Positions 1 to 64,000 of a stretch of DNA of 64,000 bases are shown here, piece after piece. The DNA comes from Pseudoduganella plicata. Its GTDB lineage: Bacteria > Pseudomonadota > Gammaproteobacteria > Burkholderiales > Burkholderiaceae_D. How positions within the stretch are numbered: position 1 is the first letter of the stretch; every line of letters begins with the position of its first letter. A program made the translations under genes and the position numbers. The stretch is from the NCBI RefSeq assembly GCF_004421005.1, contig NZ_CP038026.1, positions 4,650,001-4,714,000 of the forward strand. Reading direction: 5' to 3'. The notes under the pieces were generated by a model. That model had not been told where the DNA came from. It saw only the letters and a program-made list of their open reading frames with translations, and made no database searches.

Positions 1-107
1 GTTTTGTCCCAGGCCGGTTGCGGCGCCGCGTACCAGCTGGTCTGCGCCGCCTGCGCGGACGAAAGGAACAGGGTGGCGGCCAGGGCCGCCGACACTCGTT
101 TGATCAT
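1..107 (-). CDS. N-terminal part of an exported protein (cut by window edge)
   Basis: Only the first 35 codons are inside the window. The start is the ATG at 107, preceded by a clear GGAGG ribosome site. The peptide opens with a classic Sec signal: positive residues MIKR, a hydrophobic Ala/Leu core, and an AQA-type cleavage site near residue 20. The mature part begins QTSWYAAPQPAWDK. This start resembles SGNH/GDSL-type secreted esterases of Oxalobacteraceae from memory, but 35 residues cannot prove it. It is divergent from the LysR regulator at 209, so it is a candidate target of that regulator. Confidence 0.6.
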   Translation of the reverse strand, partial: MIKRVSAALAATLFLSSAQAAQTSWYAAPQPAWDK

Positions 108-208
108 GATGGCCTCCGTAGATTCAGGAGCCTCATCGTCTGTCATTCTGGATTCGTATGGTAGAGGTCATTTCGACTATAGTTCATTCCATTCTCGAAT
201 GAGGTGAT

Positions 209-1123
209 ATGGACACGATGAAATCCCTGCACTGGTTTGTCCGCGCGGTCGAGCTGGGCAGCCTGTCCGCAGTGGCGCGCGAGGCCGCCACCACGCAGCC
301 CACCGTCAGCAAGGCAATCGCCGCACTGGAGCGCGACCTGGGCATCCGCCTGCTGGCGCGCACCACGGCCAGCCTGGCGCCGACGACGGAAGGCCAGCGC
401 TTCTACGAACGTGCCCGCGGCGTGCTGGCGGAGTTCGACGCGGCGGTGGCCGATGCACGCGGCGGTACGGCATCGATGCACGGCCTGTTGCGGCTCAACG
501 CGCCCGTCGCGCTGGGGCAGTTCCGCCTGAATGCTCTGGTGCACGAATTCCTCGACACGCATCCCGGCGTGGAGATCGAACTGATACTGAACGACCGCAT
601 GGCCGACCTGGTGGAAGAGGGCGTCGATGTGGCGCTGCGTCTGGGCGGTGCGCTGCCGGCGGACGCGGTGGCACGGCACGTGGCGGATTCGCCGCGCTGG
701 CTGGTCGCGGCGCCGGGGTACCTTGAGCGCCGTCCCGCGCCGGCGACGCCGGCGGCGCTGGCCGACCACGATTACGTGCGTTTCGCCTGGCTCGCAACCG
801 GCAACGACGTGACGCTCAACGACGGCACGCGGACGGTGAGTGTGCGCACGGCTGGCCGCTACCGCGTCAATAACGCGCTGGCGATTCGCGACAGTCTCGC
901 CGCCGGTGCCGGCATCGGCCTGTGTCCGGCATGGCTGGTCGACGACCTGCTGGCAGCGGGCCGACTGCGCCGTGTCCTGCCGGCCTGGCAGGGCGAGCCG
1001 CAGGCGCTGCATCTGCTGTACCCCGGGCGGCGCTACCAGCCGGTACGGGCGCGCGCACTGGTCGGCTTCCTGGCCGATCGACTGGCGACCCTGCCGGGAT
1101 TTGTCGCGCCATCGCTGCCGTAA
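209..1123 (+). CDS. LysR-family transcriptional regulator
   Basis: This 304-residue protein has the full LysR layout. A winged helix-turn-helix occupies about residues 1-62 (AATTQPTVSKAIAALERDLG is the recognition region), followed by a linker helix and a periplasmic-binding-like effector domain to about residue 295. The effector domain resembles the CrgA/type-2 group of LysR proteins, with IELILNDRMADLVEEGVDVA as the characteristic stretch. The gene is divergent from the exported-protein gene at 1-107 with about 100 bases between the starts, the usual arrangement for a LysR protein controlling its neighbour. The effector is unknown. Confidence 0.93.
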   Translation: MDTMKSLHWFVRAVELGSLSAVAREAATTQPTVSKAIAALERDLGIRLLARTTASLAPTTEGQRFYERARGVLAEFDAAVADARGGTASMHGLLRLNAPVALGQFRLNALVHEFLDTHPGVEIELILNDRMADLVEEGVDVALRLGGALPADAVARHVADSPRWLVAAPGYLERRPAPATPAALADHDYVRFAWLATGNDVTLNDGTRTVSVRTAGRYRVNNALAIRDSLAAGAGIGLCPAWLVDDLLAAGRLRRVLPAWQGEPQALHLLYPGRRYQPVRARALVGFLADRLATLPGFVAPSLP

Positions 1124-1231
1124 GCCGTCGCGCCCTACCGTGCCTCGTCCATCCGGCACCGTGCCCCGTCGGATGCGATGTCCACCGCCGTTGCGTCAGC
1201 CCATACTGGGCGCATTGTCAACGGAGGAAAC

Positions 1232-1918
1232 ATGAAAAGCGAACAAGGTCTGGGACGACTGGTCGGGCTGTCGATGCTGCTGACGATGGCGACATCGGTC
1301 GTTGGCTATTTCGTCCTCCTGCCACCCGTGTTCGAAGCGCCCGGCTTCCTCGCGGCCGCTGCCGGCATGGCGGCAAGAGTGCGGACGGGGGCGCTGGTCG
1401 TGCTGTTGGCACCACTGCTGTCGCTCGCCATCGCACTGGCATGCTGGCCGCGGTTCAGGCGCGCTGGCGAACGCACCGCGTTGGCACTGCTGGCGATGGC
1501 GGTTGTCGCGCTGGCCGTTGCCGTCGTCGAGCAGGGCCTGCTGCTCGCGATGTTATCCTTGAGTCAGGCGGCTGCGGCGGCCACGCCCGCAGCGGGGGCG
1601 CCGTTCCAGGCGGCATACGCGGCGGCGGGGGGCGCGCGCTACGCCGTCCATTACCTTGCATTGTTTTTCAGCGGAGCGACCAGCTTGACCCTGTATGTGC
1701 TGTTGTACCGAAGCGGCATGCCTGCACGCCTCCTGCCCGCCATCGGCGTGGCCGCGGTGGTGCTGCAACTGGCGAATATCGCGCTGCATCTGCTCGGCCA
1801 TCCGTTCCAGTTGGCGCTGGTGGCACCGGCGGCAATTTGCCATCTCGCCACCGGAACCTGGCTGCTGGTGCGCGGCTTCCGGCGCGGCGCCGGTCCGATG
1901 GCGGCACATGCCTATTGA
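1232..1918 (+). CDS. DUF4386-type integral membrane protein
   Basis: The start is the ATG at 1232, set by the GGAGG at 1222-1226; the 18 in-frame codons upstream lack such a site. The 228-residue product has about six hydrophobic segments: VGLSMLLTMATSVVGYFVLL, a GALVVLLAPLLSLAIALA stretch, a long Ala/Val helix, and C-terminal helices around residues 140-215. The pattern matches DUF4386, a family of unknown biochemical role often found beside sensors and regulators. It overlaps the following histidine kinase by 11 bases, so the three genes up to 3754 are probably one operon, and the protein may be an accessory to the sensor. Function not known. Confidence 0.8.
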   Translation: MKSEQGLGRLVGLSMLLTMATSVVGYFVLLPPVFEAPGFLAAAAGMAARVRTGALVVLLAPLLSLAIALACWPRFRRAGERTALALLAMAVVALAVAVVEQGLLLAMLSLSQAAAAATPAAGAPFQAAYAAAGGARYAVHYLALFFSGATSLTLYVLLYRSGMPARLLPAIGVAAVVLQLANIALHLLGHPFQLALVAPAAICHLATGTWLLVRGFRRGAGPMAAHAY

Positions 1919-2972
1919 CGCCATCCGCCTCGTGTCGGCCGCCACCGTGCCGTGGCGGCGGCTGCGCACTGCACTGGTCTGCGCGCTGATCGTCACGCTG
2001 CCGCTGACGCTCGTCTGGGATTCGGTCTGGCCGCTGTGGAGCACGGCGGCGCTGCTGGCCACCGCCGGCACGCTGGCGTTCTCGCTGCTGGAACGCTGGC
2101 CGCGCCGCCTGCCGCCCTGGGTTGCACGGTGGGCGTTACAGGTGGCCGGTGTCGCGCTGGCGATGCCTCTCACCACGCTGGCGATTTATTTGCTGCGCAC
2201 ACCCGTCGATGCGCCGCCATTCTGGACCGATGCGGAGCGCCGCAGCGGCTTTTTCCTGCTGTGCTTCTTCGGCACGCTTGTCGCGCCATGGCTGGCACTG
2301 TCCGCGCTGGTGCGGCAGAAGGATGCGCTGGCCCGCACGCAGGCGCTTGCCTTCGAGCTCGAACGCAGCGAGCTGGCGCGCCAGGCGCTGGACGCGCGGC
2401 TGCACCTGATGCAGGCGCAGGTGGCGCCGCACTTCCTGTTCAACACCCTGGCCAACGTGCAGGCGCTGGTCGATACGGGCTCGCCGCAGGCGCCCGCGCT
2501 GCTGCGCAGCCTGACGGCCTACCTGCGCGCCGCCGTGCCGCGCCTGCACGACGCGGCTGGCGCATCTTCCGGCACGCTGGGGCAGGAGCTCGAACTGGTG
2601 CGCGCCTATCTGGAGCTGATGCGCATGCGCATGCCCGACCGCCTCGCGTTCACGCTGCGGTCCGACGCCGCGTTGCTGGACATGTGCTGCCCGGCGCTGA
2701 TCCTGCTTACGCTTGTCGAAAACGCCGTACGGCACGGCATCGATCCGGCGGAGGAGGGCGGCCGCATCGACGTCAGCGTGTGCCGGCGTGGCGACAATTG
2801 CGTGGCGACGGTGCGCGATACCGGCGTCGGCATGGGGACCGGCAGCGGTACAGGACTGGCCACCCTGCGCGAACGGCTGGCACTGCACTTTGGCGGCCGG
2901 GCGCAGTTGCGGTTGTATGCGGTGACGCCGCACGGCGTATGTGCCGAGATCGAATTTTCCGTGGGAGCCTGA
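1908..2972 (+). CDS. LytS/YpdA-type sensor histidine kinase
   Basis: This 354-residue membrane kinase has about four transmembrane segments in residues 20-135, then a His_kinase (PF06580-type) core. The phosphoacceptor is His175 in PHFLFNTL; Asn272 lies in the LVENAVRHG N-box; the DTGVGMG (304-310) and GTGL (314-317) boxes bind ATP. No separate input domain is visible, so sensing is presumably by the membrane part. The ATG at 1908 overlaps the end of the DUF4386 gene, giving translational coupling; an upstream in-frame start would run much further into that gene and is unlikely. It is directly followed by a LytTR response regulator, its obvious partner. The signal is unknown. Confidence 0.92.
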   Translation: MPIDAIRLVSAATVPWRRLRTALVCALIVTLPLTLVWDSVWPLWSTAALLATAGTLAFSLLERWPRRLPPWVARWALQVAGVALAMPLTTLAIYLLRTPVDAPPFWTDAERRSGFFLLCFFGTLVAPWLALSALVRQKDALARTQALAFELERSELARQALDARLHLMQAQVAPHFLFNTLANVQALVDTGSPQAPALLRSLTAYLRAAVPRLHDAAGASSGTLGQELELVRAYLELMRMRMPDRLAFTLRSDAALLDMCCPALILLTLVENAVRHGIDPAEEGGRIDVSVCRRGDNCVATVRDTGVGMGTGSGTGLATLRERLALHFGGRAQLRLYAVTPHGVCAEIEFSVGA

Positions 2973-2974
2973 CG

Positions 2975-3754
2975 ATGCAGCGACAACCGACCGCCCTGAT
3001 CGCCGACGACGAGCCGCTGCTGCGCGACGCGCTGGCGCGGCAACTGGCGGAGGCGTGGCCGGAACTGGCCATCGTGGCCCGGGTCCGCAACGGCCGCGAG
3101 GCCGTCGCGCAATGCGAGACGCTCCGGCCCGACATCTGTTTTCTGGACGTGCACATGCCAGGCATGTCCGGGGTGGAGGCGGCGGCCCGGATCGGGCGGC
3201 GCTCGCACCTGGTCTTCGTCACGGCGTACGACCGGTATGCCGTGCAGGCATTCGCCCAGGGAGCGCTGGACTACCTTGTCAAGCCGGTCGAGCCGGCGCG
3301 GCTGGCCGATACGGTGGCGCGCCTGAAGGAACGGCACCAGCCGACGGGCGGGGCGGAGCTGGACGCGCTGCTGGCGCAGCTGGCCGACCGCCTGCGCGCC
3401 CCGGCCGCGCCGGCGCCGCTGAACTGGCTGACCGCCCAGGTGGGAGCGGCCCTGCGCCTGATTCCGGTGGCGGACATCGATTACCTGCGGTCGGACACGA
3501 AATATACGGCGGTGGCCTGGCGCGGCGACGATGGACAACCGGCCGAAGCCCTGGTGCGCACGCCGCTGAAGGATCTGCTGGCGCAGCTGGACGCGGCCCA
3601 TTTCGTGCAGGTGCACCGCTCCGTCGTCGTCAATCTGCGCGCCGTCAGCCACGTCATCCGCGGCGAGAACGAGACGGCGTCGGTGCACCTGAAGCGCCGC
3701 GCCGAGTCGCTACCCGTCAGTCGCAACTTCCTGCACGTATTCCGACAGATGTAA
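2975..3754 (+). CDS. LytTR-family response regulator
   Basis: The 259-residue product carries a receiver domain (about residues 5-120) with acidic pair Asp11-Asp12, phosphoacceptor Asp58 in CFLDVHMPG, Thr83 and Lys103 in LVKPVEP. It is joined to a C-terminal LytTR DNA-binding domain (about 155-258; the segment FVQVHRSVVVNLRAV is typical). The start is two bases after the kinase stop codon, so the pair is co-transcribed and probably coupled. Such regulators bind direct repeats upstream of targets. An obvious candidate target is its own operon with the DUF4386 membrane protein, but no operator could be picked out by eye. Confidence 0.94.
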   Translation: MQRQPTALIADDEPLLRDALARQLAEAWPELAIVARVRNGREAVAQCETLRPDICFLDVHMPGMSGVEAAARIGRRSHLVFVTAYDRYAVQAFAQGALDYLVKPVEPARLADTVARLKERHQPTGGAELDALLAQLADRLRAPAAPAPLNWLTAQVGAALRLIPVADIDYLRSDTKYTAVAWRGDDGQPAEALVRTPLKDLLAQLDAAHFVQVHRSVVVNLRAVSHVIRGENETASVHLKRRAESLPVSRNFLHVFRQM

Positions 3755-3771
3755 CCCGCAGCCGCTGACCC

Positions 3772-4326
3772 TCAGCCACGCTTGCGCTCATGGTTCCACA
3801 GCACGTCGCCGCCGCCGGCAAAGCGGTTCAATACGCGTGCCAGCACGAACATCAGGTCGGACAGGCGGTTGACGTACTGGCGCGGGTGGTCGTGGATGCT
3901 TTCTTCCTTGCCGAGCGTGACGATGGCCCGCTCGGCGCGGCGGCATACGGTGCGGCACACGTGCGCCAGCGAGGCGGCGCGCGAGCCGGCCGGCAGGATG
4001 AATTCCGTCAGCGCGGGCAGGGAGGCGTTGTACTTTTCCAGCAGCGCGTCCAGGCGCTCCACGTGTTCTTCCTTGATCAGCTGGTAGCCGGGAATGCACA
4101 GTTCCCCGCCCAGGTCGAACAGGTCGTGCTGGATCGCCACCAGTTCGCCGCGCAGGTCGTCCGGCATCGGCTCGCACAGCAAGAGCCCGATGTTCGAGTT
4201 CAGCTCGTCCACGTCGCCCATCGCGTGCACGCGCGTGCTGTCCTTGCCGGTGCGGCTGCCGTCGCCCAGTCCCGTGGTGCCGTTATCCCCGGTGCGGGTG
4301 GCGATCTTTGACAGTCGGTTGCCCAT
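3772..4326 (-). CDS. ATP:cob(I)alamin adenosyltransferase, PduO type
   Basis: The enzyme transfers the adenosyl group of ATP to cob(I)alamin, making adenosylcobalamin in the cytoplasm. The 184-residue length and sequence match the PduO family. The N-terminal ATP-binding motif TRTGDNGTTGLGDG is present, as are the central GDVDELNSNIG helix and the C-terminal CRRAERAIV and NRLSDLMFVLARVLNR segments. The ATG at 4326 is chosen because a GGAG lies just upstream; 16 further in-frame codons upstream are not needed. It is convergent with the LytTR gene and divergent from glcD. A B12-dependent regulator (61406) elsewhere in the window would need its product, but no direct link is shown. Confidence 0.94.
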   Translation of the reverse strand: MGNRLSKIATRTGDNGTTGLGDGSRTGKDSTRVHAMGDVDELNSNIGLLLCEPMPDDLRGELVAIQHDLFDLGGELCIPGYQLIKEEHVERLDALLEKYNASLPALTEFILPAGSRAASLAHVCRTVCRRAERAIVTLGKEESIHDHPRQYVNRLSDLMFVLARVLNRFAGGGDVLWNHERKRG

Positions 4327-4421
4327 GTTTGTCTCCTTGTTTGAACGGTGCGAGGATACGACAATTCGGCCCATGCCGGGAAATTGGCCTACAATCGTCG
4401 TGACGATATGACGAGCAGCCG

Positions 4422-5903
4422 ATGATCACTGACCTTTCCAAGCTCGCCGCGCGCCGGCATGAAGTCGCCCAGGCACTGGCTGCCGTGCTGCCGGCCGGCT
4501 GCGTGCTCGCGGCGCCCGAGGACACCCGTCCGTACGAGTGCGACGGCCTGGCCGCTTACCGCCAGATGCCGCTGGTGGTGGCGCTGCCGCACGACGAGGC
4601 GCAGGTGCTGGCCGTGCTGGCCGTATGCCGCGGGCTGGGCGTGCCGATCGTGCCGCGCGGCGCCGGTACCGGCCTGTCGGGCGGCGCGATGCCGATTGCC
4701 GAGGGTATCGTGCTGTCGACGGCAAGGCTGAACCGCATCGTGCGGCTCGATGCCACGTCGCGCACCGCTGTCGTGCAACCCGGCGTGCGCAACCTCGCCA
4801 TCTCGGAAGCGGCAGCACCACATGGCCTGTATTACGCGCCCGACCCGTCGTCGCAGATCGCCTGCACCATCGGCGGCAACGTGGCGGAGAACTCCGGCGG
4901 CGTGCATTGCCTGAAGTACGGCCTGACGGTGCACAACGTACTGCGCGTGCGCGTGGCCACCATCGATGGCGATATCGTGGAACTGGGCAGCGAGGCGCCC
5001 GACGCGCCCGGGCTGGACCTGCTGTCCGTCTTCATTGGCTCCGAGGGCATGCTGGGGATCGTGACGGAAGTGACGGTCAGGCTCGTGCCGAAGGCGCTGT
5101 GCGCACGCGTCATCATGGCGTCGTTCGGCGACGTCGTCACCGCGGGCAATGCGGTGGCGCATGTGATCGCGGCCGGCATCATCCCGGCCGGGCTGGAGAT
5201 GATGGACCGCACGTCCGTGTCCATGGTCGAGCCGTTCGTCCACGCGGGCTACGACCTGGACGCCGCCGCCATCCTGCTGTGCGAGGCGGACGGCACGGTG
5301 GAAGAGGTCGACGACGAGATCGCGCGCATGACGGCCGTACTGCGGGAGGCCGGTGCCGGCGCCATCGCCGTGTCGACAACGGAAGCGGAACGGCTGCGCT
5401 TCTGGTCGGGCCGCAAGAACGCGTTCCCGGCGGCGGGGCGCATCTCGCCGGACTACTACTGCATGGACGGCACCATCCCCCGCAAGCACCTGGCGCAGGT
5501 GCTGACGGGGATCGCGCAGATGGAAGTGAAGTACGGCCTGCGCTGCGCCAACGTATTTCATGCCGGCGACGGCAACCTGCATCCGCTGATCCTGTTCGAT
5601 GCCAACCGGCCGGACGAGCTCCATCGGGCGGAGGCGTTCGGCGCCGAGATCCTGGCCCTGTGCGTGGCCGTGGGTGGCACGATCACGGGCGAACATGGCG
5701 TGGGCGTCGAGAAGATCGATTCGATGTGCGTGCAGTTCAAGCCCACCGAACTGGCGGCCTTTTTCGCCGTCAAGAAGGCGTTCGATCCGCCGATGCTGCT
5801 CAATCCCGGCAAGGCCATTCCGACGTTGCACCGCTGCGCCGAATTCGGCCGCCTGCGCGTGACGAACGGCGCGCTGCCACACGCCAACCTGCCGCGTTTC
5901 TGA
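4422..5903 (+). CDS. glcD: Glycolate oxidase FAD subunit GlcD
   Basis: GlcD is the FAD-binding catalytic subunit of the membrane-associated glycolate oxidase (GlcDEF), which oxidises glycolate to glyoxylate. At 493 residues it has the expected size. The PCMH-type FAD domain includes VPRGAGTGLSGGAMP (about 78-92) and GGNVAENSGGVHCLKYG; the C-terminal FAD-oxidase domain includes NVFHAGDGNLHP and GEHGVGVEKI, typical of the D-lactate/glycolate dehydrogenase group. glcE starts one base after the stop codon and glcF follows, so the operon glcDEF is clear. A related D-lactate dehydrogenase function cannot be excluded, but the E and F partners argue for glycolate oxidase. Confidence 0.95.
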   Translation: MITDLSKLAARRHEVAQALAAVLPAGCVLAAPEDTRPYECDGLAAYRQMPLVVALPHDEAQVLAVLAVCRGLGVPIVPRGAGTGLSGGAMPIAEGIVLSTARLNRIVRLDATSRTAVVQPGVRNLAISEAAAPHGLYYAPDPSSQIACTIGGNVAENSGGVHCLKYGLTVHNVLRVRVATIDGDIVELGSEAPDAPGLDLLSVFIGSEGMLGIVTEVTVRLVPKALCARVIMASFGDVVTAGNAVAHVIAAGIIPAGLEMMDRTSVSMVEPFVHAGYDLDAAAILLCEADGTVEEVDDEIARMTAVLREAGAGAIAVSTTEAERLRFWSGRKNAFPAAGRISPDYYCMDGTIPRKHLAQVLTGIAQMEVKYGLRCANVFHAGDGNLHPLILFDANRPDELHRAEAFGAEILALCVAVGGTITGEHGVGVEKIDSMCVQFKPTELAAFFAVKKAFDPPMLLNPGKAIPTLHRCAEFGRLRVTNGALPHANLPRF

Positions 5904-5904
5904 C

Positions 5905-6953
5905 ATGCCCGATACGATCGAACAGTTCCGCGACCGCATCCAGGCTGCCACCGCCGCGGGCACGCCACTGCGCATCGTCGGCGGCGCCAGCAAGGACTGG
6001 TATGGCGGGCCGTTGCAGGGCGACCCGCTCGAGACGCGAGCGCACAGCGGAATCGTCGATTACGAGCCGACGGAACTGGTTGTCACGGTCCGTTGCGGCA
6101 CGCCGCTGGCGCAGCTGGAAGCGCAACTGCGCGAGCACCGGCAGATGCTGGCATTCGAGCCCCCCGGTTTGACCCAGCGTCGACGATCGGCGGCGTCGTT
6201 GCCAGCGGCCTGTCCGGACCGCGCCGCGCCACGGCCGGCGCCATACGCGACTTCCTGTTGGGCGCGCAGCTGATGGACGGGAAGGGCGAGCTGCTCAACT
6301 TCGGCGGCCAGGTCATGAAGAACGTGGCCGGCTACGACGTGGCGCGGCTGCTGGCCGGGTCGATGGGCGTGCTGGGGCTCATCACGCAGGTGTCGCTGAA
6401 GGTGCTGCCGCTGCCGCTGGTCGAGACGACCTTGCGCTTCGAGCTGGACGAAATCGCCGCGCTGGCGCGCATGAACGCATGGGGCGGCCAGCCGCTGCCG
6501 CTGTCGGCCACGTGCTGGGTCGATGGCGCGCTGACGGTCCGGCTGTCCGGATCCGAACCAGCGGTGGCGGCGGCCGCGCGCAAGCTGGGCGGCGAGCCGG
6601 TGAAGGACGACCGGGCATTCTGGACGTCGCTGCGCGACCAGACCCATGCCTTCTTCGACACGGACACGCTGTGGCGCCTGGCGCTGCCGCCGGCGGCCAG
6701 CGCCCTCATTCTCGGTGGCACGCAACTGATCGAATGGGGCGGCGCGCAGCGTTGGCTCAAGGTGCCGCGCGCCGGTGCCGCCGATATCCGGCGCAGCGTC
6801 GCCGCGGCGGGCGGTCACGCGACCTTGTACCGGGCTGCGGACAAGAGCGCCGGCGCGTTCCAACCGCAGGCGCCGGCCATCGCGCGCATCCAGGAGCGGC
6901 TGCAGGCGGCATTCGACCCGGCCGGCATCTTCAACCGCGGGCGTCTGTACTGA
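5905..6953 (+). pseudogene. glcE: Glycolate oxidase subunit GlcE, interrupted by a one-base frameshift
   Basis: GlcE is the second FAD-binding subunit of glycolate oxidase. The reading frame starts at 5905 and codes normally to about codon 87 (QMLAFEPP). It then breaks at the run of six C at 6160-6165. Adding one C restores PRFDPASTIGGVVASGLSGP, the conserved FAD-site segment, and the frame then runs intact to the TGA at 6951-6953 (LLGAQLMDGKGELLNFGGQVMKN and so on). The corrected protein is about 349 residues, normal for GlcE. No stop or other damage is visible elsewhere. A single lost base in a homopolymer between intact glcD and glcF may be a sequencing error; if real, the enzyme would lack this subunit. 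Confidence 0.9.
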
Positions 6954-6961
6954 GAGAACTC

Positions 6962-8185
6962 ATGCAAACCAATCTCGCCGATTTCATCAAGGGCACGCCG
7001 CAGGGGGACGAAGCGGAGAGCATCCTGCGTGCCTGCGTGCACTGCGGCTTCTGTACGGCCACCTGTCCCACTTACCAATTGCTGGGCGACGAACTGGATG
7101 GCCCGCGCGGGCGCATCTACCTGATCAAGCAGGTGCTGGAAGGCGCGCCAGTGAGCGCCACCACGCAGCTGCACCTGGACCGCTGCCTGACGTGCCGCAA
7201 CTGCGAAAGTACATGCCCGTCCGGCGTGCGCTATGGGCGCCTGGCCGATATCGGCCGCGATGTCGTGGAGCGCCGCGTCCGGCGCTCGCTGCCGGACCGG
7301 ATCAAGCGCTACGTGCTGAAAGAGGGCATGTCGCGCAAGGCGGTGTTCACGCCGGCGTTGCGCGTCGGGCAGGTGTTGCGGCCCTTGCTGTCGCCGGCGC
7401 TGCAGGACAAGCTGCCGCCGCTGCGGCGCGCCACGCCATGGCCCACGCGCCGGCACGCACGCCGCATGCTGGTACTCGATGGCTGCGTGCAGCCGGGCAT
7501 GGCACCCAATATCAATGCCGCGGCGGCGCGCGTGCTCGATGCTGTCGGCATACAGCTGTTTGCCGCGCCACGTGCCGGCTGTTGCGGCGCGCTGCGCTTT
7601 CATCTGAACGACCAGGAGGGCGGGCGCGATCACATGCGCCGCAATATCGACGCCTGGTGGCCGTACGTGGAGGAAGTCGAAGCCATCGTCATGACGGCCT
7701 CCGGCTGCGGTGCCACCGTGCGTGAATACGGCCACCTGCTGGCGCACGATCCGGTCTATGCGGAAAAGGCGGCGCGTATCTCCGCGCTGACGCGCGACCT
7801 GTCCGAGATCCTGCCCGCGTTCGAAGGGGAGCTGGCGCGGCTGGCGCAACGGCACGCCGAGCCGGTGGCGTACCACCCGCCCTGCACGCTGCAGCATGGC
7901 CAGCAGGTGCGCGGCAAGGTCGAAGGCCTGCTGCGGGCGCTGGGCCTGGAGGTGCGGCTGTGCGGCGAGTCGCACCTGTGCTGCGGCTCCGCCGGCACGT
8001 ATTCGCTGCTGCACCCGGAGCTGTCGCTGCAGCTGCGCGACCGCAAGCTGGAACAGCTGGCCGACACCGGCGCCCCCCGCATCGTCTCGGCCAATATCGG
8101 CTGCATCGGCCACCTGCAATCGGGAACGCAAACGCCGGTGGAGCACTGGATCGAGCTGGTGGACCGGATGATCGGCAGCCGGTGA
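6962..8185 (+). CDS. glcF: Glycolate oxidase iron-sulfur subunit GlcF
   Basis: GlcF carries electrons from the flavin subunits of glycolate oxidase to the respiratory chain. The 407-residue product has two 4Fe-4S motifs near the N-terminus, CVHCGFCTATCP and CLTCRNCESTCP, and two cysteine-rich CCG domains further on, with AGCCGALRFH and LCCGSAGTYSLL. The start is the ATG at 6962, eight bases after the glcE stop; upstream in-frame sequence lies inside glcE and is antecedent read-through. It closes the glcDEF operon. The next gene is convergent, only 18 bases away, and no clear terminator is visible between them. Confidence 0.95.
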   Translation: MQTNLADFIKGTPQGDEAESILRACVHCGFCTATCPTYQLLGDELDGPRGRIYLIKQVLEGAPVSATTQLHLDRCLTCRNCESTCPSGVRYGRLADIGRDVVERRVRRSLPDRIKRYVLKEGMSRKAVFTPALRVGQVLRPLLSPALQDKLPPLRRATPWPTRRHARRMLVLDGCVQPGMAPNINAAAARVLDAVGIQLFAAPRAGCCGALRFHLNDQEGGRDHMRRNIDAWWPYVEEVEAIVMTASGCGATVREYGHLLAHDPVYAEKAARISALTRDLSEILPAFEGELARLAQRHAEPVAYHPPCTLQHGQQVRGKVEGLLRALGLEVRLCGESHLCCGSAGTYSLLHPELSLQLRDRKLEQLADTGAPRIVSANIGCIGHLQSGTQTPVEHWIELVDRMIGSR

Positions 8186-8203
8186 GGTGCCATTCCACGA
8201 CGT

Positions 8204-10693
8204 TCAAGCTGGCGTCGACAGATTCAAGTCACGGCTGAAATCGCGCAACTCGCCGCGCAGATCCATCAAGGGCCCCAGCAAACTGGCATCCTCCCAGGCC
8301 GGCACCTTGACGAAGCCGTCGGCCCATCCTGGCACGTCTTCGGCCGGCATCGGCCGCGCAATCCCGTACCCTTGCGCCAGGTCGCAACCCAGCCGGATCA
8401 GCAGGGCGCCATGTTCGGCCGTCTCGACGCCTTCGGCAATGACGCCGCGGTTGAAGGCGCGCGCCAGGCCGATGACGGCGCTGACGAGGTGCAGGTCGTC
8501 CCGGTCCACCAGCATATTGCGCACAAAACTCTGGTCTACCTTCAAGACGTCGGCGGGCAGGCGCTTCAGGTACGCCATCGACGAGTAGCCGGTGCCGAAA
8601 TCGTCCAGTGCGAAGCGGATGCCCAGCGCCTGGCATTCCTGCATGATCGAGCGCACGTGATTGACGTCGTGCAGGGCCGACGATTCGAGGATCTCGAGCT
8701 CCAGCAGCCGTGGCGGCACGGCGGGGAATTCGTCGAGGATGGCGCGCAGCCGCCGCACGAAATCCGGGCGCTGGAAATGGCGTGCGGCGATGTTCACGCT
8801 GACGCCCCACAGCTGGCCCTTGCCGCCCCACGCGGTCAACTGTTGCAGGGCCTCGCGCAGCACCCATTCGCCGATGTCGGCAATGAGGTCGGTGTGCTCC
8901 ACGGCGGGCAGGAACTCGGCGGGACCGAGAATGCCGCGCTGCGGATGGCGCCAGCGCAGCAGCGCTTCCATGCCGACGACGCGGCCGTGGCGCATGTCCA
9001 CTTTCGGCTGGTAGTACAGGCACAGCTGGCCCGCCAGCAGTGCGTCGCGCACTTCGGTGCGGCGGTTGTGGTGGGTGCGGACCTGCTCGTCCAGCACCGC
9101 GTCGAAGAAGTGCACCTTGCGGCGGCCTTCGACCTTGGCCTGGTACAGCGCCTGGTCGGCGTGGCGCAGCAGGTTGTCGGCGCTGACGTCGCTGCCCTGG
9201 TACAGCGCCACGCCCGCGCTGGCCGTCAGCGGCACCGTGCGCGATCCCGCCTGGTAGCCCCGTGTCAGCGCGAGCATCAGCCGCTCCAGCGTCCGCTCGA
9301 CGCCTGCCTTGTCGCCATGGTCGCGCAGCAGCAGCACGAATTCGTCGCCGCCGAGGCGGGCCACGTAATGGTCGTTGCCGGCAAATTCGTGCAGGCGGCT
9401 TGCCACCTGTTTCAGCACTTCGTCGCCCAGCGCGTGGCCGCCGCTGTCGTTGATCTGCCGGAAGTGATCGAGGTCGAACAGGCAGACGGCCAGCAGGGCG
9501 CCGCCATCGCGGGCGCGGGCGATCTCCTGTTCGAAACGGCCCGCGAGCGCGGCGCGGTTGGGCAGCCCGGTCAGCACGTCGTGATAGCTGCGCCACGACA
9601 TCTGCTGGATCAGCTCACGCGTCTCGCTGACGTCGCGGAACACCAGCACGGTGCCCAGCATGCCGCCGGCGCTTTGCCGGATCGGCGCGGCCGTATATTC
9701 GACATTGAAGCGGCGGCCGTCGCGGTGGCGCAGGTTCTGGTCCTTGGCCTTGACGGCGGGGCCGCCCGCCTGCACGGCGGCCAGCGTCTTCATGAGCGTG
9801 TGCTGGCCGAAGTTGTTTGCCAGCGCGAACACGTCGTGCAGTTCCTGGCCGCGCGCCTCGCCGGCAGTATAGCCCGTCAGCACCTGCGCCGTCTCGTTCA
9901 TCGATTCGACGCGGCCCCACGGGTCGGTCACGATGACGGCGTCGCCAATCGATGCCAGCGTGACTTCGCTGCGCTCCTTTTCCGATTGCAGCGTCAGCAT
10001 CAGGTCCTGGATGCGCGCCGCCATCTCGTTGAACGTGGTGGCCACCGCTTGCGCCTCCGGAAAGCCCCGCACGGGCAGGCGCACGTGGTACTGGCCGTCG
10101 CGGAAGGCCTGCGTGGCGCGGCTGATCCGGCGCAGCATGCGCCGCGTGGCAAAGATCAGGAGGCCGAGCAGGCAGTAGATCAGGAAGATGTTCAGCGCCG
10201 TTACCAGCGCCTGGTGGCGCAGTGCGCGCCACGCCACGTTCAGCGCCGGGGTGGCGCTGAACCATATTTCCACATGGGAGCCGGAGGCGCCAACCGGCAC
10301 CGTGTAGGTCAGCGGATCGATGCCGGCAACAGCGGAAAACCAGGCCGGGTAGAGCGGCGCGTCGGGCAAGCGCATCGCCTCCAGGGCCGTCCCGTCCTCC
10401 AGCCAGCGCACGCGCGAGACGCCCTCGCTGACATTGGCGGTGCGCTGCAACAGCGCCGTGACAGCGGCCCGGTCGTGTGCCGCCGCCAGAGGGGCGAGAG
10501 CTTCGGCAAGGTTTTGCGTGACCTGGCGCGTTTCCAGAACCAGCTGGTGCCGCGCCTGCCCGGCTTCCGAATCCACCAGCAGGGTATAGCGCACGGCCAC
10601 GATAGCCACGATCAGCAGGGAAATTGGTACGAACAGGCGGGAATAGGCGCCCATTCTGATCCAACGGGATACGATACTTGCGGGGAGCGGCAT
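8204..10693 (-). CDS. Membrane GGDEF/EAL protein with HAMP and PAS domains
   Basis: This 829-residue protein probably controls cyclic-di-GMP. In order it shows a transmembrane helix (about 18-40), a periplasmic loop, a second helix (about 185-207), HAMP, PAS (about 260-370), GGDEF (about 385-545) and EAL (about 560-800). The synthase motif is intact as RLGGDEFVLL, but the product-inhibition RxxD is replaced by AGND. The phosphodiesterase domain keeps MEALLRW, LEILES, LDDFGTGYSS, KVDQSFV and AEGVET, so it looks active. Net activity cannot be told. The start at 10693 has no strong ribosome site; Met14 at 10654, with GGA upstream, is an alternative. It stands alone, upstream of no obvious operon. 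Confidence 0.93.
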   Translation of the reverse strand: MPLPASIVSRWIRMGAYSRLFVPISLLIVAIVAVRYTLLVDSEAGQARHQLVLETRQVTQNLAEALAPLAAAHDRAAVTALLQRTANVSEGVSRVRWLEDGTALEAMRLPDAPLYPAWFSAVAGIDPLTYTVPVGASGSHVEIWFSATPALNVAWRALRHQALVTALNIFLIYCLLGLLIFATRRMLRRISRATQAFRDGQYHVRLPVRGFPEAQAVATTFNEMAARIQDLMLTLQSEKERSEVTLASIGDAVIVTDPWGRVESMNETAQVLTGYTAGEARGQELHDVFALANNFGQHTLMKTLAAVQAGGPAVKAKDQNLRHRDGRRFNVEYTAAPIRQSAGGMLGTVLVFRDVSETRELIQQMSWRSYHDVLTGLPNRAALAGRFEQEIARARDGGALLAVCLFDLDHFRQINDSGGHALGDEVLKQVASRLHEFAGNDHYVARLGGDEFVLLLRDHGDKAGVERTLERLMLALTRGYQAGSRTVPLTASAGVALYQGSDVSADNLLRHADQALYQAKVEGRRKVHFFDAVLDEQVRTHHNRRTEVRDALLAGQLCLYYQPKVDMRHGRVVGMEALLRWRHPQRGILGPAEFLPAVEHTDLIADIGEWVLREALQQLTAWGGKGQLWGVSVNIAARHFQRPDFVRRLRAILDEFPAVPPRLLELEILESSALHDVNHVRSIMQECQALGIRFALDDFGTGYSSMAYLKRLPADVLKVDQSFVRNMLVDRDDLHLVSAVIGLARAFNRGVIAEGVETAEHGALLIRLGCDLAQGYGIARPMPAEDVPGWADGFVKVPAWEDASLLGPLMDLRGELRDFSRDLNLSTPA

Positions 10694-10835
10694 GGCGTGG
10701 TTTTGTGAGCAAAAGTGCGCCCGCCATTATTACCTAGAATGCAATTCCAGTGTGCAACGATATCGCGTTCTCTCAGTAATGAACAGATTTCTGCGGTTAC
10801 AGCACAACATGATGCATGTAACCACTAGTTATTGC

Positions 10836-11330
<495 letters not shown>

Positions 11331-11340
11331 GGTGCGCTCC

Positions 11341-12477
11341 TCAGATCAGGCCCAGATGCTCGGTGCCGGCGGACAGGTCGCGGTTTTTCGCGCCCTTGCC
11401 TTCCAGTTTGATGGCAAGACGCAGGTCGTTGACGGAATCGGCGTTGCGCAGAGCGTCCTCGTAGCTGATCTTGTCCGCTTCGTACAGGTCGAACAGCGAC
11501 TGGTCGAACGTCTGCATGCCCAGCTCGCGCGACTTCTTCATCAGCTCCTTGATCTCGTGCACCTGCCCCTTGAAGATCAGGTCCGAGATCAGCGGAGAGT
11601 TCAGCATGATCTCGATGGCCACCGCACGGCCCTTCCCTTCCTTCAGCGGCACCAGGCGCTGCGAGATCATGCCTTTCATGTTCAGCGACAGGTCCATCAG
11701 CAGTTGCTGGCGGCGCTCTTCGGGGAAGAAGTTGATGATGCGGTCCAGCGCCTGGTTGGCGTTATTCGCATGCATCGTGGCCAGGCACAGGTGGCCCGTT
11801 TCGGCAAACGCGATGGCGTGGTCCATCGTCGCGCGGTCGCGGATCTCGCCGATCTGGATCACGTCCGGCGCCTGGCGCAGCGTATTTTTCAGCGCCACTT
11901 CCCAGTCTTCCGTATCAACGCCCACTTCTCGCTGCGTGACGATGCAGTTGTGGTGCGGGTGGACGAACTCCACCGGGTCTTCGATCGTGATGATGTGCCC
12001 ATGGCTGTTGGCGTTGCGCCAGCCGACCATCGCCGCCAGCGTCGTCGATTTGCCGGAGCCCGTGGCGCCGACCATGATGACGAGGCCGCGCTTGGCCATC
12101 ACGATGTCCTTTAGGACCTCTGGCAGGCCCAGGTCTTCCAGCTTCGGGATGGCGCTGTTAATCGTGCGCAGCACCATGCCCACAGAACTCATCTGCACGA
12201 AGGCGGACACGCGAAAGCGCCCGAGGTCGCCGGGACTGATGGCGAAGTTGGCCTCCTTGGTCGCCTCGAACGATGCCGTCTGCTTGTCGTTCATGATGGA
12301 GCGGGCCAGATCGGCCGTGTGTGCCGCCGTCAAAGGCTGCGCCGAGACGGGGGTGAGCTTGCCGTCGATCTTCATCGCCGGCGGAAAGCCGGCCGTGATG
12401 AACAGGTCCGAGCCTTTCTTGCCGACCATCAGGCGCAGCAGGTCGAACATGAATTTGGATGCCTGGTCGCGTTCCAT
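11341..12477 (-). CDS. pilU: Type IV pilus retraction ATPase PilU
   Basis: PilU is the PilT-paralogue hexameric ATPase that assists retraction of type IV pili at the cytoplasmic base of the machine. The 378-residue protein has the GspE/PilT layout. Walker A is GATGSGKST (137-145), with HIITIEDPVEFVH as the Asp box, IGEIRDRATMDHA as Walker B, and CLATMHANNANQALDRI as the His box. It carries the longer, variable C-terminus typical of PilU rather than the AIRNLIRE motif of PilT. The start ATG at 12477 follows GGAG at the correct distance. It is directly downstream of pilT and upstream of gpx in one operon. Confidence 0.95.
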   Translation of the reverse strand: MERDQASKFMFDLLRLMVGKKGSDLFITAGFPPAMKIDGKLTPVSAQPLTAAHTADLARSIMNDKQTASFEATKEANFAISPGDLGRFRVSAFVQMSSVGMVLRTINSAIPKLEDLGLPEVLKDIVMAKRGLVIMVGATGSGKSTTLAAMVGWRNANSHGHIITIEDPVEFVHPHHNCIVTQREVGVDTEDWEVALKNTLRQAPDVIQIGEIRDRATMDHAIAFAETGHLCLATMHANNANQALDRIINFFPEERRQQLLMDLSLNMKGMISQRLVPLKEGKGRAVAIEIMLNSPLISDLIFKGQVHEIKELMKKSRELGMQTFDQSLFDLYEADKISYEDALRNADSVNDLRLAIKLEGKGAKNRDLSAGTEHLGLI

Positions 12478-13529
12478 CGCCGCTCCTTAACCGGGGAAGT
12501 TCTCGGGATCTTGGCGGCGGCGCGGGCGGCGGCCGACGAGATCACGTTGCGGCGCACCAGGTCCGTCAGGTTCTGGTCGAGCGTCTGCATGCCCACGTTG
12601 CTGCCCGTCTGGATTGCCGAGTACATCTGCGCGATCTTCGCTTCGCGGATCAGGTTGCGAATCGCCGGCGTGCCCACCATGATCTCGTGCGCGGCTACGC
12701 GGCCTGCGCCATCCTTCGTCTTCAGCAGCGTCTGGGAGATGACGGCCTGCAGCGATTCGGACAGCATGGCCCGTACCATCTCCTTTTCCTCGGCGGGGAA
12801 GACGTCGACGATGCGGTCGATCGTCTTCGCGGCGGACGACGTGTGCAGCGTGCCGAACACGAGGTGGCCCGTCTCCGCCGCCGACAGGGCCAGGCGGATC
12901 GTCTCCAGGTCGCGCAGCTCGCCGACGAGGATCGCATCGGGATCCTCCCGCAGCGCCGAGCGCAGCGCGTTACTGAACGACAGGGTGTGCGGGCCCACTT
13001 CGCGCTGGTTGATCAGGCACTTCTTCGATTCGTGCACGAATTCGATCGGGTCCTCGATCGTCAGGATATGGCCGTACTCGTGCTCATTGAGGTGGTTGAC
13101 CATGGCTGCCAGCGTGGTCGACTTGCCCGAGCCGGTGGGACCCGTGACGAGCACGAGGCCGCGCGGCTTGAGCGCGAAGTCGGCGAAGATCTTCGGCGCG
13201 TTCAGGTCTTCCAGCGTGAGTATCTTCGACGGGATCGTGCGCAGCACGGCGGAAGCGCCACGGTCCTGGTTGAACGCATTGACGCGAAAGCGCGCCAGGC
13301 CGGGAATGGCGAAGCTGAAGTCGATCTCGAGCAGCTCCTCGTACACCTTGCGCTGGCTGTCGTTCATGATGTCATAGATCATGCCGTGCACGTCCTTGTG
13401 CTCCAGCGGCGGCAGGTTGATGCGGCGGACATCGCCGTGCACGCGGATCATCGGCGGCAGGCCGGCGGACAGGTGCAGGTCCGATGCCTTGTTCTTGACG
13501 GAGAAAGCGAGAAGTTCGGAGATGTCCAT
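12429..13529 (-). CDS. pilT: Type IV pilus retraction ATPase PilT (3' end frameshifted)
   Basis: PilT powers pilus retraction and twitching. Walker A is GPTGSGKST (130-138); ILTIEDPIEFVH, VGELRDLETIRLAL and FGTLHTSSAAKTIDRI follow, and the PilT-specific AIRNLIRE motif is near residue 293. Family members end in a KIPENFPG-like tail at about 347 residues. Here the tail reads KIPRTSPVKE and runs on to 366 residues, overlapping pilU by 49 bases. Adding one C at the run 12505-12507 restores ENFPG and a stop at 12487-12489, just before the pilU ribosome site. The functional core is unaffected. The frameshift is probably a one-base undercall; the true end is likely 12487. Confidence 0.95.
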   Translation of the reverse strand: MDISELLAFSVKNKASDLHLSAGLPPMIRVHGDVRRINLPPLEHKDVHGMIYDIMNDSQRKVYEELLEIDFSFAIPGLARFRVNAFNQDRGASAVLRTIPSKILTLEDLNAPKIFADFALKPRGLVLVTGPTGSGKSTTLAAMVNHLNEHEYGHILTIEDPIEFVHESKKCLINQREVGPHTLSFSNALRSALREDPDAILVGELRDLETIRLALSAAETGHLVFGTLHTSSAAKTIDRIVDVFPAEEKEMVRAMLSESLQAVISQTLLKTKDGAGRVAAHEIMVGTPAIRNLIREAKIAQMYSAIQTGSNVGMQTLDQNLTDLVRRNVISSAAARAAAKIPRTSPVKERRWNATRHPNSCSTCCA

Positions 13530-13606
13530 TTATAATCCAGTGATCAAAACAATAAGCTCATTAAAACCGGAACCGCAGGCTGCCGGCGCGCGACTGCTGA
13601 CAAGGG

Positions 13607-13654
13607 GGCAACCCGGGTGGCAACTCAGGTGGCAACTCAGGTGGCAACCCGGTT
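13607..13654. repeat. Four tandem copies of a 12-bp unit
   Basis: Four head-to-tail units lie in the gap between the divergent pilT and yggS genes: GGCAACCCGGGT, GGCAACTCAGGT twice (identical), then GGCAACCCGGTT. A looser fifth trace, GCAACC, follows near 13665. The array sits about 70 bases upstream of the yggS start. It could be a simple slippage array or a set of operator half-sites; nothing in the sequence decides this. Confidence 0.85.
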
Positions 13655-13724
13655 GCACGCTGAATTGCAACCACGCTGAAACAGCAGGCGCAGACGGGCT
13701 CCTGGCAAGGCCGGATCGACGATT

Positions 13725-14450
13725 ATGTCCACAATCACTCTGAACATGCAAGCAGTCGGGGATGCCATCGCGGCGGCCGCCGACGAGGCGCGGCGCCCAC
13801 GCGACAGCGTGCGCCTGCTGGCTGTCTCCAAGACCTTCGGCCCCGATGCCGTGATCGAAGCGGCGGGGGCCGGGCAGCGCGCCTTTGGCGAAAACTATGT
13901 GCAGGAAGGCGTCGACAAGGTGCGTGCCGTCGCGGCCGCGCTGCCCGCCGCATTGACTGACCTGCCGCTGGAATGGCACTTCATCGGCCCGATCCAGAGC
14001 AACAAGACGCGGCCCATCGCCGAGCATTTCGACTGGGTACATACCGTCGAGCGAGAGAAGATCGCCCAGCGCCTGGCCGAACAGCGGCCGGATGGACGGG
14101 GCCTGCTCAATATCTGCCTGCAGGTCAATATCAGCGGGGAAGCCAGCAAGAGTGGCGTAGCCCCGGCGGACGTGGCGGCGCTGGCGCGCGCCGTGGCCGC
14201 ACTGCCGAAGCTGCGTCTGCGCGGCCTGATGGCCATTCCCGAGCCGACGGAGGACTTCGATGCGCAGCGCGCCGCGTTTGCGGCGCTGCGCACGCTGTAC
14301 GACGATCTGCGCGAACAAGGCTTCGCGCTGGACACGCTGTCGATGGGCATGTCGGCCGACCTGCGCGCGGCAGTCCTGGAAGGCGCCACCATCGTGCGCG
14401 TCGGCAGCGCCATTTTCGGCGCCCGTCACACCAACAAGGAACCTCAATGA
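13725..14450 (+). CDS. YggS-family pyridoxal-phosphate homeostasis protein
   Basis: This 241-residue protein belongs to the YggS/PROSC family, single-domain alanine-racemase-fold PLP proteins that buffer PLP and affect amino-acid balance. The PLP lysine is Lys36 in LLAVSKTF; other family motifs are FGENYVQEG, WHFIGPIQSNKTR, LQVNISGEASKSG, GLMAIPEP and the phosphate-binding SMGMSADLRAAV. The ATG at 13725 gives the usual length. It overlaps proC by four bases (ATGA), an arrangement common in bacteria, where YggS and ProC are paired. The upstream region holds the 12-bp tandem array. Confidence 0.94.
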   Translation: MSTITLNMQAVGDAIAAAADEARRPRDSVRLLAVSKTFGPDAVIEAAGAGQRAFGENYVQEGVDKVRAVAAALPAALTDLPLEWHFIGPIQSNKTRPIAEHFDWVHTVEREKIAQRLAEQRPDGRGLLNICLQVNISGEASKSGVAPADVAALARAVAALPKLRLRGLMAIPEPTEDFDAQRAAFAALRTLYDDLREQGFALDTLSMGMSADLRAAVLEGATIVRVGSAIFGARHTNKEPQ

Positions 14451-15271
14451 AGATTGCATTTATCGGCGGCGGCAATATGGCCGCGGCGCTGATTGCCGGA
14501 CTGGCGGGGCGGGTCACGCCAGGCGCAAACATCCATGTCGTGGACCCCAACCCGGCGGCGCTGGAACACCTGCAGCGCGAGTATGGCCTGACGACAGCCG
14601 CCGCGATTGACGCGGCCGTGACGGCAGCGGAAGTCATCGTGCTGGCCGTGAAACCGCAAAACATGCGCGACGTGGCAGCCACGCTGCAGCCGCTGCTGGC
14701 ATTGGTGGGGCACCAGCCCCTGGTCGTCTCCATCGCCGCCGGCATCCGCGCGCGCGATCTGTCACGCTGGCTGGGCGGCTACGGCGCCATCGTGCGTTGC
14801 ATGCCTAATACCCCTGCCTTGATCGGCATGGGCATCACGGGCATGGTGGCGTACGACGGCGTTACTGCCGCGCAGCGCACGATGGCCGACCAGATGCTGG
14901 CCGGTGTCGGCACGACGATGTGGCTGGACGACGAAGGGCTGATCGACGCGGTAACGGCGGTATCGGGCAGCGGCCCCGCCTACGTCTTTTACTTCATGGA
15001 GGCGATGCAGCAGGCCGGCGTGGAGCTGGGCCTGACGCCGGCACAAAGCCTGGCGCTGGCGCAGGGCACGTTCGCGGGCGCGGCGGCATTGGCCGGGCGT
15101 TCGGAGGAACCCTTGTCGACCTTGCGCGAGCGCGTCACGTCGAAGGGCGGCACCACCTACGCGGCGCTGACGAGCATGGAGGCGGCCGGCGTGAAGGACG
15201 CCGTCACCACCGCCGTCAAGGCGGCTGCGGCACGCGGCCGGGAGCTGGGCGACGAGTTGGGGGCGCAATGA
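14447..15271 (+). CDS. proC: Pyrroline-5-carboxylate reductase ProC
   Basis: ProC catalyses the last step of proline synthesis, reducing pyrroline-5-carboxylate with NAD(P)H. The 274-residue length fits. The N-terminal Rossmann motif is IAFIGGGNMAAALIAGL; the conserved MPNTPALIGMGITG and the C-terminal dimer/active-site segments AVSGSGPAYVFYFMEAM and GGTTYAALTSMEAAGVKDAV are present. The start ATG at 14447 overlaps the yggS stop. The following VOC gene starts inside the proC stop (ATGA), so yggS-proC-VOC form a coupled operon. Confidence 0.96.
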   Translation: MKIAFIGGGNMAAALIAGLAGRVTPGANIHVVDPNPAALEHLQREYGLTTAAAIDAAVTAAEVIVLAVKPQNMRDVAATLQPLLALVGHQPLVVSIAAGIRARDLSRWLGGYGAIVRCMPNTPALIGMGITGMVAYDGVTAAQRTMADQMLAGVGTTMWLDDEGLIDAVTAVSGSGPAYVFYFMEAMQQAGVELGLTPAQSLALAQGTFAGAAALAGRSEEPLSTLRERVTSKGGTTYAALTSMEAAGVKDAVTTAVKAAAARGRELGDELGAQ

Positions 15272-15644
15272 TCCATCACCTGTCGCTGGGCGTGCGCGAC
15301 CTGGCCGCCGGCGCGGCGTTTTATGACGGCGTGCTTGGCGCGCTGGGGTTCCGTCGCGTGTTCGAGGACGATGAAGCGATCGGCTACGGAACCGTGGACG
15401 ACCAGGATATCCTGTGCCTGAAGCAGCGTGACGACGCGGCCGCGCCCGGCGACGGCTTTCACCTGGCCTTCGCGGCACCGACGCGCGGGCTGTCGATGCG
15501 TTCCACGCGGCGGGCATGCGCGCCGGCGGCAGGGACAACGGCGGGCCGGGGCTGCGCGAGGACTACGGTCCGGCTTACTACGCCGCGTTCCTGGCCGATC
15601 CGGACGGCCATCGGGTCGAAGCGGTGTTCAAGGGCGGCGTGTGA
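15268..15644 (+). pseudogene. VOC-family (glyoxalase-like) protein with a one-base frameshift
   Basis: The start ATG at 15268 overlaps the proC stop. The frame codes a VOC N-terminal half (HHLSLGVRDLAAGAAFYDGVL, then DGFHLAFAAPTR) and breaks at CGCGGGC around 15484-15490. One added base gives RAAVDAFHAAGMRAGGRDNG, followed by YYAAFLADPDGHRVEAVFKGG and a stop at 15642-15644. The corrected protein is 125 residues, the normal size for single-domain VOC proteins, with the C-terminal metal-ligand Glu in HRVEAVF. Without correction the frame reads nonsense to 15801 across the terminator. The substrate is unknown. Either a sequencing undercall or a real break. Confidence 0.88.
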
Positions 15645-15671
15645 AGGGGCAGCCGTTCTGGCCCTGAAAAC

Positions 15672-15699
15672 AAAACGGCCCGCACTGCGAGCCGTTTTT
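15672..15699. terminator. Rho-independent terminator, probably bidirectional
   Basis: An 8-bp stem AAAACGGC / GCCGTTTT encloses an 11-base loop and is followed by T residues on the + strand; the minus strand also ends in a GTTTT-rich stretch. It lies between the convergent VOC gene and the DUF883 gene and can serve both. Its position just after 15644 supports that position as the true end of the VOC gene. Confidence 0.85.
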
Positions 15700-15716
15700 C
15701 GTTACCGCGTCACGCC

Positions 15717-16088
15717 TCAGTCGCGCGACACAATGACACCCAGCAGCAGGCCCACGACGCCGCCGATGATGACGGCTTTCCATGGGTTGTCGTGCACATA
15801 GGTGTCGGTGGCCTGCGCCGCCAGTTTGCTTTTCGCCACCACGGAATCTTCCAGTGTCAGCAGATTGGTCTTTGCCGAGCGCAGCGTTTCCTGGACTTTG
15901 GCGCGGGCATCGCCCAGATCCTCCGCCGTGCTGCTGGCCGCGCCGCGCAGCCACTGTTCCGCATCGCCGATGGTTTTCTTCAGGTCGCCCATCAGGCGCT
16001 CGCGGGTTTGCGCGCTGTCGCCGGAGTTGTAGGTGCTGCCATTGCCTTTGGTGCTGCCGGTGCCTTCGAGATTGGTCGTCTGATCCAT
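15717..16088 (-). CDS. DUF883 family (ElaB/YqjD-like) membrane-anchored protein
   Basis: The 123-residue product has a polar, Ser/Thr/Gly-rich N-terminus, an amphipathic helical middle (RLMGDLKKTIGDAEQWLRGAA and on to about residue 95), and one C-terminal transmembrane helix VIIGGVVGLLLGVIVSRD preceded by the family signature HDNPWKA. This is the ElaB/YqjD layout; in E. coli such proteins bind ribosomes at the inner membrane in stationary phase. Whether that holds here is inference. It is a single gene, ending against the shared terminator at 15672. Confidence 0.9.
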   Translation of the reverse strand: MDQTTNLEGTGSTKGNGSTYNSGDSAQTRERLMGDLKKTIGDAEQWLRGAASSTAEDLGDARAKVQETLRSAKTNLLTLEDSVVAKSKLAAQATDTYVHDNPWKAVIIGGVVGLLLGVIVSRD

Positions 16089-16167
16089 AATCGCCTCTTC
16101 TTTTGAATGTCAGCTGAACGTCAGCAGGAACGTCAATCCTAGTCAGCGACGGCATTGCCTGGTGGAA

Positions 16168-17037
16168 TCAGCGCAGCGCATAATCCAGCGCGATCCCGAC
16201 AAATACCGCCGCTCCCAGGTAGTTATTGTGGCGGAATGCCGCAAAACAAGGCGCACGCTCGCGATTGCGGATGAGGAAGTAGTGATAGACGACGCAGCCG
16301 GCGGCCACGGCGAGTCCGGCCAGGAACCAGGAGCCGAGACCGAAGTGCACGCCGGCCAGCAGCAGAATGGCGAGATGGAGGACGTAGCACAGCATGACGA
16401 TGGCGACGTCCCAGCGGCCAAACGTGATGGCGGACGTCTTGATGCCGATTTTCAGGTCGTCGTCGCGGTCGACCATCGCATATTCCGTGTCGTAGGCCAC
16501 GGCCCAGAACACATTGCCCAGGAGTAGCAGCCACGCGATGGCGGGCACGGTATTCTGCACGGCGGCGAACGCCATCGGAATACCGAAGCCGAACGCAATG
16601 CCGAGGTAGGCCTGCGGAATGGCAAAGAAGCGTTTGAAGTAGGGATAGGTGCCGGCGATGATGACGGCGGCCACGCTCAGCTGCTTGACGAGCGCATTGA
16701 GCGGCAGGATCAGCAGGAACGCGACGATCGACAGGCCGGCCGCGATGGCGACGGCTTCCTTGCCACTGATGCGTCCGCTGGTGATGGGGCGGTCGGCCGT
16801 CCGCTTGACGTGGCGGTCGAAATCCTGGTCCGCGTAATCGTTGATTGCGCAGCCGGCCGAACGCATCAGCAACGTGCCCAGCGAGAAGATGACGAGCAGG
16901 TGCCAGGCAGGCACGCCACCACTGGCGAGCCACAGGCCCATCAGTGTCGGCCACAGCAGCAGCACGGTGCCGATGGGCTTGTCAAGCCGCACAAGGCGGA
17001 AATACAGCTGCAATTTGGAAGGGGCGGGAGCGTACAC
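16168..17037 (-). CDS. ubiA: 4-hydroxybenzoate polyprenyltransferase UbiA
   Basis: UbiA attaches the polyprenyl chain to 4-hydroxybenzoate in ubiquinone synthesis at the inner membrane. The 289-residue protein is hydrophobic with eight to nine helices. It has both Asp-rich motifs: [15 protein letters not shown] (about 66-80) and [17 protein letters not shown] (about 182-198). The start is the GTG at 17037, giving a full-length N-terminus; no strong ribosome site precedes it. It lies 18 bases after oxyR on the same strand, so the two may be co-transcribed. Confidence 0.95.
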
Positions 17038-17055
17038 GGTATTGTCGAAGTCAGG

Positions 17056-17997
17056 TCAGGCGGCGGCAGGGGCATCCAGCATGGTCACGCCAGGCAGGTC
17101 GCATCCGGCAATCGCTTCCACGACGGCGTCGATGGCGGCCTTGCGCGTGAAGCTCTTGCGCCAGACGATGACGACGCGGCGCGACGGCTGCGGGTTCTCG
17201 AAATGGCGGAACTGCAGCATGCCGCCGCGGGCATCCATGTCGGGGACGGAGGCGCGCGGCAGCACTGTAAGGCCGATGCCGCTGGCCACCATGTGGCGGA
17301 TCGTTTCCAGCGAGGAGCCCTCGAAAGTGCGTTGCATGCCGTTGCCTGGCGTGGAGAAGCGCGCCATCTCCGGGCACACTTCCAGCACCTGATCGCGGAA
17401 GCAGTGGCCGTTGCCGAGCAATAGCATTGTTTCCTTCTTCAGGTCCTCCGCGGGGATGCGGTCGCGCGCGACCCACGGGTGGTGGTTCGGCATGGCGACG
17501 ACGAAGGGCTCGTCGTACAGGTCCTGCATCGCCATGCCGTGGTCCGGCAGGGGCAGGGCCATGATGGCGGCGTCCAGTTCGCCCTGGCGCAGCAGCTCCA
17601 GCAGCTTGACGGTGAAGTTTTCCTGCAGGATCAATGGCATCTGCGGCGTCTTCCCGATCATCGCCCTGACCAGCGGCGGCAGCAGATAGGGGCCAATCGT
17701 GTAGATGACGCCCAGGCGCAGTGGGCCGGCCAGCGGGTCCTTGTTCTGTTTGGCAAGTTCCTTGATAGCGGCCGTCTGCTCCAGCACGCGCTCGGCCTGC
17801 GCCACGATCTGCGCACCCAGCGGCGTGACGGAAATCTCGGCGCCGCCCCGTTCGAACAGCGTCACACCCAGCTCATCCTCAAGTTTCTTGATCGCGACCG
17901 ACAGCGTCGGCTGCGCCACGAAGCAGGCCTCGGCCGCGTGGCCGAAATGTTTGGCGCGCGCGACCGCGACGATGTACTTGAGTTCGGTAAGTGTCAT
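17056..17997 (-). CDS. oxyR: Hydrogen-peroxide sensor and LysR regulator OxyR
   Basis: The 313-residue protein has a LysR helix-turn-helix at residues 1-60 (CFVAQPTLSVAIKKLEDELG). Its regulatory domain keeps the two redox cysteines at Cys199 and Cys208 in NGHCFRDQVLEVC, the same numbering as in E. coli OxyR, where they form the peroxide-induced disulfide. That makes the assignment secure and predicts peroxide-responsive control of catalase/peroxidase genes. It stands upstream of ubiA on the same strand and divergent from the heptose adenylyltransferase gene. In several beta-proteobacteria oxyR lies beside recG or ubiA; here ubiA is the neighbour. Confidence 0.96.
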   Translation of the reverse strand: MTLTELKYIVAVARAKHFGHAAEACFVAQPTLSVAIKKLEDELGVTLFERGGAEISVTPLGAQIVAQAERVLEQTAAIKELAKQNKDPLAGPLRLGVIYTIGPYLLPPLVRAMIGKTPQMPLILQENFTVKLLELLRQGELDAAIMALPLPDHGMAMQDLYDEPFVVAMPNHHPWVARDRIPAEDLKKETMLLLGNGHCFRDQVLEVCPEMARFSTPGNGMQRTFEGSSLETIRHMVASGIGLTVLPRASVPDMDARGGMLQFRHFENPQPSRRVVIVWRKSFTRKAAIDAVVEAIAGCDLPGVTMLDAPAAA

Positions 17998-18088
17998 AGG
18001 TTCTTGGCTGGTAGGGGCCGGAGGCGGTCATATTGTAACGGAATGCACTGGCTATAATGGGCGCGATACCCATAGCAAGAGAGACTTC

Positions 18089-18571
18089 ATGCCCCGATTC
18101 GAAGAGAAAATCTGTTCCCGCGCCGAGCTGCGGGCCCGCGTGGCGGCGCTGCCGAAACCTGTCGTGCTGACCAATGGGGTGTTCGACATCCTGCACCGGG
18201 GCCACGTCACCTACCTGGCGCAGGCGCGCGAGCTGGGAGCGTCGCTGGTCGTGGCGGCCAATACGGACGCGTCCGTCAAACGGCTGGGCAAGGGCGACGA
18301 TCGTCCCCTGAACACGTGCGACGACCGGATGGCGCTGCTGGCGGCGCTGGAATCGGTCAGCCTGGTGGTGCCGTTCGACGAGGATACGGCGCTGGAAGTG
18401 GTGCTGGAAGCGCAGCCGGAGATTTACGCCAAGGGCGGCGACTACGATATGACGGCGATTCCGGAAGGGAAGGCGGTGCTCGCGTATGGCGGCAAGGCCG
18501 TCGCGATCGACTTCGAGCACGACCGCTCGACGACCAAGCTGCTGGCCAAGGTTCGCACGTTCGGCGCGTAA
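18089..18571 (+). CDS. rfaE2: D-glycero-beta-D-manno-heptose 1-phosphate adenylyltransferase
   Basis: The enzyme makes ADP-heptose for the lipopolysaccharide inner core. The 160-residue product equals the C-terminal half of E. coli HldE as a stand-alone protein (HldC/RfaE2 type). The nucleotidyltransferase motif is GVFDILHRGHVTYL with the HxGH pair His36 and His39, followed by AANTDASVKRLGKG and PEIYAKGGDYD. The C-terminal DFEHDRSTTKLLAKVR carries the usual S-T-T motif. The start ATG at 18089 gives the family length. The gene is divergent from oxyR and convergent with the DUF421 gene. Confidence 0.94.
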   Translation: MPRFEEKICSRAELRARVAALPKPVVLTNGVFDILHRGHVTYLAQARELGASLVVAANTDASVKRLGKGDDRPLNTCDDRMALLAALESVSLVVPFDEDTALEVVLEAQPEIYAKGGDYDMTAIPEGKAVLAYGGKAVAIDFEHDRSTTKLLAKVRTFGA

Positions 18572-18573
18572 GG

Positions 18574-19032
18574 CTAGTTCTGCAGGATGGTGATCTTGCC
18601 GTCCGGTTCAAGGAAGGCGCATTTCATCTTGTGCAGGGGACAGTCGGCCTCGCGCAGCGCCTGCTCGACGTCGCCTTCGGCCACGCGGCATTTCTTGACG
18701 ACGTCGGTGAAGACCTTGCCGTCACGGCCCAGCAGCACGGGCGACCCGTCGACCAGCTCCGCGATCTTGCGGCTGCGCGAGGTGGCGACGGCGATGATGA
18801 CGTTCAAGGCGATCAGCGTCGACGCGAGAATCAGTCCGCCCTGGATGGAATTGTCGCCACCGTTGAGCGAATTCGACACAGCCTCGCTCAGCAGCATCAC
18901 GATCAGCAGATCGAACGGCGTGAACTGGCCAATGGTCCGCTTGCCCGTCAGCCGCACCATCACGAGCAGAAAAGCATAAATGATGGTGCCGCGGGCAATA
19001 AATTCCCACCAGGGCAAATCCATATCGAACAT
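18574..19032 (-). CDS. DUF421 (YetF-like) membrane protein
   Basis: The 152-residue product has an N-terminal membrane part (about three helices within residues 5-80, including ARGTIIYAFLLVMVRLTGKRTIGQ, PFDLLIVMLLSEAVSN and GLILASTLIALNVIIAVAT) and a C-terminal soluble DUF421 domain (about 85-152). The RLTGKR and FDLLIVMLLSEAVSN segments are family marks. The ATG at 19032 has GGAGGT at the right distance; the ORF extends ten codons further upstream without a better site. The molecular function of DUF421 proteins is unknown. It is convergent with rfaE2, two bases apart. Confidence 0.88.
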   Translation of the reverse strand: MFDMDLPWWEFIARGTIIYAFLLVMVRLTGKRTIGQFTPFDLLIVMLLSEAVSNSLNGGDNSIQGGLILASTLIALNVIIAVATSRSRKIAELVDGSPVLLGRDGKVFTDVVKKCRVAEGDVEQALREADCPLHKMKCAFLEPDGKITILQN

Positions 19033-19110
19033 GCGACCTCCGCCGTAGAGCCGAAAGCTCACTTATACGGCGTCTAGTGCATTTATGCCAACACGAATGC
19101 GTCCAACCGC

Positions 19111-19938
19111 TCAGCCCGTGACAACATCGGGGTCAGTCACAAAAACTGTCACAGACTGGTCCGTAATGGCGTATCGCCTGTCAGCCAGCGCCCTGTCAAC
19201 CGTACTGAGCGAGACGCCGAACTGCCTGGCGATCTGGCTGCGCGGGTAACGTCCGCGGTGGAACGCTGCGGCCATTGCCGTTCGCCTGTCGGCATACAGG
19301 GTATGAAACGCTTCCAGCGGCAGCCTTGGCCCATCGCGCGTGGTCGACCCGTTGTCGCGCTCCCTGTGGTGGCGTAGCGGGTCGGCGGCGCCGATACCTG
19401 CACGGATGAACCCGTCGTAATGCGACGTGCCGTGCTCTTGCGTGCTGGCAAACATTTCGAGCACCACGTCCCGCGTAAGCCAGTCCGGTACGACGTCGAG
19501 GGCGCAATAGTAGCGGTGGCTGCTCCAGCGCCAATCGGCTGGCGCAGCCACCAACCTGGCCCGAACGGGATTGAGTGCGATATATCGTGCCACCTCGAGC
19601 AATTGCTCATCCTGTTCGACAAGCACGGCATGGTACCGACCCTGGATGAGGTGGCCTGCCTGGCCATGCCGTTGGTTGTAGCGTCTCGCATAGCTGCCGT
19701 TCAGGTAATGCATCGCCTGCGACAGGTTCGGTTCGCGCGTTTCGATCAGCAGGTGAAAGTGATTCGGCATCAGACAGAATGCGTGGATCACGACCTTGAA
19801 ACGGCCGACGACGACGGCCAGCGTGTCTTGCCAGATCAGATGGTCCTTGTCGTCCGCAAAGATGTTTGCCCGTCGATTGCCCCGCGACGTCACGTGGTAC
19901 AGGGCTCCGGCGAGAAGGGTACGGTGAGGTCTGCTCAT
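19111..19938 (-). CDS. REP-associated tyrosine transposase (RAYT, Y1_Tnp)
   Basis: The 275-residue protein is a Y1 (HUH) endonuclease related to IS200/IS605 transposases. The HUH pair is in CLMPNHFHLLIETR (about 55-68), the N-terminal GALYHVTSRGNRR is typical of RAYTs, and the catalytic tyrosine is probably in LNGSYARRYNQRHG (about 79-92). A C-terminal segment (about 228-262) resembles a small helix-turn-helix, SQIARQFGVSLSTVDRAL. Its 3' end reads through one of two 34-bp inverted repeats that flank the gene. It sits as an island between the DUF421 gene and a small membrane-protein gene. Such proteins are linked to spread of REP palindromes. Confidence 0.92.
   Translation of the reverse strand: MSRPHRTLLAGALYHVTSRGNRRANIFADDKDHLIWQDTLAVVVGRFKVVIHAFCLMPNHFHLLIETREPNLSQAMHYLNGSYARRYNQRHGQAGHLIQGRYHAVLVEQDEQLLEVARYIALNPVRARLVAAPADWRWSSHRYYCALDVVPDWLTRDVVLEMFASTQEHGTSHYDGFIRAGIGAADPLRHHRERDNGSTTRDGPRLPLEAFHTLYADRRTAMAAAFHRGRYPRSQIARQFGVSLSTVDRALADRRYAITDQSVTVFVTDPDVVTG
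19119..19152 (-). repeat. Left inverted repeat of the RAYT unit
   Basis: This is the mirror of 20008-20041. Read on the minus strand it begins GTGACAGTTTTTGTGACTG and ends CCCCGATGTTGTCA. It differs from the right copy at two positions. It codes the last residues of the transposase. Confidence 0.9.
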
Positions 19939-20007
19939 CCATGCACGTTAGCATCTGACTCGGTTGCGGCCATGATGACCGTCAACGCTCGCTAATGAGC
20001 TGAGTTC

Positions 20008-20041
20008 GTGACAGTTTTCGTGCCTGACCCCGATGTTGTCA
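20008..20041 (+). repeat. Right inverted repeat of the RAYT unit
   Basis: Read on the + strand it begins GTGACAGTTTTCGTGCCTG and ends CCCCGATGTTGTCA. Its last three bases are the complement of the TGA stop of the membrane-protein gene at 20039-20377, so the element end touches that gene. Confidence 0.9.
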
Positions 20042-20377
20042 GTGCCGTTTATCGACTGGAAAGATGGCGAAGACGATTGCTACGGCTGCGAGAATGAGGG
20101 TTGTTGCCAGGTGGCCGGCCATCGTGAGCCAGAATCTGCCCTGCTGGAGCTGCATCGAATACGTGTGGTGGGTGCCGTACTTGTTGAGCGAGGTTGTCAC
20201 GCCAGTCGCGAGGCCGTCGTAAAGCAGGCAGCATCCGAGCCCGCAGCCGATCGTGGCGATCGCTACCAGCAGCCAGTTCAGCGATCTCATCAGCATGGCC
20301 CGCCCGCGGGCCGGCGCTTGCGGGCGTTGATCGACTTTACGTTTGGCCCGCTTGCGTGGAGGAAGCTTCGACGCCAT
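20039..20377 (-). CDS. Small membrane protein of unknown function
   Basis: This 112-residue protein has a basic N-terminus (MASKLPPRKRAKRK), a transmembrane helix at about 33-53 (LNWLLVAIATIGCGLGCCLL) and a second at about 86-106 (MAGHLATTLILAAVAIVFAIF). I do not recognise the family. The ATG at 20377 is the first reasonable start; the ORF continues 22 codons into the trmL 3' end. It follows trmL by ten bases on the same strand and is probably the last gene of the comF-trmL operon. Its stop codon is formed by the end of the RAYT inverted repeat, so its tail may have been changed by that insertion. Confidence 0.7.
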   Translation of the reverse strand: MASKLPPRKRAKRKVDQRPQAPARGRAMLMRSLNWLLVAIATIGCGLGCCLLYDGLATGVTTSLNKYGTHHTYSMQLQQGRFWLTMAGHLATTLILAAVAIVFAIFPVDKRH

Positions 20378-20387
20378 GTCTGCGGTC

Positions 20388-20858
20388 CTATGCCCCGCCC
20401 GCATACCCCTGCTGCCGCCACGCCTCGTAGACAACGATGGCAACCGTGTTCGACAGGTTCAGGCTGCGGTTGTCCGGCCGCATCGGTACGCGGATGCGCT
20501 GGCTGGCGGGGAAACTTTCGCGGAACGCCGGCGCCAGGCCGCGCGTTTCCGAGCCGAAGACGAACACGTCGCCCGGCTCGAACGCCAACTGCGCAAACGG
20601 TGTCGAGCCGTGCGTGGTCATGGCGAACATGCGTGCCGTGTCCGGTTGCACGTCGGCCAGGAACGCGGCCCAGTCCTTGTGCACCTTCATGCGCGCGTAT
20701 TCGTGATAGTCGAGGCCCGCGCGGCGCAGCTTGGCGTCGTCCAGCGGGAAGCCGAGCGGTTCGATCAGGTGCAGTTGCGCGCCCGTGTTGGCACACAGGC
20801 GGATGACGTTGCCGGTGTTCGGCGGAATTTCGGGATTGACGAGTACAACGTGAAACAA
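20388..20858 (-). CDS. trmL: tRNA (cytidine/uridine-34-2'-O)-methyltransferase TrmL
   Basis: TrmL is a small SPOUT (trefoil-knot) methyltransferase that modifies the ribose of the wobble base in tRNA-Leu. The 156-residue length is exact for the family. Motifs seen are [20 protein letters not shown] at the N-terminus, [10 protein letters not shown] in the middle and [21 protein letters not shown] in the knot. The start is an uncommon TTG at 20858 with AGGAG seven bases upstream; no ATG fits the family N-terminus. It lies downstream of comF on the same strand. Confidence 0.95.
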
Positions 20859-20876
20859 ACTTTTCTCCTAACGATG

Positions 20877-21614
20877 CTATGACGGTCGAAGCGGCGGCGT
20901 GCGCGCAAACACGAGGTTCGTGACCCGCGCGGCGCCGTGCCGCTTCAGGACGGCGGCCAGTTCGTGCAAGGTCTGCCCGCTGCTCATTACGTCGTCGACG
21001 ATGCCGATGTGGCGGCCGGCCACCAGTGTCCGGTCCGGCACGGCAAAGACATGCGCCATATTCGCGCGCCGGGCCGAGCCCCGCAGCTTGCTCTGGGCCG
21101 CCGTTTCCTGCACCCGCTGCGTCAGCCGGGGCGACACGGCGATGTCCAGCAGACGGCCCAGCGGACGGGCGATTTCCAGCGCCTGGTTGAAGCCCCGCTC
21201 GGCAAGCCGGGCAGGCCCCAGCGGAACCGGACACAGCAGCGCCGGGCGCTCCAGCGCCGGCACCTCGTCCACCGCCCGCGCGATCTGCTGCGCGAACAGC
21301 CGCGCATGGGCCAGCCGTCCGCCGAATTTCAGTTCCAGCACCAGGCGGTCCAGCGGCATGGCATACGAGGCGGCCGCAACGGTAGCGTCGTAGGCAGGGC
21401 GCTGCGCCACGCAACGGCCGCACGGCACTACCGCCGAGCCGTCCGGCAGCGGTTCCGCGCAGACGGGACAACGGCGATCGCCGCCACGGAAGAACTGCCC
21501 GCGGCACGGCGGACACAGCGCGTCGCGGCCATACGCCCCGCACAACGCGCAGCCGCATGGCAACAACGCCGTCAGTCCTGCCTTCCAGAGGGCGCTTCCC
21601 ATTGCTGCTCCCAT
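20877..21614 (-). CDS. comF: ComF-family phosphoribosyltransferase-like protein
   Basis: ComF proteins are needed for late steps of DNA uptake in natural transformation. The 245-residue product has an N-terminal double zinc-ribbon with CxxC pairs (PCGCALCG, CPPC, CPVC, CGRC in residues 20-70) and a C-terminal phosphoribosyltransferase fold with the PRPP-binding motif IGIVDDVMSSGQTLHE (about 200-215). LKFGGR and RGFNQALEIARPL are further family marks. With pilTU elsewhere in the window it suggests, but does not prove, competence. It is divergent from bioC. Confidence 0.9.
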   Translation of the reverse strand: MGAAMGSALWKAGLTALLPCGCALCGAYGRDALCPPCRGQFFRGGDRRCPVCAEPLPDGSAVVPCGRCVAQRPAYDATVAAASYAMPLDRLVLELKFGGRLAHARLFAQQIARAVDEVPALERPALLCPVPLGPARLAERGFNQALEIARPLGRLLDIAVSPRLTQRVQETAAQSKLRGSARRANMAHVFAVPDRTLVAGRHIGIVDDVMSSGQTLHELAAVLKRHGAARVTNLVFARTPPLRPS

Positions 21615-21688
21615 CGCAATTGGCCACGAACAGGTAAACTACCACCCTGTACACGCCTTTACATTATCTCACCCCAGCAAAGAACACC

Positions 21689-22615
21689 ATGCAAGTGCCC
21701 GCCAAGCCACCGAAACTTTCCGCCCCCATCGACGTCGAGCGCGTGCGCAGGCTGTTCTCCCGCCCGCTGCGCGTGCTGGAGGGCGACTTCCTGCGCCGCG
21801 AGATCGCCCACCGGATGCACGAGCGGCTGCAACTGGTGCGCCTCGTGCCCCAGCGCGTGCTGGATGCAGGTTGCGGCAGCGGGGCGGATCTGGCACTGCT
21901 GCACAAGGCTTACGTAGCGGCCCAGGTGGTGGGCATTGACGCATCGGAAGCGATGCTGCGCTCGCTGCCCGGCCAGCCAGGCCGGCAGTCGGCGTTGAAC
22001 CAGCTGCTGGGCAGGCTGCTGCCGGCAAAAAGCGGCATCGACCTGCTGTGCGGCGACTTTGCCGACCTGCCGCTCGGCCCCAACAGCGTCGACCTGGTCT
22101 GGTCGAATCTGGCGCTGCACTGGCATCCGCAGCCGGACCGCGTGTTCGCCGAGTGGCGCCGCGTCCTGCGCGTGGACGGGCTGCTGATGTTTTCCTGCTT
22201 CGGTCCCGACACCTTCCAGGAGGTGCGGGCCGCGTTTGCCGACGTCGACCTCGCACCGCACACCTTGCCGTTTGTCGACATGCACGACTTTGGCGACCAG
22301 CTCGTGGAAGCCGGATTTGCCACGCCCGTGATGGATATGGAAAAGCTGACTGTCACTTATGACAGTGCCGACAAGCTGCTGGCCGACGTGCGCGCGCTGG
22401 GCGGCAACCCGCTCGCGACGGCGCGCAAGGGCCTGCTGGGCCGGGCGGCCCATGCGCGCCTGCTGTCAGGACTGGAGAAGGGCCGTCGCGCGGACGGCAA
22501 GCTGGCATTGACGTTCGAGGTGATCTACGGGCACGCCTTCCGTCCCGCTCCCCGGGTGACGAAGGATGGCGAGGCGATTATCCGCTTCGACCCGTCGCGC
22601 CGCCCCGGCAAATAA
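21689..22615 (+). CDS. bioC: BioC-type malonyl-ACP O-methyltransferase
   Basis: BioC methylates malonyl-ACP to start pimelate synthesis for biotin. The 308-residue protein has a class I SAM fold: motif I VLDAGCGSGADLALL (about 57-71), acidic residue after strand 2 in VVGIDASEAML, and LVWSNLALHWHPQPDRVFAEWRRVLR, characteristic of BioC. The N-terminal arrangement RVRRLFSRP and LRREIAHRMHERL also fits. No other bio genes are in the window. Assignment as BioC rather than a generic methyltransferase rests on the WSNLALHW motif and is good but not certain. Confidence 0.85.
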   Translation: MQVPAKPPKLSAPIDVERVRRLFSRPLRVLEGDFLRREIAHRMHERLQLVRLVPQRVLDAGCGSGADLALLHKAYVAAQVVGIDASEAMLRSLPGQPGRQSALNQLLGRLLPAKSGIDLLCGDFADLPLGPNSVDLVWSNLALHWHPQPDRVFAEWRRVLRVDGLLMFSCFGPDTFQEVRAAFADVDLAPHTLPFVDMHDFGDQLVEAGFATPVMDMEKLTVTYDSADKLLADVRALGGNPLATARKGLLGRAAHARLLSGLEKGRRADGKLALTFEVIYGHAFRPAPRVTKDGEAIIRFDPSRRPGK

Positions 22616-22672
22616 GCTGTTGGCACGGGCGCCACAATGGCGCGCTGCACCATTTCAAACACAGCTATACGC

Positions 22673-22702
22673 TTGATATGGCTAAGTAATAATGCTTATA
22701 AT
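22673..22702 (+). promoter_or_regulatory. Candidate sigma-70 promoter for the cytochrome oxidase operon
   Basis: TTGATA (22673-22678) and TATAAT (22697-22702) are separated by 18 bases, in an AT-rich patch of otherwise GC-rich DNA. It points toward coxB, whose start is about 250 bases downstream. The 335-base gap 22616-22950 holds nothing else except an 8-bp hairpin with a 3-base loop at 22836-22854 (AGCAGGCT / AGCCTGCT). The long leader could carry regulation, but none is recognisable. Confidence 0.55.
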
Positions 22703-22950
22703 CCTTGACTAATTTTGCTACTTTTTTCCAACCGGACACACAAGAATCCGGCGTAAAAAGCGGCCGGAATCAGCAAGGCATCAATAATCAGCGTCATCGG
22801 TGATATTGTGTCTGCCGGTGGCATTGTCAAGGTTGAGCAGGCTTCTAGCCTGCTTGCAACTTTTGGTGTTTTACGCACGACGACGCACCCGGCACAGCCA
22901 GTGGCGTCGCAGTGAAAATTTTTTCTTATCTTGGGTGGTTTGGGGAAAAC

Positions 22951-24186
22951 ATGAAACTTGCGAAGCGACTTCAATCGTTGATGCACGGGCTGGCCGCGAC
23001 GGTGGCAGTATCCCTGGCCGGAGCACCGGTATGGGCGGCACCTGCGGCAACGAACCAGGGCACTTACCATGCAGCCACCGGCGGCACCGGCGGCCCGATG
23101 CCGAACCAGCTTGACCTCCAGCCCGCCGCAACGCAAATCGCTTCGGAAATCTACAGCCTGCACAACTGGATGATGATCGTCTGCCTCGTCATCTTCGTGG
23201 CCGTGTTCGGGGTGATGTTCTACTCTATCTTCAAGCACCGCAAATCGGTGGGCCACAAGGCCGCCACCTTCCACGAGTCGACCGCCGTGGAGATTGCCTG
23301 GACCGTCGTGCCGTTCCTAATCGTTATCGGCATGGCGCTGCCCGCCACCCGCACCGTCGTCGGCATGAAGGACACGTCCAACGCCGACATCACCATCAAG
23401 GCCACCGGCATGCAGTGGAAGTGGGGCTACGACTACCTGAACGGCGAAGGCGAGGGCATCTCGTTCATCTCCAATCTGGCGACGCCCCGTGCGCAGGTCG
23501 GCGCGCCCGGCACCGCACCCACGCAGCCGCGCGGTGAGAACTACTTGCTGGAAGTCGATAACGAAGTCTACGTGCCGGTGCACAAGAAAGTGCGCATTGT
23601 GACAACGGCCAACGACGTGATCCACTCCTGGACCGTGCCGGCCTTCGGCGTCAAGCAGGATGCGATTCCCGGCTTCGTGCGCGACACGTGGTTCAAGTCC
23701 GAGCATACTGGCGTCTTCCGCGGCAACTGTGTGGAGCTGTGCGGCAAGGAGCATGCGTTCATGCCAATCGTCGTGCGGGTCGTCACAGCCGAGGAATACA
23801 CGGCATGGGTCGACAAGAAGAAAAAGGAAATGGCCGCGCTGGCGGACGATCCGAACAAGACCTGGACCATCGACGAACTGAAAACCAAAGGCGAAAAGGT
23901 GTATAACGCCAATTGCGCCGTCTGCCACCAGCCAACCGGCAAGGGCGTGCCGAACGCCTTTGCCGCGCTGGATGGCTCGCCGGTGGTCAACGGTCCGAAA
24001 GGCCCGCAGATCGACATCCTGCTGCACGGTCAGAAGAGCGGCAAATACCCGGCCGAGATGCCGGCCTGGAAGCAGCTGTCGGATACCGACATTGCCGCCG
24101 TGATCACCTACACGCGCAACAACTGGTCGAACAAGCCAGAAGAGAACATCGTCCAACCGGCCGAAATTGTGGCAGCACGTAAGTAA
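22951..24186 (+). CDS. coxB: Cytochrome c oxidase subunit II with C-terminal cytochrome c domain
   Basis: Subunit II receives electrons at the CuA centre. The 411-residue protein has a signal sequence (cleaved near APVWA, residue 30), two membrane helices (about 70-95 and 110-130), and a cupredoxin domain. CuA ligands are in [17 protein letters not shown] and [16 protein letters not shown]. Fused at the C-terminus is a cytochrome c domain with heme motif CAVCH (322-326) and a likely axial Met370 in AEMPAW, so this is the caa3-like form. The ATG at 22951 is preferred over one 13 codons upstream because of the purine-rich GGGG before it. It is the first gene of the oxidase operon. Confidence 0.95.
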
Positions 24187-24202
24187 CAGGAGCTTCATTA
24201 TC

Positions 24203-25822
24203 ATGAGCACGACTACTATCGATCAACCACAAACGCATGGTCACGCCGATGGGCACGGACATGGGCACGATCACGCGCACGATCATCCCACCGGCCTGAA
24301 ACGCTGGCTGTTCGCGACCAACCACAAGGATATCGGCACGCTCTACCTGTGGTTCTCGTTCGTCATGCTGCTGTCCGGCGGCGTGCTGGCGCTGTTGATC
24401 CGTACGGAGCTGTTCCAGCCCGGCCTGCAGTTCTTCCAGCCCGAGTTCTTCAACCAGCTGACGACGATGCACGGCCTGGTGATGGTGTTCGGCGCGATCA
24501 TGCCGGCCTTCGTCGGCTTTGCCAACTGGATGATTCCACTGCAGGTGGGCGCTTCCGACATGGCGTTCGCACGCATGAACAACTTCTCGTTCTGGCTGCT
24601 GCCGCCTGCCGCGCTGCTGCTGGCCGGCTCGTTCTTCGCCCCGGGCGGCGCCACCGCCGCCGGCTGGACGCTGTATGCGCCGCTGTCCACGCAGATGGGC
24701 CCCGGCATGGACATGGCGATCTTCGCGTTGCACATCATGGGCGCCTCGTCGATCATGGGCTCGATCAACATCATCGTCACCATCCTGAACATGCGCGCGC
24801 CCGGCATGACCCTGATGAAGATGCCGATGTTCTGCTGGACGTGGCTGATCACCGCCTACCTGCTCATTGCCGTCATGCCCGTGCTGGCCGGCGCCATCAC
24901 GATGACGTTGACGGACCGCCACTTCGGCACGTCGTTCTTCAACGCCGCCGGCGGTGGCGATCCGATCATGTATCAGCACATCTTCTGGTTCTTCGGCCAC
25001 CCCGAGGTCTACATCATGATCCTGCCGGCCTTCGGCATCGTCTCGCAGATCATCCCGGCCTTTGCCCGCAAGCCGCTGTTCGGCTATGCATCGATGGTCT
25101 ATGCCACCGCGTCGATCGCCATCCTGTCGTTCATCGTCTGGGCGCACCACATGTTCACGACCGGCATGCCCGTCACGTCGCAGCTGTTCTTCATGTACGC
25201 CACGATGCTCATTGCCGTACCGACCGGCGTGAAGGTGTTCAACTGGATCGCCACGATGTGGAAGGGTTCGATGACGTTCGAGACGCCGATGCTGTTCGCC
25301 GTCGGCTTCATTTTCGTCTTCACCATCGGCGGCTTCACGGGCCTGATCCTGGCGGTAACGCCGATCGACATCCAGGTACAGGATACATACTACGTGGTGG
25401 CGCACTTCCACTACGTGCTGGTGGCCGGATCGCTGTTCGCGCTGTTCGCCGGCTTCTATTACTGGGCGCCGAAATGGACCGGCCATATGTACCCTGAGCT
25501 GGGCGGCAAGATCCACTTCTGGGCCTCGCTGATCACGTTCAACATCACGTTCTTCCCGATGCACTTCCTGGGCCTGGCAGGCATGCCGCGTCGTTACGCC
25601 GACTATCCGACCCAGTTCACCGACTTCAACATGATCGTCTCCGTCGGCGCGTTCGGCTTCGGCCTGTCGCAGGTCTACTTCCTGTTCTTCGTTGTGCTGC
25701 CGACGATCCGCGGCGGCAAGAAGGCAGCCGACAAGCCATGGGAAGGCGCGGAAGGCCTGGAGTGGACCGTGCCGTCGCCGGCGCCGTTCCACACGTTCGA
25801 GACGCCGCCGCTGGTGAAGTAA
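24203..25822 (+). CDS. ctaD: Cytochrome c oxidase subunit I
   Basis: Subunit I holds heme a and the heme a3-CuB oxygen-reducing site. The 539-residue protein has twelve predicted helices. The low-spin heme ligand is in [18 protein letters not shown]; CuB ligands are in [11 protein letters not shown] with the Glu/Tyr, and in IVWAHHMF; the K-channel and heme a3 ligand region is VVAHFHYVL. The N-terminus is unusual: residues 12-28 are a His/Gly/Asp-rich stretch (10 His), which may bind metal. The ATG at 24203 has AGGAG upstream. It is followed by a strong GC palindrome and then the small assembly gene. Confidence 0.97.
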
Positions 25823-25838
25823 CGTTGACCTGAAAACA

Positions 25839-25858
25839 GCGCGGGCCGCGGCCCGCGC
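25839..25858. other. GC-rich palindrome between ctaD and the small assembly gene
   Basis: GCGCGGGC and GCCCGCGC form an 8-bp perfect stem around a CGCG loop. No T-run follows, so it is not a classical terminator. Its place just after ctaD suggests an mRNA-stabilising or attenuating hairpin that could lower expression of the downstream assembly genes relative to coxB-ctaD. That role is inference. Confidence 0.5.
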
Positions 25859-25892
25859 GCCTGCAGTTGGCAATCGAGTGAATGGAAGCAGC

Positions 25893-26000
25893 ATGCCCGA
25901 CCAGAACAAGCCGAACAACCTGCGCCTGGCCCTGATCCTGGGGGCGCTCGCGCTCGTGTTCTTCGTTGCCGTCATCGCCAAGAGAACCTGGTTCAGCTGA
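25893..26000 (+). CDS. Cytochrome oxidase small assembly protein (35 aa)
   Basis: This short frame codes MPDQNKPNNLRLALILGALA, then VFFVAVIAKRTW and a stop. It is a polar head, one transmembrane helix and a short basic tail. It sits between ctaD and ctaG, where beta-proteobacteria carry a tiny single-helix protein annotated as a cytochrome oxidase small assembly protein. The size, the N-terminal Asn/Lys and the KRTWF end all fit. It starts with ATG at 25893 (weak GGAAG upstream). The following ctaG begins ten bases after its stop. No individual function is proven. Confidence 0.8.
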   Translation: MPDQNKPNNLRLALILGALALVFFVAVIAKRTWFS

Positions 26001-26010
26001 GCGCCGCATC

Positions 26011-26604
26011 GTGAACGACAACGATCCTCAGGAAGGACGCAGTGAAGAGCGCGATACGAATCGCAAGATGCTGGGCAAGCTGGTGGTCGTCGCCGTTGCC
26101 ATGTTCGGCTTCGGCTATGCGCTCATTCCCGTCTACCGGCACATTTGCGAAGTCCTCGGCATCAACGTGCTGACGCAGAAGGACGGCACGGTGGCGCCGC
26201 CGAAGAACACGCAGGTCGACATGAGCCGTTCCATCACCGTGGAGCTGGACAGCAATGTGCAGGGCACGCTGCGCTTCCGGCCGACGCAGCGCAGCATCAC
26301 GGTGCATCCCGGCGAGATGGCCACGGTGGTCTATGAAGTGGTGAACTCGCAGGCGCGGCCCGTCACGGCGCAGGCCATTCCAAGCTACGCGCCGCAAAGC
26401 GCCACGCCGCACTTCAAGAAGGTGGAGTGCTTCTGCTTCCAGCAGCAGACGTTGCAGGCGAACGAGGCAAAGCAGATGCCGGTCGTGTTCTTCCTCGATC
26501 CGGCACTGCCGAAAGAGGTGAAAACGATCACGCTGTCGTACACCTTCATTGAAATCGCCGGCGTGAATAAAACCGCAGCCGCGCCGGGCGGGGTGGTGCG
26601 ATGA
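26011..26604 (+). CDS. ctaG: Cytochrome c oxidase assembly protein CtaG/Cox11
   Basis: CtaG delivers copper to the CuB site of subunit I. The 197-residue protein has one membrane helix near the N-terminus (KLVVVAVAMFGFGYALIPVY, about 23-42) and a periplasmic immunoglobulin-like domain. The copper-binding motif is VECFCFQQQTL, and the C-terminal TLSYTFIEI segment is typical. The start is most likely the GTG at 26011, right after the small assembly gene; no ATG fits. It overlaps the next gene by four bases (ATGA). Confidence 0.95.
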   Translation: MNDNDPQEGRSEERDTNRKMLGKLVVVAVAMFGFGYALIPVYRHICEVLGINVLTQKDGTVAPPKNTQVDMSRSITVELDSNVQGTLRFRPTQRSITVHPGEMATVVYEVVNSQARPVTAQAIPSYAPQSATPHFKKVECFCFQQQTLQANEAKQMPVVFFLDPALPKEVKTITLSYTFIEIAGVNKTAAAPGGVVR

Positions 26605-26798
26605 GCGGGAGCGGCAAACCGTCGTTCCTCTACTCGCTCAAGGCGGTCATGTGGTCGTTCGTGGGGCTGCGCCGCAAGAGCGACTTCGATAAGGATGACG
26701 TGAAACTCAATCCGTTTCACGTGATCCTGGCGGGCCTGCTGGCCGTCGCGCTGTTCATCGGTATATTGGTAACTGTCGTCAAATTGGTGGTTTCATAA
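26601..26798 (+). CDS. DUF2970 single-helix protein
   Basis: The 65-residue product has a soluble N-terminal half (FLYSLKAVMWSFVGLRRKSDF) and a C-terminal transmembrane helix (PFHVILAGLLAVALFIGILVTVVKL). The SLKAVMWSFVGLRRKSD signature is that of DUF2970, found in beta-proteobacteria between ctaG and coxC. It overlaps ctaG by four bases and precedes coxC by about 20. Its role is unknown; the constant position suggests an oxidase assembly or stability function. Confidence 0.88.
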   Translation: MSGSGKPSFLYSLKAVMWSFVGLRRKSDFDKDDVKLNPFHVILAGLLAVALFIGILVTVVKLVVS

Positions 26799-26818
26799 GA
26801 GTTCACGAGGAGATGAAT

Positions 26819-27679
26819 ATGAGTTCGAATAACGCGACGGCGCCGCATTACTTCGTGCCCGGACCCTCCCGCTGGCCGATGCTGGCGGGGATGTCGATGC
26901 TGGTCACGATGGTGGGCGCATCCGGCTGGGTCAACGATGCCGCGTGGGGCCGGATCGTCTGCCTCGTCGGCATCGTGGCGATGATCGCCGTGCTGTTCGG
27001 CTGGTTCGGCGACGCCATCCGCGAATCCGAGAGCGGCTTGTACGGCAAACGCATCGACTACTCGTTCCGCTGGTCGATGGGCTGGTTCATCTTCTCCGAA
27101 GTGATGTTCTTCGGTGCTTTCTTCGGCGCGCTGTTCTACGCCCGCGTCATCACGATGCCATGGCTGGGCGACCTGGACAACAAAGTGCTGTGGCCCGACT
27201 ACGCGCCGCAGTGGGGCAATGCCGGCCCGGCCGGCGTCGTGGACGCTTTCAACACGATGGGTCCGTTCCCGATCCCCACGCTGAACACGGCGCTGCTGCT
27301 GGCGTCCGGCGTCACGCTCACGATCGCCCACCACGCGCTGCAGGCAGGCAAGCGGTCGAAAACCATCGCCTGGCTGGCCGCCACGGTCCTGCTGGGCGCT
27401 GTCTTCATGGGCTTCCAGGCCTATGAATACATCCATGCCTACAGCGAGCTGAATCTGAAGCTCACGTCGGGCATCTATGGTTCCACGTTCTTCATGCTGA
27501 CGGGCTTCCACGGCTTCCACGTGACGATGGGCGCCATCATGCTGTCCGTCGTTCTGTTCCGGTTGATGAAAGGTCACTTCACGCCCGAGCACCACTTCGC
27601 CTTCGAGGGAGCGGCCTGGTACTGGCACTTCGTGGACGTCGTCTGGCTGGGACTTTATGTCATAGTCTACTGGCTGTAA
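26819..27679 (+). CDS. coxC: Cytochrome c oxidase subunit III
   Basis: Subunit III stabilises the catalytic core in the membrane. The 286-residue protein has seven hydrophobic helices and the family stretches YFVPGPSRWPM, RWSMGWFIFSEVMFFGAFF, TGFHGFHVTMGAIML and AAWYWHFVDVVWLGLYVIVY. The ATG at 26819 has GAGGAG six bases upstream; an ATG two codons earlier is directly abutted by the same site and is too close. It ends the first oxidase transcription unit, followed by a strong terminator. Confidence 0.96.
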   Translation: MSSNNATAPHYFVPGPSRWPMLAGMSMLVTMVGASGWVNDAAWGRIVCLVGIVAMIAVLFGWFGDAIRESESGLYGKRIDYSFRWSMGWFIFSEVMFFGAFFGALFYARVITMPWLGDLDNKVLWPDYAPQWGNAGPAGVVDAFNTMGPFPIPTLNTALLLASGVTLTIAHHALQAGKRSKTIAWLAATVLLGAVFMGFQAYEYIHAYSELNLKLTSGIYGSTFFMLTGFHGFHVTMGAIMLSVVLFRLMKGHFTPEHHFAFEGAAWYWHFVDVVWLGLYVIVYWL

Positions 27680-27711
27680 GGCGGCGTTATAATCGGCCCG
27701 CCCATGCAGCC

Positions 27712-27744
27712 AAAGCCGCAGCGGCCCGCCGCTGCGGCTTTTTT
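27712..27744 (+). terminator. Strong Rho-independent terminator after coxC
   Basis: AAAGCCGCAGCGG pairs with its complement CCGCTGCGGCTTT around a very short loop and is followed by six T. It ends the coxB-to-coxC unit. Confidence 0.93.
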
Positions 27745-27750
27745 GTTGCC

Positions 27751-27806
27751 AGAAAACCGGTGACAGGCTCCATTTTCGGGAAAATGGAGCCTGTCACCGG
27801 TTTTCT
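27751..27806. repeat. Perfect 27-bp REP-like palindrome
   Basis: Two 27-base arms (27751-27777 and 27780-27806) are exact inverted copies around a GG loop. Each arm holds AAAACCGGTGACAGGCTCC. The same core recurs at 52363-52405 and 57084-57197. It lies immediately after the coxC terminator, a usual place for REP elements. Confidence 0.93.
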
Positions 27807-27823
27807 GGACGAGCCGCGGTGGC

Positions 27824-28024
27824 TTAGTGCAGGCCCGTTGGCTGGATATAGCCCAGGCGGTTGGCGACAAGGATCAGGACGAACAGCAGTACCGAGAAGC
27901 CGACGCGCAGCGCGAGGGCGCGCACGGTGCGCCGGCTGCCGCCCTTGTCGCGCATCAGGTAGAACAGCGCCGAACCCAGGCTGCCGATAATGAGGATGAA
28001 GGCGATGGCGACAAGAATTTTCAT
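27824..28024 (-). CDS. Twin transmembrane protein (DUF2909 type)
   Basis: The 66-residue product has two helices: ILVAIAFILIIGSLGSALFYLMRD and ALRVGFSVLLFVLILVANRLGYI, joined by a basic loop. This matches DUF2909, a small family beside surf1 and cox genes in beta- and gamma-proteobacteria. It is divergent from surf1 with about 40 bases between starts. Function unknown; link to oxidase assembly is by position only. Confidence 0.87.
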   Translation of the reverse strand: MKILVAIAFILIIGSLGSALFYLMRDKGGSRRTVRALALRVGFSVLLFVLILVANRLGYIQPTGLH

Positions 28025-28063
28025 ACGCGGTCCGGTGGTTGAAAGCTTGCGAAGCCCATTCTA

Positions 28064-28777
28064 ATGCGTATCGCGTTCCGTTTTAAGCTCATTCCGTTTG
28101 TCGCCACCATGCTGCTGGTGGCGCTGGGCATCGCGCTGGGTCAGTGGCAGACGCGCCGCGCCGACGACAAGCTGGCGATGCAGGCAAAGGTGGCCGCGGC
28201 CAATACGCAGGCGCCGTTGCGGCTCGATGGCACGCCCGTCGACATTGCGCAGGCCGAGTGGCGCCGCGTCAGCGTCAGCGGGACGTTCGTGGCCGGCTGG
28301 CCCGTTTACCTGGACAACCGCCCCCAGGCGGGGCGGGCCGGCCTGTACGTACTGATGCCGTTTCGCATCGACGGCAGCGACAGCCACGTGCTGGTCCTGC
28401 GCGGCTGGCTGCCGGTCGATGCGGCTCACCGTGGGCGCATCGCGCCGTACGCAACGCCCGCCCGCCGCGTCACGTTGGAAGGCATCGCGCGGTGCGACCC
28501 TGGCCACGTGCTGGGCCTGGGGACCGACGCCCGCCTGGCGCCGGGCGCCATCGTCCTCAATGCCGACGTAGCGGGTGTCGCAACGGCAAGCGGCCTGCGG
28601 TTCCAGCCGTTCGTGCTGCAGCAGACTTCGGGGGGGACGGACACGCTCGTGCGCGACTGGCCGGCACCGGCGCTGGGTATCGAGAAACACCGCGGCTATG
28701 CGTTCCAGTGGTATGCGCTGGCGCTGACCGCCTTCCTGTTCTTTGTCATAACCGGATTTTTGAGTGGGCGCAAATAA
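28064..28777 (+). CDS. SURF1 family oxidase assembly protein
   Basis: Surf1 helps insert heme a into cytochrome c oxidase subunit I. The 237-residue protein has the SURF1 layout of two helices flanking a periplasmic domain: FKLIPFVATMLLVALGIALGQWQTRRADDK at the start, and a C-terminal helix QWYALALTAFLFFVITGF. Internal motifs are GTFVAGWPVYLDNRPQAGRAG and LVLRGWLP. It heads the second part of the oxidase cluster; the next gene starts at the base after its stop. Confidence 0.94.
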   Translation: MRIAFRFKLIPFVATMLLVALGIALGQWQTRRADDKLAMQAKVAAANTQAPLRLDGTPVDIAQAEWRRVSVSGTFVAGWPVYLDNRPQAGRAGLYVLMPFRIDGSDSHVLVLRGWLPVDAAHRGRIAPYATPARRVTLEGIARCDPGHVLGLGTDARLAPGAIVLNADVAGVATASGLRFQPFVLQQTSGGTDTLVRDWPAPALGIEKHRGYAFQWYALALTAFLFFVITGFLSGRK

Positions 28778-29395
28778 GTGGACGTAAATAAGGTGGATGC
28801 CAACAAGACTGAATCACGCCAGCGCACGCGCGGGCGCTGGAAGCTCTTCGCCGTGCTGGCCGTGTGCGCTTCGCCGCTGCTGGCGTCGTACTTCACGTAC
28901 TACGTCGTCAAACCGACGGGACGCACCAACTATGGCACGCTGATCGATCCGCGCGAGTATCCGATCCCGCCCATGGCCAGCCGCACGCTGGCGCAGCAGC
29001 CGACGACGCTCGACACATACAAGGGCAAGTGGATCATGCTGAAGGTGGGCGGCTCCGACTGCCGGCAGCCCTGCCAGGACCAGCTCTTCTTGATGCGCCA
29101 GTTGCGCACGATGCAGGGCAAGGAGATGGGCCGCATCGAGCGGGTCTGGCTCATTACCGACGAGGCGCCGCTGGAAACGATGCTGCTGCGCGTGAACGAC
29201 GGCACGCGCATGCTGCGCGCACCAAACGATGTCGTCGCGAAGTGGCTGCCGGTGGAGCCGGGCGGCGACGCCAGCGAGCACATTTACCTGATCGACCCGC
29301 TGGGCAACCTGATGATGCGCTTCCCGAAGAACCCGGACCCGGCGAAGATGAAAAAGGATGTCGCGAAACTGCTGAAGGCTTCGGCCATCGGCTGA
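28778..29395 (+). CDS. Membrane-anchored Sco-like protein
   Basis: The 205-residue protein has one N-terminal helix (WKLFAVLAVCASPLLASYFTYYV, about 21-43) and a thioredoxin-like periplasmic domain. A CxxxC pair at Cys95 and Cys99 (GSDCRQPCQ) and a His168 in SEHIYLIDPLG match the copper-ligand pattern of Sco proteins (CxxxC plus distal His). It differs from true Sco proteins in the residues between and around the cysteines. The GTG at 28778 directly follows the surf1 stop; a GTG five codons later is possible. Its place between surf1 and ctaA suggests copper or thiol handling for CuA. Confidence 0.82.
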   Translation: MDVNKVDANKTESRQRTRGRWKLFAVLAVCASPLLASYFTYYVVKPTGRTNYGTLIDPREYPIPPMASRTLAQQPTTLDTYKGKWIMLKVGGSDCRQPCQDQLFLMRQLRTMQGKEMGRIERVWLITDEAPLETMLLRVNDGTRMLRAPNDVVAKWLPVEPGGDASEHIYLIDPLGNLMMRFPKNPDPAKMKKDVAKLLKASAIG

Positions 29396-29409
29396 GGATT
29401 GAGAACGCC

Positions 29410-30531
29410 ATGCACCACACCACATTGGCCCAGATGGCCATCACCGCCCTGATCGTCGCGCTGCTGCCGCTGTCGATGGCCTGGATTTCAAAGGACGCCA
29501 GCAGGTACCGCAAGCTGGTCTGGATCGGCGTGTTCCTGACGTTCGACCTGATCGTGTTCGGCGCTTTTACCCGTCTCACCGATTCCGGCCTGGGGTGCCC
29601 GGACTGGCCGGGCTGCTACGGCCTTGCCAATCCGTTTCTGGCCCACGCCGAGATCCGCGCCGCCGAAGCGCTGCAGCCGACCGGGCCCGTGACGATGGTC
29701 AAGGCGTGGATCGAGATGATCCACCGCTACCTCGCCATGGCGATCGGCATCCTGATCGTTGCCATGATGGCCGTCGCGTGGCGGCGCTGGACGAAGACCA
29801 GGCAGCCCGGCTACGCGCCCGGCTATCCAACGTTCCTGTTTTTCTTCGTCTGCTTGCAGGGCGCGTTTGGCGCCTGGACGGTGACGCTGAAACTGCAGCC
29901 GGTGATCGTGACGATGCACCTGCTGCTGGGTATGGGGCTGCTGGCGCTGCTGACTTGGTTCGGCGGCCGCCAGGACCAGCTGCTGCGTCCCGCTACCGCC
30001 GCCGGCCCGGCCGTGCCGCGCGCGCGGCTGGCCGGCGTACGCAAGCTGGCGCTGGTCTCCGGCCTCGTGCTGCTGGTGCAGCTGTTCCTGGGCGGCTGGG
30101 TCAGCACCAACTACGCCACGCTGGCATGCACCGAATTCCCGCTGTGTGCCGGCAAGCTGGTGCCGGAAATGGACTTCGAACACGGCTTTCACCTGTGGCG
30201 CGAGCTGGGCAAGACGGCGGCCGGTCATTACCTGCCGTTTTCCGCGCTGACGGCGATCCATTGGGTGCACCGCAATTTCGCCTTCGTGGTCGTGCTGGTG
30301 CTGGGCTGGACGGTGGCCCGTGCGTGGCCGATTCCCGCCCTGCGGCCGGTGGCACGGGGCCTCGCGGCCGCGCTGGCGCTGCAGGCGCTGACGGGTGTCG
30401 CGACGATTTACCTGAATTATCCGCTGACGATCGCGGTGCTGCATAACGCCGGGGCGGCCGCCCTGGTGCTGCTTCTTACCATGCTAAACTACCGGGCTAA
30501 GTTTTTCAACGACGCCCCCGCCGCACACTGA
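29410..30531 (+). CDS. ctaA: Heme A synthase CtaA/Cox15
   Basis: CtaA oxidises heme O to heme A for the oxidase. The 373-residue protein has eight helices. The conserved heme-ligand histidines are in [35 protein letters not shown] and [10 protein letters not shown]; the substrate-loop stretch [19 protein letters not shown] contains the paired cysteines typical of the class with periplasmic Cys residues. The start ATG at 29410 lies 14 bases after the Sco-like gene. It overlaps ctaB by one base. Confidence 0.95.
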
Positions 30532-31430
30532 TGACAACCCGCACCGCCACCCAGAAACAGAACCACCGCATCGCCCAGTACTGGGCGTTGACGAAACCGC
30601 GCGTGACGCAGCTGGCGGTGTTCTGCGCCGTGATCGGGATGTTCCTGGCCACCGACGGCATGCCCGACTGGCGCGTTGTCCTGGCGGCCACGATCGGCAT
30701 CTGGCTGCTGGCAGGCGCGGCGTTCGCCGTCAATTGCCTGGCCGAACGCGAGATCGACGCGCGCATGGCACGCACGGCGCGCCGGCCGATGGCGCTGGGC
30801 GACATCACCGTCGGCCAGACGGTCGTGTTCTCGGCTGTCATCGGCGGCATCGGCATGTGGGTGTTGTACACGCTCGTCAATCCGCTGACGATGTGGCTGA
30901 CGTTCGTCACGTTCGTCGGCTATGCCGTCATTTACACGATGATCCTGAAACCGGCCACGCCTCAGAACATCGTCATCGGCGGCCTGTCCGGCGCGATGCC
31001 GCCGGCACTGGGCTGGGCGGCCGTCGCCAACGAAGTGCCGATGCAGGCGTGGCTGCTGGTGCTGATCATCTTCCTGTGGACGCCGCCGCATTTCTGGGCG
31101 CTGGCGCTGTACCGCCGCGACGACTATGCGCGCTCCGGCCTGCCGATGCTGCCCGTCACGCACGGCATGCCGTTCACGCAGTTCCACGTGTTCCTGTATT
31201 CGATCGCGCTGGCGGCCACCACGTTGCTGCCGTTCGCCGTGCGCATGAGCGGCCTGATTTACCTGGTCAGCGCCATCGTCCTCGACGCGATCTTCCTGTG
31301 GTACGGCTGGCGCATCTACAAGCACTACACCGACCTCGTGGCCCGCAAGGCATTCACGTTCTCCATTGTCTACCTGTCGCTGCTGTTCGTGGCGCTGCTG
31401 GTGGACCACTACATCCCGATCCAGCCATGA
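30531..31430 (+). CDS. ctaB: Protoheme IX farnesyltransferase CtaB/Cox10
   Basis: CtaB converts heme B to heme O. The 299-residue UbiA-superfamily protein has nine helices and both Asp/Asn-rich motifs: [19 protein letters not shown] (about 65-83) and [19 protein letters not shown] (about 197-215). [18 protein letters not shown] at the N-terminus is typical. The ATG at 30531 overlaps the ctaA stop and the gene overlaps sco by four bases, so ctaA-ctaB-sco are translationally coupled. Confidence 0.96.
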
Positions 31431-32002
31431 AAAAACTGTTCGCCGCACTGTGCATGCTGTTTGTTCTCGTCGCCTGTTCGGAGAAGCGCCCCGCGTTCAC
31501 GAACACGGACATCACGGGCATCGACTACGCCAAGGGCTTTTCGCTGAAGGATCACACGGGCAAGCCCGTGACGCTGGAAAGCTATAAAGGCAAGGTCGTC
31601 GTGATGTTCTTCGGCTTCACGCAATGCCCGGACGTGTGCCCGACCACGATGTCGGAAATGGCGGCAGTGATGAAGGAGCTGGGTCCGCAGTCGGACCAGG
31701 TCCAGGTGCTCTTCGTGACGCTCGACCCGGAGCGCGACACGTCCGAGCTGCTGGCCCAGTACGCTCCCGCGTTCGACAAGCGCTTCGTCGGCCTGTACGG
31801 CACGCCGGCGGAAATCGCCACGACGGCCAAGGAATTCAAGGTGTTCTACCAGAAGGTGCCGGGCAAGACGCCGGACACCTACACGATCGACCATACGGCG
31901 GGCAGCTACGTGTTCGACAAGGAGGGCCGGGTGCGGCTGTTCCTGCGCCACAACCAGGGGCCGGCCCCGATCGTGCACGACCTCAAGCTGCTGCTGTCCT
32001 GA
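31427..32002 (+). CDS. SCO family copper chaperone lipoprotein
   Basis: Sco proteins load copper into the CuA centre of subunit II. The 191-residue product is a predicted lipoprotein: lipobox LVAC with Cys17. The Sco motif is CPDVCPTT with Cys67 and Cys71, and the distal His is in [12 protein letters not shown]. It overlaps ctaB by four bases and ends the oxidase assembly operon. The Sco-like gene at 28778 is a second, more divergent member, so the locus encodes two candidate copper chaperones. Confidence 0.95.
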
Positions 32003-32004
32003 GC

Positions 32005-32514
32005 TTATTGCATTGCGGGAGCGATGGGACGGGACATGACGTAGGCATCCACGAAGCCTGACCGCGCGTGCAGGAAGGCTTCGGGCAGCGTGCCCACAAT
32101 CCGGAAGCCATGTCGCTCGTACAGCGACACGGCGGCGCGGTTGGTCGACACCACGAAATTGAACTGCATCGAGCGGTAGCCCTGCGCGGCGGCCCGCGCC
32201 AGCGAATCGCGCAGCATCGCGGTACCGATGCCCTGTCCCTGCAGGTCCGGCCGGACCAGATAGGTGGCGCTGCCGACATGCGCGGCCCTTCCCGGCAGAT
32301 TGGCGTTGAGCTTGTACATGCCGGCCAGGCTGCCGTCGACGAGCGCGACGTAGGTCTGCACGCCTGCCGACAGCCACATGGCATCGAATGCCGCGTCGGG
32401 AATATCCGGCGTGAATGGCAGCGCGTCGCCCTGGCGGCAAACGGTGCGAAACAGGTCCGCCATGGCATCGCGGCAGTCCGGCGATGCTTCGACCAGTGAG
32501 ATCGGCTGTTGCAC
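32005..32514 (-). CDS. GNAT-family N-acetyltransferase
   Basis: The 169-residue protein has the GNAT fold. The acetyl-CoA loop is VRPDLQGQGIGTAMLRDSLARA (Q/RxxGxG/A pattern), and the C-terminal motif NRAAVSLYERHGFRIVGTLPEAF is typical of the family. The start is taken as GTG 32514, because AAAGGAG sits seven bases upstream; the frame stays open to 32562 but that part has no ribosome site. It is convergent with sco, two bases apart. The substrate is unknown. Confidence 0.9.
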   Translation of the reverse strand: MQQPISLVEASPDCRDAMADLFRTVCRQGDALPFTPDIPDAAFDAMWLSAGVQTYVALVDGSLAGMYKLNANLPGRAAHVGSATYLVRPDLQGQGIGTAMLRDSLARAAAQGYRSMQFNFVVSTNRAAVSLYERHGFRIVGTLPEAFLHARSGFVDAYVMSRPIAPAMQ

Positions 32515-32638
32515 GCGGCGCTCCTTTGTCAGGTGAATCCACTCGCATGGGGCGGCGGACATCCACCCATCTTACCGCAGCCGTTTGCGGACTGACCAGC
32601 TCTCGCCCGGCCGCCCGCCGGCGCAGGCGAACCAACGC

Positions 32639-33688
32639 TCAGTGCCGGCGCTGCTGGCCCGCGGGGCCGCTACGGTCCGGTTCCGCGCCACCAGCCTGCC
32701 CCGCATTGCGGCGCGCACCGCCAATCGCCGGCACCCGGTTCAGCCGCTCGCGTATCCACCCATGGCTGCGCGCCAGCACCTGCCGCGCCATTGCGGTGCG
32801 GAAGTGGATGAAGCCATGCGGCGCTTCCGGCACCAGGTGCAACTCCACATCGGCCACCGAACGCCAGCGGTTCGCCATGCCGACCGTGTCGTCCAGCAGC
32901 GGGTCGAGCGTACCCGCAAACATCAGCGCGGGCGGTAATCCCTCCAGCTCTCCGTACAGCGGCGACAGCGGCGGCGCCCGGCGCGCCACGTCGTCCAGGT
33001 CCGGCGTCAGCAGGCGCAGACCCGTTGCCATCCCTGGTCCGTGCAGCACCAGCGTCTCCGGCCCCGCCGCGTGCACGGACGGGGTGCCGGCCAGGTCGTA
33101 GACGCCGTAATACAGCAGCGCCCCATGTACGCGGCGCAGCAGCGCAGGCTCGTCGCGCAGGCGCAGCAGGGTCGCCGCCGCCAGGTGGCCCCCGGCCGAC
33201 TCCCCGACCACCAGTACCGGCAGATGCTCGCATCCGGGCAGCCCGGCAGCCAGCAACCAGCGTGCGGCCGCCAGGCAGTCGTCCAGCAGCCCTTGCAGCG
33301 GCGTATGCACGGCCAGCCGGTAATCGACCGAGACGACGGCCACGTGGCACGCCGCGATCATGGCCGCATTCAGGTCGTCGTTCATGCGCGCGTTGCCGAT
33401 GACCCAGCCGCCGCCATGGATGTCCAGCACGACGCCCCGGATCGCTCCAGCCGGGCGCAGGATGCGCAACGGCACGCGCGTCCCCCCGTCCGTCACCACG
33501 TGGCGCTCCACGCCGATGCCGGCGCGTGCCAGCTTGCGGTCCGCACCGAGTTGCGATGCGCGGAGCAACGACTGGATCAGCAGCGGCGTAAGGCGGTTGC
33601 GCACCCGGAAGCGGGGCATGCGCGCGAGTTTGCGGTTGAAGGCGCGGGCTTCCTCCAACGTGGCATCGTCGAAGTGCAGTGGGGTCAT
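32639..33688 (-). CDS. Alpha/beta hydrolase of the hormone-sensitive-lipase family
   Basis: The 349-residue enzyme has the HSL family marks: oxyanion motif DIHGGGWVIGN (about 90), nucleophile motif GESAGGHLAAA with catalytic Ser (about 165), Asp in LDPLLDDT and His in APHGFIHF. It probably hydrolyses short acyl esters. No signal peptide is seen. A polar Gly/Arg-rich tail (about the last 30 residues) is not part of the fold and may be low-complexity read-through. It is a single gene, divergent from the AI-2E permease. Confidence 0.92.
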   Translation of the reverse strand: MTPLHFDDATLEEARAFNRKLARMPRFRVRNRLTPLLIQSLLRASQLGADRKLARAGIGVERHVVTDGGTRVPLRILRPAGAIRGVVLDIHGGGWVIGNARMNDDLNAAMIAACHVAVVSVDYRLAVHTPLQGLLDDCLAAARWLLAAGLPGCEHLPVLVVGESAGGHLAAATLLRLRDEPALLRRVHGALLYYGVYDLAGTPSVHAAGPETLVLHGPGMATGLRLLTPDLDDVARRAPPLSPLYGELEGLPPALMFAGTLDPLLDDTVGMANRWRSVADVELHLVPEAPHGFIHFRTAMARQVLARSHGWIRERLNRVPAIGGARRNAGQAGGAEPDRSGPAGQQRRH

Positions 33689-33784
33689 CGTCGAATCCTC
33701 TGTGTTGTCCGGGGCGGCAGGCTTTCCTGTAAGCTTGCAATCTCTCGCTACAGTGAGATGCTACGACACGAACCCGGAAATTGG

Positions 33785-34834
33785 ATGGAAAAGCGTTTTC
33801 AACCGTACAGCCGCCTGGCGGCCATCGTCTTTCTCTCAATCGGCTGCCTGTGGGTTCTGCGGCCCTTTCTGCCGGCGATCCTGTTCGCCTGTGCAATCAC
33901 CATTTCCAGCTGGCCCCTCCACCTGCGCCTGCTGGCGCGCATGAAGCAGCGCGAGACGCTGGCCGCCGCCGTCATGACGGTGTCGCTGATTCTCGTCATC
34001 ATCCTGCCGCTGGCCCTCGTCACGTGGAACGTTGCCGACAACGCGGGCCAGTTTTACCGCGGCCTGCGCGACGCGCTGCATGCTGGCCAGCTGGCGCCGC
34101 CGGACTGGCTGCGGCAGATTCCTGTGGTCGGCGAGACGCTCGACGCGTATCTGCGCGGATTGATCGGCAACCGCCAGCAGTTGATTGCCCTGGCGAAGCG
34201 TTACATGGAGCCGGCGCGCCACATCCTGCTCGGTGGCGGCATCGTGCTGGGGAGCGGCGTCGCGCAGGTCAGCCTGGCCGCCTTCGTCAGTTTCTTCCTG
34301 TACCGCGATGGACTGACCCTGCTGCGCGCGCTCGCCGTCGGCATGGAGAAAATCATGGGCGAGCATGCGGTGGCTGTGGCCGATACCGTCAGCCGCACGG
34401 TGCGCGGCGTCATGTACGGGCTGCTGGGGACCGCGTTGGCGCAGGCCGCGGTGGCTGCCGTCGGCTTCCTGATCGCCGGCGTGCCCGCCGTGGCGCTGCT
34501 GGCCGTCGCCACGTTCCTGTTTTCCCTCGTGCCCGTGGGGCCGCCGCTGATCTGGGGCGGTGCCGCCTTCTGGCTGTTCAGCCAGGGCAGCACGGGGTGG
34601 GGCGTCTTCATGCTGATCTGGGGCGTGTTCCTGATCAGCGGCGTCGACAACGTCGTCAAGCCGGTGCTGATCAGCCGCGGCTCCAGCCTGCCGTTCCTGC
34701 TTGTGCTGCTGGGGGTCTTGGGCGGCGTGATCGCGTTCGGCTTCGTCGGCCTGTTCATCGGCCCGACCTTGCTGGCCGTGGCGCTTGGGCTGCTGCGTAA
34801 CTGGACGGGCGTGCACCCCGTCGTCGCAGCCTAG
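33785..34834 (+). CDS. AI-2E family transporter (DUF20)
   Basis: The 349-residue protein has about eight helices with the family pattern: AAIVFLSIGCLWVLRPFLPAILFA, a central SFFLYRDG motif, and the C-terminal hydrophobic repeats LVPVGPPLIWGGAAFWL and VDNVVKPVLISRG. The family was named for TqsA, a possible autoinducer-2 exporter, but many members do other things (for example Na+/H+ antiport), so the substrate is open. The ATG at 33785 is chosen; sequence upstream is antisense to the hydrolase gene. The end overlaps the convergent DUF3108 gene by four bases. Confidence 0.92.
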   Translation: MEKRFQPYSRLAAIVFLSIGCLWVLRPFLPAILFACAITISSWPLHLRLLARMKQRETLAAAVMTVSLILVIILPLALVTWNVADNAGQFYRGLRDALHAGQLAPPDWLRQIPVVGETLDAYLRGLIGNRQQLIALAKRYMEPARHILLGGGIVLGSGVAQVSLAAFVSFFLYRDGLTLLRALAVGMEKIMGEHAVAVADTVSRTVRGVMYGLLGTALAQAAVAAVGFLIAGVPAVALLAVATFLFSLVPVGPPLIWGGAAFWLFSQGSTGWGVFMLIWGVFLISGVDNVVKPVLISRGSSLPFLLVLLGVLGGVIAFGFVGLFIGPTLLAVALGLLRNWTGVHPVVAA

Positions 34835-35577
34835 TCGATCAACGCCTTGATGAGCAGGCGCCCGTCCGGCATGCGGCTTTCCTGGCGCACCATCAGCTGG
34901 GTGGTGCGGGCAAACCAGAATTTCGACACGGTGCCGGGCTGGTTGTAGTCGGTCGTGACGACCCAGCAGTCGACCGGGCCGGCCGGGCCGGCGATCGCCT
35001 CGCTGCCGGAGACGCGGAATGTATAGCGGGCGGGCGCCGCCGGCCCGCCCGGGTGGTACAGCACCAGCTGCGCCTCGTAGCCATCGGCAAGCGGCAAGGT
35101 TTGCAGCAGTTCCATGTCGGCTTCGAAATTGAATACGGGCTCAGGCGACGCGACCGACAGCGCCTTCTGGGTATTGTTCGGCAGGTCGGGCAGGCCCGTG
35201 ATCCGGTCCGGCGCGAACGCGAAACCTTCCACGGTTTTCTTGCCGTCCTTTTCCGTGATGCGCGTGTGCGTGAGCGGGCGCAAGCTGCCCGCCTCGAACG
35301 ATGAATCGAGCCATTTGACGGACGGCGCCTTGCCGGTGGCATCCCAGCGCTGGCGGATCTGCACGCGCTTGCCGTCGAAGCGGATGTCGCGCTGCCAGAT
35401 GTCGAGGGGGGTATTGCTGTCGGCCGCCTGCAGGTAGCGCAGGTAGCGGTGGCTGCCTTCCTTCAGGAGGTGGAAGCGCGGCAGCGGCGTGCCTGCCGCC
35501 ACGTACTGCGGCGCGGCGTGGGCCGCGGCCATCAGGGAGATCAGGGCGGTGGCACAGAGCAGGCGGGTGGCGCGCAT
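34831..35577 (-). CDS. Exported DUF3108-type protein
   Basis: The 248-residue protein has a signal peptide (MRATRLLCATALISLMAAAHA) and a beta-rich mature part. VFNFEADMELLQTLPLADGYEAQLVLYHPG and FWFARTTQLMVRQESRMPDG fit DUF3108, a periplasmic family of unknown function. The start at 35577 is favoured by AGGA just upstream; an ATG four codons earlier (35589) is possible. It begins two bases after the CorC-type gene stop, so the two are likely one operon. Confidence 0.8.
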   Translation of the reverse strand: MRATRLLCATALISLMAAAHAAPQYVAAGTPLPRFHLLKEGSHRYLRYLQAADSNTPLDIWQRDIRFDGKRVQIRQRWDATGKAPSVKWLDSSFEAGSLRPLTHTRITEKDGKKTVEGFAFAPDRITGLPDLPNNTQKALSVASPEPVFNFEADMELLQTLPLADGYEAQLVLYHPGGPAAPARYTFRVSGSEAIAGPAGPVDCWVVTTDYNQPGTVSKFWFARTTQLMVRQESRMPDGRLLIKALID

Positions 35578-35591
35578 CGTGGTCCTCATGG

Positions 35592-36929
35592 TTAATCGTG
35601 ATCGGCGTTGTCTTCCGGATCGAGGCGGGGAATGACCTTCACCAGCAGGATGCGCGGGCCGTTCATCTTCTTTACCACCAGGTCGAAGCGGTTGAAGTTG
35701 ACGCGCTGGCCCTGTTTCGGAATATCGCCCAGCTTCAGCATGATCAGGCCACCGACCGATTCCACTTCGTCCAGGCCCAGTTCCTCGTTCTCGATGTCGA
35801 TCCCGAGCGCGCGCTCGAGCGAGAAGATCGGCAGGCTGGCCTTGCCGATCAGGGCGCCGTCCGGCTGCTTCAGCCAGTCGTTTTCGTTCAGACGGAATTC
35901 GTCGTGGATCTCGCCCACCATCGCACCGAGCAGATTGTCGAGCGTGAGGAAGCCCACGGGGCGCTTGCCCTTTTCGCCGATCAGCGCGAAGTGCGGCGCG
36001 CCCTCGCGGAAGCGGCGGAACAGGTCGATCGCCTTGGTGCGCGCCGAGATGGTTTCGACGGGGCGCAGGAACGATGTGAACGACGTGATCGGCTTGCCCG
36101 ACTGCTGCGCGAAGAACAGGTCCTTCAGGTGGACGACGCCCAGCACCGTGCTGCCGTCCTCGTCGAAGTACGGGTAGCGCGAGAAGCGGTTGCGCACCAC
36201 GGTGTCCAGGTTGTCCTCCAGCGAGCGCGTGGCATGCAGGGCGATCACCTCGTTAATGGGGCGCATCAGGTCCGACACGCGCAGCTCCGAGAAGTCCAGC
36301 GAGTGGGCCAGGATGTTGCGCTCGTCCTTGTTGAACTGCTCGCCCGGTTTGCTGGTGCGCAGGATCAGCTTGAGCTCTTCCGTCGAATAATGCGCTTCGT
36401 GGCCGCCGGCGCCGTGCAGGCCCGCCAGCTTCAATACCAGATTGGCGCTGTGATTGAGCAGCCAGATGGCAGGGTACATGATCCAGTAGAACGCATACAG
36501 CGGCAGCGCGCTCCACAGGCCGACGACTTCCGGAATGCGGATGGCCAGCGACTTCGGCGCCAGCTCGCCCACGACAATGTGCAGGAACGAGATTGTGACG
36601 AATGCAAAGATGAATGCGATCGTGTGAATGATCTCGGGAGAATCGATGCCGATGGCTGCGAGCACGGGTTCAAGCAGGCCGGCGAATGCGGGTTCGCCGA
36701 TCCAGCCCAGGCCCAGCGAAGCGAGCGTGATGCCCAGCTGGCATGCGGACAGGTAGGCGTCCAGCTGGCCGTGCACTTTCTCCAGGATCCGGCCTTTCAG
36801 CCCCTGCGTCTTGGCAATGGCGCGCACGCGCGTGCGCCGCAATGTGACGATGCCGAATTCGGCGGCAACAAAGAAACCGTTGAGTGCAACGAGGAGGAAA
36901 GCCAGCAGGACAAGCAAAAGGTTGTGCAT
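35592..36929 (-). CDS. CNNM/CBS-domain (CorC/HlyC-type) membrane protein
   Basis: The 445-residue protein has three parts in order: a DUF21/CNNM membrane domain with four helices (about 1-190; FVAAEFGIVTLRRTRV and CQLGITLASLGLGWIGEP), a pair of CBS domains (about 210-340; VSDLMRPINEVIAL, SRYPYFDEDGSTVLGVVHLKDLF), and a C-terminal CorC/HlyC domain (about 365-440; GGLIMLKLGDIPKQGQRV). Such proteins are linked to magnesium and cobalt efflux. The ATG at 36929 is preferred over the GTG three codons earlier. Confidence 0.93.
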   Translation of the reverse strand: MHNLLLVLLAFLLVALNGFFVAAEFGIVTLRRTRVRAIAKTQGLKGRILEKVHGQLDAYLSACQLGITLASLGLGWIGEPAFAGLLEPVLAAIGIDSPEIIHTIAFIFAFVTISFLHIVVGELAPKSLAIRIPEVVGLWSALPLYAFYWIMYPAIWLLNHSANLVLKLAGLHGAGGHEAHYSTEELKLILRTSKPGEQFNKDERNILAHSLDFSELRVSDLMRPINEVIALHATRSLEDNLDTVVRNRFSRYPYFDEDGSTVLGVVHLKDLFFAQQSGKPITSFTSFLRPVETISARTKAIDLFRRFREGAPHFALIGEKGKRPVGFLTLDNLLGAMVGEIHDEFRLNENDWLKQPDGALIGKASLPIFSLERALGIDIENEELGLDEVESVGGLIMLKLGDIPKQGQRVNFNRFDLVVKKMNGPRILLVKVIPRLDPEDNADHD

Positions 36930-37175
36930 AAAGCGCACTGAAGCGGGTAGTTGAAAGCATCATCTTAGCCGACACGGGCCGAGGCTAGCGCAAATTTCAA
37001 CATTGCCATGTGGATACGTCGGTATCGTCTGGCGAGGCGCGCGACAATCAGACCGGTCGCAGGCCGACCGGATTGCAGCCAATCCTGCCAGGCCGACATC
37101 GCCATCAGCCCTGGACCCGCACGGAATATTCGGGACAGATCCGGAAAGTGCCGTTGCGCCGGCCTTCCCGGTGCC

Positions 37176-38078
37176 TTACCCGCCGAACAACCCTGTCTGC
37201 CCGGCCAGGATCGCCTCGACGGCCGGATGGCGGATGCGCCGTTCGCTGGAAATCGCATAGAACTGCTCGCGCAAGCCCGTGGCCGCGCCGACCGGCACCG
37301 CGTTGAACTGGCCGCGGATATCGTCCTCCAGGCCGGCCGGTGCGAAAAACAGGCCGAGGCCGCGGCGGCCGAAGGTGTTGAGCATGGCGTTGTCCTCGAA
37401 CTCGCCGACGATATCGGGCCGGATGTGGTGCTGCAGCAGCCATTCGTCGATGCGGCCGCGCAGCGCGTTGTTGCGTGTCGGCAGCAGCAGGGGAGCGCCA
37501 TTCAGGCTGTCCGGAAAATCGCGGCCATGCCTGCGTGCCAGCGCCGACGCGCCGAACAGCATCATCTCGCTTTCGCCCAGCAGGTGGCTGAACACGCGCA
37601 GGCTGGCGGACGCGCGCACCGTTCGGTCCGTCAGCACCACGTCGAGCTTGTGCAGCGCCAGGTCGGCCAGCAAGGTTTCGAATTCACGCTCCACACAGAT
37701 GAGCTTGATGGGCGACTCCATGCCGAACGCCGTTTCCATCAGCCGGTAGGCGATCAGCTTGGGCAGCGAGTCGGAGATGCCGACCGTGAGGCGCATGCGT
37801 CCGTTGTCCGCCTCGTCGAGCGCCTCCTGCATGCGGTCGCCCAGCTCGAAGATCTGCTCGGCGTAGGTCAGCGCGACGCGGCCGGCATCGGTGGGCACCA
37901 GGCGCCGCCCCTGCTGGGTCAGCAGCGACTTGCCCACCGACTGCTCCAGCGCCGCCACCTGCGTGCTGACGGTCTGGATGGCAAGGCCGAGCCGCTCGGC
38001 AGCTCGGGTAACGCTGCCTTCCGAGGCCACGACGCGGAAGAAATACAGGTGGCGGAAATTGATGCCGGTTGCTTTCAT
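37176..38078 (-). CDS. NhaR-like LysR regulator
   Basis: The 300-residue LysR protein starts with ATG at 38078 (a TTG four codons earlier is possible). Its N-terminus, INFRHLYFFRVVASEGSVTRAAERLG, and its helix-turn-helix resemble NhaR, which responds to Na+ and controls nhaA. The effector domain runs from about 95 to 295. It is divergent from the TerC-like gene with 123 bases between starts, containing a short palindrome CGAAG-N5-CTTCG near 38139, so the Ter cassette is the natural target. No nhaA is in the window. Confidence 0.87.
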   Translation of the reverse strand: MKATGINFRHLYFFRVVASEGSVTRAAERLGLAIQTVSTQVAALEQSVGKSLLTQQGRRLVPTDAGRVALTYAEQIFELGDRMQEALDEADNGRMRLTVGISDSLPKLIAYRLMETAFGMESPIKLICVEREFETLLADLALHKLDVVLTDRTVRASASLRVFSHLLGESEMMLFGASALARRHGRDFPDSLNGAPLLLPTRNNALRGRIDEWLLQHHIRPDIVGEFEDNAMLNTFGRRGLGLFFAPAGLEDDIRGQFNAVPVGAATGLREQFYAISSERRIRHPAVEAILAGQTGLFGG

Positions 38079-38201
38079 GAGCTCATCCAATACTGCCTGA
38101 CGTTTCGGTTTTTACGAAGTGAAGCTTCGATTATCTACCATTTTTCTAAATCGATTAAGTCTGTACAATCCTCGCATTGATTAACAACAAAGGAAAAAAA
38201 G

Positions 38202-39245
38202 ATGAAGCACTTCAGGATGTCGTTCCTGGTCTCCTTCATCTGCCTGGCGGTAGCGGCATGGTGGGGCTATCAAAAAGGTGGATTGACGGGAGCACTGTCC
38301 GCGCTGGGCATCGCAGTGATCTTGAGCGTGATGGAAGTTTCGTTGTCGTTCGATAACGCGGTGGTGAACGCCTCCGTTCTGAAGACGTGGGATGAATTTT
38401 GGCAGAAGCTGTTCCTGGGCGTGGGCATCATCATCGCCGTCTTCGGCATGCGCCTGCTGTTCCCGCTGGTGATCGTCGCGGTTGCGGCCGATATTGGCCT
38501 GACGGACGTGTGGACGCTGGCACTGAACAACCCGGACGAGTATTCGCGGCACCTGACTAACCACCACGCGGAAGTGGCGGCCTTCGGCGGCATGTTCCTG
38601 CTGCTGGTGTTCCTGAACTTCCTGCTCGACCATGAAAAGGAAATGCACTGGCTGGGCAATGTCGAGAAGAAACTGGGTTCGCTGGGCAAGGTCTCGTCGA
38701 TCTCCGTGATGGTCGCGCTGGGTGTACTGCTGGGCAGCCTGAGTCTCGTCGAGGAAGCGCAGAAGTTTGTCGTGCTGATCTCCGGCCTGTGGGGCGTGCT
38801 GATCTACGTTGGCGTCGATGCGATCTCGAACTACCTTGAAAAAGAGGAAGAGGGCGGCTCGAATGTGGGCGACATGGTCAAGAAGGGCGGTATCGGGGGC
38901 TTCCTGTACCTGGAAGTGCTGGATGCTTCGTTCAGTTTCGACGGCGTGATCGGCGCGTTTGCCATCACCAAGGACGTCGTGATCATCATGCTGGGCCTGG
39001 CGATCGGTGCGATGTTCGTGCGTTCGATGACGGTGTACCTGGTGCACAAGGGCACGCTCGACCAGTACGTCTACCTGGAGCACGGCGCGCACTACGCAAT
39101 CGGCATCCTGGCAGTCATCATGCTGGCGAGTATGAAGTTCCATATTCCCGAGATCTTCACCGGCCTGATTGGTGTCGCGTTCATCGTCGGTTCGTTGTGG
39201 TCCTCGGTACGGTATCGCAAGCAGCAGGCTGCGTTGACAGCCTGA
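38202..39245 (+). CDS. TerC-like DUF475 integral membrane protein
   Basis: The 347-residue protein has about nine helices and the two TerC-superfamily acidic helices: LSVMEVSLSFDNAVVNASVL (about 40-60) and VLDASFSFDGVIGAFAITKDV (about 243-264). This is the DUF475 branch, longer than classical TerC. TerC-type proteins are linked to tellurite resistance and metal (Mn) export. The ATG at 38202 has AAAGGA upstream. It is the first gene of the terC-like - terD - AIM24 - terD cassette; an 8-bp hairpin follows at 39256. Confidence 0.92.
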   Translation: MKHFRMSFLVSFICLAVAAWWGYQKGGLTGALSALGIAVILSVMEVSLSFDNAVVNASVLKTWDEFWQKLFLGVGIIIAVFGMRLLFPLVIVAVAADIGLTDVWTLALNNPDEYSRHLTNHHAEVAAFGGMFLLLVFLNFLLDHEKEMHWLGNVEKKLGSLGKVSSISVMVALGVLLGSLSLVEEAQKFVVLISGLWGVLIYVGVDAISNYLEKEEEGGSNVGDMVKKGGIGGFLYLEVLDASFSFDGVIGAFAITKDVVIIMLGLAIGAMFVRSMTVYLVHKGTLDQYVYLEHGAHYAIGILAVIMLASMKFHIPEIFTGLIGVAFIVGSLWSSVRYRKQQAALTA

Positions 39246-39255
39246 AGGTAGCAAC

Positions 39256-39275
39256 GGAGGGGCGCTTGCCCCTCC
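39256..39275 (+). other. Intercistronic hairpin after the TerC-like gene
   Basis: GGAGGGGC and GCCCCTCC form an 8-bp stem around GCTT, without a T-run. It lies between the TerC-like gene and the first terD, so it may reduce or set the ratio of transcript downstream. Whether it terminates is not clear. Confidence 0.5.
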
Positions 39276-39363
39276 CGCATGGAATACGCGGCACGCTCAT
39301 GACACCAGCCTGTCGCGTCGGTAGTGGGTGTCTCTTTTCATCAAACTTTACGGAGAAATCAAC

Positions 39364-39939
39364 ATGGCAATCAGTCTGCAAAAAGGCGGTAACGTCAACC
39401 TGAGCAAGGAAGCTCCCGGCCTGACCCAACTGACGGTCGGCCTGGGCTGGGATGCACGCAGCAGCGACGGCGCCGCATTCGACATCGACAGCTCGGCCTT
39501 CCTGCTGAAAGTCGATGGCAAGGTGCGCGCCGATACGGACTTCATCTTCTACAACAACCTGAAATCGACCGACGGCGCCGTGCAGCACTCGGGCGACAAC
39601 CGCACCGGTGCCGGCGACGGCGATGACGAAACCGTCCGCATCGACCTGACGAAAGTGCCGGCGGACGTGGAGCGCATCGCCATCTGCGTGACGATCCACG
39701 ACGCCGACAGCCGCCGCCAGAACTTCGGCCAGGTGCAAAAGGCGTTCATCCGCTGCGTCAACAGCGGCTCGAACCAGGAAATCGCCCGCTACGACCTGTC
39801 CGAAGACGGTTCGACGGAAACGGCGATGGTGTTCGGCGAGGTGTATCGCAACGGCGCCGACTGGAAGTTCAAGGCCGTTGGCCAGGGCTACACGGGCGGC
39901 CTGGGCGCACTGGCTTCGTCGTTCGGCGTTTCGGTCTAA
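39364..39939 (+). CDS. TerD-family protein (first copy)
   Basis: The 191-residue protein belongs to the TerD/TerE family of calcium-binding beta-sandwich proteins. It has the signature [24 protein letters not shown] (about 26-49) and [21 protein letters not shown] (about 76-96), whose Asp residues bind Ca2+. TerD proteins act with TerC in tellurite and general stress resistance; the mechanism is not solved. The ATG at 39364 gives the usual N-terminus [20 protein letters not shown]. The next gene follows after three bases. Confidence 0.95.
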
Positions 39940-39942
39940 GCC

Positions 39943-40641
39943 ATGCCGACTTTTACCGTGACGGGGGACGTCGATCCCTTCCTGCACGTTTCGATGCGCC
40001 ATGGCGAAAAGATTTACTGCGAATCGAACGCCATGGTGATGATGGAGTCGGCCCTTGAACTGAAGGGCCGCATGCAGGGCGGCCTGGGTGCGGCACTGAT
40101 GCGCACGTTCGCCAACGGCGAGTCGTTCTTCCAGCAGCATATCGAAGCGGTGAAGGGCGACGGCGACTGCCTGCTGTCGCCCACCCTGCCGGGTGCGATG
40201 CAGGTGGTCGATGTGGGCCAGCGCCAGTACCTGCTCAGCGATGGCGCGTTTGTCGCGGCGACGTCGGGCGTGGACCTGAAGGTGCGCACGCAAAACGTCG
40301 GCAACGCGCTGTTCGGCCAGAGCGGCGGTTTCTTCATCACGGAGACCACCGGCAGCGGCCAGCTGGTGGTGTCGGGCTTCGGTTCGATGTCCCAGCTCGA
40401 GGTTACTCCGGGCAACGACATCGTGATCGACAACGCGCACGTCGTCTGCTGGGACAGCGCGCTGCGCTACGAGATCTCGGTGACGACCAACCAGAGCGGC
40501 GGCTTCCTGGGCAACCTGGTAAACAGTGTCACCAGCGGCGAAGGGATGGTGCTGCGCTTCTCGGGCGCCGGCAAGGTGCTGGTCTGCTCGCGCAACCGCG
40601 AAACATTCGTTGCATGGCTCAACAAGGGCCGGCAACAGTAA
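39943..40641 (+). CDS. AIM24/TIGR00266-family protein
   Basis: The 232-residue protein has the AIM24 family pattern (a tryptophan-RNA-binding attenuator-like fold): FLHVSMRHGEKIYCESNAMVMM at the N-terminus, FFITETTGSGQLVVSGFGSM in the middle, and EGMVLRFSGAGKVLVCSRN at the C-terminus. The fold contains internal beta repeats. Function in bacteria is unknown. It sits between two terD genes, three bases after the first and 19 before the second, which ties it to the Ter system. Confidence 0.88.
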   Translation: MPTFTVTGDVDPFLHVSMRHGEKIYCESNAMVMMESALELKGRMQGGLGAALMRTFANGESFFQQHIEAVKGDGDCLLSPTLPGAMQVVDVGQRQYLLSDGAFVAATSGVDLKVRTQNVGNALFGQSGGFFITETTGSGQLVVSGFGSMSQLEVTPGNDIVIDNAHVVCWDSALRYEISVTTNQSGGFLGNLVNSVTSGEGMVLRFSGAGKVLVCSRNRETFVAWLNKGRQQ

Positions 40642-40660
40642 GTAAAACTGGAGGTACTAC

Positions 40661-41242
40661 ATGTCTGTAAATCTGACGAAGGGCCAGAAGATCTCTCTGG
40701 ACAAGGAAGCTGGCAGCACATTGACCCGCGTGGTCATGGGCCTGGGCTGGGATGCCGTCAAAACCAAGGGCTTCCTCGGTTTCGGCTCGAAAGGCGCCGA
40801 TGTCGACCTGGACGCGTCCTGCGTGCTGTTCGACGAGTCCAACAAGCCGCTGGACGTGGTCTGGTTCCGCCAGCTCAAAAGCCGCGACGGCAGCGTCTCG
40901 CACTCGGGCGACAACCGCACGGGTGCCGGCGATGGCGACGACGAACAGATCAGCGTCAACCTGCAGGATGTCCCGCCAAACGTGAAGGCCATCGTCTTCA
41001 CGGTCAACAGCTTCACGGGCCAGAGCTTCGCACAGGTGGAAAACGCCTACTGCCGCCTGATGAACGCGGACGGCGGCAAGGAAGTGGCGCGCTTCAACCT
41101 GTCCGTGCAGGGCCAGCACAACGCCCAGCTGATGGCCAAGCTGTACCGCCATAACGGCGAATGGAAGATGCATGCGATCGGCGAGAACGGCGCCGGCCGC
41201 ACGTTTGACGAACTGCTGCCGCAAATCACGCAGCACCTGTAA
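40661..41242 (+). CDS. TerD-family protein (second copy)
   Basis: The 193-residue protein is a TerD paralogue: MGLGWDAVKTKGFLGFGSKG (about 26-45), then [34 protein letters not shown] and FAQVENAYCRLMNADGGKE. Its insertion GFLGFGSKG before the DVDLD motif separates it from the first copy, so the two are diverged paralogues. GGAGG lies seven bases before the ATG at 40661. It closes the cassette; a strong terminator follows 120 bases later. Confidence 0.95.
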   Translation: MSVNLTKGQKISLDKEAGSTLTRVVMGLGWDAVKTKGFLGFGSKGADVDLDASCVLFDESNKPLDVVWFRQLKSRDGSVSHSGDNRTGAGDGDDEQISVNLQDVPPNVKAIVFTVNSFTGQSFAQVENAYCRLMNADGGKEVARFNLSVQGQHNAQLMAKLYRHNGEWKMHAIGENGAGRTFDELLPQITQHL

Positions 41243-41363
41243 AAGCACGCCGCCGCCGCGTACCGGCGCGGCGGCCATGAGTTGCTGTAGTAAGCATTGT
41301 TCGTGTAAGCGATGTTGTAGTAAAGCGTTTCACCTGCGCCTGCCCCATGGCGCGCTTCCCTTT

Positions 41364-41398
41364 GCGGTGGTCCAGGCAACTGGCCACCGCTTTTTTTT
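41364..41398 (+). terminator. Rho-independent terminator of the Ter cassette
   Basis: GCGGTGG and CCACCGC, extended inside by CCAG and CTGG around GCAA (one bulged T), form a long stem followed by eight T. It ends the terC-like/terD operon. Confidence 0.93.
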
Positions 41399-41418
41399 GT
41401 CCCCGACTATTCTCGCCT

Positions 41419-41433
41419 GGTGTCTGTCACCGG
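41419..41433 (-). repeat. Single REP-like core unit
   Basis: On the minus strand this reads CCGGTGACAGACACC. It shares CCGGTGACAG with the palindromic repeats at 27751, 52363 and 57084 and looks like a solo, degenerate member of the family. Confidence 0.55.
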
Positions 41434-41468
41434 GGTTCCGCGCGACCTTTGCTGTATCCTCCCGCACC

Positions 41469-41762
41469 ATGAAACTCCTGCACGCCCTTATCCTGATCGC
41501 CGCTTTCCTCTGCATCGTCTGGGGACCATCGGTCATGGTGGCGCGCCGGCTGCGCCGGCGCGGCGACGACAGCGCCATGCGCGCGCTGCGTTTCGTGCTG
41601 CCGGCGCAGCTCATCGTCGTGTTGAGCCTGGCCGTCGGCGCCGAACTGCTGGAGGCATCCAATCCGGCGGCGCTGCTGGTGGCGGTGGTCGCCGCCACCA
41701 GCGCGCTCGGGGCAGGCATGCTGATGCTGGTGGCGGCGTGGGCGCGCCTGCGCCGGCACTGA
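41469..41762 (+). CDS. Small membrane protein of unknown function
   Basis: The 97-residue product has three hydrophobic segments: LHALILIAAFLCIVWGPSVMVA (about 4-25), VLPAQLIVVLSLAVGAELL and LLVAVVAATSALGAGMLMLVAAW, with a basic loop RRLRRRGDD between the first two. I do not recognise a family. The ATG at 41469 is the first in a sensible position; the frame upstream is antecedent noncoding sequence. It is isolated after the Ter terminator and convergent with the Ala/Gly-rich gene. Confidence 0.65.
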   Translation: MKLLHALILIAAFLCIVWGPSVMVARRLRRRGDDSAMRALRFVLPAQLIVVLSLAVGAELLEASNPAALLVAVVAATSALGAGMLMLVAAWARLRRH

Positions 41763-41771
41763 AGCGTTACG

Positions 41772-42545
41772 TCACTGCGAGGCGGAAGCCTGCGCGCTGC
41801 CGCTGCCGCTGGCCTGCGCCTGGACCGACAGCGCCTGTGCCGACTGGGCAGCGCCGGCCGCGTTGCCTCCTGCGTCACGTGCCGTGCCGATGCTGCCGCG
41901 TCCTGCGCCGGCTGCAGTGGCCGCACTGCCGGCGGCGTAGTCGCGGGTGGACGCAGCCTGGGACCGGGCTGCGTCGCGTGCAGGCGCCGCCGTGGCCGCG
42001 CCTGCCGCCAGTGCCCCGGCGCCGGCACCAAGTGCCATGCCGCCCAGGCTGTTTCGGTCGACCGACGCGGTTGCCGTTCCCTGGCCGCTGCCGTTGCCCG
42101 TTGCTCCGGCGGACTGGCTCGTCGGCGCCGCCGTGGCCGCAGGGGAGGATTGCGCGCCACCGATATCCAGGTTCCCACCCAGCTCGCCCTGCTTGCTCAA
42201 CGAGCCGGTCAGCGGCTGCGGGCTCGTGGCCGGTGATGCGGTGCTGGCGGCCGGCGTCGGCTGGGGCGTTGTGCGGGCCAGCGCGCCCGTGATAACGCCA
42301 CCGCCATTGCCGTTGGCAGTGGCGCCGCGGTGACTTGCGCCGGCGGGCGCCACGCTGCCGATGCCGCCGCGTTCCGTGACCATGTCGATGCCGCCGCGGC
42401 CGGCGAAGCTGCCGCTGCCCGACATCATGCCCCCCAGCGATCCGCCCAGCGGGGCGCCACGTCCGAGCAGCTGCGCGTGGGCGGAGGCCGCGATGGCGCA
42501 AGAAACGATGATGGCGATATGACCGGCGATTTTTTTGACTTGCAT
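41772..42545 (-). CDS. Exported Ala/Gly/Ser-rich low-complexity protein
   Basis: The start is ATG 42545, set by CAGGAG upstream; the frame is open 41 codons further back without a ribosome site. The 257-residue protein has a signal peptide (QVKKIAGHIAIIVSCAIAASAHA) and a mature part made of Ala, Gly, Ser, Thr and Gln with short phrases such as SGSGSFAGRGG and QAQASGSGSAQASASQ at the end. No catalytic motif is seen. It is next to the subtilase gene and on the same strand, so it may be a surface or matrix protein or a substrate of that protease (inference). Confidence 0.7.
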   Translation of the reverse strand: MQVKKIAGHIAIIVSCAIAASAHAQLLGRGAPLGGSLGGMMSGSGSFAGRGGIDMVTERGGIGSVAPAGASHRGATANGNGGGVITGALARTTPQPTPAASTASPATSPQPLTGSLSKQGELGGNLDIGGAQSSPAATAAPTSQSAGATGNGSGQGTATASVDRNSLGGMALGAGAGALAAGAATAAPARDAARSQAASTRDYAAGSAATAAGAGRGSIGTARDAGGNAAGAAQSAQALSVQAQASGSGSAQASASQ

Positions 42546-42642
42546 GATGGATTCTCCTGTGAATGGCGCGGCGATGTCCGCTGCCGTTACAGTGAAAACG
42601 CCGGGCATGCGGCATTTATTCCATCGGAACGAAAATAATTTT

Positions 42643-43929
42643 TCAGCGCAGCGTGGCGGGATCCACACGCAGCTCGGCGCCGACGATGCCGTAACCGATG
42701 GCGTCGCGCTCCGGCACGGGGCCCGGCAAGGCCTGCCGGGCCAGGCGGGCGACAGCCTCCCTGGCCGCGGCCCCGTCGGGATGGGGCAATTGCGGCGCCA
42801 GCAGCGCCGCCACCAGCGGCGCGGCGAAGGAAGTGCCGCGTACCTGTCGATAGGGCGGCGTACCGGGTGCCGCGCTGGCCATCTGGCTGCCGGGCGCGGC
42901 GAACATCACCTGAGGCCCGCGCGCCGCTTCCGGCAAAGGCCTGCCGTTGCGATCGACGGCACTGACGCCGACCACGCCGGGGTAGGCGGCAGGGTACAGC
43001 GGCGGCGCAGCCGGTCCGTCATTGCCCACGGCGGCGACAAGCAGGTGACCGCGGGCCACCATCGCGGCGACCACGCGGCGCAATGCTTCATTTGGCGGTC
43101 CAACCAAGCTGAGGTTGATGACGCCGACGCGTTGGCCAGCCAGCCAGGCCAGCGCTGCCCCGATTCGTTCTGCCGAGCCGCCGGTAGGGCTGTCGCAATA
43201 GATGTCCGCGGCGTACAGCGGCGTCTTCGGCGCGGCGCCGCGGAACCGGTCGTCCTGCCCCACCAGCAGCGCGGCCACCGCAGTGCCATGGCGATGCGGC
43301 CGCGCCCCCCCGTCGCAGCCCCAGCGCCGTACGCTGGCGCCGGACAGCGCCGTGTGAGCGGTATCGACTCCGCTGTCGACCAGCCCGACGGCGCCGCCGC
43401 GCGCGGGGCCGGCCGGAACGGCCGGCGCGTCGCCGGAGCCGCTGTACAGGTGATTGAAGTCGTAGGTGCCGTCCGGGTCGGCCGCACGCAGCGCCGCCAG
43501 CAGGACGGCGGTGGCGCCGTTCGTCGGCACCGCCAGCACCACGATGCTCTGCTCCAGTTCCTCCAGCCGCTGCACGCGCAGCACAGTCAAACCCAGTGCG
43601 GCGGCGCGCGCGAGCCCATCGGGCGACGGCGAGGTTGCCAGGATTTCACGGCGGACAGCAGGTTCGCCACGCGGGTCGGCTTCCAGCACGTCCGCATGGC
43701 GCCGCAGCAGCTGCGCGACCTGATCGAGGCGCGTGCCCGTCAAGTCGCCCGGAACTCGGCTGTCGAGCAGGCGTCCGGCCGCGTGCGACACCAGTTCCTG
43801 GTCGAGACCCCGCGGCAGCGGCAGGTTCAGAGACGGCAGGCGCAACTGTGCGTGTGCGCCGGCAGTGCTGGCGCACAGGAGCAGCATTGTCGTAACGCGC
43901 GCGGCAAATGGCAGGCGGGAAGAGGTCAT
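42643..43929 (-). CDS. Exported S8 (subtilisin-like) serine protease
   Basis: The 428-residue protein has a signal peptide (ending near AHA, residue 27), an N-terminal region of about 150 residues without known motif, and a subtilisin domain. The catalytic residues are visible: Asp185 (GLVDSGVDTAH), His214 (HRHGTAVAALL), the oxyanion Asn303 (AAVGNDGPAA) and Ser367 (RGTSFAAPLVAAL). All are intact, so it should be active. It is divergent from the ECF sigma factor gene with about 106 bases between starts and followed by the Ala/Gly-rich exported protein. Confidence 0.92.
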   Translation of the reverse strand: MTSSRLPFAARVTTMLLLCASTAGAHAQLRLPSLNLPLPRGLDQELVSHAAGRLLDSRVPGDLTGTRLDQVAQLLRRHADVLEADPRGEPAVRREILATSPSPDGLARAAALGLTVLRVQRLEELEQSIVVLAVPTNGATAVLLAALRAADPDGTYDFNHLYSGSGDAPAVPAGPARGGAVGLVDSGVDTAHTALSGASVRRWGCDGGARPHRHGTAVAALLVGQDDRFRGAAPKTPLYAADIYCDSPTGGSAERIGAALAWLAGQRVGVINLSLVGPPNEALRRVVAAMVARGHLLVAAVGNDGPAAPPLYPAAYPGVVGVSAVDRNGRPLPEAARGPQVMFAAPGSQMASAAPGTPPYRQVRGTSFAAPLVAALLAPQLPHPDGAAAREAVARLARQALPGPVPERDAIGYGIVGAELRVDPATLR

Positions 43930-44035
43930 CGGAGAATGATAAACTGTTTTGCTCGTAGGAATGATTTCCGAGTTTTTTTACACTGGCAGGGAAGAAACGT
44001 CGTCGTGGCGGCGTTATCCCGGTACTGGACGCACA

Positions 44036-44527
44036 ATGACCCTCGATACCGACATTGCCGATCTGCTGCCGCGCATGCGCCGCTTTGCGCGCGCTTTGAC
44101 CTACCATCGCGAGGATGCGGATGACCTGGTGCAGGTCGCCGTCGAGCGCGCACTGGTGCGCCAGCGGCAGTGGGAGCCAGGCACGCGGCTGGACAGCTGG
44201 ATTTTTCGCATTGTCAAGAATGCATGGGTCGACGAGGTGCGCAGCCGCATGCGGCGCGACCGCATCTTCGCGCCGGCGGAAGAGGGCGCGACCGTGGGCG
44301 ACGATTCGGCCGCCACGGACCAGCAGCGACTGGCGATCCGGAAGGCCATCGGCATGTTGTCGGAAGAGCATCGCCTCGTGGTGGCGCTGGTGCTGGTCGA
44401 TGGCATGCCGTACAAGGAGGCCGCCGAGGTACTGGAGATCCCGATAGGGACGCTGACCAGCCGGCTGGCGCGCGCACGCGAGGCATTGCAGGGATTATTG
44501 TCCGATCAGGCGAAGGTGGGGAAATGA
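44036..44527 (+). CDS. ECF-type RNA polymerase sigma factor
   Basis: The 163-residue protein has sigma region 2 (about 8-70: RFARALTYHREDADDLVQVAVERAL, LDSWIFRIVKNAWVDEVR) and region 4 (about 100-155: LSEEHRLVVALVLVDGMPYKEAAEVL, then PIGTLTSRLARAREAL). The ATG at 44036 gives the standard N-terminus; the frame is open upstream but with no better site. It overlaps the anti-sigma gene by four bases. Neighbouring subtilase and Ala/Gly-rich genes are likely members of its regulon. A candidate ECF promoter lies at 43990-44016. Confidence 0.93.
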   Translation: MTLDTDIADLLPRMRRFARALTYHREDADDLVQVAVERALVRQRQWEPGTRLDSWIFRIVKNAWVDEVRSRMRRDRIFAPAEEGATVGDDSAATDQQRLAIRKAIGMLSEEHRLVVALVLVDGMPYKEAAEVLEIPIGTLTSRLARAREALQGLLSDQAKVGK

Positions 44528-45261
44528 CGTTTTCCGATGAAGTGTTAATGGCGTATGCGGACGGCGAGCTGGCCGGGCCCGAGCGCAGCGCTGTCGAACG
44601 CGCGATGCATGAAGACCCGGCAGTGGCCGAGGCCATCGCGCGCCACCGCCAGCTGCGCGGCGACGTGTTCGCGGCGTTTGCGGACGTACTCGACGAGCCG
44701 GTGCCCGTACCGTTGCGACAGGCCGTGCAGCCGAAGGTCGCCGGGCTGGAGGCGGCGCGCGTGGCGCGCAGCGGGCAGGGCACGCGCGCGCAAGGGGACT
44801 GGTGGCGCTGGGGGGGCATGGCCGCTTCGCTGGTGGTGGGTATCCTGGTGGGCATCGGTGGCTGGCAGGCCTATCGCCAGGATGGCGGCACCGCGTCGCT
44901 GGTGGCCGCAGCCGGAGGCGTGCTGGCCCAGGGAAAGCTCGCCGATGCGCTGTCGCGCGAGCTTGCGGGCAGTCCCGCGGCCGACGCGTCCGTACGCATC
45001 GGCGTCACGTTCCAGGCGCGCGACGGCAACTACTGCCGCAGTTTTGCGCTGGCCGGGGCTGCCGGTCTGGCGTGCCGCGAGGGCGATGCCTGGCGTGTCG
45101 CCGTGCTGCAGCAACAGGCTCCGGCCGCGCAGCCGGCTTACCGCCAGGCCGGCGTCGCCATGCCGCCGGCCGTGCTGGAAGCGATCGACGAGCGTATCGC
45201 CGGCACTGCGCTGGACGCGGCCGGCGAACGGGCAGCGCGTGAGCGAGGCTGGCGGCGCTGA
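44524..45261 (+). CDS. Membrane anti-sigma factor
   Basis: The 245-residue protein has a cytoplasmic N-terminal anti-sigma domain (about 1-60, SDEVLMAYADGELAGPERSAV, a zinc-free ASD-like helix bundle), a transmembrane helix (about 98-118, GGMAASLVVGILVGIGGWQAY) and a periplasmic domain (about 120-245) containing GNYCRSFALAGAAGLACREGDAW with two cysteines. It overlaps the sigma gene by four bases and is its natural partner. The periplasmic cysteines could form a disulfide and act as the input. Confidence 0.87.
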   Translation: MTFSDEVLMAYADGELAGPERSAVERAMHEDPAVAEAIARHRQLRGDVFAAFADVLDEPVPVPLRQAVQPKVAGLEAARVARSGQGTRAQGDWWRWGGMAASLVVGILVGIGGWQAYRQDGGTASLVAAAGGVLAQGKLADALSRELAGSPAADASVRIGVTFQARDGNYCRSFALAGAAGLACREGDAWRVAVLQQQAPAAQPAYRQAGVAMPPAVLEAIDERIAGTALDAAGERAARERGWRR

Positions 45262-45271
45262 ACGGTACGCG

Positions 45272-47569
45272 TCACAGCTGCACGGCGATCATGGCCCCGT
45301 TGTACAGCGCATGCGTGACGATGGGTGCCAGCAGGCCCTTGCCCCGTTCGTAGGCGCAGCCGGCGCAGACGCCCAGCACGAAGACGGGCAGCATCGACAG
45401 CGGCGGGTGGATGACGGCAAAGACAGCCGCGCTGGCGCCCAGTGCCGGCAGCAGGCGCAGCGAGCGGCGCAGGCCGTTGAAGATCAGGCCGCGGAATATG
45501 AACTCCTCGAACAGCGGCGCCGCCACGCTGGCCAGCGCCACCAGCCAGGCGACGCGGCCATCGATGGCGACAGCCGGAATGGCGACGCCGGCGTGGCGCA
45601 GTCCCGCCATCCATACCAGCCCGATGGCAATGGCCGGCAGCGCGCAAGCGGCACCCCAGCCCAGCGTACCCGCCATGCCGCCGTGCAGCAGCACGGGCAC
45701 GCCGTTCGCACCGGTACGCCAGTAGACCAGGCGCACGAGCGCATAGACGACGGCGCCGGCGATGGCAAACGCCAGCGCCATGTCCGGCAACGCCGGCGGC
45801 CCGGCTGCGTCGTGCAGGGCGAAGAATGCGACGGCCTGCAAGGCAAAGAACGCGACGGCCGCCAGCATGCCGTCGGCCGCCGACACACGCGACGGCGGCG
45901 CTGCCGTGGGGTCGAGCAGGAACGGCAGTTCGTCGCGCGCCTTCTGCCACAACGCCACCGCGAGCGCGGCCATCAGCACGACGACTGCCAGCCGGCGGGC
46001 CCACGCATCCGTGTACAGCCCGTAGCCATACAGGCTCGCCAGCATCATGTACAGGTAGACGAACGTGGGGCGCACGCGCGCGTGCGGTTCCGGCGCCAGC
46101 GGGTCGCAAGCCCAGACGCCCAGCGCCACGGCGATCAGCGCGAACACGGGCATGCCGATCGCCACCTGCGCCATCAGCGCCAGCAGGCGGGAGTCGACGC
46201 TGGCGCCCGATGCGATGCCGACGGCGAAGACGACGGCGGGGTAGGCCAGCGCCAGCGCGGCCCACAGCGCCGCCTTCTCGCGCAGCATGCGCGCCAGCGT
46301 ATGCGGGAAGGTGTACAGCATCCACAGCGCCTGGCCTTCCGTATTGACGGTCTGCAGGGCCGACAGCACCAGCACATAACTTCCCAGGCCGAACGCGACC
46401 GACGCCAGCAGCTTCGGGTCGCTGCCCAGCTGCGCCATGTCGCGCAGGGCGCCCGTGAAGAACATCTGGCTGGCGATGACGATCACCGGGATCAGCAGGC
46501 TTTGCACGAGGAAGTTGCGGTCGCGTGCCAGCAGGCGCAGTTCGCGGCGCTGCAGCGGTGTGCCGGGCAGGATGCGCAACGTGCCGGCAACGCCGGTGCG
46601 CCGGCCCGCTTCGCGCGTGCCGGTGGCGACAACGCCGTCGGCCAGCTGGCGTTGCAGCAGCGCGATGCCGGCGTACAGGATCAACACGACCTGCGCGGCC
46701 AGCAGCAATGCCAGCCAGGGCGCGCCGCCATCGAGGCACTGGATGACGAGACCCGGCGGCGTCCACAGCGTCCAGGCGGGAAAGGCTTCGGCCCAGCCCA
46801 GCGCAATGCCCTGTCCCGGTACGGACAGCGAAATGGTCAGGTAAATCAGCGGCATCGCCGCGACCGACACCGCGGCCTGCAGGTTGCGCAATTGCGAAGG
46901 CGGCAGCGACAGTCGCAGCCCTGTGTCGGCCAGCGTGCGCAGCATGCTTGATGCTGCCAGCAGTGCCAGCGTGGCCAGCGTCGCGGGGGCGATCGCCCAC
47001 CAGCGCAGGCCGCCGTACCAGCCGATGACGAGGCAGGTGGGCCACAGCATCAGCATGCCGGTGGCATTGGTTACTGTGCGTTCCAGTACCCGCGCCCACA
47101 GCAGCGTCGCGCGCGGGACGGGCAACGTGACGAGCCATTCGAGGTCCCAGTCCGTGTGCGCCAGCTCGCGACTGCCCAGCGGCACCAGCAGGCTGGCGAG
47201 CCACAGCAGCGCCACGTGCATCGTCAGCCCGCGCATCAGCTCAGGACTGAAGCGCTCCTGTATCAGTTCGTTGACTGCCACGTCCTGCGCGTCGTACGCC
47301 GCCGTTTGCGCGCCGCAAGCGGTGACGGGCGCCAGCTCGCAGTGCAGGTTCAGCAAGATGGAGCGCGACATGCTCGTGAACGCCGCCGTCATCAGGAGCG
47401 CCATCACGATGGGCAGGATCCAGCGCCCGCGCCCCTTGCGGCCCGTCGCGGCGCGGCTCCTGCCAGGCTTGGGCTTGCGCGCATACACGCTGCCGGACAG
47501 GTTCCACAGCCGCAGCAGCCGCAGGCGCACCAGCAGCCAGACGGCGTGCGCGCCGGACGGCGGCGTCAT
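45272..47569 (-). CDS. ABC-2 permease fused to a CPBP intramembrane protease
   Basis: The 765-residue protein joins two membrane domains. Residues up to about 530 form ABC-2 type permease helices (two similar halves, including RELAHTDWDLEWLVTLPVPR and RREL-LARDRNFLVQSLLIPVI). From about 600 to the end is a CPBP (CAAX/Abi) protease. Its catalytic residues are all present: Glu688-Glu689 and Arg693 (FEEFIFRG), His721 (FAVIHPP), His753 and Asn757 (HALYNG). It overlaps its ATPase by four bases, the start ATG at 47569. The fusion is a known architecture for ABC exporters of unknown cargo; the protease may process the cargo. Confidence 0.9.
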   Translation of the reverse strand: MTPPSGAHAVWLLVRLRLLRLWNLSGSVYARKPKPGRSRAATGRKGRGRWILPIVMALLMTAAFTSMSRSILLNLHCELAPVTACGAQTAAYDAQDVAVNELIQERFSPELMRGLTMHVALLWLASLLVPLGSRELAHTDWDLEWLVTLPVPRATLLWARVLERTVTNATGMLMLWPTCLVIGWYGGLRWWAIAPATLATLALLAASSMLRTLADTGLRLSLPPSQLRNLQAAVSVAAMPLIYLTISLSVPGQGIALGWAEAFPAWTLWTPPGLVIQCLDGGAPWLALLLAAQVVLILYAGIALLQRQLADGVVATGTREAGRRTGVAGTLRILPGTPLQRRELRLLARDRNFLVQSLLIPVIVIASQMFFTGALRDMAQLGSDPKLLASVAFGLGSYVLVLSALQTVNTEGQALWMLYTFPHTLARMLREKAALWAALALAYPAVVFAVGIASGASVDSRLLALMAQVAIGMPVFALIAVALGVWACDPLAPEPHARVRPTFVYLYMMLASLYGYGLYTDAWARRLAVVVLMAALAVALWQKARDELPFLLDPTAAPPSRVSAADGMLAAVAFFALQAVAFFALHDAAGPPALPDMALAFAIAGAVVYALVRLVYWRTGANGVPVLLHGGMAGTLGWGAACALPAIAIGLVWMAGLRHAGVAIPAVAIDGRVAWLVALASVAAPLFEEFIFRGLIFNGLRRSLRLLPALGASAAVFAVIHPPLSMLPVFVLGVCAGCAYERGKGLLAPIVTHALYNGAMIAVQL

Positions 47570-48291
47570 GGCACGGCCGCCGGATCGGTTATCCTCAGGA
47601 AGACTTCCTCCAGCGACGCGTCGGCTTCGCCGCGCAGCTCGTCCAGCGACCCGGTGGCGGCAAGCCTGCCGCGGTGGATGATGCCCACGCGGTCGCACAT
47701 GCGCTGCGCCATGTCGAGCAGGTGGGTGGAGACAAAGATGGTCTTGCCGGCGGCGGCGCGGCCGATCAGCAGGTCCTGCACGTCGCGTGCGGCGCGAGGG
47801 TCAAGGCCGTTGATCGGTTCATCGAGGATCAGCACCGCCGGATCGTGCACCAGCGCGCAGGCGAGGCCCAGCTTCTTCTTCATCCCCATCGAATAGTTGA
47901 CGGCGAATTCCTCGGCCACTTCGTCGAGGCCGAATTCATCCAGCAGGGCGTCCGCCCGCACCGCGGCGGCGGGGCGCGCCAGCCCGTGCATCTCGCCGAC
48001 GAAGCGCAGGATCTCGCGCCCGCGCAGGTAGTCGTAGAAGATCGGGTTGTCGGGCAGGTAGCCCACGTGACGCTTGACCTGCGCCGCGTCGCGGTGGCAA
48101 TCGAGACCGTCGACCAGCACGCGCCCGCTGCTGGGCACGAGAATGCCCATCATCATGCGGATGGTCGTCGTCTTGCCCGCGCCGTTCGGGCCCAGGAAGC
48201 CGAACACCTCGCCGCGCCGCACTGTCAGCGTCAACGGGTGCACGGCTTCGTAAGCGCCATAGCGCTTGGCCAGCGCGTCGAATTCGATCAT
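47566..48291 (-). CDS. ABC transporter ATPase
   Basis: The 241-residue ATPase has Walker A GPNGAGKTT (about 34-42), signature YSMGMKKKLGLACAL (a non-canonical form of LSGGQ), Walker B VLILDEPINGLDP and the switch His in VSTHLLDMAQ. It is of the exporter (CcmA/DrrA-like) type. It overlaps the permease-protease gene by four bases, so the two form the transporter. The gene starts at 48291, about 45 bases from lepB. Confidence 0.95.
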   Translation of the reverse strand: MIEFDALAKRYGAYEAVHPLTLTVRRGEVFGFLGPNGAGKTTTIRMMMGILVPSSGRVLVDGLDCHRDAAQVKRHVGYLPDNPIFYDYLRGREILRFVGEMHGLARPAAAVRADALLDEFGLDEVAEEFAVNYSMGMKKKLGLACALVHDPAVLILDEPINGLDPRAARDVQDLLIGRAAAGKTIFVSTHLLDMAQRMCDRVGIIHRGRLAATGSLDELRGEADASLEEVFLRITDPAAVP

Positions 48292-48335
48292 GCCGCCTCC
48301 GGAAACAGGGATGCGGCGATTCTATAACAGCGGCG

Positions 48336-49010
48336 TTACTCCGGGCGCAGGCTCATGCCGATGCGTTCCCCGCGCGGGGCCCAGTTGCCTTTGATGTCCG
48401 CGGAGACGAGGATGCGTTCGGCGCGGCCGATCAGCAGCTCGCGCGGCACGGTGCCGAACACGCGCGAGTCGCCGCTGTTGTCGCGGTTGTCCCCGAGCAT
48501 CAGGTAGCGGTCGGCGGGCACGGTGACGGGGCCGAAGTCGCGCATCGCCGACACCTGCGGCAGCACCTGGATGCGATACGTGGCGTCGCCACTGCGTTCC
48601 TTCAGGTGCAGCGCCGTCAACTCACCGAGCGGCTCGACCTTTTCGATGCCGTTGCCCAGCACCGTGTAGTCGGCCGGCTTGCCGTTGATGAGCAGGCGTT
48701 CGCTGCGCATCTCGATCGTGTCGCCCGGCAGGGCGGCGATGCGCTTGATCAGGCGCGTACCGTCCTTCGGCGACGAGAACGTGACGACGTCGCCCCGCTG
48801 CGGATCGCCGAGGCGTGCCAGCGACACGTTCGTCAGCGGAATCTTGGCGTCATAGGCCAGGCGGTTGACGAAGACCACGTCGCCTTCCAGCAGGTTCGGC
48901 CGCATCGACGCGGACGGAATCGGGTTCCAGTCCGCCACGGCGGTGCGGAAGATCCCGAACAGCACGAGGAATGCGACGAAGCCTTTGTTGGCGCGAAACC
49001 AGCGGGTCAT
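48336..49010 (-). CDS. lepB: Signal peptidase I
   Basis: The 224-residue protein is a type I signal peptidase, shorter than E. coli LepB and with one helix (FVAFLVLFGIFRTAVADW). The catalytic Ser35 is in IPSASMRPNLLEGD and Lys88 in TRLIKRIAALPGD; GDNRDNSGDSRVFGTV is the box E region. The ATG at 49010 has GGAG upstream. The main lepB of proteobacteria sits beside lepA and rnc, which are not here, so this is probably an extra copy, adjacent to a transporter and protease locus. Confidence 0.93.
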   Translation of the reverse strand: MTRWFRANKGFVAFLVLFGIFRTAVADWNPIPSASMRPNLLEGDVVFVNRLAYDAKIPLTNVSLARLGDPQRGDVVTFSSPKDGTRLIKRIAALPGDTIEMRSERLLINGKPADYTVLGNGIEKVEPLGELTALHLKERSGDATYRIQVLPQVSAMRDFGPVTVPADRYLMLGDNRDNSGDSRVFGTVPRELLIGRAERILVSADIKGNWAPRGERIGMSLRPE

Positions 49011-49066
49011 GGGCGTCTCCGGTGAGATTTGTATGGTTGAGGAATCCGCAGTTTGTGGCGATTTTC

Positions 49067-49522
49067 TTAAGCCGGACTTACCATGTCGAAAGCAGCCAAC
49101 AACCGGCGTTGGCCCTTTGTCGGCACGGCCAGCGCACGGCTGTCGAGGTCCTGCTCGACCCAGCCCTGGCGCAGTGCCAGTTGCAGCAGGCCCGCGCCGA
49201 GCGCGCCACCCAGGTGCGGCTTGCGCTCGCTCCATTCCAGGCACGGGCAGGCGAAGCGGCGGCGCAGTTTGCGCAGCGGCGCCGGGTCGAGCCCCAGCCG
49301 CGCGAAACGCTCTTCTCCGGCTGCCGTCAACGCATACTCGCCCGCCGCGCCATCGGTCAGCCAGCCTTGCATCACGCAATGCTCATGCAGCTCGACGGCC
49401 AACGCGCCGGCCATATGGCCGTAGCAGGTGCGGGCCTGGCGCAGCCGGGCGGGCGTACCCGGCTTGAACGGCGCGCGCGGTACGCCTGCCACGACCAGCA
49501 GCGCTTCCAGCGCGGCAGCGTT
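49067..49522 (-). pseudogene. C-terminal remnant of an ArsR-type regulator
   Basis: The coding signal covers about 150 residues (AALEALLVVAGVPRAPFKPG to the end VPTKGQRRLLAAFDMVSPA). PFKPGTPARLRQARTCYGHM and CLEWSERKPHLGGALGAGLL are typical of the C-terminal half of long ArsR-like winged-helix regulators. The N-terminal helix-turn-helix is missing: upstream the frame runs into the antisense of the P450 remnant. So the gene was cut at its 5' end, probably by the same deletion. If translated it would start inside foreign sequence and not bind DNA. Confidence 0.75.
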
Positions 49523-49534
49523 CACGGCGCAGCC

Positions 49535-49765
49535 GGTGACATCGGCGGCGCGCGCATCGACGCGGGCCAGACGATCCTGCTGGTGCTGGCGGCGGCCGGC
49601 CGCCCGTTCGGCCATGGCCGCCACGCCAGCCCGGGCCAGGCGCTGGCGCGCACGATCGCCACGCAGGCGCTGTCGCACCTCGGCGCGCTGCCGGACGTGG
49701 ACTGGCACTACCTTGCCTCGCCCAACGCGCGGCTGGCGGTGTTTACGGAAAGGGAAGTGAAATGA
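49535..49765 (+). pseudogene. C-terminal remnant of a cytochrome P450
   Basis: A 76-residue segment starts GDIGGARIDAGQTILLVLAAA and continues FGHGRHASPGQALARTIA to VFTEREVK. The heme-loop pattern FGxGxHxCxG is recognisable, but the heme Cys is Ser (HASPG), and about 15-20 residues normally between VLAAA and the heme loop are absent. There is no upstream P450 sequence or start codon: the 5' side joins the ArsR remnant on the opposite strand. It ends in an ATGA overlap with the monooxygenase gene, its old operon partner. Confidence 0.72.
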
Positions 49766-50124
49766 TTGCCGTGATCTTTGAAGTGATACCGCACCCGGAC
49801 CGGCGCCAGCGTTATCTGGACATTGCCGCGGCGCTGCGGCCGCTGCTGGAGGAGATCGACGGTTTCATCTCCATCGAGCGCTTCCAGAGCTTGGCCGACC
49901 CGGCCAAGCTGCTGTCGCTGTCGTTCTTCCGCGACGAGGCGGCAATCGCGCAGTGGCGCGCGCTGGAGGCGCACCGCGCGGCGCAGGCGGCAGGGCGGGG
50001 CCGTGACGATAACGGCCGCGCGCTGTTTGCCGACTACCGGCTGCGCATTGCTGGCGTGGTGCGCGACTACGGCATGCACGAGCGCGCGCAGGCGCCCGCG
50101 GACAGCCGCGTCGTCAACGGCTAG
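49762..50124 (+). CDS. Antibiotic-biosynthesis-monooxygenase (ABM) domain protein
   Basis: The 120-residue protein has the ABM ferredoxin-like fold: IAVIFEVIPHPDRRQRYLDI, ALRPLLEEIDGFISIERFQSL and LLSLSFFRDEAAIAQWRALEAH. Family members include small heme or quinol monooxygenases. The ATG at 49762 overlaps the P450 remnant stop by four bases, showing that it was translated downstream of that P450. With the P450 and its promoter gone, how it is now expressed is uncertain. It is convergent with the TonB receptor gene. Confidence 0.9.
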   Translation: MIAVIFEVIPHPDRRQRYLDIAAALRPLLEEIDGFISIERFQSLADPAKLLSLSFFRDEAAIAQWRALEAHRAAQAAGRGRDDNGRALFADYRLRIAGVVRDYGMHERAQAPADSRVVNG

Positions 50125-50140
50125 AGGTTCGGCTTGGTAC

Positions 50141-52249
50141 TTAGTATTTCCAGTTCAGCGTCACGCTGGCGTTGCGCGGCGCGGCGTAGTACGCCTGGCT
50201 CCAGTACAAGCTGGTGAGGTACTTCTTGTCGGCCACGTTGTTGACGTTGGCGGCAATGCTCAGCTGACGGTTGATGTCGTAGCGCGCCATCAGGCCGACG
50301 ACGGCGTAGGACGCCTGGCGGATCACGGCGCCGCCGGCCTCGTTGCGGTACGTGTCGTCCTGCCAGTTGGCGGTGGCGCCCACCGTCAGCGCCGGCAGGG
50401 CAGGCACCTTGTACGTCGTCGACAGGCGCAGCGTGCGGCGCGGCAGGTAGGTCTTGACGACCTGGCCGGCCGGGTCTTCCAGCGACAGCACCGTGAAGCC
50501 GGCACTGGCTTGCAGGCCGCGTGCCAGTTCGCCGGACAGGTCCAGCTCGATGCCTTTCGATTCCGCGTCGATGCCGTGGTAATAGGCCCGCGTCCCGACG
50601 TTGCCCAGCTGTTCGGCCGTGTTGTCCTGGCGCGTCTTGAACAGCGCGCCGGAGGCGTTCAGTTTGCCACCGAACCATTCGCTCTTCAGGCCCAGTTCCG
50701 CCGTCCTGCCTTCCATCGGATCGAGGGTCGCGCCGTCGAAGTCCGTCTCGCTTTGCGGGTTGAAGATCGTCGTGTAGCTGCCGTAGGCCGTCACGTTCGG
50801 CGTCAGGTCGTAGGTCAGGCCCACGTACGGCGTGCTCTTGCTGGCCGACTTGTAGTGGGCCACGCCGTACTGGATGCCGTCGCTGTCCGCCTTGGTCGTC
50901 GAGATCCCGGTGACCAGTTTCATCGGGTCGGTCAGGTTGAAGCGCGCCGCGATGAAGGCGGATTTGCGCTTGTCCTCATACGAGCTGCCGTCGATGCGTG
51001 CGTCGAACGTCGGTTCCGCGTAGCTGCCGTCCCAGCCGTTCAGCGACGGCATCGGATTGCCGATGCCCTGGCCGTAGTGCGAGATGTCGTCAAGCGTGGA
51101 CTTCGACCAGTTGGCGCCGAATGTCAGCTCGTGCTGGCGCCCGCCCAGGTTGAACTGGCCGGTGGCGGATGCGTCGAACAGCGTCTGCTTGTTGTCGGCA
51201 TCGTAGCGCGACGGATAGGCGAACAGGCCCAGGCCCGTCTGGCGGTCCGGCGTGCCGTACACATACAGCATCTTGCTGCGGTTCTTGAACGTGTTGTGCG
51301 ACAGCGTGGCCTGCGCGCGCCAGCCGTTCTCGAACTGGTGCGTCAGTTCGACGAAGCTGCGCTGGTGCTCGTTGCGGTTGCGGGTCCAGTCGGCCGCCGT
51401 GTTGGCGCCGACGTCCAGGTCCACCGGCGACAGATCAGTGTAGTACAGCGGCAGCGCGCCCCACATATTGCCCTTCGACGTGCCGATCTGCGCGGTATGG
51501 CCGGCCGTCAGCGTCGTGGCGTTCGACAGCTTCGCTTCCAGCACGCCGGACAGCACTTTGCGCTTGGTCGAGTAGCGATCCAGATAGGAGTCGCCTTCGT
51601 CGTAGGCTGCCACCAGGCGGCCCGTCAGCGTGCGCGCCTCGTTCAGCGCGCCGGAGACGTCCGCCTCGACGCGGCGCTTGTCCCACGATCCCGCCGTGAC
51701 GGCGACCGACGCCTGCGTCATTGCGGTCGGGCGCTTACGGATGAAGTTGACGGTGGCCGACGGATTGCCCGTGCCGGACATCAGGCCGTTCGCGCCGCGC
51801 ACGACGTCGATGCGCTCGTACAGCACCGTATCGAGTTCGCCATAGACGTTGCCGAAGACGAAGGGAATGCCCACGCCGTCATACTGGAAATTGGTGATGT
51901 CGAAGCCGCGCGCCGTGTAGTAGGTACGGTCCGACTCGACCTTCTCGACCGTGACGCCCGTGGTGTTGGCCAGCACGTCGCTGGCGGAGTTCAGGCGGAA
52001 GTCGTCCATCTGCTGGCGGGTGACGACGGAGACCGACTGCGGCGTCTCGCGCAGCGACAGGTCCAGGCGCGCCGAGGAAGCGCTGCTGCGCGCCGTGTAG
52101 CCGCCCGTGTTTTCGCCCTTGACGACCACCGTCTGGATCGGCGCTTCCGCTGCGTCGACCGCCGGCCCGTCGGGCGCGGCGTAGGCGCCACCGCACAGCA
52201 GGGCGGCGGCAAGAGCGAGGGGCGTCAGGGCGGTGCGATGGGGCGACAT
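50141..52249 (-). CDS. TonB-dependent siderophore receptor
   Basis: The 702-residue outer-membrane receptor has a signal peptide (cut near GGAYA, residue 24), a TonB box-like stretch IQTVVVKG, a plug domain (about 60-180: ETPQSVSVVTRQQMDDF, VVRGANGLMSGTGNPSATVNF) and a beta barrel to the end, finishing with an aromatic residue pair KY. The plug is of the ferrichrome/ferrioxamine type (FhuE-like), so it probably imports ferric siderophores. A Fur box lies 29 bases upstream of the start (52278-52296), so it is iron-regulated. No biosynthesis genes are nearby. Confidence 0.94.
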   Translation of the reverse strand: MSPHRTALTPLALAAALLCGGAYAAPDGPAVDAAEAPIQTVVVKGENTGGYTARSSASSARLDLSLRETPQSVSVVTRQQMDDFRLNSASDVLANTTGVTVEKVESDRTYYTARGFDITNFQYDGVGIPFVFGNVYGELDTVLYERIDVVRGANGLMSGTGNPSATVNFIRKRPTAMTQASVAVTAGSWDKRRVEADVSGALNEARTLTGRLVAAYDEGDSYLDRYSTKRKVLSGVLEAKLSNATTLTAGHTAQIGTSKGNMWGALPLYYTDLSPVDLDVGANTAADWTRNRNEHQRSFVELTHQFENGWRAQATLSHNTFKNRSKMLYVYGTPDRQTGLGLFAYPSRYDADNKQTLFDASATGQFNLGGRQHELTFGANWSKSTLDDISHYGQGIGNPMPSLNGWDGSYAEPTFDARIDGSSYEDKRKSAFIAARFNLTDPMKLVTGISTTKADSDGIQYGVAHYKSASKSTPYVGLTYDLTPNVTAYGSYTTIFNPQSETDFDGATLDPMEGRTAELGLKSEWFGGKLNASGALFKTRQDNTAEQLGNVGTRAYYHGIDAESKGIELDLSGELARGLQASAGFTVLSLEDPAGQVVKTYLPRRTLRLSTTYKVPALPALTVGATANWQDDTYRNEAGGAVIRQASYAVVGLMARYDINRQLSIAANVNNVADKKYLTSLYWSQAYYAAPRNASVTLNWKY

Positions 52250-52277
52250 GGTCTTCCTTATGTTATTAATTAACGCA

Positions 52278-52296
52278 AATGAGAATGATTCGCATT
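52278..52296 (-). promoter_or_regulatory. Fur box upstream of the TonB receptor
   Basis: AATGAGAATGATTCGCATT is close to the Fur consensus inverted repeat (AATGAGAATGATTCTCATT-like), with one mismatched base in the right arm. It lies 29 bases before the receptor start, inside the expected promoter area, so it should block transcription when iron is plentiful. Confidence 0.88.
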
Positions 52297-52362
52297 GTAT
52301 ATCGGAAATGGTGATAGCGCCAGCGCAGCAGCTCTGCCGTACAGCACGACCACTGCCCGAGC

Positions 52363-52405
52363 AAAACCGGTGGCAGGCTTAAAACCGGTGACAGGCTCCA
52401 TTTTC
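52363..52405 (+). repeat. Two REP-like units in tandem
   Basis: The first unit is AAAACCGGTGGCAGGCTT (52363-52380); the second, starting at 52381, has AAAACCGGTGACAGGCTCC then ATTTTC (to 52405). They match one arm of the palindrome at 27751. Downstream, GGACCTTTCCGG near 52421 and CCGGAAGGTCC near 52460 can form a further hairpin. The units lie between the TonB receptor and the helicase. Confidence 0.85.
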
Positions 52406-52541
52406 GGCGTAGCGTTGCCCGGACCTTTCCGGGACCGTTCCGGATTTTTCCGGCCACCGGAAGGTCCCGGCGCCGCAGGCCGCACCCGCAGACCTGCTAC
52501 CATGGCGCGCTTCACGTATCGCCGAACAGCAGAGAGAAACC

Positions 52542-54656
52542 ATGGCCGCGTACTTCACCCCGAGCCGCATCCACCCGACCGCGGAGCAGACCGACCTGCA
52601 GACGGCCACGCAGCCCGTCGTGCTGGGCGAGGCCAATGCCGGTGCGGCCAAGACGACGACGCTGGCGCTGCGCATCGCCGAGTCGCTCGCGCGCAATGTG
52701 GAGCCGGCGCGCATCCTGGCGCTGGCGTTCACGCCGGAAGCGCGCGACGTGCTGCGTCAGCGCCTGCTCGATATCGGCGTGCCGTGGGAGACGGTCAACG
52801 GGCTGGACATCCTGACCATCGAGGACCTGGCGATGCGTACGCTGGGGCAGGTCGAGGGCGAACCGCTACGCCTGACGCAGCAGCCGCGCAAGCTGAAGAC
52901 CCATGTCTGCGATGCCATCGATGCCGTGGCGGACCGCTACGTGGGAAGGTACGACGCTCTCGACCTGCGCAAGTCCGATATCGCCGTCTCAGGTTTTCTC
53001 GACACGCTGTTGCGGCTGAAGGCGCGCATGGCGCTGCACGGCGAGTACGACGACGATCCGGTCGAAGCGGCCGAGGTGGCGGGCGTGCCGCTGACGGACT
53101 ACCTGGTGGCGCAGTCGTACGAAACGGCGCGGCTGGACGGCGAGGAGCGGGCGCTGTTCCGCACGGCGTTCGATCCCACCTACGATCTGGCGCGCTGGCT
53201 GCAGCGCGAGCCGGGGTGTGCCGACACGTTCCCGCGCTACCGCGTGATCGTCTGCGACGAGCTGCACGACATGAACGAAGCCAGCTTCGTCATCGTCGAA
53301 GCGCTGGTCCGCTCCACCGGCGCGTTCTTCACGGGCGTGGGCGACAAGCATCAGGTCATCCACGACCAGCTGGGCGCCAGCCACGACTACCTCGGCTTCC
53401 GCTTCCGCCACGCGTTCCCGGCACTGAAAACCTATCCGCTGACGACGACGTACCGCCACGGCCCGCATCTGACCCTGGCGATCACGCAGCTGATGGGCAA
53501 CAACGGCACGTCGGGCGCGCCGGACCACACGGAGATCCGCCAGCTGCATTACGACGAGGCGTCCGATTGCGCGGCCCAGGTGGTCGAGGCGATCCGGCAG
53601 TGGAAAAAGGACAAGCACAAGCTGGAAGATTGCGCGGTGCTAATGCGCGACCGGCACCAGTCCGTGGCACTGGAGAATGCGCTGATCGAGGCGGGCATCG
53701 CCTACCGCACTCCCGTGATGAAGGGTTATATGCAGCGCGAGGAAATCCTGTTCCTGCGCGGCGTGCTGGCGATCTGCCTGAACGACCTGAAGGCCGTGCC
53801 GTCGTATGAAGTGCGCACCGCCGTCGTCGAGGCCCTGGCGGTCTTCGCCGGCATGGAGACGGCGGCGAACTTCGAGAAGGTCAAGCACGATATCGCCAAG
53901 GAGCCGTCGCTGCTGACGGGTTTCTTCCAGGGCCACCTGGGCGGCAACGCACTGGCCGACGCCGCCACGGCGTTCGCGGACGTGATGCGCTACCTGCTGC
54001 AGGTGCCGGCCGACAGCCCTGCGGGCGACGTGCTGAGCGAGGTATGCACGCGCATGGATCTGGCGGCGGTGGCGAAGCGCGTGTACGTCAATCCGTATGC
54101 CGCGTCCGTGGTGGCGCGCTCGGTCGACGGCTTTGTCGCGATGGCCCGCTCGTCCGGCCTTGACCTGGCGGCGTTCTGGAAGAAGATCAATGCGGCCGAG
54201 GTGTTCGCCAGCCGCAAGCGCGAGAAGGATTTCATCCATCTCGATTGCGTGGCGGACGTGAAGGGCAAGGAGTTCGGCCACGTCATCATGCCGTACCTGG
54301 AAGTGAACGAATTTCCGAATTCGCTGATGCCGGCGAAGACGGAGCGTAACCTGTTTTACGTAGGCGTGAGCCGCACGGTGGCGCGGCTGACGCTGATCTC
54401 GCCCACGCAGCCGGAGCGGCGTAGCAGCTTCCTGCGCCAGATGCAGATCGCGACGGTGGCGCCGAAAGCGGACCAGGCGCTGCGCCAGCTGGAGGATAAG
54501 GTCGAACAGGAGCGCACGTACCGCACCTACCTGACGGCCCGCTACGAAGACCGCGAGGAAGTGCGCGCGCTGGGCGCGAACTTCGACACGGTGCGCAAGA
54601 AGTGGTACATCGAGTCAGGGCAGGACCAGGCGCCGTTCAGGCGCTGGCTGCCATAG
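52542..54656 (+). CDS. UvrD-like SF1 helicase with C-terminal DUF5710-like module
   Basis: The 704-residue protein follows the UvrD/Rep plan. Motif I is EANAGAAKTTT (30-40; Ala replaces the usual Gly before Lys), Ia is LALAFTPEARDVLRQRL, II is VIVCDELHDMNE (DELH in place of DEFQ), III GVGDKHQVIHDQLGA, IV TTTYRHGPH, V DVKGKEFGHVIMPYLEVNEFPN, and VI NLFYVGVSRTVARLTLIS. The last about 35 residues (ALGANFDTVRKKWYI to FRRWLP) look like a DUF5710 module, usually joined to plasmid or phage-related proteins. The substitutions and tail set it apart from housekeeping UvrD or Rep. It is a single gene; role in repair or defence is open. Confidence 0.85.
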   Translation: MAAYFTPSRIHPTAEQTDLQTATQPVVLGEANAGAAKTTTLALRIAESLARNVEPARILALAFTPEARDVLRQRLLDIGVPWETVNGLDILTIEDLAMRTLGQVEGEPLRLTQQPRKLKTHVCDAIDAVADRYVGRYDALDLRKSDIAVSGFLDTLLRLKARMALHGEYDDDPVEAAEVAGVPLTDYLVAQSYETARLDGEERALFRTAFDPTYDLARWLQREPGCADTFPRYRVIVCDELHDMNEASFVIVEALVRSTGAFFTGVGDKHQVIHDQLGASHDYLGFRFRHAFPALKTYPLTTTYRHGPHLTLAITQLMGNNGTSGAPDHTEIRQLHYDEASDCAAQVVEAIRQWKKDKHKLEDCAVLMRDRHQSVALENALIEAGIAYRTPVMKGYMQREEILFLRGVLAICLNDLKAVPSYEVRTAVVEALAVFAGMETAANFEKVKHDIAKEPSLLTGFFQGHLGGNALADAATAFADVMRYLLQVPADSPAGDVLSEVCTRMDLAAVAKRVYVNPYAASVVARSVDGFVAMARSSGLDLAAFWKKINAAEVFASRKREKDFIHLDCVADVKGKEFGHVIMPYLEVNEFPNSLMPAKTERNLFYVGVSRTVARLTLISPTQPERRSSFLRQMQIATVAPKADQALRQLEDKVEQERTYRTYLTARYEDREEVRALGANFDTVRKKWYIESGQDQAPFRRWLP

Positions 54657-54672
54657 CCGGAACTTCGGATCG

Positions 54673-56415
54673 TCAGTGCCCGCGGCGCTGCACCAAAGCG
54701 CTGCCGATGCCGTGGCGGTGCTTTTCGCTGACTGCCGTCACGGTGCCGTCCGGGTTGAAGACAATGGCGTTGGCCGCGCCGATTTCCTCGGGCTGCGGGC
54801 TCCAGCGATGGCCGTACGCTGCCAGCGCCTTTGCCTGCGCGGTATCCGCAAAGCCAGGCTCGACGTCCGTCATGGCTCCGTTGCGTTGCGACAGCCGCGG
54901 CGCCGCGATGGCTTCGTCCATCGGCATGCCGAAGTCGACGTAATTGACGATCGTCTGCAATACCGTCGTGATGATCGTCGCGCCGCCCGGGCTGCCTACC
55001 GTGAAGGCCGGCTTGCCGTTGCGCAGCGCGATTGTTGGCGCCATGCTGCTGCGCGGGCGCTTGCCCGCTTCCGGCACGTTCGGCGCCGGGCCGGAAAAAT
55101 CGAAATCCGTCAGCTCGTTATTGAGCAGGAAGCCGTGGCCCGGCACCGTGATGCCGCTGCCGCCCCACGACTCGATGGTGAACGTGTAGGCGACAACATT
55201 GCCGTCCTTGTCCGACACCGTCAGGTGCGTCGTATGGGCACTTTCCTTTTGCAGGGGCACCGGCGCGGGGCGCAGCGGCACGCTGGTGTCGTTCTGGAAC
55301 GCATACGGATCGCCTGCCGCGACCGGGGCCGCCGGTGCGCGCCGCCCGTCGATCAACGCGCGGCGGCGGGCGGCGAACTCCTTGCTGAGCAGGCCGGCGA
55401 CAGGCGCGTCGACGTATTCCGGGTCCGCCAGGTAGGCGTTGCGGTCGGCGAAGGCCAGCCGGCTCGCTTCCAGGTACAGGTGCTCTGCCTGCGCGCGCGG
55501 CAGCTTGCCCAGGTCGTAGCCTTCCAGGATGTTCAGTGCCTCGCCGATGGCGACGGCGCCGCTGCCTGGCAGTGCCATGCCGTACAGGTCGTAGCCCCGA
55601 TAGGTGCTGTGCAAGGGCTGGCGCAGGCGCGCTTCGTAGTTTGCCAGGTCGGCCAGCGTCATCTTGCCGGCGCGGACGTTGACGCCCGCCGCGACAGGCG
55701 GGCGGTTGACGGCGTCGACGACGGCGTGGGCGATGGGCCCTTCGTAGAACGCCTTGACGCCGCCCTTGGACAGAATGCCGTACGTTTTCGCCAGGTCCGG
55801 GTTGCGCAGCAGCGTGCCGGCGGGGAGGGGCTTGCCGTCGCGCAGATACAGCGCGGCGGTGGCCGGGAACTTGCGGAACTTTGCCGTGTTTTCCGCGACG
55901 AGGTGGCTGAAGTTGTCGTTGACGGTGAAACCCTTGTTCGCCACGTCGATGGCCGGGGCCAGTACCTGCGCGAACGACATCGTGCCGTAGCGCTGCAGCG
56001 CCTCATGCCAGCCGCGCACCGTGCCGGGCACGCCGACAGAGAGGCCGCTGGCGACGACGCTATCGAAGTCGAGCTCCTTGCCGTCGGCCATGAACACGGC
56101 CGGCGTGTAAGACGCCGGTGCCGTCTCGCGGTGGTCGATCGTTACAACGCGCTTGTCCTTGGCGAGATAGACCACCAGGAAGCCGCCGCCACCGATGCCG
56201 CAGCTGAACGGGTCCGTCACGCCCAGCGTCGCGGCGGCCGCCACGGCGGCATCGATGGCGTTGCCGCCCCGGTTGAGGATGGCCAGCGCCGACTGCGACG
56301 CCTGCTCGCTGATGGTGGCGACGGCGCCGCCGGTGCCGGTAGCGACAGGCGTCTTGCCCTGCGCGGTGGTCGTGATCGTGAGGACGATGGTGCAGAGGGC
56401 AAGGCGAATGTGCAT
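54673..56415 (-). CDS. ggt: Gamma-glutamyltransferase
   Basis: The 580-residue periplasmic enzyme breaks the gamma-glutamyl bond of glutathione and related peptides. It has a signal peptide (ending near AQG, residue 20), the large-subunit motif GGNAIDAAVAAAATLGVTDP and GIGGGGFLVVY, and the autoprocessing site KESAHTTHLTVSD, where the Thr becomes the catalytic N-terminal residue of the small subunit. SMAPTIALRNGKPAFTVGSPGG is the substrate loop. The ATG at 56415 is chosen because the signal peptide starts there. It is convergent with the helicase gene and follows the lipoprotein gene. Confidence 0.95.
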   Translation of the reverse strand: MHIRLALCTIVLTITTTAQGKTPVATGTGGAVATISEQASQSALAILNRGGNAIDAAVAAAATLGVTDPFSCGIGGGGFLVVYLAKDKRVVTIDHRETAPASYTPAVFMADGKELDFDSVVASGLSVGVPGTVRGWHEALQRYGTMSFAQVLAPAIDVANKGFTVNDNFSHLVAENTAKFRKFPATAALYLRDGKPLPAGTLLRNPDLAKTYGILSKGGVKAFYEGPIAHAVVDAVNRPPVAAGVNVRAGKMTLADLANYEARLRQPLHSTYRGYDLYGMALPGSGAVAIGEALNILEGYDLGKLPRAQAEHLYLEASRLAFADRNAYLADPEYVDAPVAGLLSKEFAARRRALIDGRRAPAAPVAAGDPYAFQNDTSVPLRPAPVPLQKESAHTTHLTVSDKDGNVVAYTFTIESWGGSGITVPGHGFLLNNELTDFDFSGPAPNVPEAGKRPRSSMAPTIALRNGKPAFTVGSPGGATIITTVLQTIVNYVDFGMPMDEAIAAPRLSQRNGAMTDVEPGFADTAQAKALAAYGHRWSPQPEEIGAANAIVFNPDGTVTAVSEKHRHGIGSALVQRRGH

Positions 56416-56422
56416 GGCGGTA

Positions 56423-56890
56423 TCAGTTAGGCTGGGCGATGGTGACGCGGACGTTGATGCGGTAGTCGGGCATTGCCGTGGCGTGCAGCTCGGGTGGCTC
56501 GGGCGGTTCCAGGCTTTCCAGCGCAAACGTCAGGCCGTCGTGGGTGGCGGTGGGGCTGGCGTTCGGCATGTTCTCGGCCAGGAGGAATTCACGGCTGCCG
56601 GCGGGATGGGTCAGCTTGAACGTATAGCTGATGTAGCCCGCCCAGACGCACACGGCGCCTTTCTTGCAGCGGCTGTCGTTGACTCGCTCGAGCTTGAGTG
56701 TCGTACCCGGGCCGAGGGTAACGGCTGCGCCCTGGCCCAGCGCATAGCTGGCGCTGGTGCGCGCCGGTGCATCCGATTTACGCTCCACCATCGCGCCCTC
56801 CCGCTGTTCGTTGGCCGTGGTGACGCCGCAGGCGGCAACGATGCCGAGTATCAGTGCGGCACCGGCGGCGGTGACGAGTTTTCGTTGCAT
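56423..56890 (-). CDS. Lipoprotein of unknown function
   Basis: The 155-residue protein has a signal peptide with lipobox GIVAAC (Cys21). The mature part has a beta-rich segment (LGPGTTLKLERVNDSRCKKGAVCVWAG) with two cysteines that probably pair, then SYTFKLTHPAGSREFLLAENM. I do not recognise a family. It is eight bases before ggt on the same strand, so the two may be one operon, with this gene first. Confidence 0.72.
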   Translation of the reverse strand: MQRKLVTAAGAALILGIVAACGVTTANEQREGAMVERKSDAPARTSASYALGQGAAVTLGPGTTLKLERVNDSRCKKGAVCVWAGYISYTFKLTHPAGSREFLLAENMPNASPTATHDGLTFALESLEPPEPPELHATAMPDYRINVRVTIAQPN

Positions 56891-57013
56891 GCATCCTCCA
56901 TGCGCGTTGGCTGAGGGACGATCTTATCGAAAAAACATCATCGATGCCGCACGGCAGAGTGTTCTCGTCTGAAATATTGCCCGAAATCTCTCCAGCAGGC
57001 TATCGAAGAAAAA

Positions 57014-57197
57014 CACCGGTGACAGTCACCAGTTGTTTTCCAGGAGGGCGCTGGGTACCACGCACGCCACAGTAGGCAACCCGAGAAAACCGGTGACAGG
57101 CTCCGGTTTTCTCGGGGCGGGTCCGGGCCGCAGGCCGGCGGTGCGAAATCGGAGCCTGTCACCGGTTTTTCGAAATCGGAGCCTGTCACCGGTTTTT
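57014..57197. repeat. Cluster of REP-like units including a 27-bp tandem duplication
   Basis: The 357-base gap between the lipoprotein gene and rpoH holds several copies of one family. CACCGGTGACAGTCACC is at 57014-57030. A palindrome CCGAGAAAACCGG...CCGGTTTTCTCGG is at 57081-57115, enclosing TGACAGGCT. Two exact 27-base units in tandem are at 57144-57170 and 57171-57197, each starting CGAAATCGGAGCCTGTCACC. The core CCGGTGACAGGCTCC (or its complement) is shared. No gene is seen in the gap. Confidence 0.9.
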
Positions 57198-57204
57198 GGG
57201 CAAT

Positions 57205-57230
57205 AAAAAACCGGGCAGGCGCCCGGTTTT
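57205..57230 (-). terminator. Rho-independent terminator of rpoH
   Basis: On the minus strand AAAACCGGGC pairs perfectly with GCCCGGTTTT around a four-base loop, followed by six T. It lies 18 bases after the rpoH stop. Confidence 0.92.
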
Positions 57231-57247
57231 CGTGGTGCCGGGTACGC

Positions 57248-58147
57248 TTAGACGTAAGCGGCCAGCGAGCCCTTCATTTTCTTCAGCGCGGCCGACTCGA
57301 TCTGGCGGATGCGCTCGGCCGAGACGCCGAACTCTTCTGCCAGCGTGTGCAACGTCGCGCCCGAACCGTCGTCGTTGGCCAGCCAGCGCGATTCGACGAT
57401 GCGGCGCGAGCGTGGATCGAGCTTGGCCAGCGCCGTTTCCAGGCCTTCGGACTGCAGGCGCGTGACCTGTTCCGCTTCCAGCACCTTGGTCGGCTCCGTC
57501 TGGTCGGACGAGAGGTAGGCGATCGGGGCAAACTTGTCGTCCTCGTCGTCCGTCGGCGATTCCAGTGCGATGTCCCGGCCCGACAGGCGGGTTTCCATCT
57601 CGATCACTTCCTCGCGCTTGACGTCCAGCAGCTTGGCCAGCTGGTCGATCTGGCCCGGCGTCATCGCATCCAGGCCCGTCTTGTGGCTGCGCAGGTTGAA
57701 GAACAGCTTGCGCTGAGCCTTCGTGGTTGCCACTTTGACGAGGCGCCAGTTTTTCAGGATGTACTCATGCATCTCTGCCTTGATCCAGTGCATCGCGTAC
57801 GACACGAGCCGGACGCCCTGGTCCGGGTCGAAGCGCTTGACTGCCTTCATCAGGCCGATATTGCCTTCCTGGATCAGGTCGGCGTGCGGCAGGCCATAGC
57901 CCAGGTAGCCACGGGCGATCGAGACCACCAGGCGCAAGTGCGACAGGACGAGCTTTTCGGCGGCCTTCAGGTCGTTGTTATCCTTGAGGCGACGGCCCAG
58001 CTGGACTTCTTCGTCGTGCGTCAGCATTGGCAGGCGGTTGACGGCGGAAATGTAGGCGTCCAGGTTTCCCAGGTTGCCGCTGAAACCGAGGTTCAGAGCA
58101 CTTGTGCCGGCTGGAACCAGGGCGGTAGGTGCGGACATCGTGTTCAT
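57248..58147 (-). CDS. rpoH: Heat-shock sigma factor RpoH (sigma-32)
   Basis: RpoH directs transcription of heat-shock genes. The 299-residue protein has sigma regions 1.2 (HDEEVQLGRRLK), 2 (LVLSHLRLVVSIARGYLGYGL, ADLIQEGNIGLMKAVKRFDP), 3 and 4 (TLHTLAEEFGVSAERIRQIE). The RpoH-specific box QRKLFFNLR is at about residue 145. The ATG at 58147 has GAGGAA upstream. The gene is under a CIRCE-overlapped promoter (58295-58324), which predicts HrcA repression in addition to the usual sigma-32 controls. A terminator follows. Confidence 0.96.
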   Translation of the reverse strand: MNTMSAPTALVPAGTSALNLGFSGNLGNLDAYISAVNRLPMLTHDEEVQLGRRLKDNNDLKAAEKLVLSHLRLVVSIARGYLGYGLPHADLIQEGNIGLMKAVKRFDPDQGVRLVSYAMHWIKAEMHEYILKNWRLVKVATTKAQRKLFFNLRSHKTGLDAMTPGQIDQLAKLLDVKREEVIEMETRLSGRDIALESPTDDEDDKFAPIAYLSSDQTEPTKVLEAEQVTRLQSEGLETALAKLDPRSRRIVESRWLANDDGSGATLHTLAEEFGVSAERIRQIESAALKKMKGSLAAYV

Positions 58148-58294
58148 TGGTATTCCTCGCTTGTATTTTGGTGCAATAGGCCGTGCGGGATTGCAGAGGG
58201 CACTGTCATGGCATACAGCATGCAGCGTGGAACTTAAAGTCGTCTTAACCATTTTCCGACGCCTCCTAGCAGTTCCAGCGTTGCGTTTGAACAT

Positions 58295-58324
58295 ATATTA
58301 GCACTCTCGTCTTGTGAGTGCCAA
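58295..58324 (-). promoter_or_regulatory. Sigma-70 promoter of rpoH, overlapped by CIRCE
   Basis: On the minus strand, TTGGCA (58324-58319) and TAATAT (58300-58295) are 18 bases apart. They lie about 150 bases before the rpoH start. Both hexamers share bases with the CIRCE arms, so HrcA binding should block RNA polymerase. Confidence 0.75.
58298..58324 (-). promoter_or_regulatory. CIRCE operator (HrcA-binding site) upstream of rpoH
   Basis: The inverted repeat TTAGCACTC-N9-GAGTGCCAA matches the CIRCE consensus TTAGCACTC-N9-GAGTGCTAA at 17 of 18 arm positions with the exact nine-base spacer. HrcA represses heat-shock genes through this element and lets go on heat stress. Its place over the rpoH promoter makes rpoH an HrcA target. 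Confidence 0.94.
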
Positions 58325-58632
58325 TCTCGGCATTTTTATCACTTCGATAGCCCTGTGCTATCGGAGATTAGTGGCCGGGGAAACGCAGGATGGAAGGAAC
58401 TAAATAAAAACTGCTCGTTTTGGCCATCTTTTGTGGCAAATCAAGCAGAAAGGTCAGGTTAGCGTGCGTGGAAAGCTGCGCTCTGTGCGTGAACGCACGC
58501 TTGCGCGGGCACCCGGACAAGGCTGAAGGTCATTCCAGGGGCAATGTCGGAGCGTTCCGACACCGGAACAGGAAGGCCCACCGTCGAGATACCGGCAGTA
58601 ACCAGACAGGCACTGGCCGCCGGTGCCCGCCA
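58325..58632. other. Noncoding gap between the rpoH promoter and ftsX
   Basis: This stretch of 308 bases has no convincing gene. It contains two short hairpins, CGATAGC / GCTATCG at 58345-58363 and GTGCGT / ACGCAC near 58485-58500, neither followed by a T-run. No terminator for ftsX was recognised. Open frames here are short, with no ribosome site. Confidence 0.6.
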
Positions 58633-59543
58633 TCACGACAGCCGCGCCAGCTGACGTCGCACGGACAGCGCGGCGCCCACCAGGCCCAGGCCGGCCGACA
58701 GCGCCAGGAGGAGGGCCATGGCCAGCGGATCCAGCGGCGACAGCTGGAATTCGGATGCATACAGCCGGGCAAACTCGGCAATCGCCGTGTTCAGCGGCCG
58801 CAGCGACAGCGCAACGGCACCCAGCGCCACGGCGCCGGCAAACAGGCCCAGCAGCGCACCCGTGTAATAGAAAGGGCGCTGGATATACGTGCTGGTGGCG
58901 CCGATCAGACGCAGCACCAGGATCTCCTCACGCTGCGTCAGTACCTGCAACCGGATCGTGTTGAAGACCACGGCGATGACGACGGTGCCCAGGGTGGCGG
59001 CCAGCAGCAGCAGACCCATGCGTAGTATGCCCAGCAGCGCGGCCAGCCGCTTCACCCAGGCGGAATCGACCTGCACGGACTCGACGCCAGGGATCTCCCG
59101 CAACTGCTCCGCCACTTCGTCCACGTGTGCGCTTTGGGCGGCACTCTGGAATGCGTTCAGCTTCACGACATAACTGTCCGGCAGGGGATTGTCGCCCAGC
59201 GTGTCGATCACCCCAGCCAGCCCGTTCTTGTTCTGCAGCTCCGCCAGCGCGTTTTCGCGCGGCACGAAGACGATGCGGGCGTCCTTTGCGACGGCCCGCA
59301 GCGAGCCGGCCATGCCTTGCGCATGCTCGCGTGGCAGGTCTTGTTTCAGGAAGACGGACAGTTCCGGGTCGACCGAGAGCTGTTCCGACATCGGCCGTAC
59401 ATTGTCCAGTACCGTCAGGCCGGCAAAGGGCAGGGCCAGCGCAATGGCGACCACCAGGATATTGAACAGGAAACTGCCGGGCGCGCGGCGCAGGTGTACC
59501 AGCGCGGAGCCCAGCGCGAAACCATGTTGACGCAGCCACACGC

Positions 59544-59547
<4 letters not shown>
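58633..59547 (-). CDS. ftsX: Cell-division protein FtsX
   Basis: FtsX is the membrane partner of FtsE; together they control septal peptidoglycan hydrolysis. The 304-residue protein has a cytoplasmic N-terminus, helix 1 (FNILVVAIALALPFAGLTVL), a periplasmic loop (about 60-165) and three further helices (about 170-295). LVLRLIGATSTYIQRPFYYTG is a family mark. The ATG at 59547 overlaps the ftsE stop by four bases. Confidence 0.95.
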
Positions 59548-60203
<656 letters not shown>

Positions 60204-60217
60204 CGCGGTATCGCCAC

Positions 60218-61282
60218 TTAACCGAGCAGTGCTTCGACGAACTCGGCCGCATTGAACGGCTGCAGGTCCTCGATTTTTTCGCCGATCCCGATGAAATAGA
60301 CGGGCACCGGGCGCACGCGCGCGATCGCGGCAATGACGCCGCCCTTGGCCGTACCGTCCAGCTTGGTAATGATCAGGCCCGTCAGCGCCAGCGCGTCGTC
60401 GAACGCCTTGACCTGCGCCAGCGCATTCTGGCCCGTGTTGCCGTCGATAACGAGTAGCGTTTCATGGGGCGCGCCGTCCATGCCCTTGCCGATGACACGC
60501 TTGATCTTCTTCAGCTCTTCCATCAAGTGCAGCTGCGTCGGCAGGCGCCCGGCCGTATCGATCATCACGACGTTGGTGCCCTTGGCCTTGCCGGACTGGA
60601 CGGCGTCGAACGACACGGCGGCCGGGTCGCCCGACTCCTGCGACACGACTGTCACGTTGTTGCGCTGGCCCCACACCATCAGCTGTTCGCGGGCGGCGGC
60701 ACGGAACGTGTCGCCGGCGGCCAGCAGCACGGACTGGCCGTGTGCCTGCATGTGCTTGGCGAGTTTGCCGATGGTTGTCGTCTTTCCGGCGCCATTGACG
60801 CCGGAAATCATCATCACGGTGGGCTGGTGCCGGCCCAGCTCGAACGACTTCTCCAGCGGGCGCAGCAGGTCGGTCATCAGCTCCTTCAGCGCGCCCTTGA
60901 CGGCGGCAGCGTCCAGCAGCTTGTCTTCCTTGACTTTGCGCTTCAGGGCGTCGAGCAGGTAGGTCGTGGCGTCCATGCCGGCGTCCGACATCAGCAGCGC
61001 CGCTTCCAGTTCGTCGTACAGGTCGTCGTCGATGCGCGCACCGACAAACAGGACGGACAGGTTGGCGGACGTCTTCGACAGGCCTGCCTTCAGGCGGCTC
61101 ATCCACGACCCCTTCGGCTCGGGCCGGGCTGCCGTTTCCATGTCGAAGTCAAGCAGAGAACTGTCCGGAATGGACGCAGGTTCGGGCGCAATCGCGGGTG
61201 CGCTCTCGGGGATGGCGGGGGCCGGCACCGATGGGGCTGGAACGTCCGGCGTGACAGGTTTTTTCTTGAAGAAGCTGAACAT
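60218..61282 (-). CDS. ftsY: Signal recognition particle receptor FtsY
   Basis: FtsY docks the signal recognition particle at the inner membrane. The 354-residue protein has a short, Pro/Ala-rich acidic region (about 8-55), the N domain (about 58-140) and the G domain with GVNGAGKTTTIGKL (G1), DTFRAAAREQL (G2 region), DTAGRLPTQLHLMEEL (G3), TKLDGTAKGG (G4) and GIGEKIEDLQPF (G5). The ATG at 61282 starts MFSFFKKK, a basic membrane-targeting head. It heads ftsY-ftsE-ftsX. Confidence 0.96.
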   Translation of the reverse strand: MFSFFKKKPVTPDVPAPSVPAPAIPESAPAIAPEPASIPDSSLLDFDMETAARPEPKGSWMSRLKAGLSKTSANLSVLFVGARIDDDLYDELEAALLMSDAGMDATTYLLDALKRKVKEDKLLDAAAVKGALKELMTDLLRPLEKSFELGRHQPTVMMISGVNGAGKTTTIGKLAKHMQAHGQSVLLAAGDTFRAAAREQLMVWGQRNNVTVVSQESGDPAAVSFDAVQSGKAKGTNVVMIDTAGRLPTQLHLMEELKKIKRVIGKGMDGAPHETLLVIDGNTGQNALAQVKAFDDALALTGLIITKLDGTAKGGVIAAIARVRPVPVYFIGIGEKIEDLQPFNAAEFVEALLG

Positions 61283-61405
61283 TGTGTGCGGTAGGTGGCG
61301 CGGCGGCCATGGGGCCGGGATCACCGGCTATTTTACCAGAGCGCCCGCGTCAACCCTGCTGTACGGTTGACAACGTTTTCGACGGCGCAATCCCGAGCTG
61401 CGCCA

Positions 61406-62356
61406 TCAGGCGAGCGTGGCAAGATCGTGCATGGCGCGCTGACGCCAGCCGGCCAGGGCCGGACCCAGTTCCTGCAGCGTCAACACCGTCACAAAGGCGG
61501 GCGCGCGGCGGCGCAGTGCGGGGTTGGCGCCGCCGGCCCAGATGGCGATGTCCTGGGGCAGGCGCGTGCGCAGCTCCTTGAGAGCGTCCAGCACGTGGCG
61601 CGGGTTCATTGTGCTGGAAAACGACAGCGCCACCATGTCGCAGCGGTGACGGCTGGCGGCTTCCACGATGTCCGGCAGCGGCGTCTGCGTGCCCAGCGCC
61701 AGGCAGTGGGCGCCCTCTGCGGCCATCAGCGCTTCGGCCATCAGCAGGCCGAGGCCGTGTTTTTCCTGTGGCGTCGTCGTCAGCAGGATGCGCGGCTGGG
61801 ACGCCGTGCCGTGCTCGGGCTGCGGCATCGAGAAAATCGCGCTGCGGATAACGGTTTGCAGCGCTTCCGTGAACAGGTGTTCTTCGTAGATGGCGATGTC
61901 GCCGCAGGCCCACGCATCGCCGACCATCGTGGTCAGCGGTGCCATCAGGTCCAGCACGAAGTTGCGCAGGCCCATGACCATCAGGCTTTGCGACAGCTTG
62001 CGGCGCAGCGCATCGGCCTGGTGGCTGCGGCACAGCTCGACATAAGGCTGCAGATCGCCCGCGGGAACGCGCGGCCGGGCATTGCTGGCAGCCTGCTCGG
62101 CCAGCACGTGCAGCGCCTGGGTGGATTGCCCGATCACCTTGCCGGGCCGGAAACCCAGGTCGATCAGGCGCTTGACCAGCCGCAGCTTCTGCACCTGCTC
62201 GAACGGATACAGCCGCTCGCCGAACGTATCGCGCTGCGGCTGGGGAAAGTCGTAACGGCGCTCCCAGACGCGCAAGGTTTCCTTCGCCACGCCGGTATCG
62301 CGTTCGACGTCGCTGATCGTGCACGGGGCTGGCAAGGCCAGGTCGGTGGAGTTCAT
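61406..62356 (-). CDS. MerR-type regulator with B12-binding domain (CarH-like photoreceptor)
   Basis: The 316-residue protein joins a MerR DNA-binding domain (about 12-80, ISDVERDTGVAKETLRVWERRY) to a B12-binding four-helix/Rossmann module. Both cobalamin marks of CarH are present: W-x9-E-H at Trp149/Glu159/His160 (WACGDIAIYEEH), and E-x-H-x-x-G at Glu198/His200/Gly203 (QEKHGLGLLM). So it should bind adenosylcobalamin and respond to light. The start is ATG 62356; a GTG three codons earlier (62365) is possible. It is a lone gene; carotenoid, photolyase or other light-regulated targets are not in the window. Confidence 0.9.
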   Translation of the reverse strand: MNSTDLALPAPCTISDVERDTGVAKETLRVWERRYDFPQPQRDTFGERLYPFEQVQKLRLVKRLIDLGFRPGKVIGQSTQALHVLAEQAASNARPRVPAGDLQPYVELCRSHQADALRRKLSQSLMVMGLRNFVLDLMAPLTTMVGDAWACGDIAIYEEHLFTEALQTVIRSAIFSMPQPEHGTASQPRILLTTTPQEKHGLGLLMAEALMAAEGAHCLALGTQTPLPDIVEAASRHRCDMVALSFSSTMNPRHVLDALKELRTRLPQDIAIWAGGANPALRRRAPAFVTVLTLQELGPALAGWRQRAMHDLATLA

Positions 62357-62456
62357 CTGGGGCACGTTCCTTTATCAGGCGAGCATTCTACCCCGATAGC
62401 GTATTCGCAACCCCCTGGTTGTAACAGTTGTGCGCTGGCTCGCCCCACGGGTGCGC

Positions 62457-63374
62457 TCAGGCGCTCAGCCACGGCATGAACTGCCGGGACAGGGGAACCG
62501 TGACGAGGGCCAGCAGCGTCTGCAGGGTGATCAGCGACGCCATCAGACGGCTGTCGCCGCCCAGCTGCTTGGCCATGATATAGGCGTTCGGAGCCGTCGG
62601 CAGCGCACAGTAGAAGCAGGCGGCCAGCGCCACTTGCGGCGACACGGCAAACACGAGGCAGACCTGGGCAGCCAGCAGCGGCATCACCAGCAGTTTCAGT
62701 ACCGACGTGAGCGTCAGCGCACCCGGACGGACGCCTTCCAGCGAAAACACGAGGCCGCCACCGACGCACAACAGGCCCAGCGCGGTGGCCGATTTGCCGA
62801 GGATGTCCAGCGTATTCATCAGCTCGCCCGGCAACGTCAGGCCGGACAGGCTGACCAGTACGCCGGCCAGGGTGGCCAGGATAATGGGATTGCGCGCCAG
62901 CGTCTTGCCGACGGTGACGAAGTTCGGCTTGTTGCCACTCCACCACGCCAGCGCGATCACGGACAACGCATTGACGACCGGCAGGCACAGCGCCAGCGAC
63001 AGCATCACGAGCGACGCCGTCTTCGGCTCGAAGAACAGGCCGGCCACGGCCAGCCCGAAATACGTGTTCGGACGCATCGCGCCCTGCATGACGGACGAGC
63101 GGCTGGCGCCCGGCAGCGCCGGCCACAGCAGCAGCGACGCCAACGTCAGCGCCACGATGAGGAAGGTCGGCAACAATGTCGCCAACGCCAGCTCGCCGAC
63201 CTGGCTGCCATGGAAACTCAGGCGTGCCGTGCCCGCAAACAGCATGGCGGGGAAAGCGATGTTGTACGAAAACTTCTCGACGGAAGGGAAGAAATCCGCC
63301 GGCATCCAGCCAAAGCGGCGGATGGCCACGCCCAGCAGAATGATCGCGAAGACCGGGATGATCGAAGCTAGCAT
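62457..63374 (-). CDS. AEC-family auxin-efflux-like transporter
   Basis: The 305-residue membrane protein has about ten helices in two similar halves with the AEC pattern: IPVFAIILLGVAIRRFGWMP, FNIAFPAMLF-like SYNIAFPAMLFAG, NTYFGLAVAGLFF, and CALPTAPNAYIMAKQLGGD near the end, a hallmark of the family. It may carry organic anions such as malonate or malate. The start ATG at 63374 is preceded by an AT-rich tatata stretch and no clear ribosome site. Confidence 0.9.
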   Translation of the reverse strand: MLASIIPVFAIILLGVAIRRFGWMPADFFPSVEKFSYNIAFPAMLFAGTARLSFHGSQVGELALATLLPTFLIVALTLASLLLWPALPGASRSSVMQGAMRPNTYFGLAVAGLFFEPKTASLVMLSLALCLPVVNALSVIALAWWSGNKPNFVTVGKTLARNPIILATLAGVLVSLSGLTLPGELMNTLDILGKSATALGLLCVGGGLVFSLEGVRPGALTLTSVLKLLVMPLLAAQVCLVFAVSPQVALAACFYCALPTAPNAYIMAKQLGGDSRLMASLITLQTLLALVTVPLSRQFMPWLSA

Positions 63375-63423
63375 TGGTATTTCTACTTATATATATACAG
63401 AGATGCGAGAGGGCGTGCGTGAA

Positions 63424-64000
63424 TCAGTCGGCCGAAATGCCGGACGGGCCCACGCGGCGCGCGTTCGGGGTGCTGGAGACGCGGATGCGGATCAGGTGAC
63501 GGCCCGGATCCGTGTACATCGCGCGGCCATGCAGCGTGCGGTGGTTGTCGGCCCACAGCAGCGTGTCATCGGGCAGCTGACGAATGAAGCGCGGAGCGTG
63601 CTCTTCGACGATGCCATTCAGCAGGCGCAGGGCCGCTACCAGTTCCGGTGTGGCCAGATCGGGGCGCGCCGCAAGTCCTTTTTCAATCGAATCGTAGCGC
63701 CAGCGCATCGCCAGGCCGTCTTCCTGGAAGACCGGAGCGTAGAATAACTCAATCTGCTCGTCCTGGGCGGCGTAGACGGATGGCACGCGGAACGGAACTT
63801 CAGTGTGGCGCAGCAGCGCGTAGGCGGCGCGGCCTTCCTCGGTACGCTGCAGTTCCTTGACGATGTCTTCCACATCGATGAGCAGCGATTCGCCGCCGTT
63901 GCAACGGGCCGATGCCACCACGTACAGCAGGAATTGCTCTTCCGGCATCGGATAGAACGACGAGTCGGTATGCATATCGGCATTGCCGGTGCGTTCGGAG
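63424..64000 (-). CDS. TauD/TfdA-type Fe(II)/2-oxoglutarate dioxygenase (cut by window edge)
   Basis: The frame runs to the window end, so the 5' part is missing. The visible 192 residues include the iron-ligand motif MHTDSSFYP (HxD), the distal His in NHRTLHGRAMYTD, and the 2-oxoglutarate Arg in HLIRIRVS. This is the TauD/TfdA fold. Residues just inside the edge (SERTGNAD) continue the open frame upstream of the HTD motif, so the ATG at 63975 is not the start. The substrate is unknown. Confidence 0.88.
   Translation of the reverse strand, partial: SERTGNADMHTDSSFYPMPEEQFLLYVVASARCNGGESLLIDVEDIVKELQRTEEGRAAYALLRHTEVPFRVPSVYAAQDEQIELFYAPVFQEDGLAMRWRYDSIEKGLAARPDLATPELVAALRLLNGIVEEHAPRFIRQLPDDTLLWADNHRTLHGRAMYTDPGRHLIRIRVSSTPNARRVGPSGISAD

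Follow-up and report, generated by a model that had tools for sequence, protein, structure and literature searches.

The window analyzed here, a stretch of 64,000 nucleotides from Pseudoduganella plicata, contains a TIRtron, i.e., one TIRYT-type HUH/Y1 transposase gene that is bounded on both sides by its own recognition repeat, in inverted orientation. TIRYTs are tyrosine transposases with terminal inverted repeats on both sides, several of which have GGGGWSAS in common, and these repeats sometimes overlap the end of the gene and are dispersed as singles, dimers, and clusters (Di Nocera et al. 2013, PMC3733652). What multiplies is the repeat and not the cassette, probably in trans, because the RAYT gene is missing from the dispersed copies, which consist of single or paired repeats. 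We consider a TIRtron with trans-dispersed repeats, a mainly fixed cassette, and occasional replacement or relocation of the block to be the likely explanation as a whole. It is favored by the matched RAYT-repeat pairs, the dispersal of repeats without the gene, a switch of ancestry at the repeats in one lineage, and the occurrence of similar RAYTs in unrelated neighborhoods. Counting against it, no genome examined carries a duplicate cassette, no clean empty site was found, the outer arms of the repeats do not covary, and the copies at the RAYT gene fold weakly.

The RAYT cassette and its repeats in P. plicata

The RAYT/TIRYT transposase gene (19111 to 19938, minus strand) encodes a protein of 275 amino acids that matches Pfam Y1_Tnp (E = 2.4e-14) and the NCBIfam model REP_Tyr_transpos for REP-associated tyrosine transposases (90.6 bits, with a cut-off of 80), and that carries HFH (HUH motif) at residues 60 to 62. 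Its C-terminal region (residues ~217 to 253) is HTH-like, with matches to HTH_7 (E = 1e-4) and HTH_23 (E = 4.5e-4) that both fall slightly below the Pfam cut-offs. A C-terminal domain of the HTH or DnaA_C type is one criterion for TnpA_Y1 subclass 2.1, to which most TIRYTs, with C-terminal domains of the HTH type, have been assigned (Quentin et al. 2018, PMC6006769). No relative of solved structure was detected by sequence at E 0.01. The RAYT gene is present as a single copy in the genome, and two further Y1 proteins encoded there are just 32 to 35% identical to it over part of the length. Several copies of a different repeat, AAAACCGGTGACAGGCTCCGAT, lie around a second, distant Y1 transposase (locus L033, G000:C1:2209034-2209477), so that the same genome may have a second repeat system.

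The first-pass annotation had described the gene as framed by near-perfect inverted repeats of 34 bp, and this holds. The 3′ arm relative to the RAYT gene (19119 to 19157, plus strand) and the 5′ arm (20003 to 20041, minus strand, 65 bp ahead of the RAYT start) form an inverted repeat of 39 nt that is 90% complementary, within which the best ungapped core spans 34 nt with 2 mismatches (32/34). When a 26-mer from the arms was searched across the window with up to 3 mismatches, only the two arm sites were recovered, with 0 expected from 100 shuffles. The overlaps with coding sequence were likewise correctly described, as the last ~13 RAYT codons are encoded inside the 3′ arm, and the TGA stop (20039 to 20041) of the upstream ORF lies inside the 5′ arm. 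Both arms contain GGGGTCAG (19129 to 19136 in the 3′ arm), which fits GGGGWSAS.

The upstream ORF (20039 to 20377, minus strand) comprises 112 codons for amino acids, has no match in Pfam, and has no counterpart in the compared RAYT-bearing or trmL loci of relatives. It separates the cassette from a tRNA methyltransferase gene (20388 to 20858, minus strand), which from our own reading of its sequence we take to be trmL-like and which forms the upstream border of the locus in 12 species. The downstream border is a YetF/DUF421 gene (18574 to 19062, minus strand), whose real start may be the ATG at 19032. Similarity between species restarts just outside the 3′ repeat, in a conserved yetF leader (19040 to 19100, minus strand; GTGTTGGCATAAATGCA...CGTATAA) with a putative promoter role.

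Each arm is part of an imperfect palindrome of ~50 nt that is dispersed through the genome. In the 5.89-Mb genome, its outer 18-mer, TGACAACATCGGGGTCAG, is found 46 times exactly and another 13 times with a single mismatch. A scan with a 33-nt core yielded 70 copies in 43 clusters, both of which are lower bounds since the scan covered only regions found via the 18-mer. Further copies of the end sequence, which the first-pass annotation had named as support for mobility, are thus abundant. The repeat consensus reads GCCGAGCCCG-TGACAACATCGGGGTCAGGCACgAAAACTGTCA-CGGGCTCGGCCGTAG. For fifty copies, the next one is no more than 200 bp away, and 24 of the 26 close pairs are convergent; the repeats are mostly convergent dimers. 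The profile of the 70 copies shows only a weak GT[AT][AG] at the 3′ side, and the GTAG tetranucleotide is absent from the 5′ side. When folded as single-stranded DNA, consensus copies are strong (z of -7.6 and -12.4) and the two copies flanking the RAYT gene are weak (z of -1.8 and -1.5). Selection for a hairpin, sought as covariation within copies, was unsupported in the variable outer arms, which gave no signal (0.44 for paired vs 0.46 for shuffled partners). Between families, the core stem appears altered on both sides, a comparison made by eye and without a statistical test: it reads GTGACA/TGTCAC in the window family, GTGTCA/TGACAC in orphan copies of species G075 and G066, and GTGTCC/GGACAC in G028. 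In a search of 84,980 species, one genome each, from which records near the window were possibly left out, exact matches to the window family or to its stem-swapped relative were found only in Pseudoduganella buxea. Viral contigs contained no copies of the repeat. The stem-swapped relative (GTGTCAACATCGGGGTCAGGCAC...TGACAC) occurs as orphan copies in species whose RAYT has another repeat, at loci L087, L096, and L098 (G066), L085, L088, L091, and L094 (G075), and L083 (G065).

Occupants of the trmL-yetF locus and of other sites in the genus

Homologues drawn from Pseudoduganella and relatives provided 81 loci, in 72 of which the regions upstream and downstream of the RAYT gene form an inverted repeat scoring at least 20. 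The same score was reached in 17/324 cross-genome pairings, 0/81 shuffles, and 0/77 displaced flanks. The repeats vary between RAYTs, with the GGGGTCA center mostly kept, and the repeat-RAYT-repeat layout recurs at several loci of the genus. An arm starts ahead of the RAYT stop codon, and so overlaps the gene end, at 30/77 loci; the inverted-repeat frame of the window is therefore unremarkable on its own, since a frame with one arm over the gene end is normal in this RAYT subclass. For two genes, L138 (G075) and L058 (G003), the alignment to the window RAYT runs past one in-frame TGA. The G075 gene has its own stop in the overlapping repeat, and the repeat-encoded C-terminus therefore seems free to vary. 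Among the genomes examined, none carries two near-identical RAYTs, the highest identity within a genome being 59%.

A RAYT cassette sits at the trmL-yetF locus in 12 species, including that of the window; in one of them (G093), it follows trmL and yetF was not detected. In G017, trmL and yetF adjoin with no cassette between them, and in G002, G006, and G009, the two genes are separated by other DNA. The RAYTs of this locus are mostly 41 to 56% identical, vs 79 to 97% for trmL, and a single origin of all 12 was not rejected by the AU test (p = 0.158), a further point against the explanation given above. The evidence for exchange set out below comes from the relatives only, with none for the window's own cassette.

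One case is G028. This species groups with G065 and G075 by coxA (93/94), and the three share 93 to 97% identity in trmL and 94 to 98% in yetF. Its RAYT is 47 to 48% identical to those of the sister species G065 and G075 and 72% identical to its counterpart in G066, a more distant species. The RAYT tree places the G028 and G066 proteins together (SH-aLRT 98), and a RAYT clade of G028, G065, and G075 is rejected by the AU test (p = 0.006). On either side of the cassette, informative sites of the G065/G075 type outnumber those of the G066 type (109:33 and 62:21), vs 69:155 between the repeats, and the change of ancestry falls within ~150 bp of each repeat. G028 also carries ~63 orphan repeats of the G065 type beside 41 of the resident type, and no second RAYT of the same class was found there among the homologues recovered. 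The simplest reading of these sequences is that a G065-type cassette was present in the ancestor and gave way to another in the lineage of G028.

The route of such an exchange may have been transposition, recombination within the repeats, or recombination in the flanks. Ordinary homologous recombination via the flanking genes, with the inverted repeats uninvolved, is a possibility we consider rather doubtful as the explanation: a conserved locus does mean that incoming DNA has homologous flanks, but the flanks in G028 show no tract of foreign sequence, and even the sites next to the repeats favor G065/G075 (10:4 over the 150 bp leading up to the repeats and 19:6 over the 150 bp that follow them, both small numbers).

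Relocation was examined in 134 RAYT pairs with at least 62% identity. Both flanks are shared in 64 of these pairs and neither flank, within ~1.8 kb, in 38, which represent far fewer than 38 events since the pairs overlap in members; the remaining pairs give a mixed picture or run into contig ends. RAYTs that are 62 to 83% identical therefore include some in unrelated neighborhoods. These comparisons bear on a second alternative, in which the RAYT is purely domesticated and has been passed down vertically at one fixed site. Protein and repeats would then diverge unusually fast in step, so that apparent swaps are only differences in rate, and the dispersed repeats would be retained because they serve the host, e.g., at transcript 3′ ends. 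The single copy of the gene, its presence at one locus in 12 species, the unrejected single clade of trmL-locus RAYTs, the 64/134 similar pairs with both flanks kept, and the published view of RAYTs (PMC8049555) all agree with this alternative. However, the discordance of G028, its switch of site pattern at the repeats, its orphan G065-type repeats, and the similar RAYTs in unrelated neighborhoods do not, and we regard purely vertical descent as improbable.

The comparison of dispersed sites covered only 1.2 Mb of the G065 genome and 0.4 Mb of that of G028, and the result on shared sites thus comes from few sites. Apart from the RAYT locus, the 1.2 Mb of G065 contain six clusters of G065-type repeats, four of which occupy intergenic positions orthologous to those of the window-type clusters c17, c18, c31, and c35, and a fifth possibly that of c30. 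A rough hand estimate, with insertion limited to intergenic DNA, gives ~0.1 expected coincidences. The shared sites can mean a common target preference or turnover in place, and the data fit both. The other window-type sites hold unrelated palindromes or nothing in G065; the counterparts of c34, c36, c37, and c38 are often unrelated strong palindromes, terminator-like, e.g., GGGGACAGGCACC...GGTGCCTGTCCCC. One intergenic site of the window's genome (L039, G000:C1:4938149 region) also contains apparent remnants of other families, GTGTCCACAACGTTGGACAC and a G028-like copy, in what looks like a layering of successive repeats. Empty sites had been proposed as a further sign of mobility, and no clean one was found in these comparisons, the best candidate, a gap in G028 at the dimer at position 1836276 of G065, keeping a right-arm footprint.

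The suggestion that gene and repeats form a compact unit able to move as one piece is thus borne out in part. The end sequence is multicopy, the layout recurs at several loci of the genus, and the ancestry of the G028 cassette differs from that of its flanks; on the other side, this genome has a single cassette, no near-identical RAYT pair was seen, and the locus is occupied in 12 species. The same structure at the same locus in all relatives, with no further copies, was to have spoken against mobility; occupancy of one locus in 12 species goes some way toward this, but the copies of the ends are many.

A model for repeat dispersal and cassette exchange

Extrapolating from known HUH biochemistry, the transposase would recognize the GGGGTCAG-centered repeat as a single strand, cleave at the repeat edges via a 5′-phosphotyrosine, and spread dimers of the repeat in trans. 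Movement of the cassette would be rare, with inheritance mainly at a fixed site, while the repeat-to-repeat block would now and then be replaced by a foreign block or relocated. After a replacement, the new repeat family would spread and the old one decay. In a broader form of this proposal, which in our judgment could equally well prove right or wrong, the transposase and its recognition repeat constitute a swappable two-part module, such that a foreign block with another specificity fills a fixed slot and the new family takes over, often at the intergenic sites of the old one, leaving orphan fossils.

RAYTs are regarded as vertically inherited single-copy genes (PMC8049555), a view that seems incomplete for the RAYT subclass of the window. 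If the swap model is true, RAYT genes are not merely domesticated, and their persistence is due in part to replacement. Among the RAYTs, the TIRYT branch has been little studied and has no demonstrated mechanism. In this genus, dozens of RAYT-repeat pairs of differing sequence are present at comparable loci, among them at least one natural swap. With such pairs, it can be tested which residues of the protein determine repeat specificity and whether the repeats are mobilized in trans.

Relation to known systems

An ordinary autonomous IS200/IS605 insertion sequence, present here by chance in one copy, would agree with the HUH/Y1 catalytic domain (Y1_Tnp) and the defined ends of the cassette. 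This reading is very improbable and was rejected on the single copy here and the absence of duplicates or near-identical copies in any relative examined; in addition, the RAYT scores only 22.5 vs the IS200 family cut-off of 55, the ends are dispersed without the gene, and the whole unit does not multiply.

The RAYT-REPIN systems of Pseudomonas and E. coli (TnpA_REP) resemble the window element in combining a single-copy HUH transposase with matching paired inverted repeats, and GTAG REPs and REPINs resemble it in that two inverted repeats form one dispersed unit, as in the convergent close pairs described here. Unlike them, the window repeats lack the canonical 5′ GTAG, are centered on GGGGTCAG, and fold weakly at the gene, and those RAYTs are described as vertically inherited (PMC8049555).

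The closest likeness is to the TIRYTs and TIRtrons, a kind already described and little studied, of which the window provides a fresh example. The shared characteristics are a RAYT-type Y1 transposase, long terminal inverted repeats that are distinct from GTAG REPs, the GGGGWSAS motif, an arm over the 3′ end of the gene, and repeats dispersed as singles, dimers, and clusters. A C-terminus of the HTH type may be a further one, the HTH matches of the window protein lying just under the Pfam cut-offs. In contrast to the described cases, the repeat family of the window is new and species-specific, and in relatives the cassette seems to have been exchanged at a fixed locus, which we did not find described in the literature searched. 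The new part is thus the proposed cassette swapping with turnover of repeat families.
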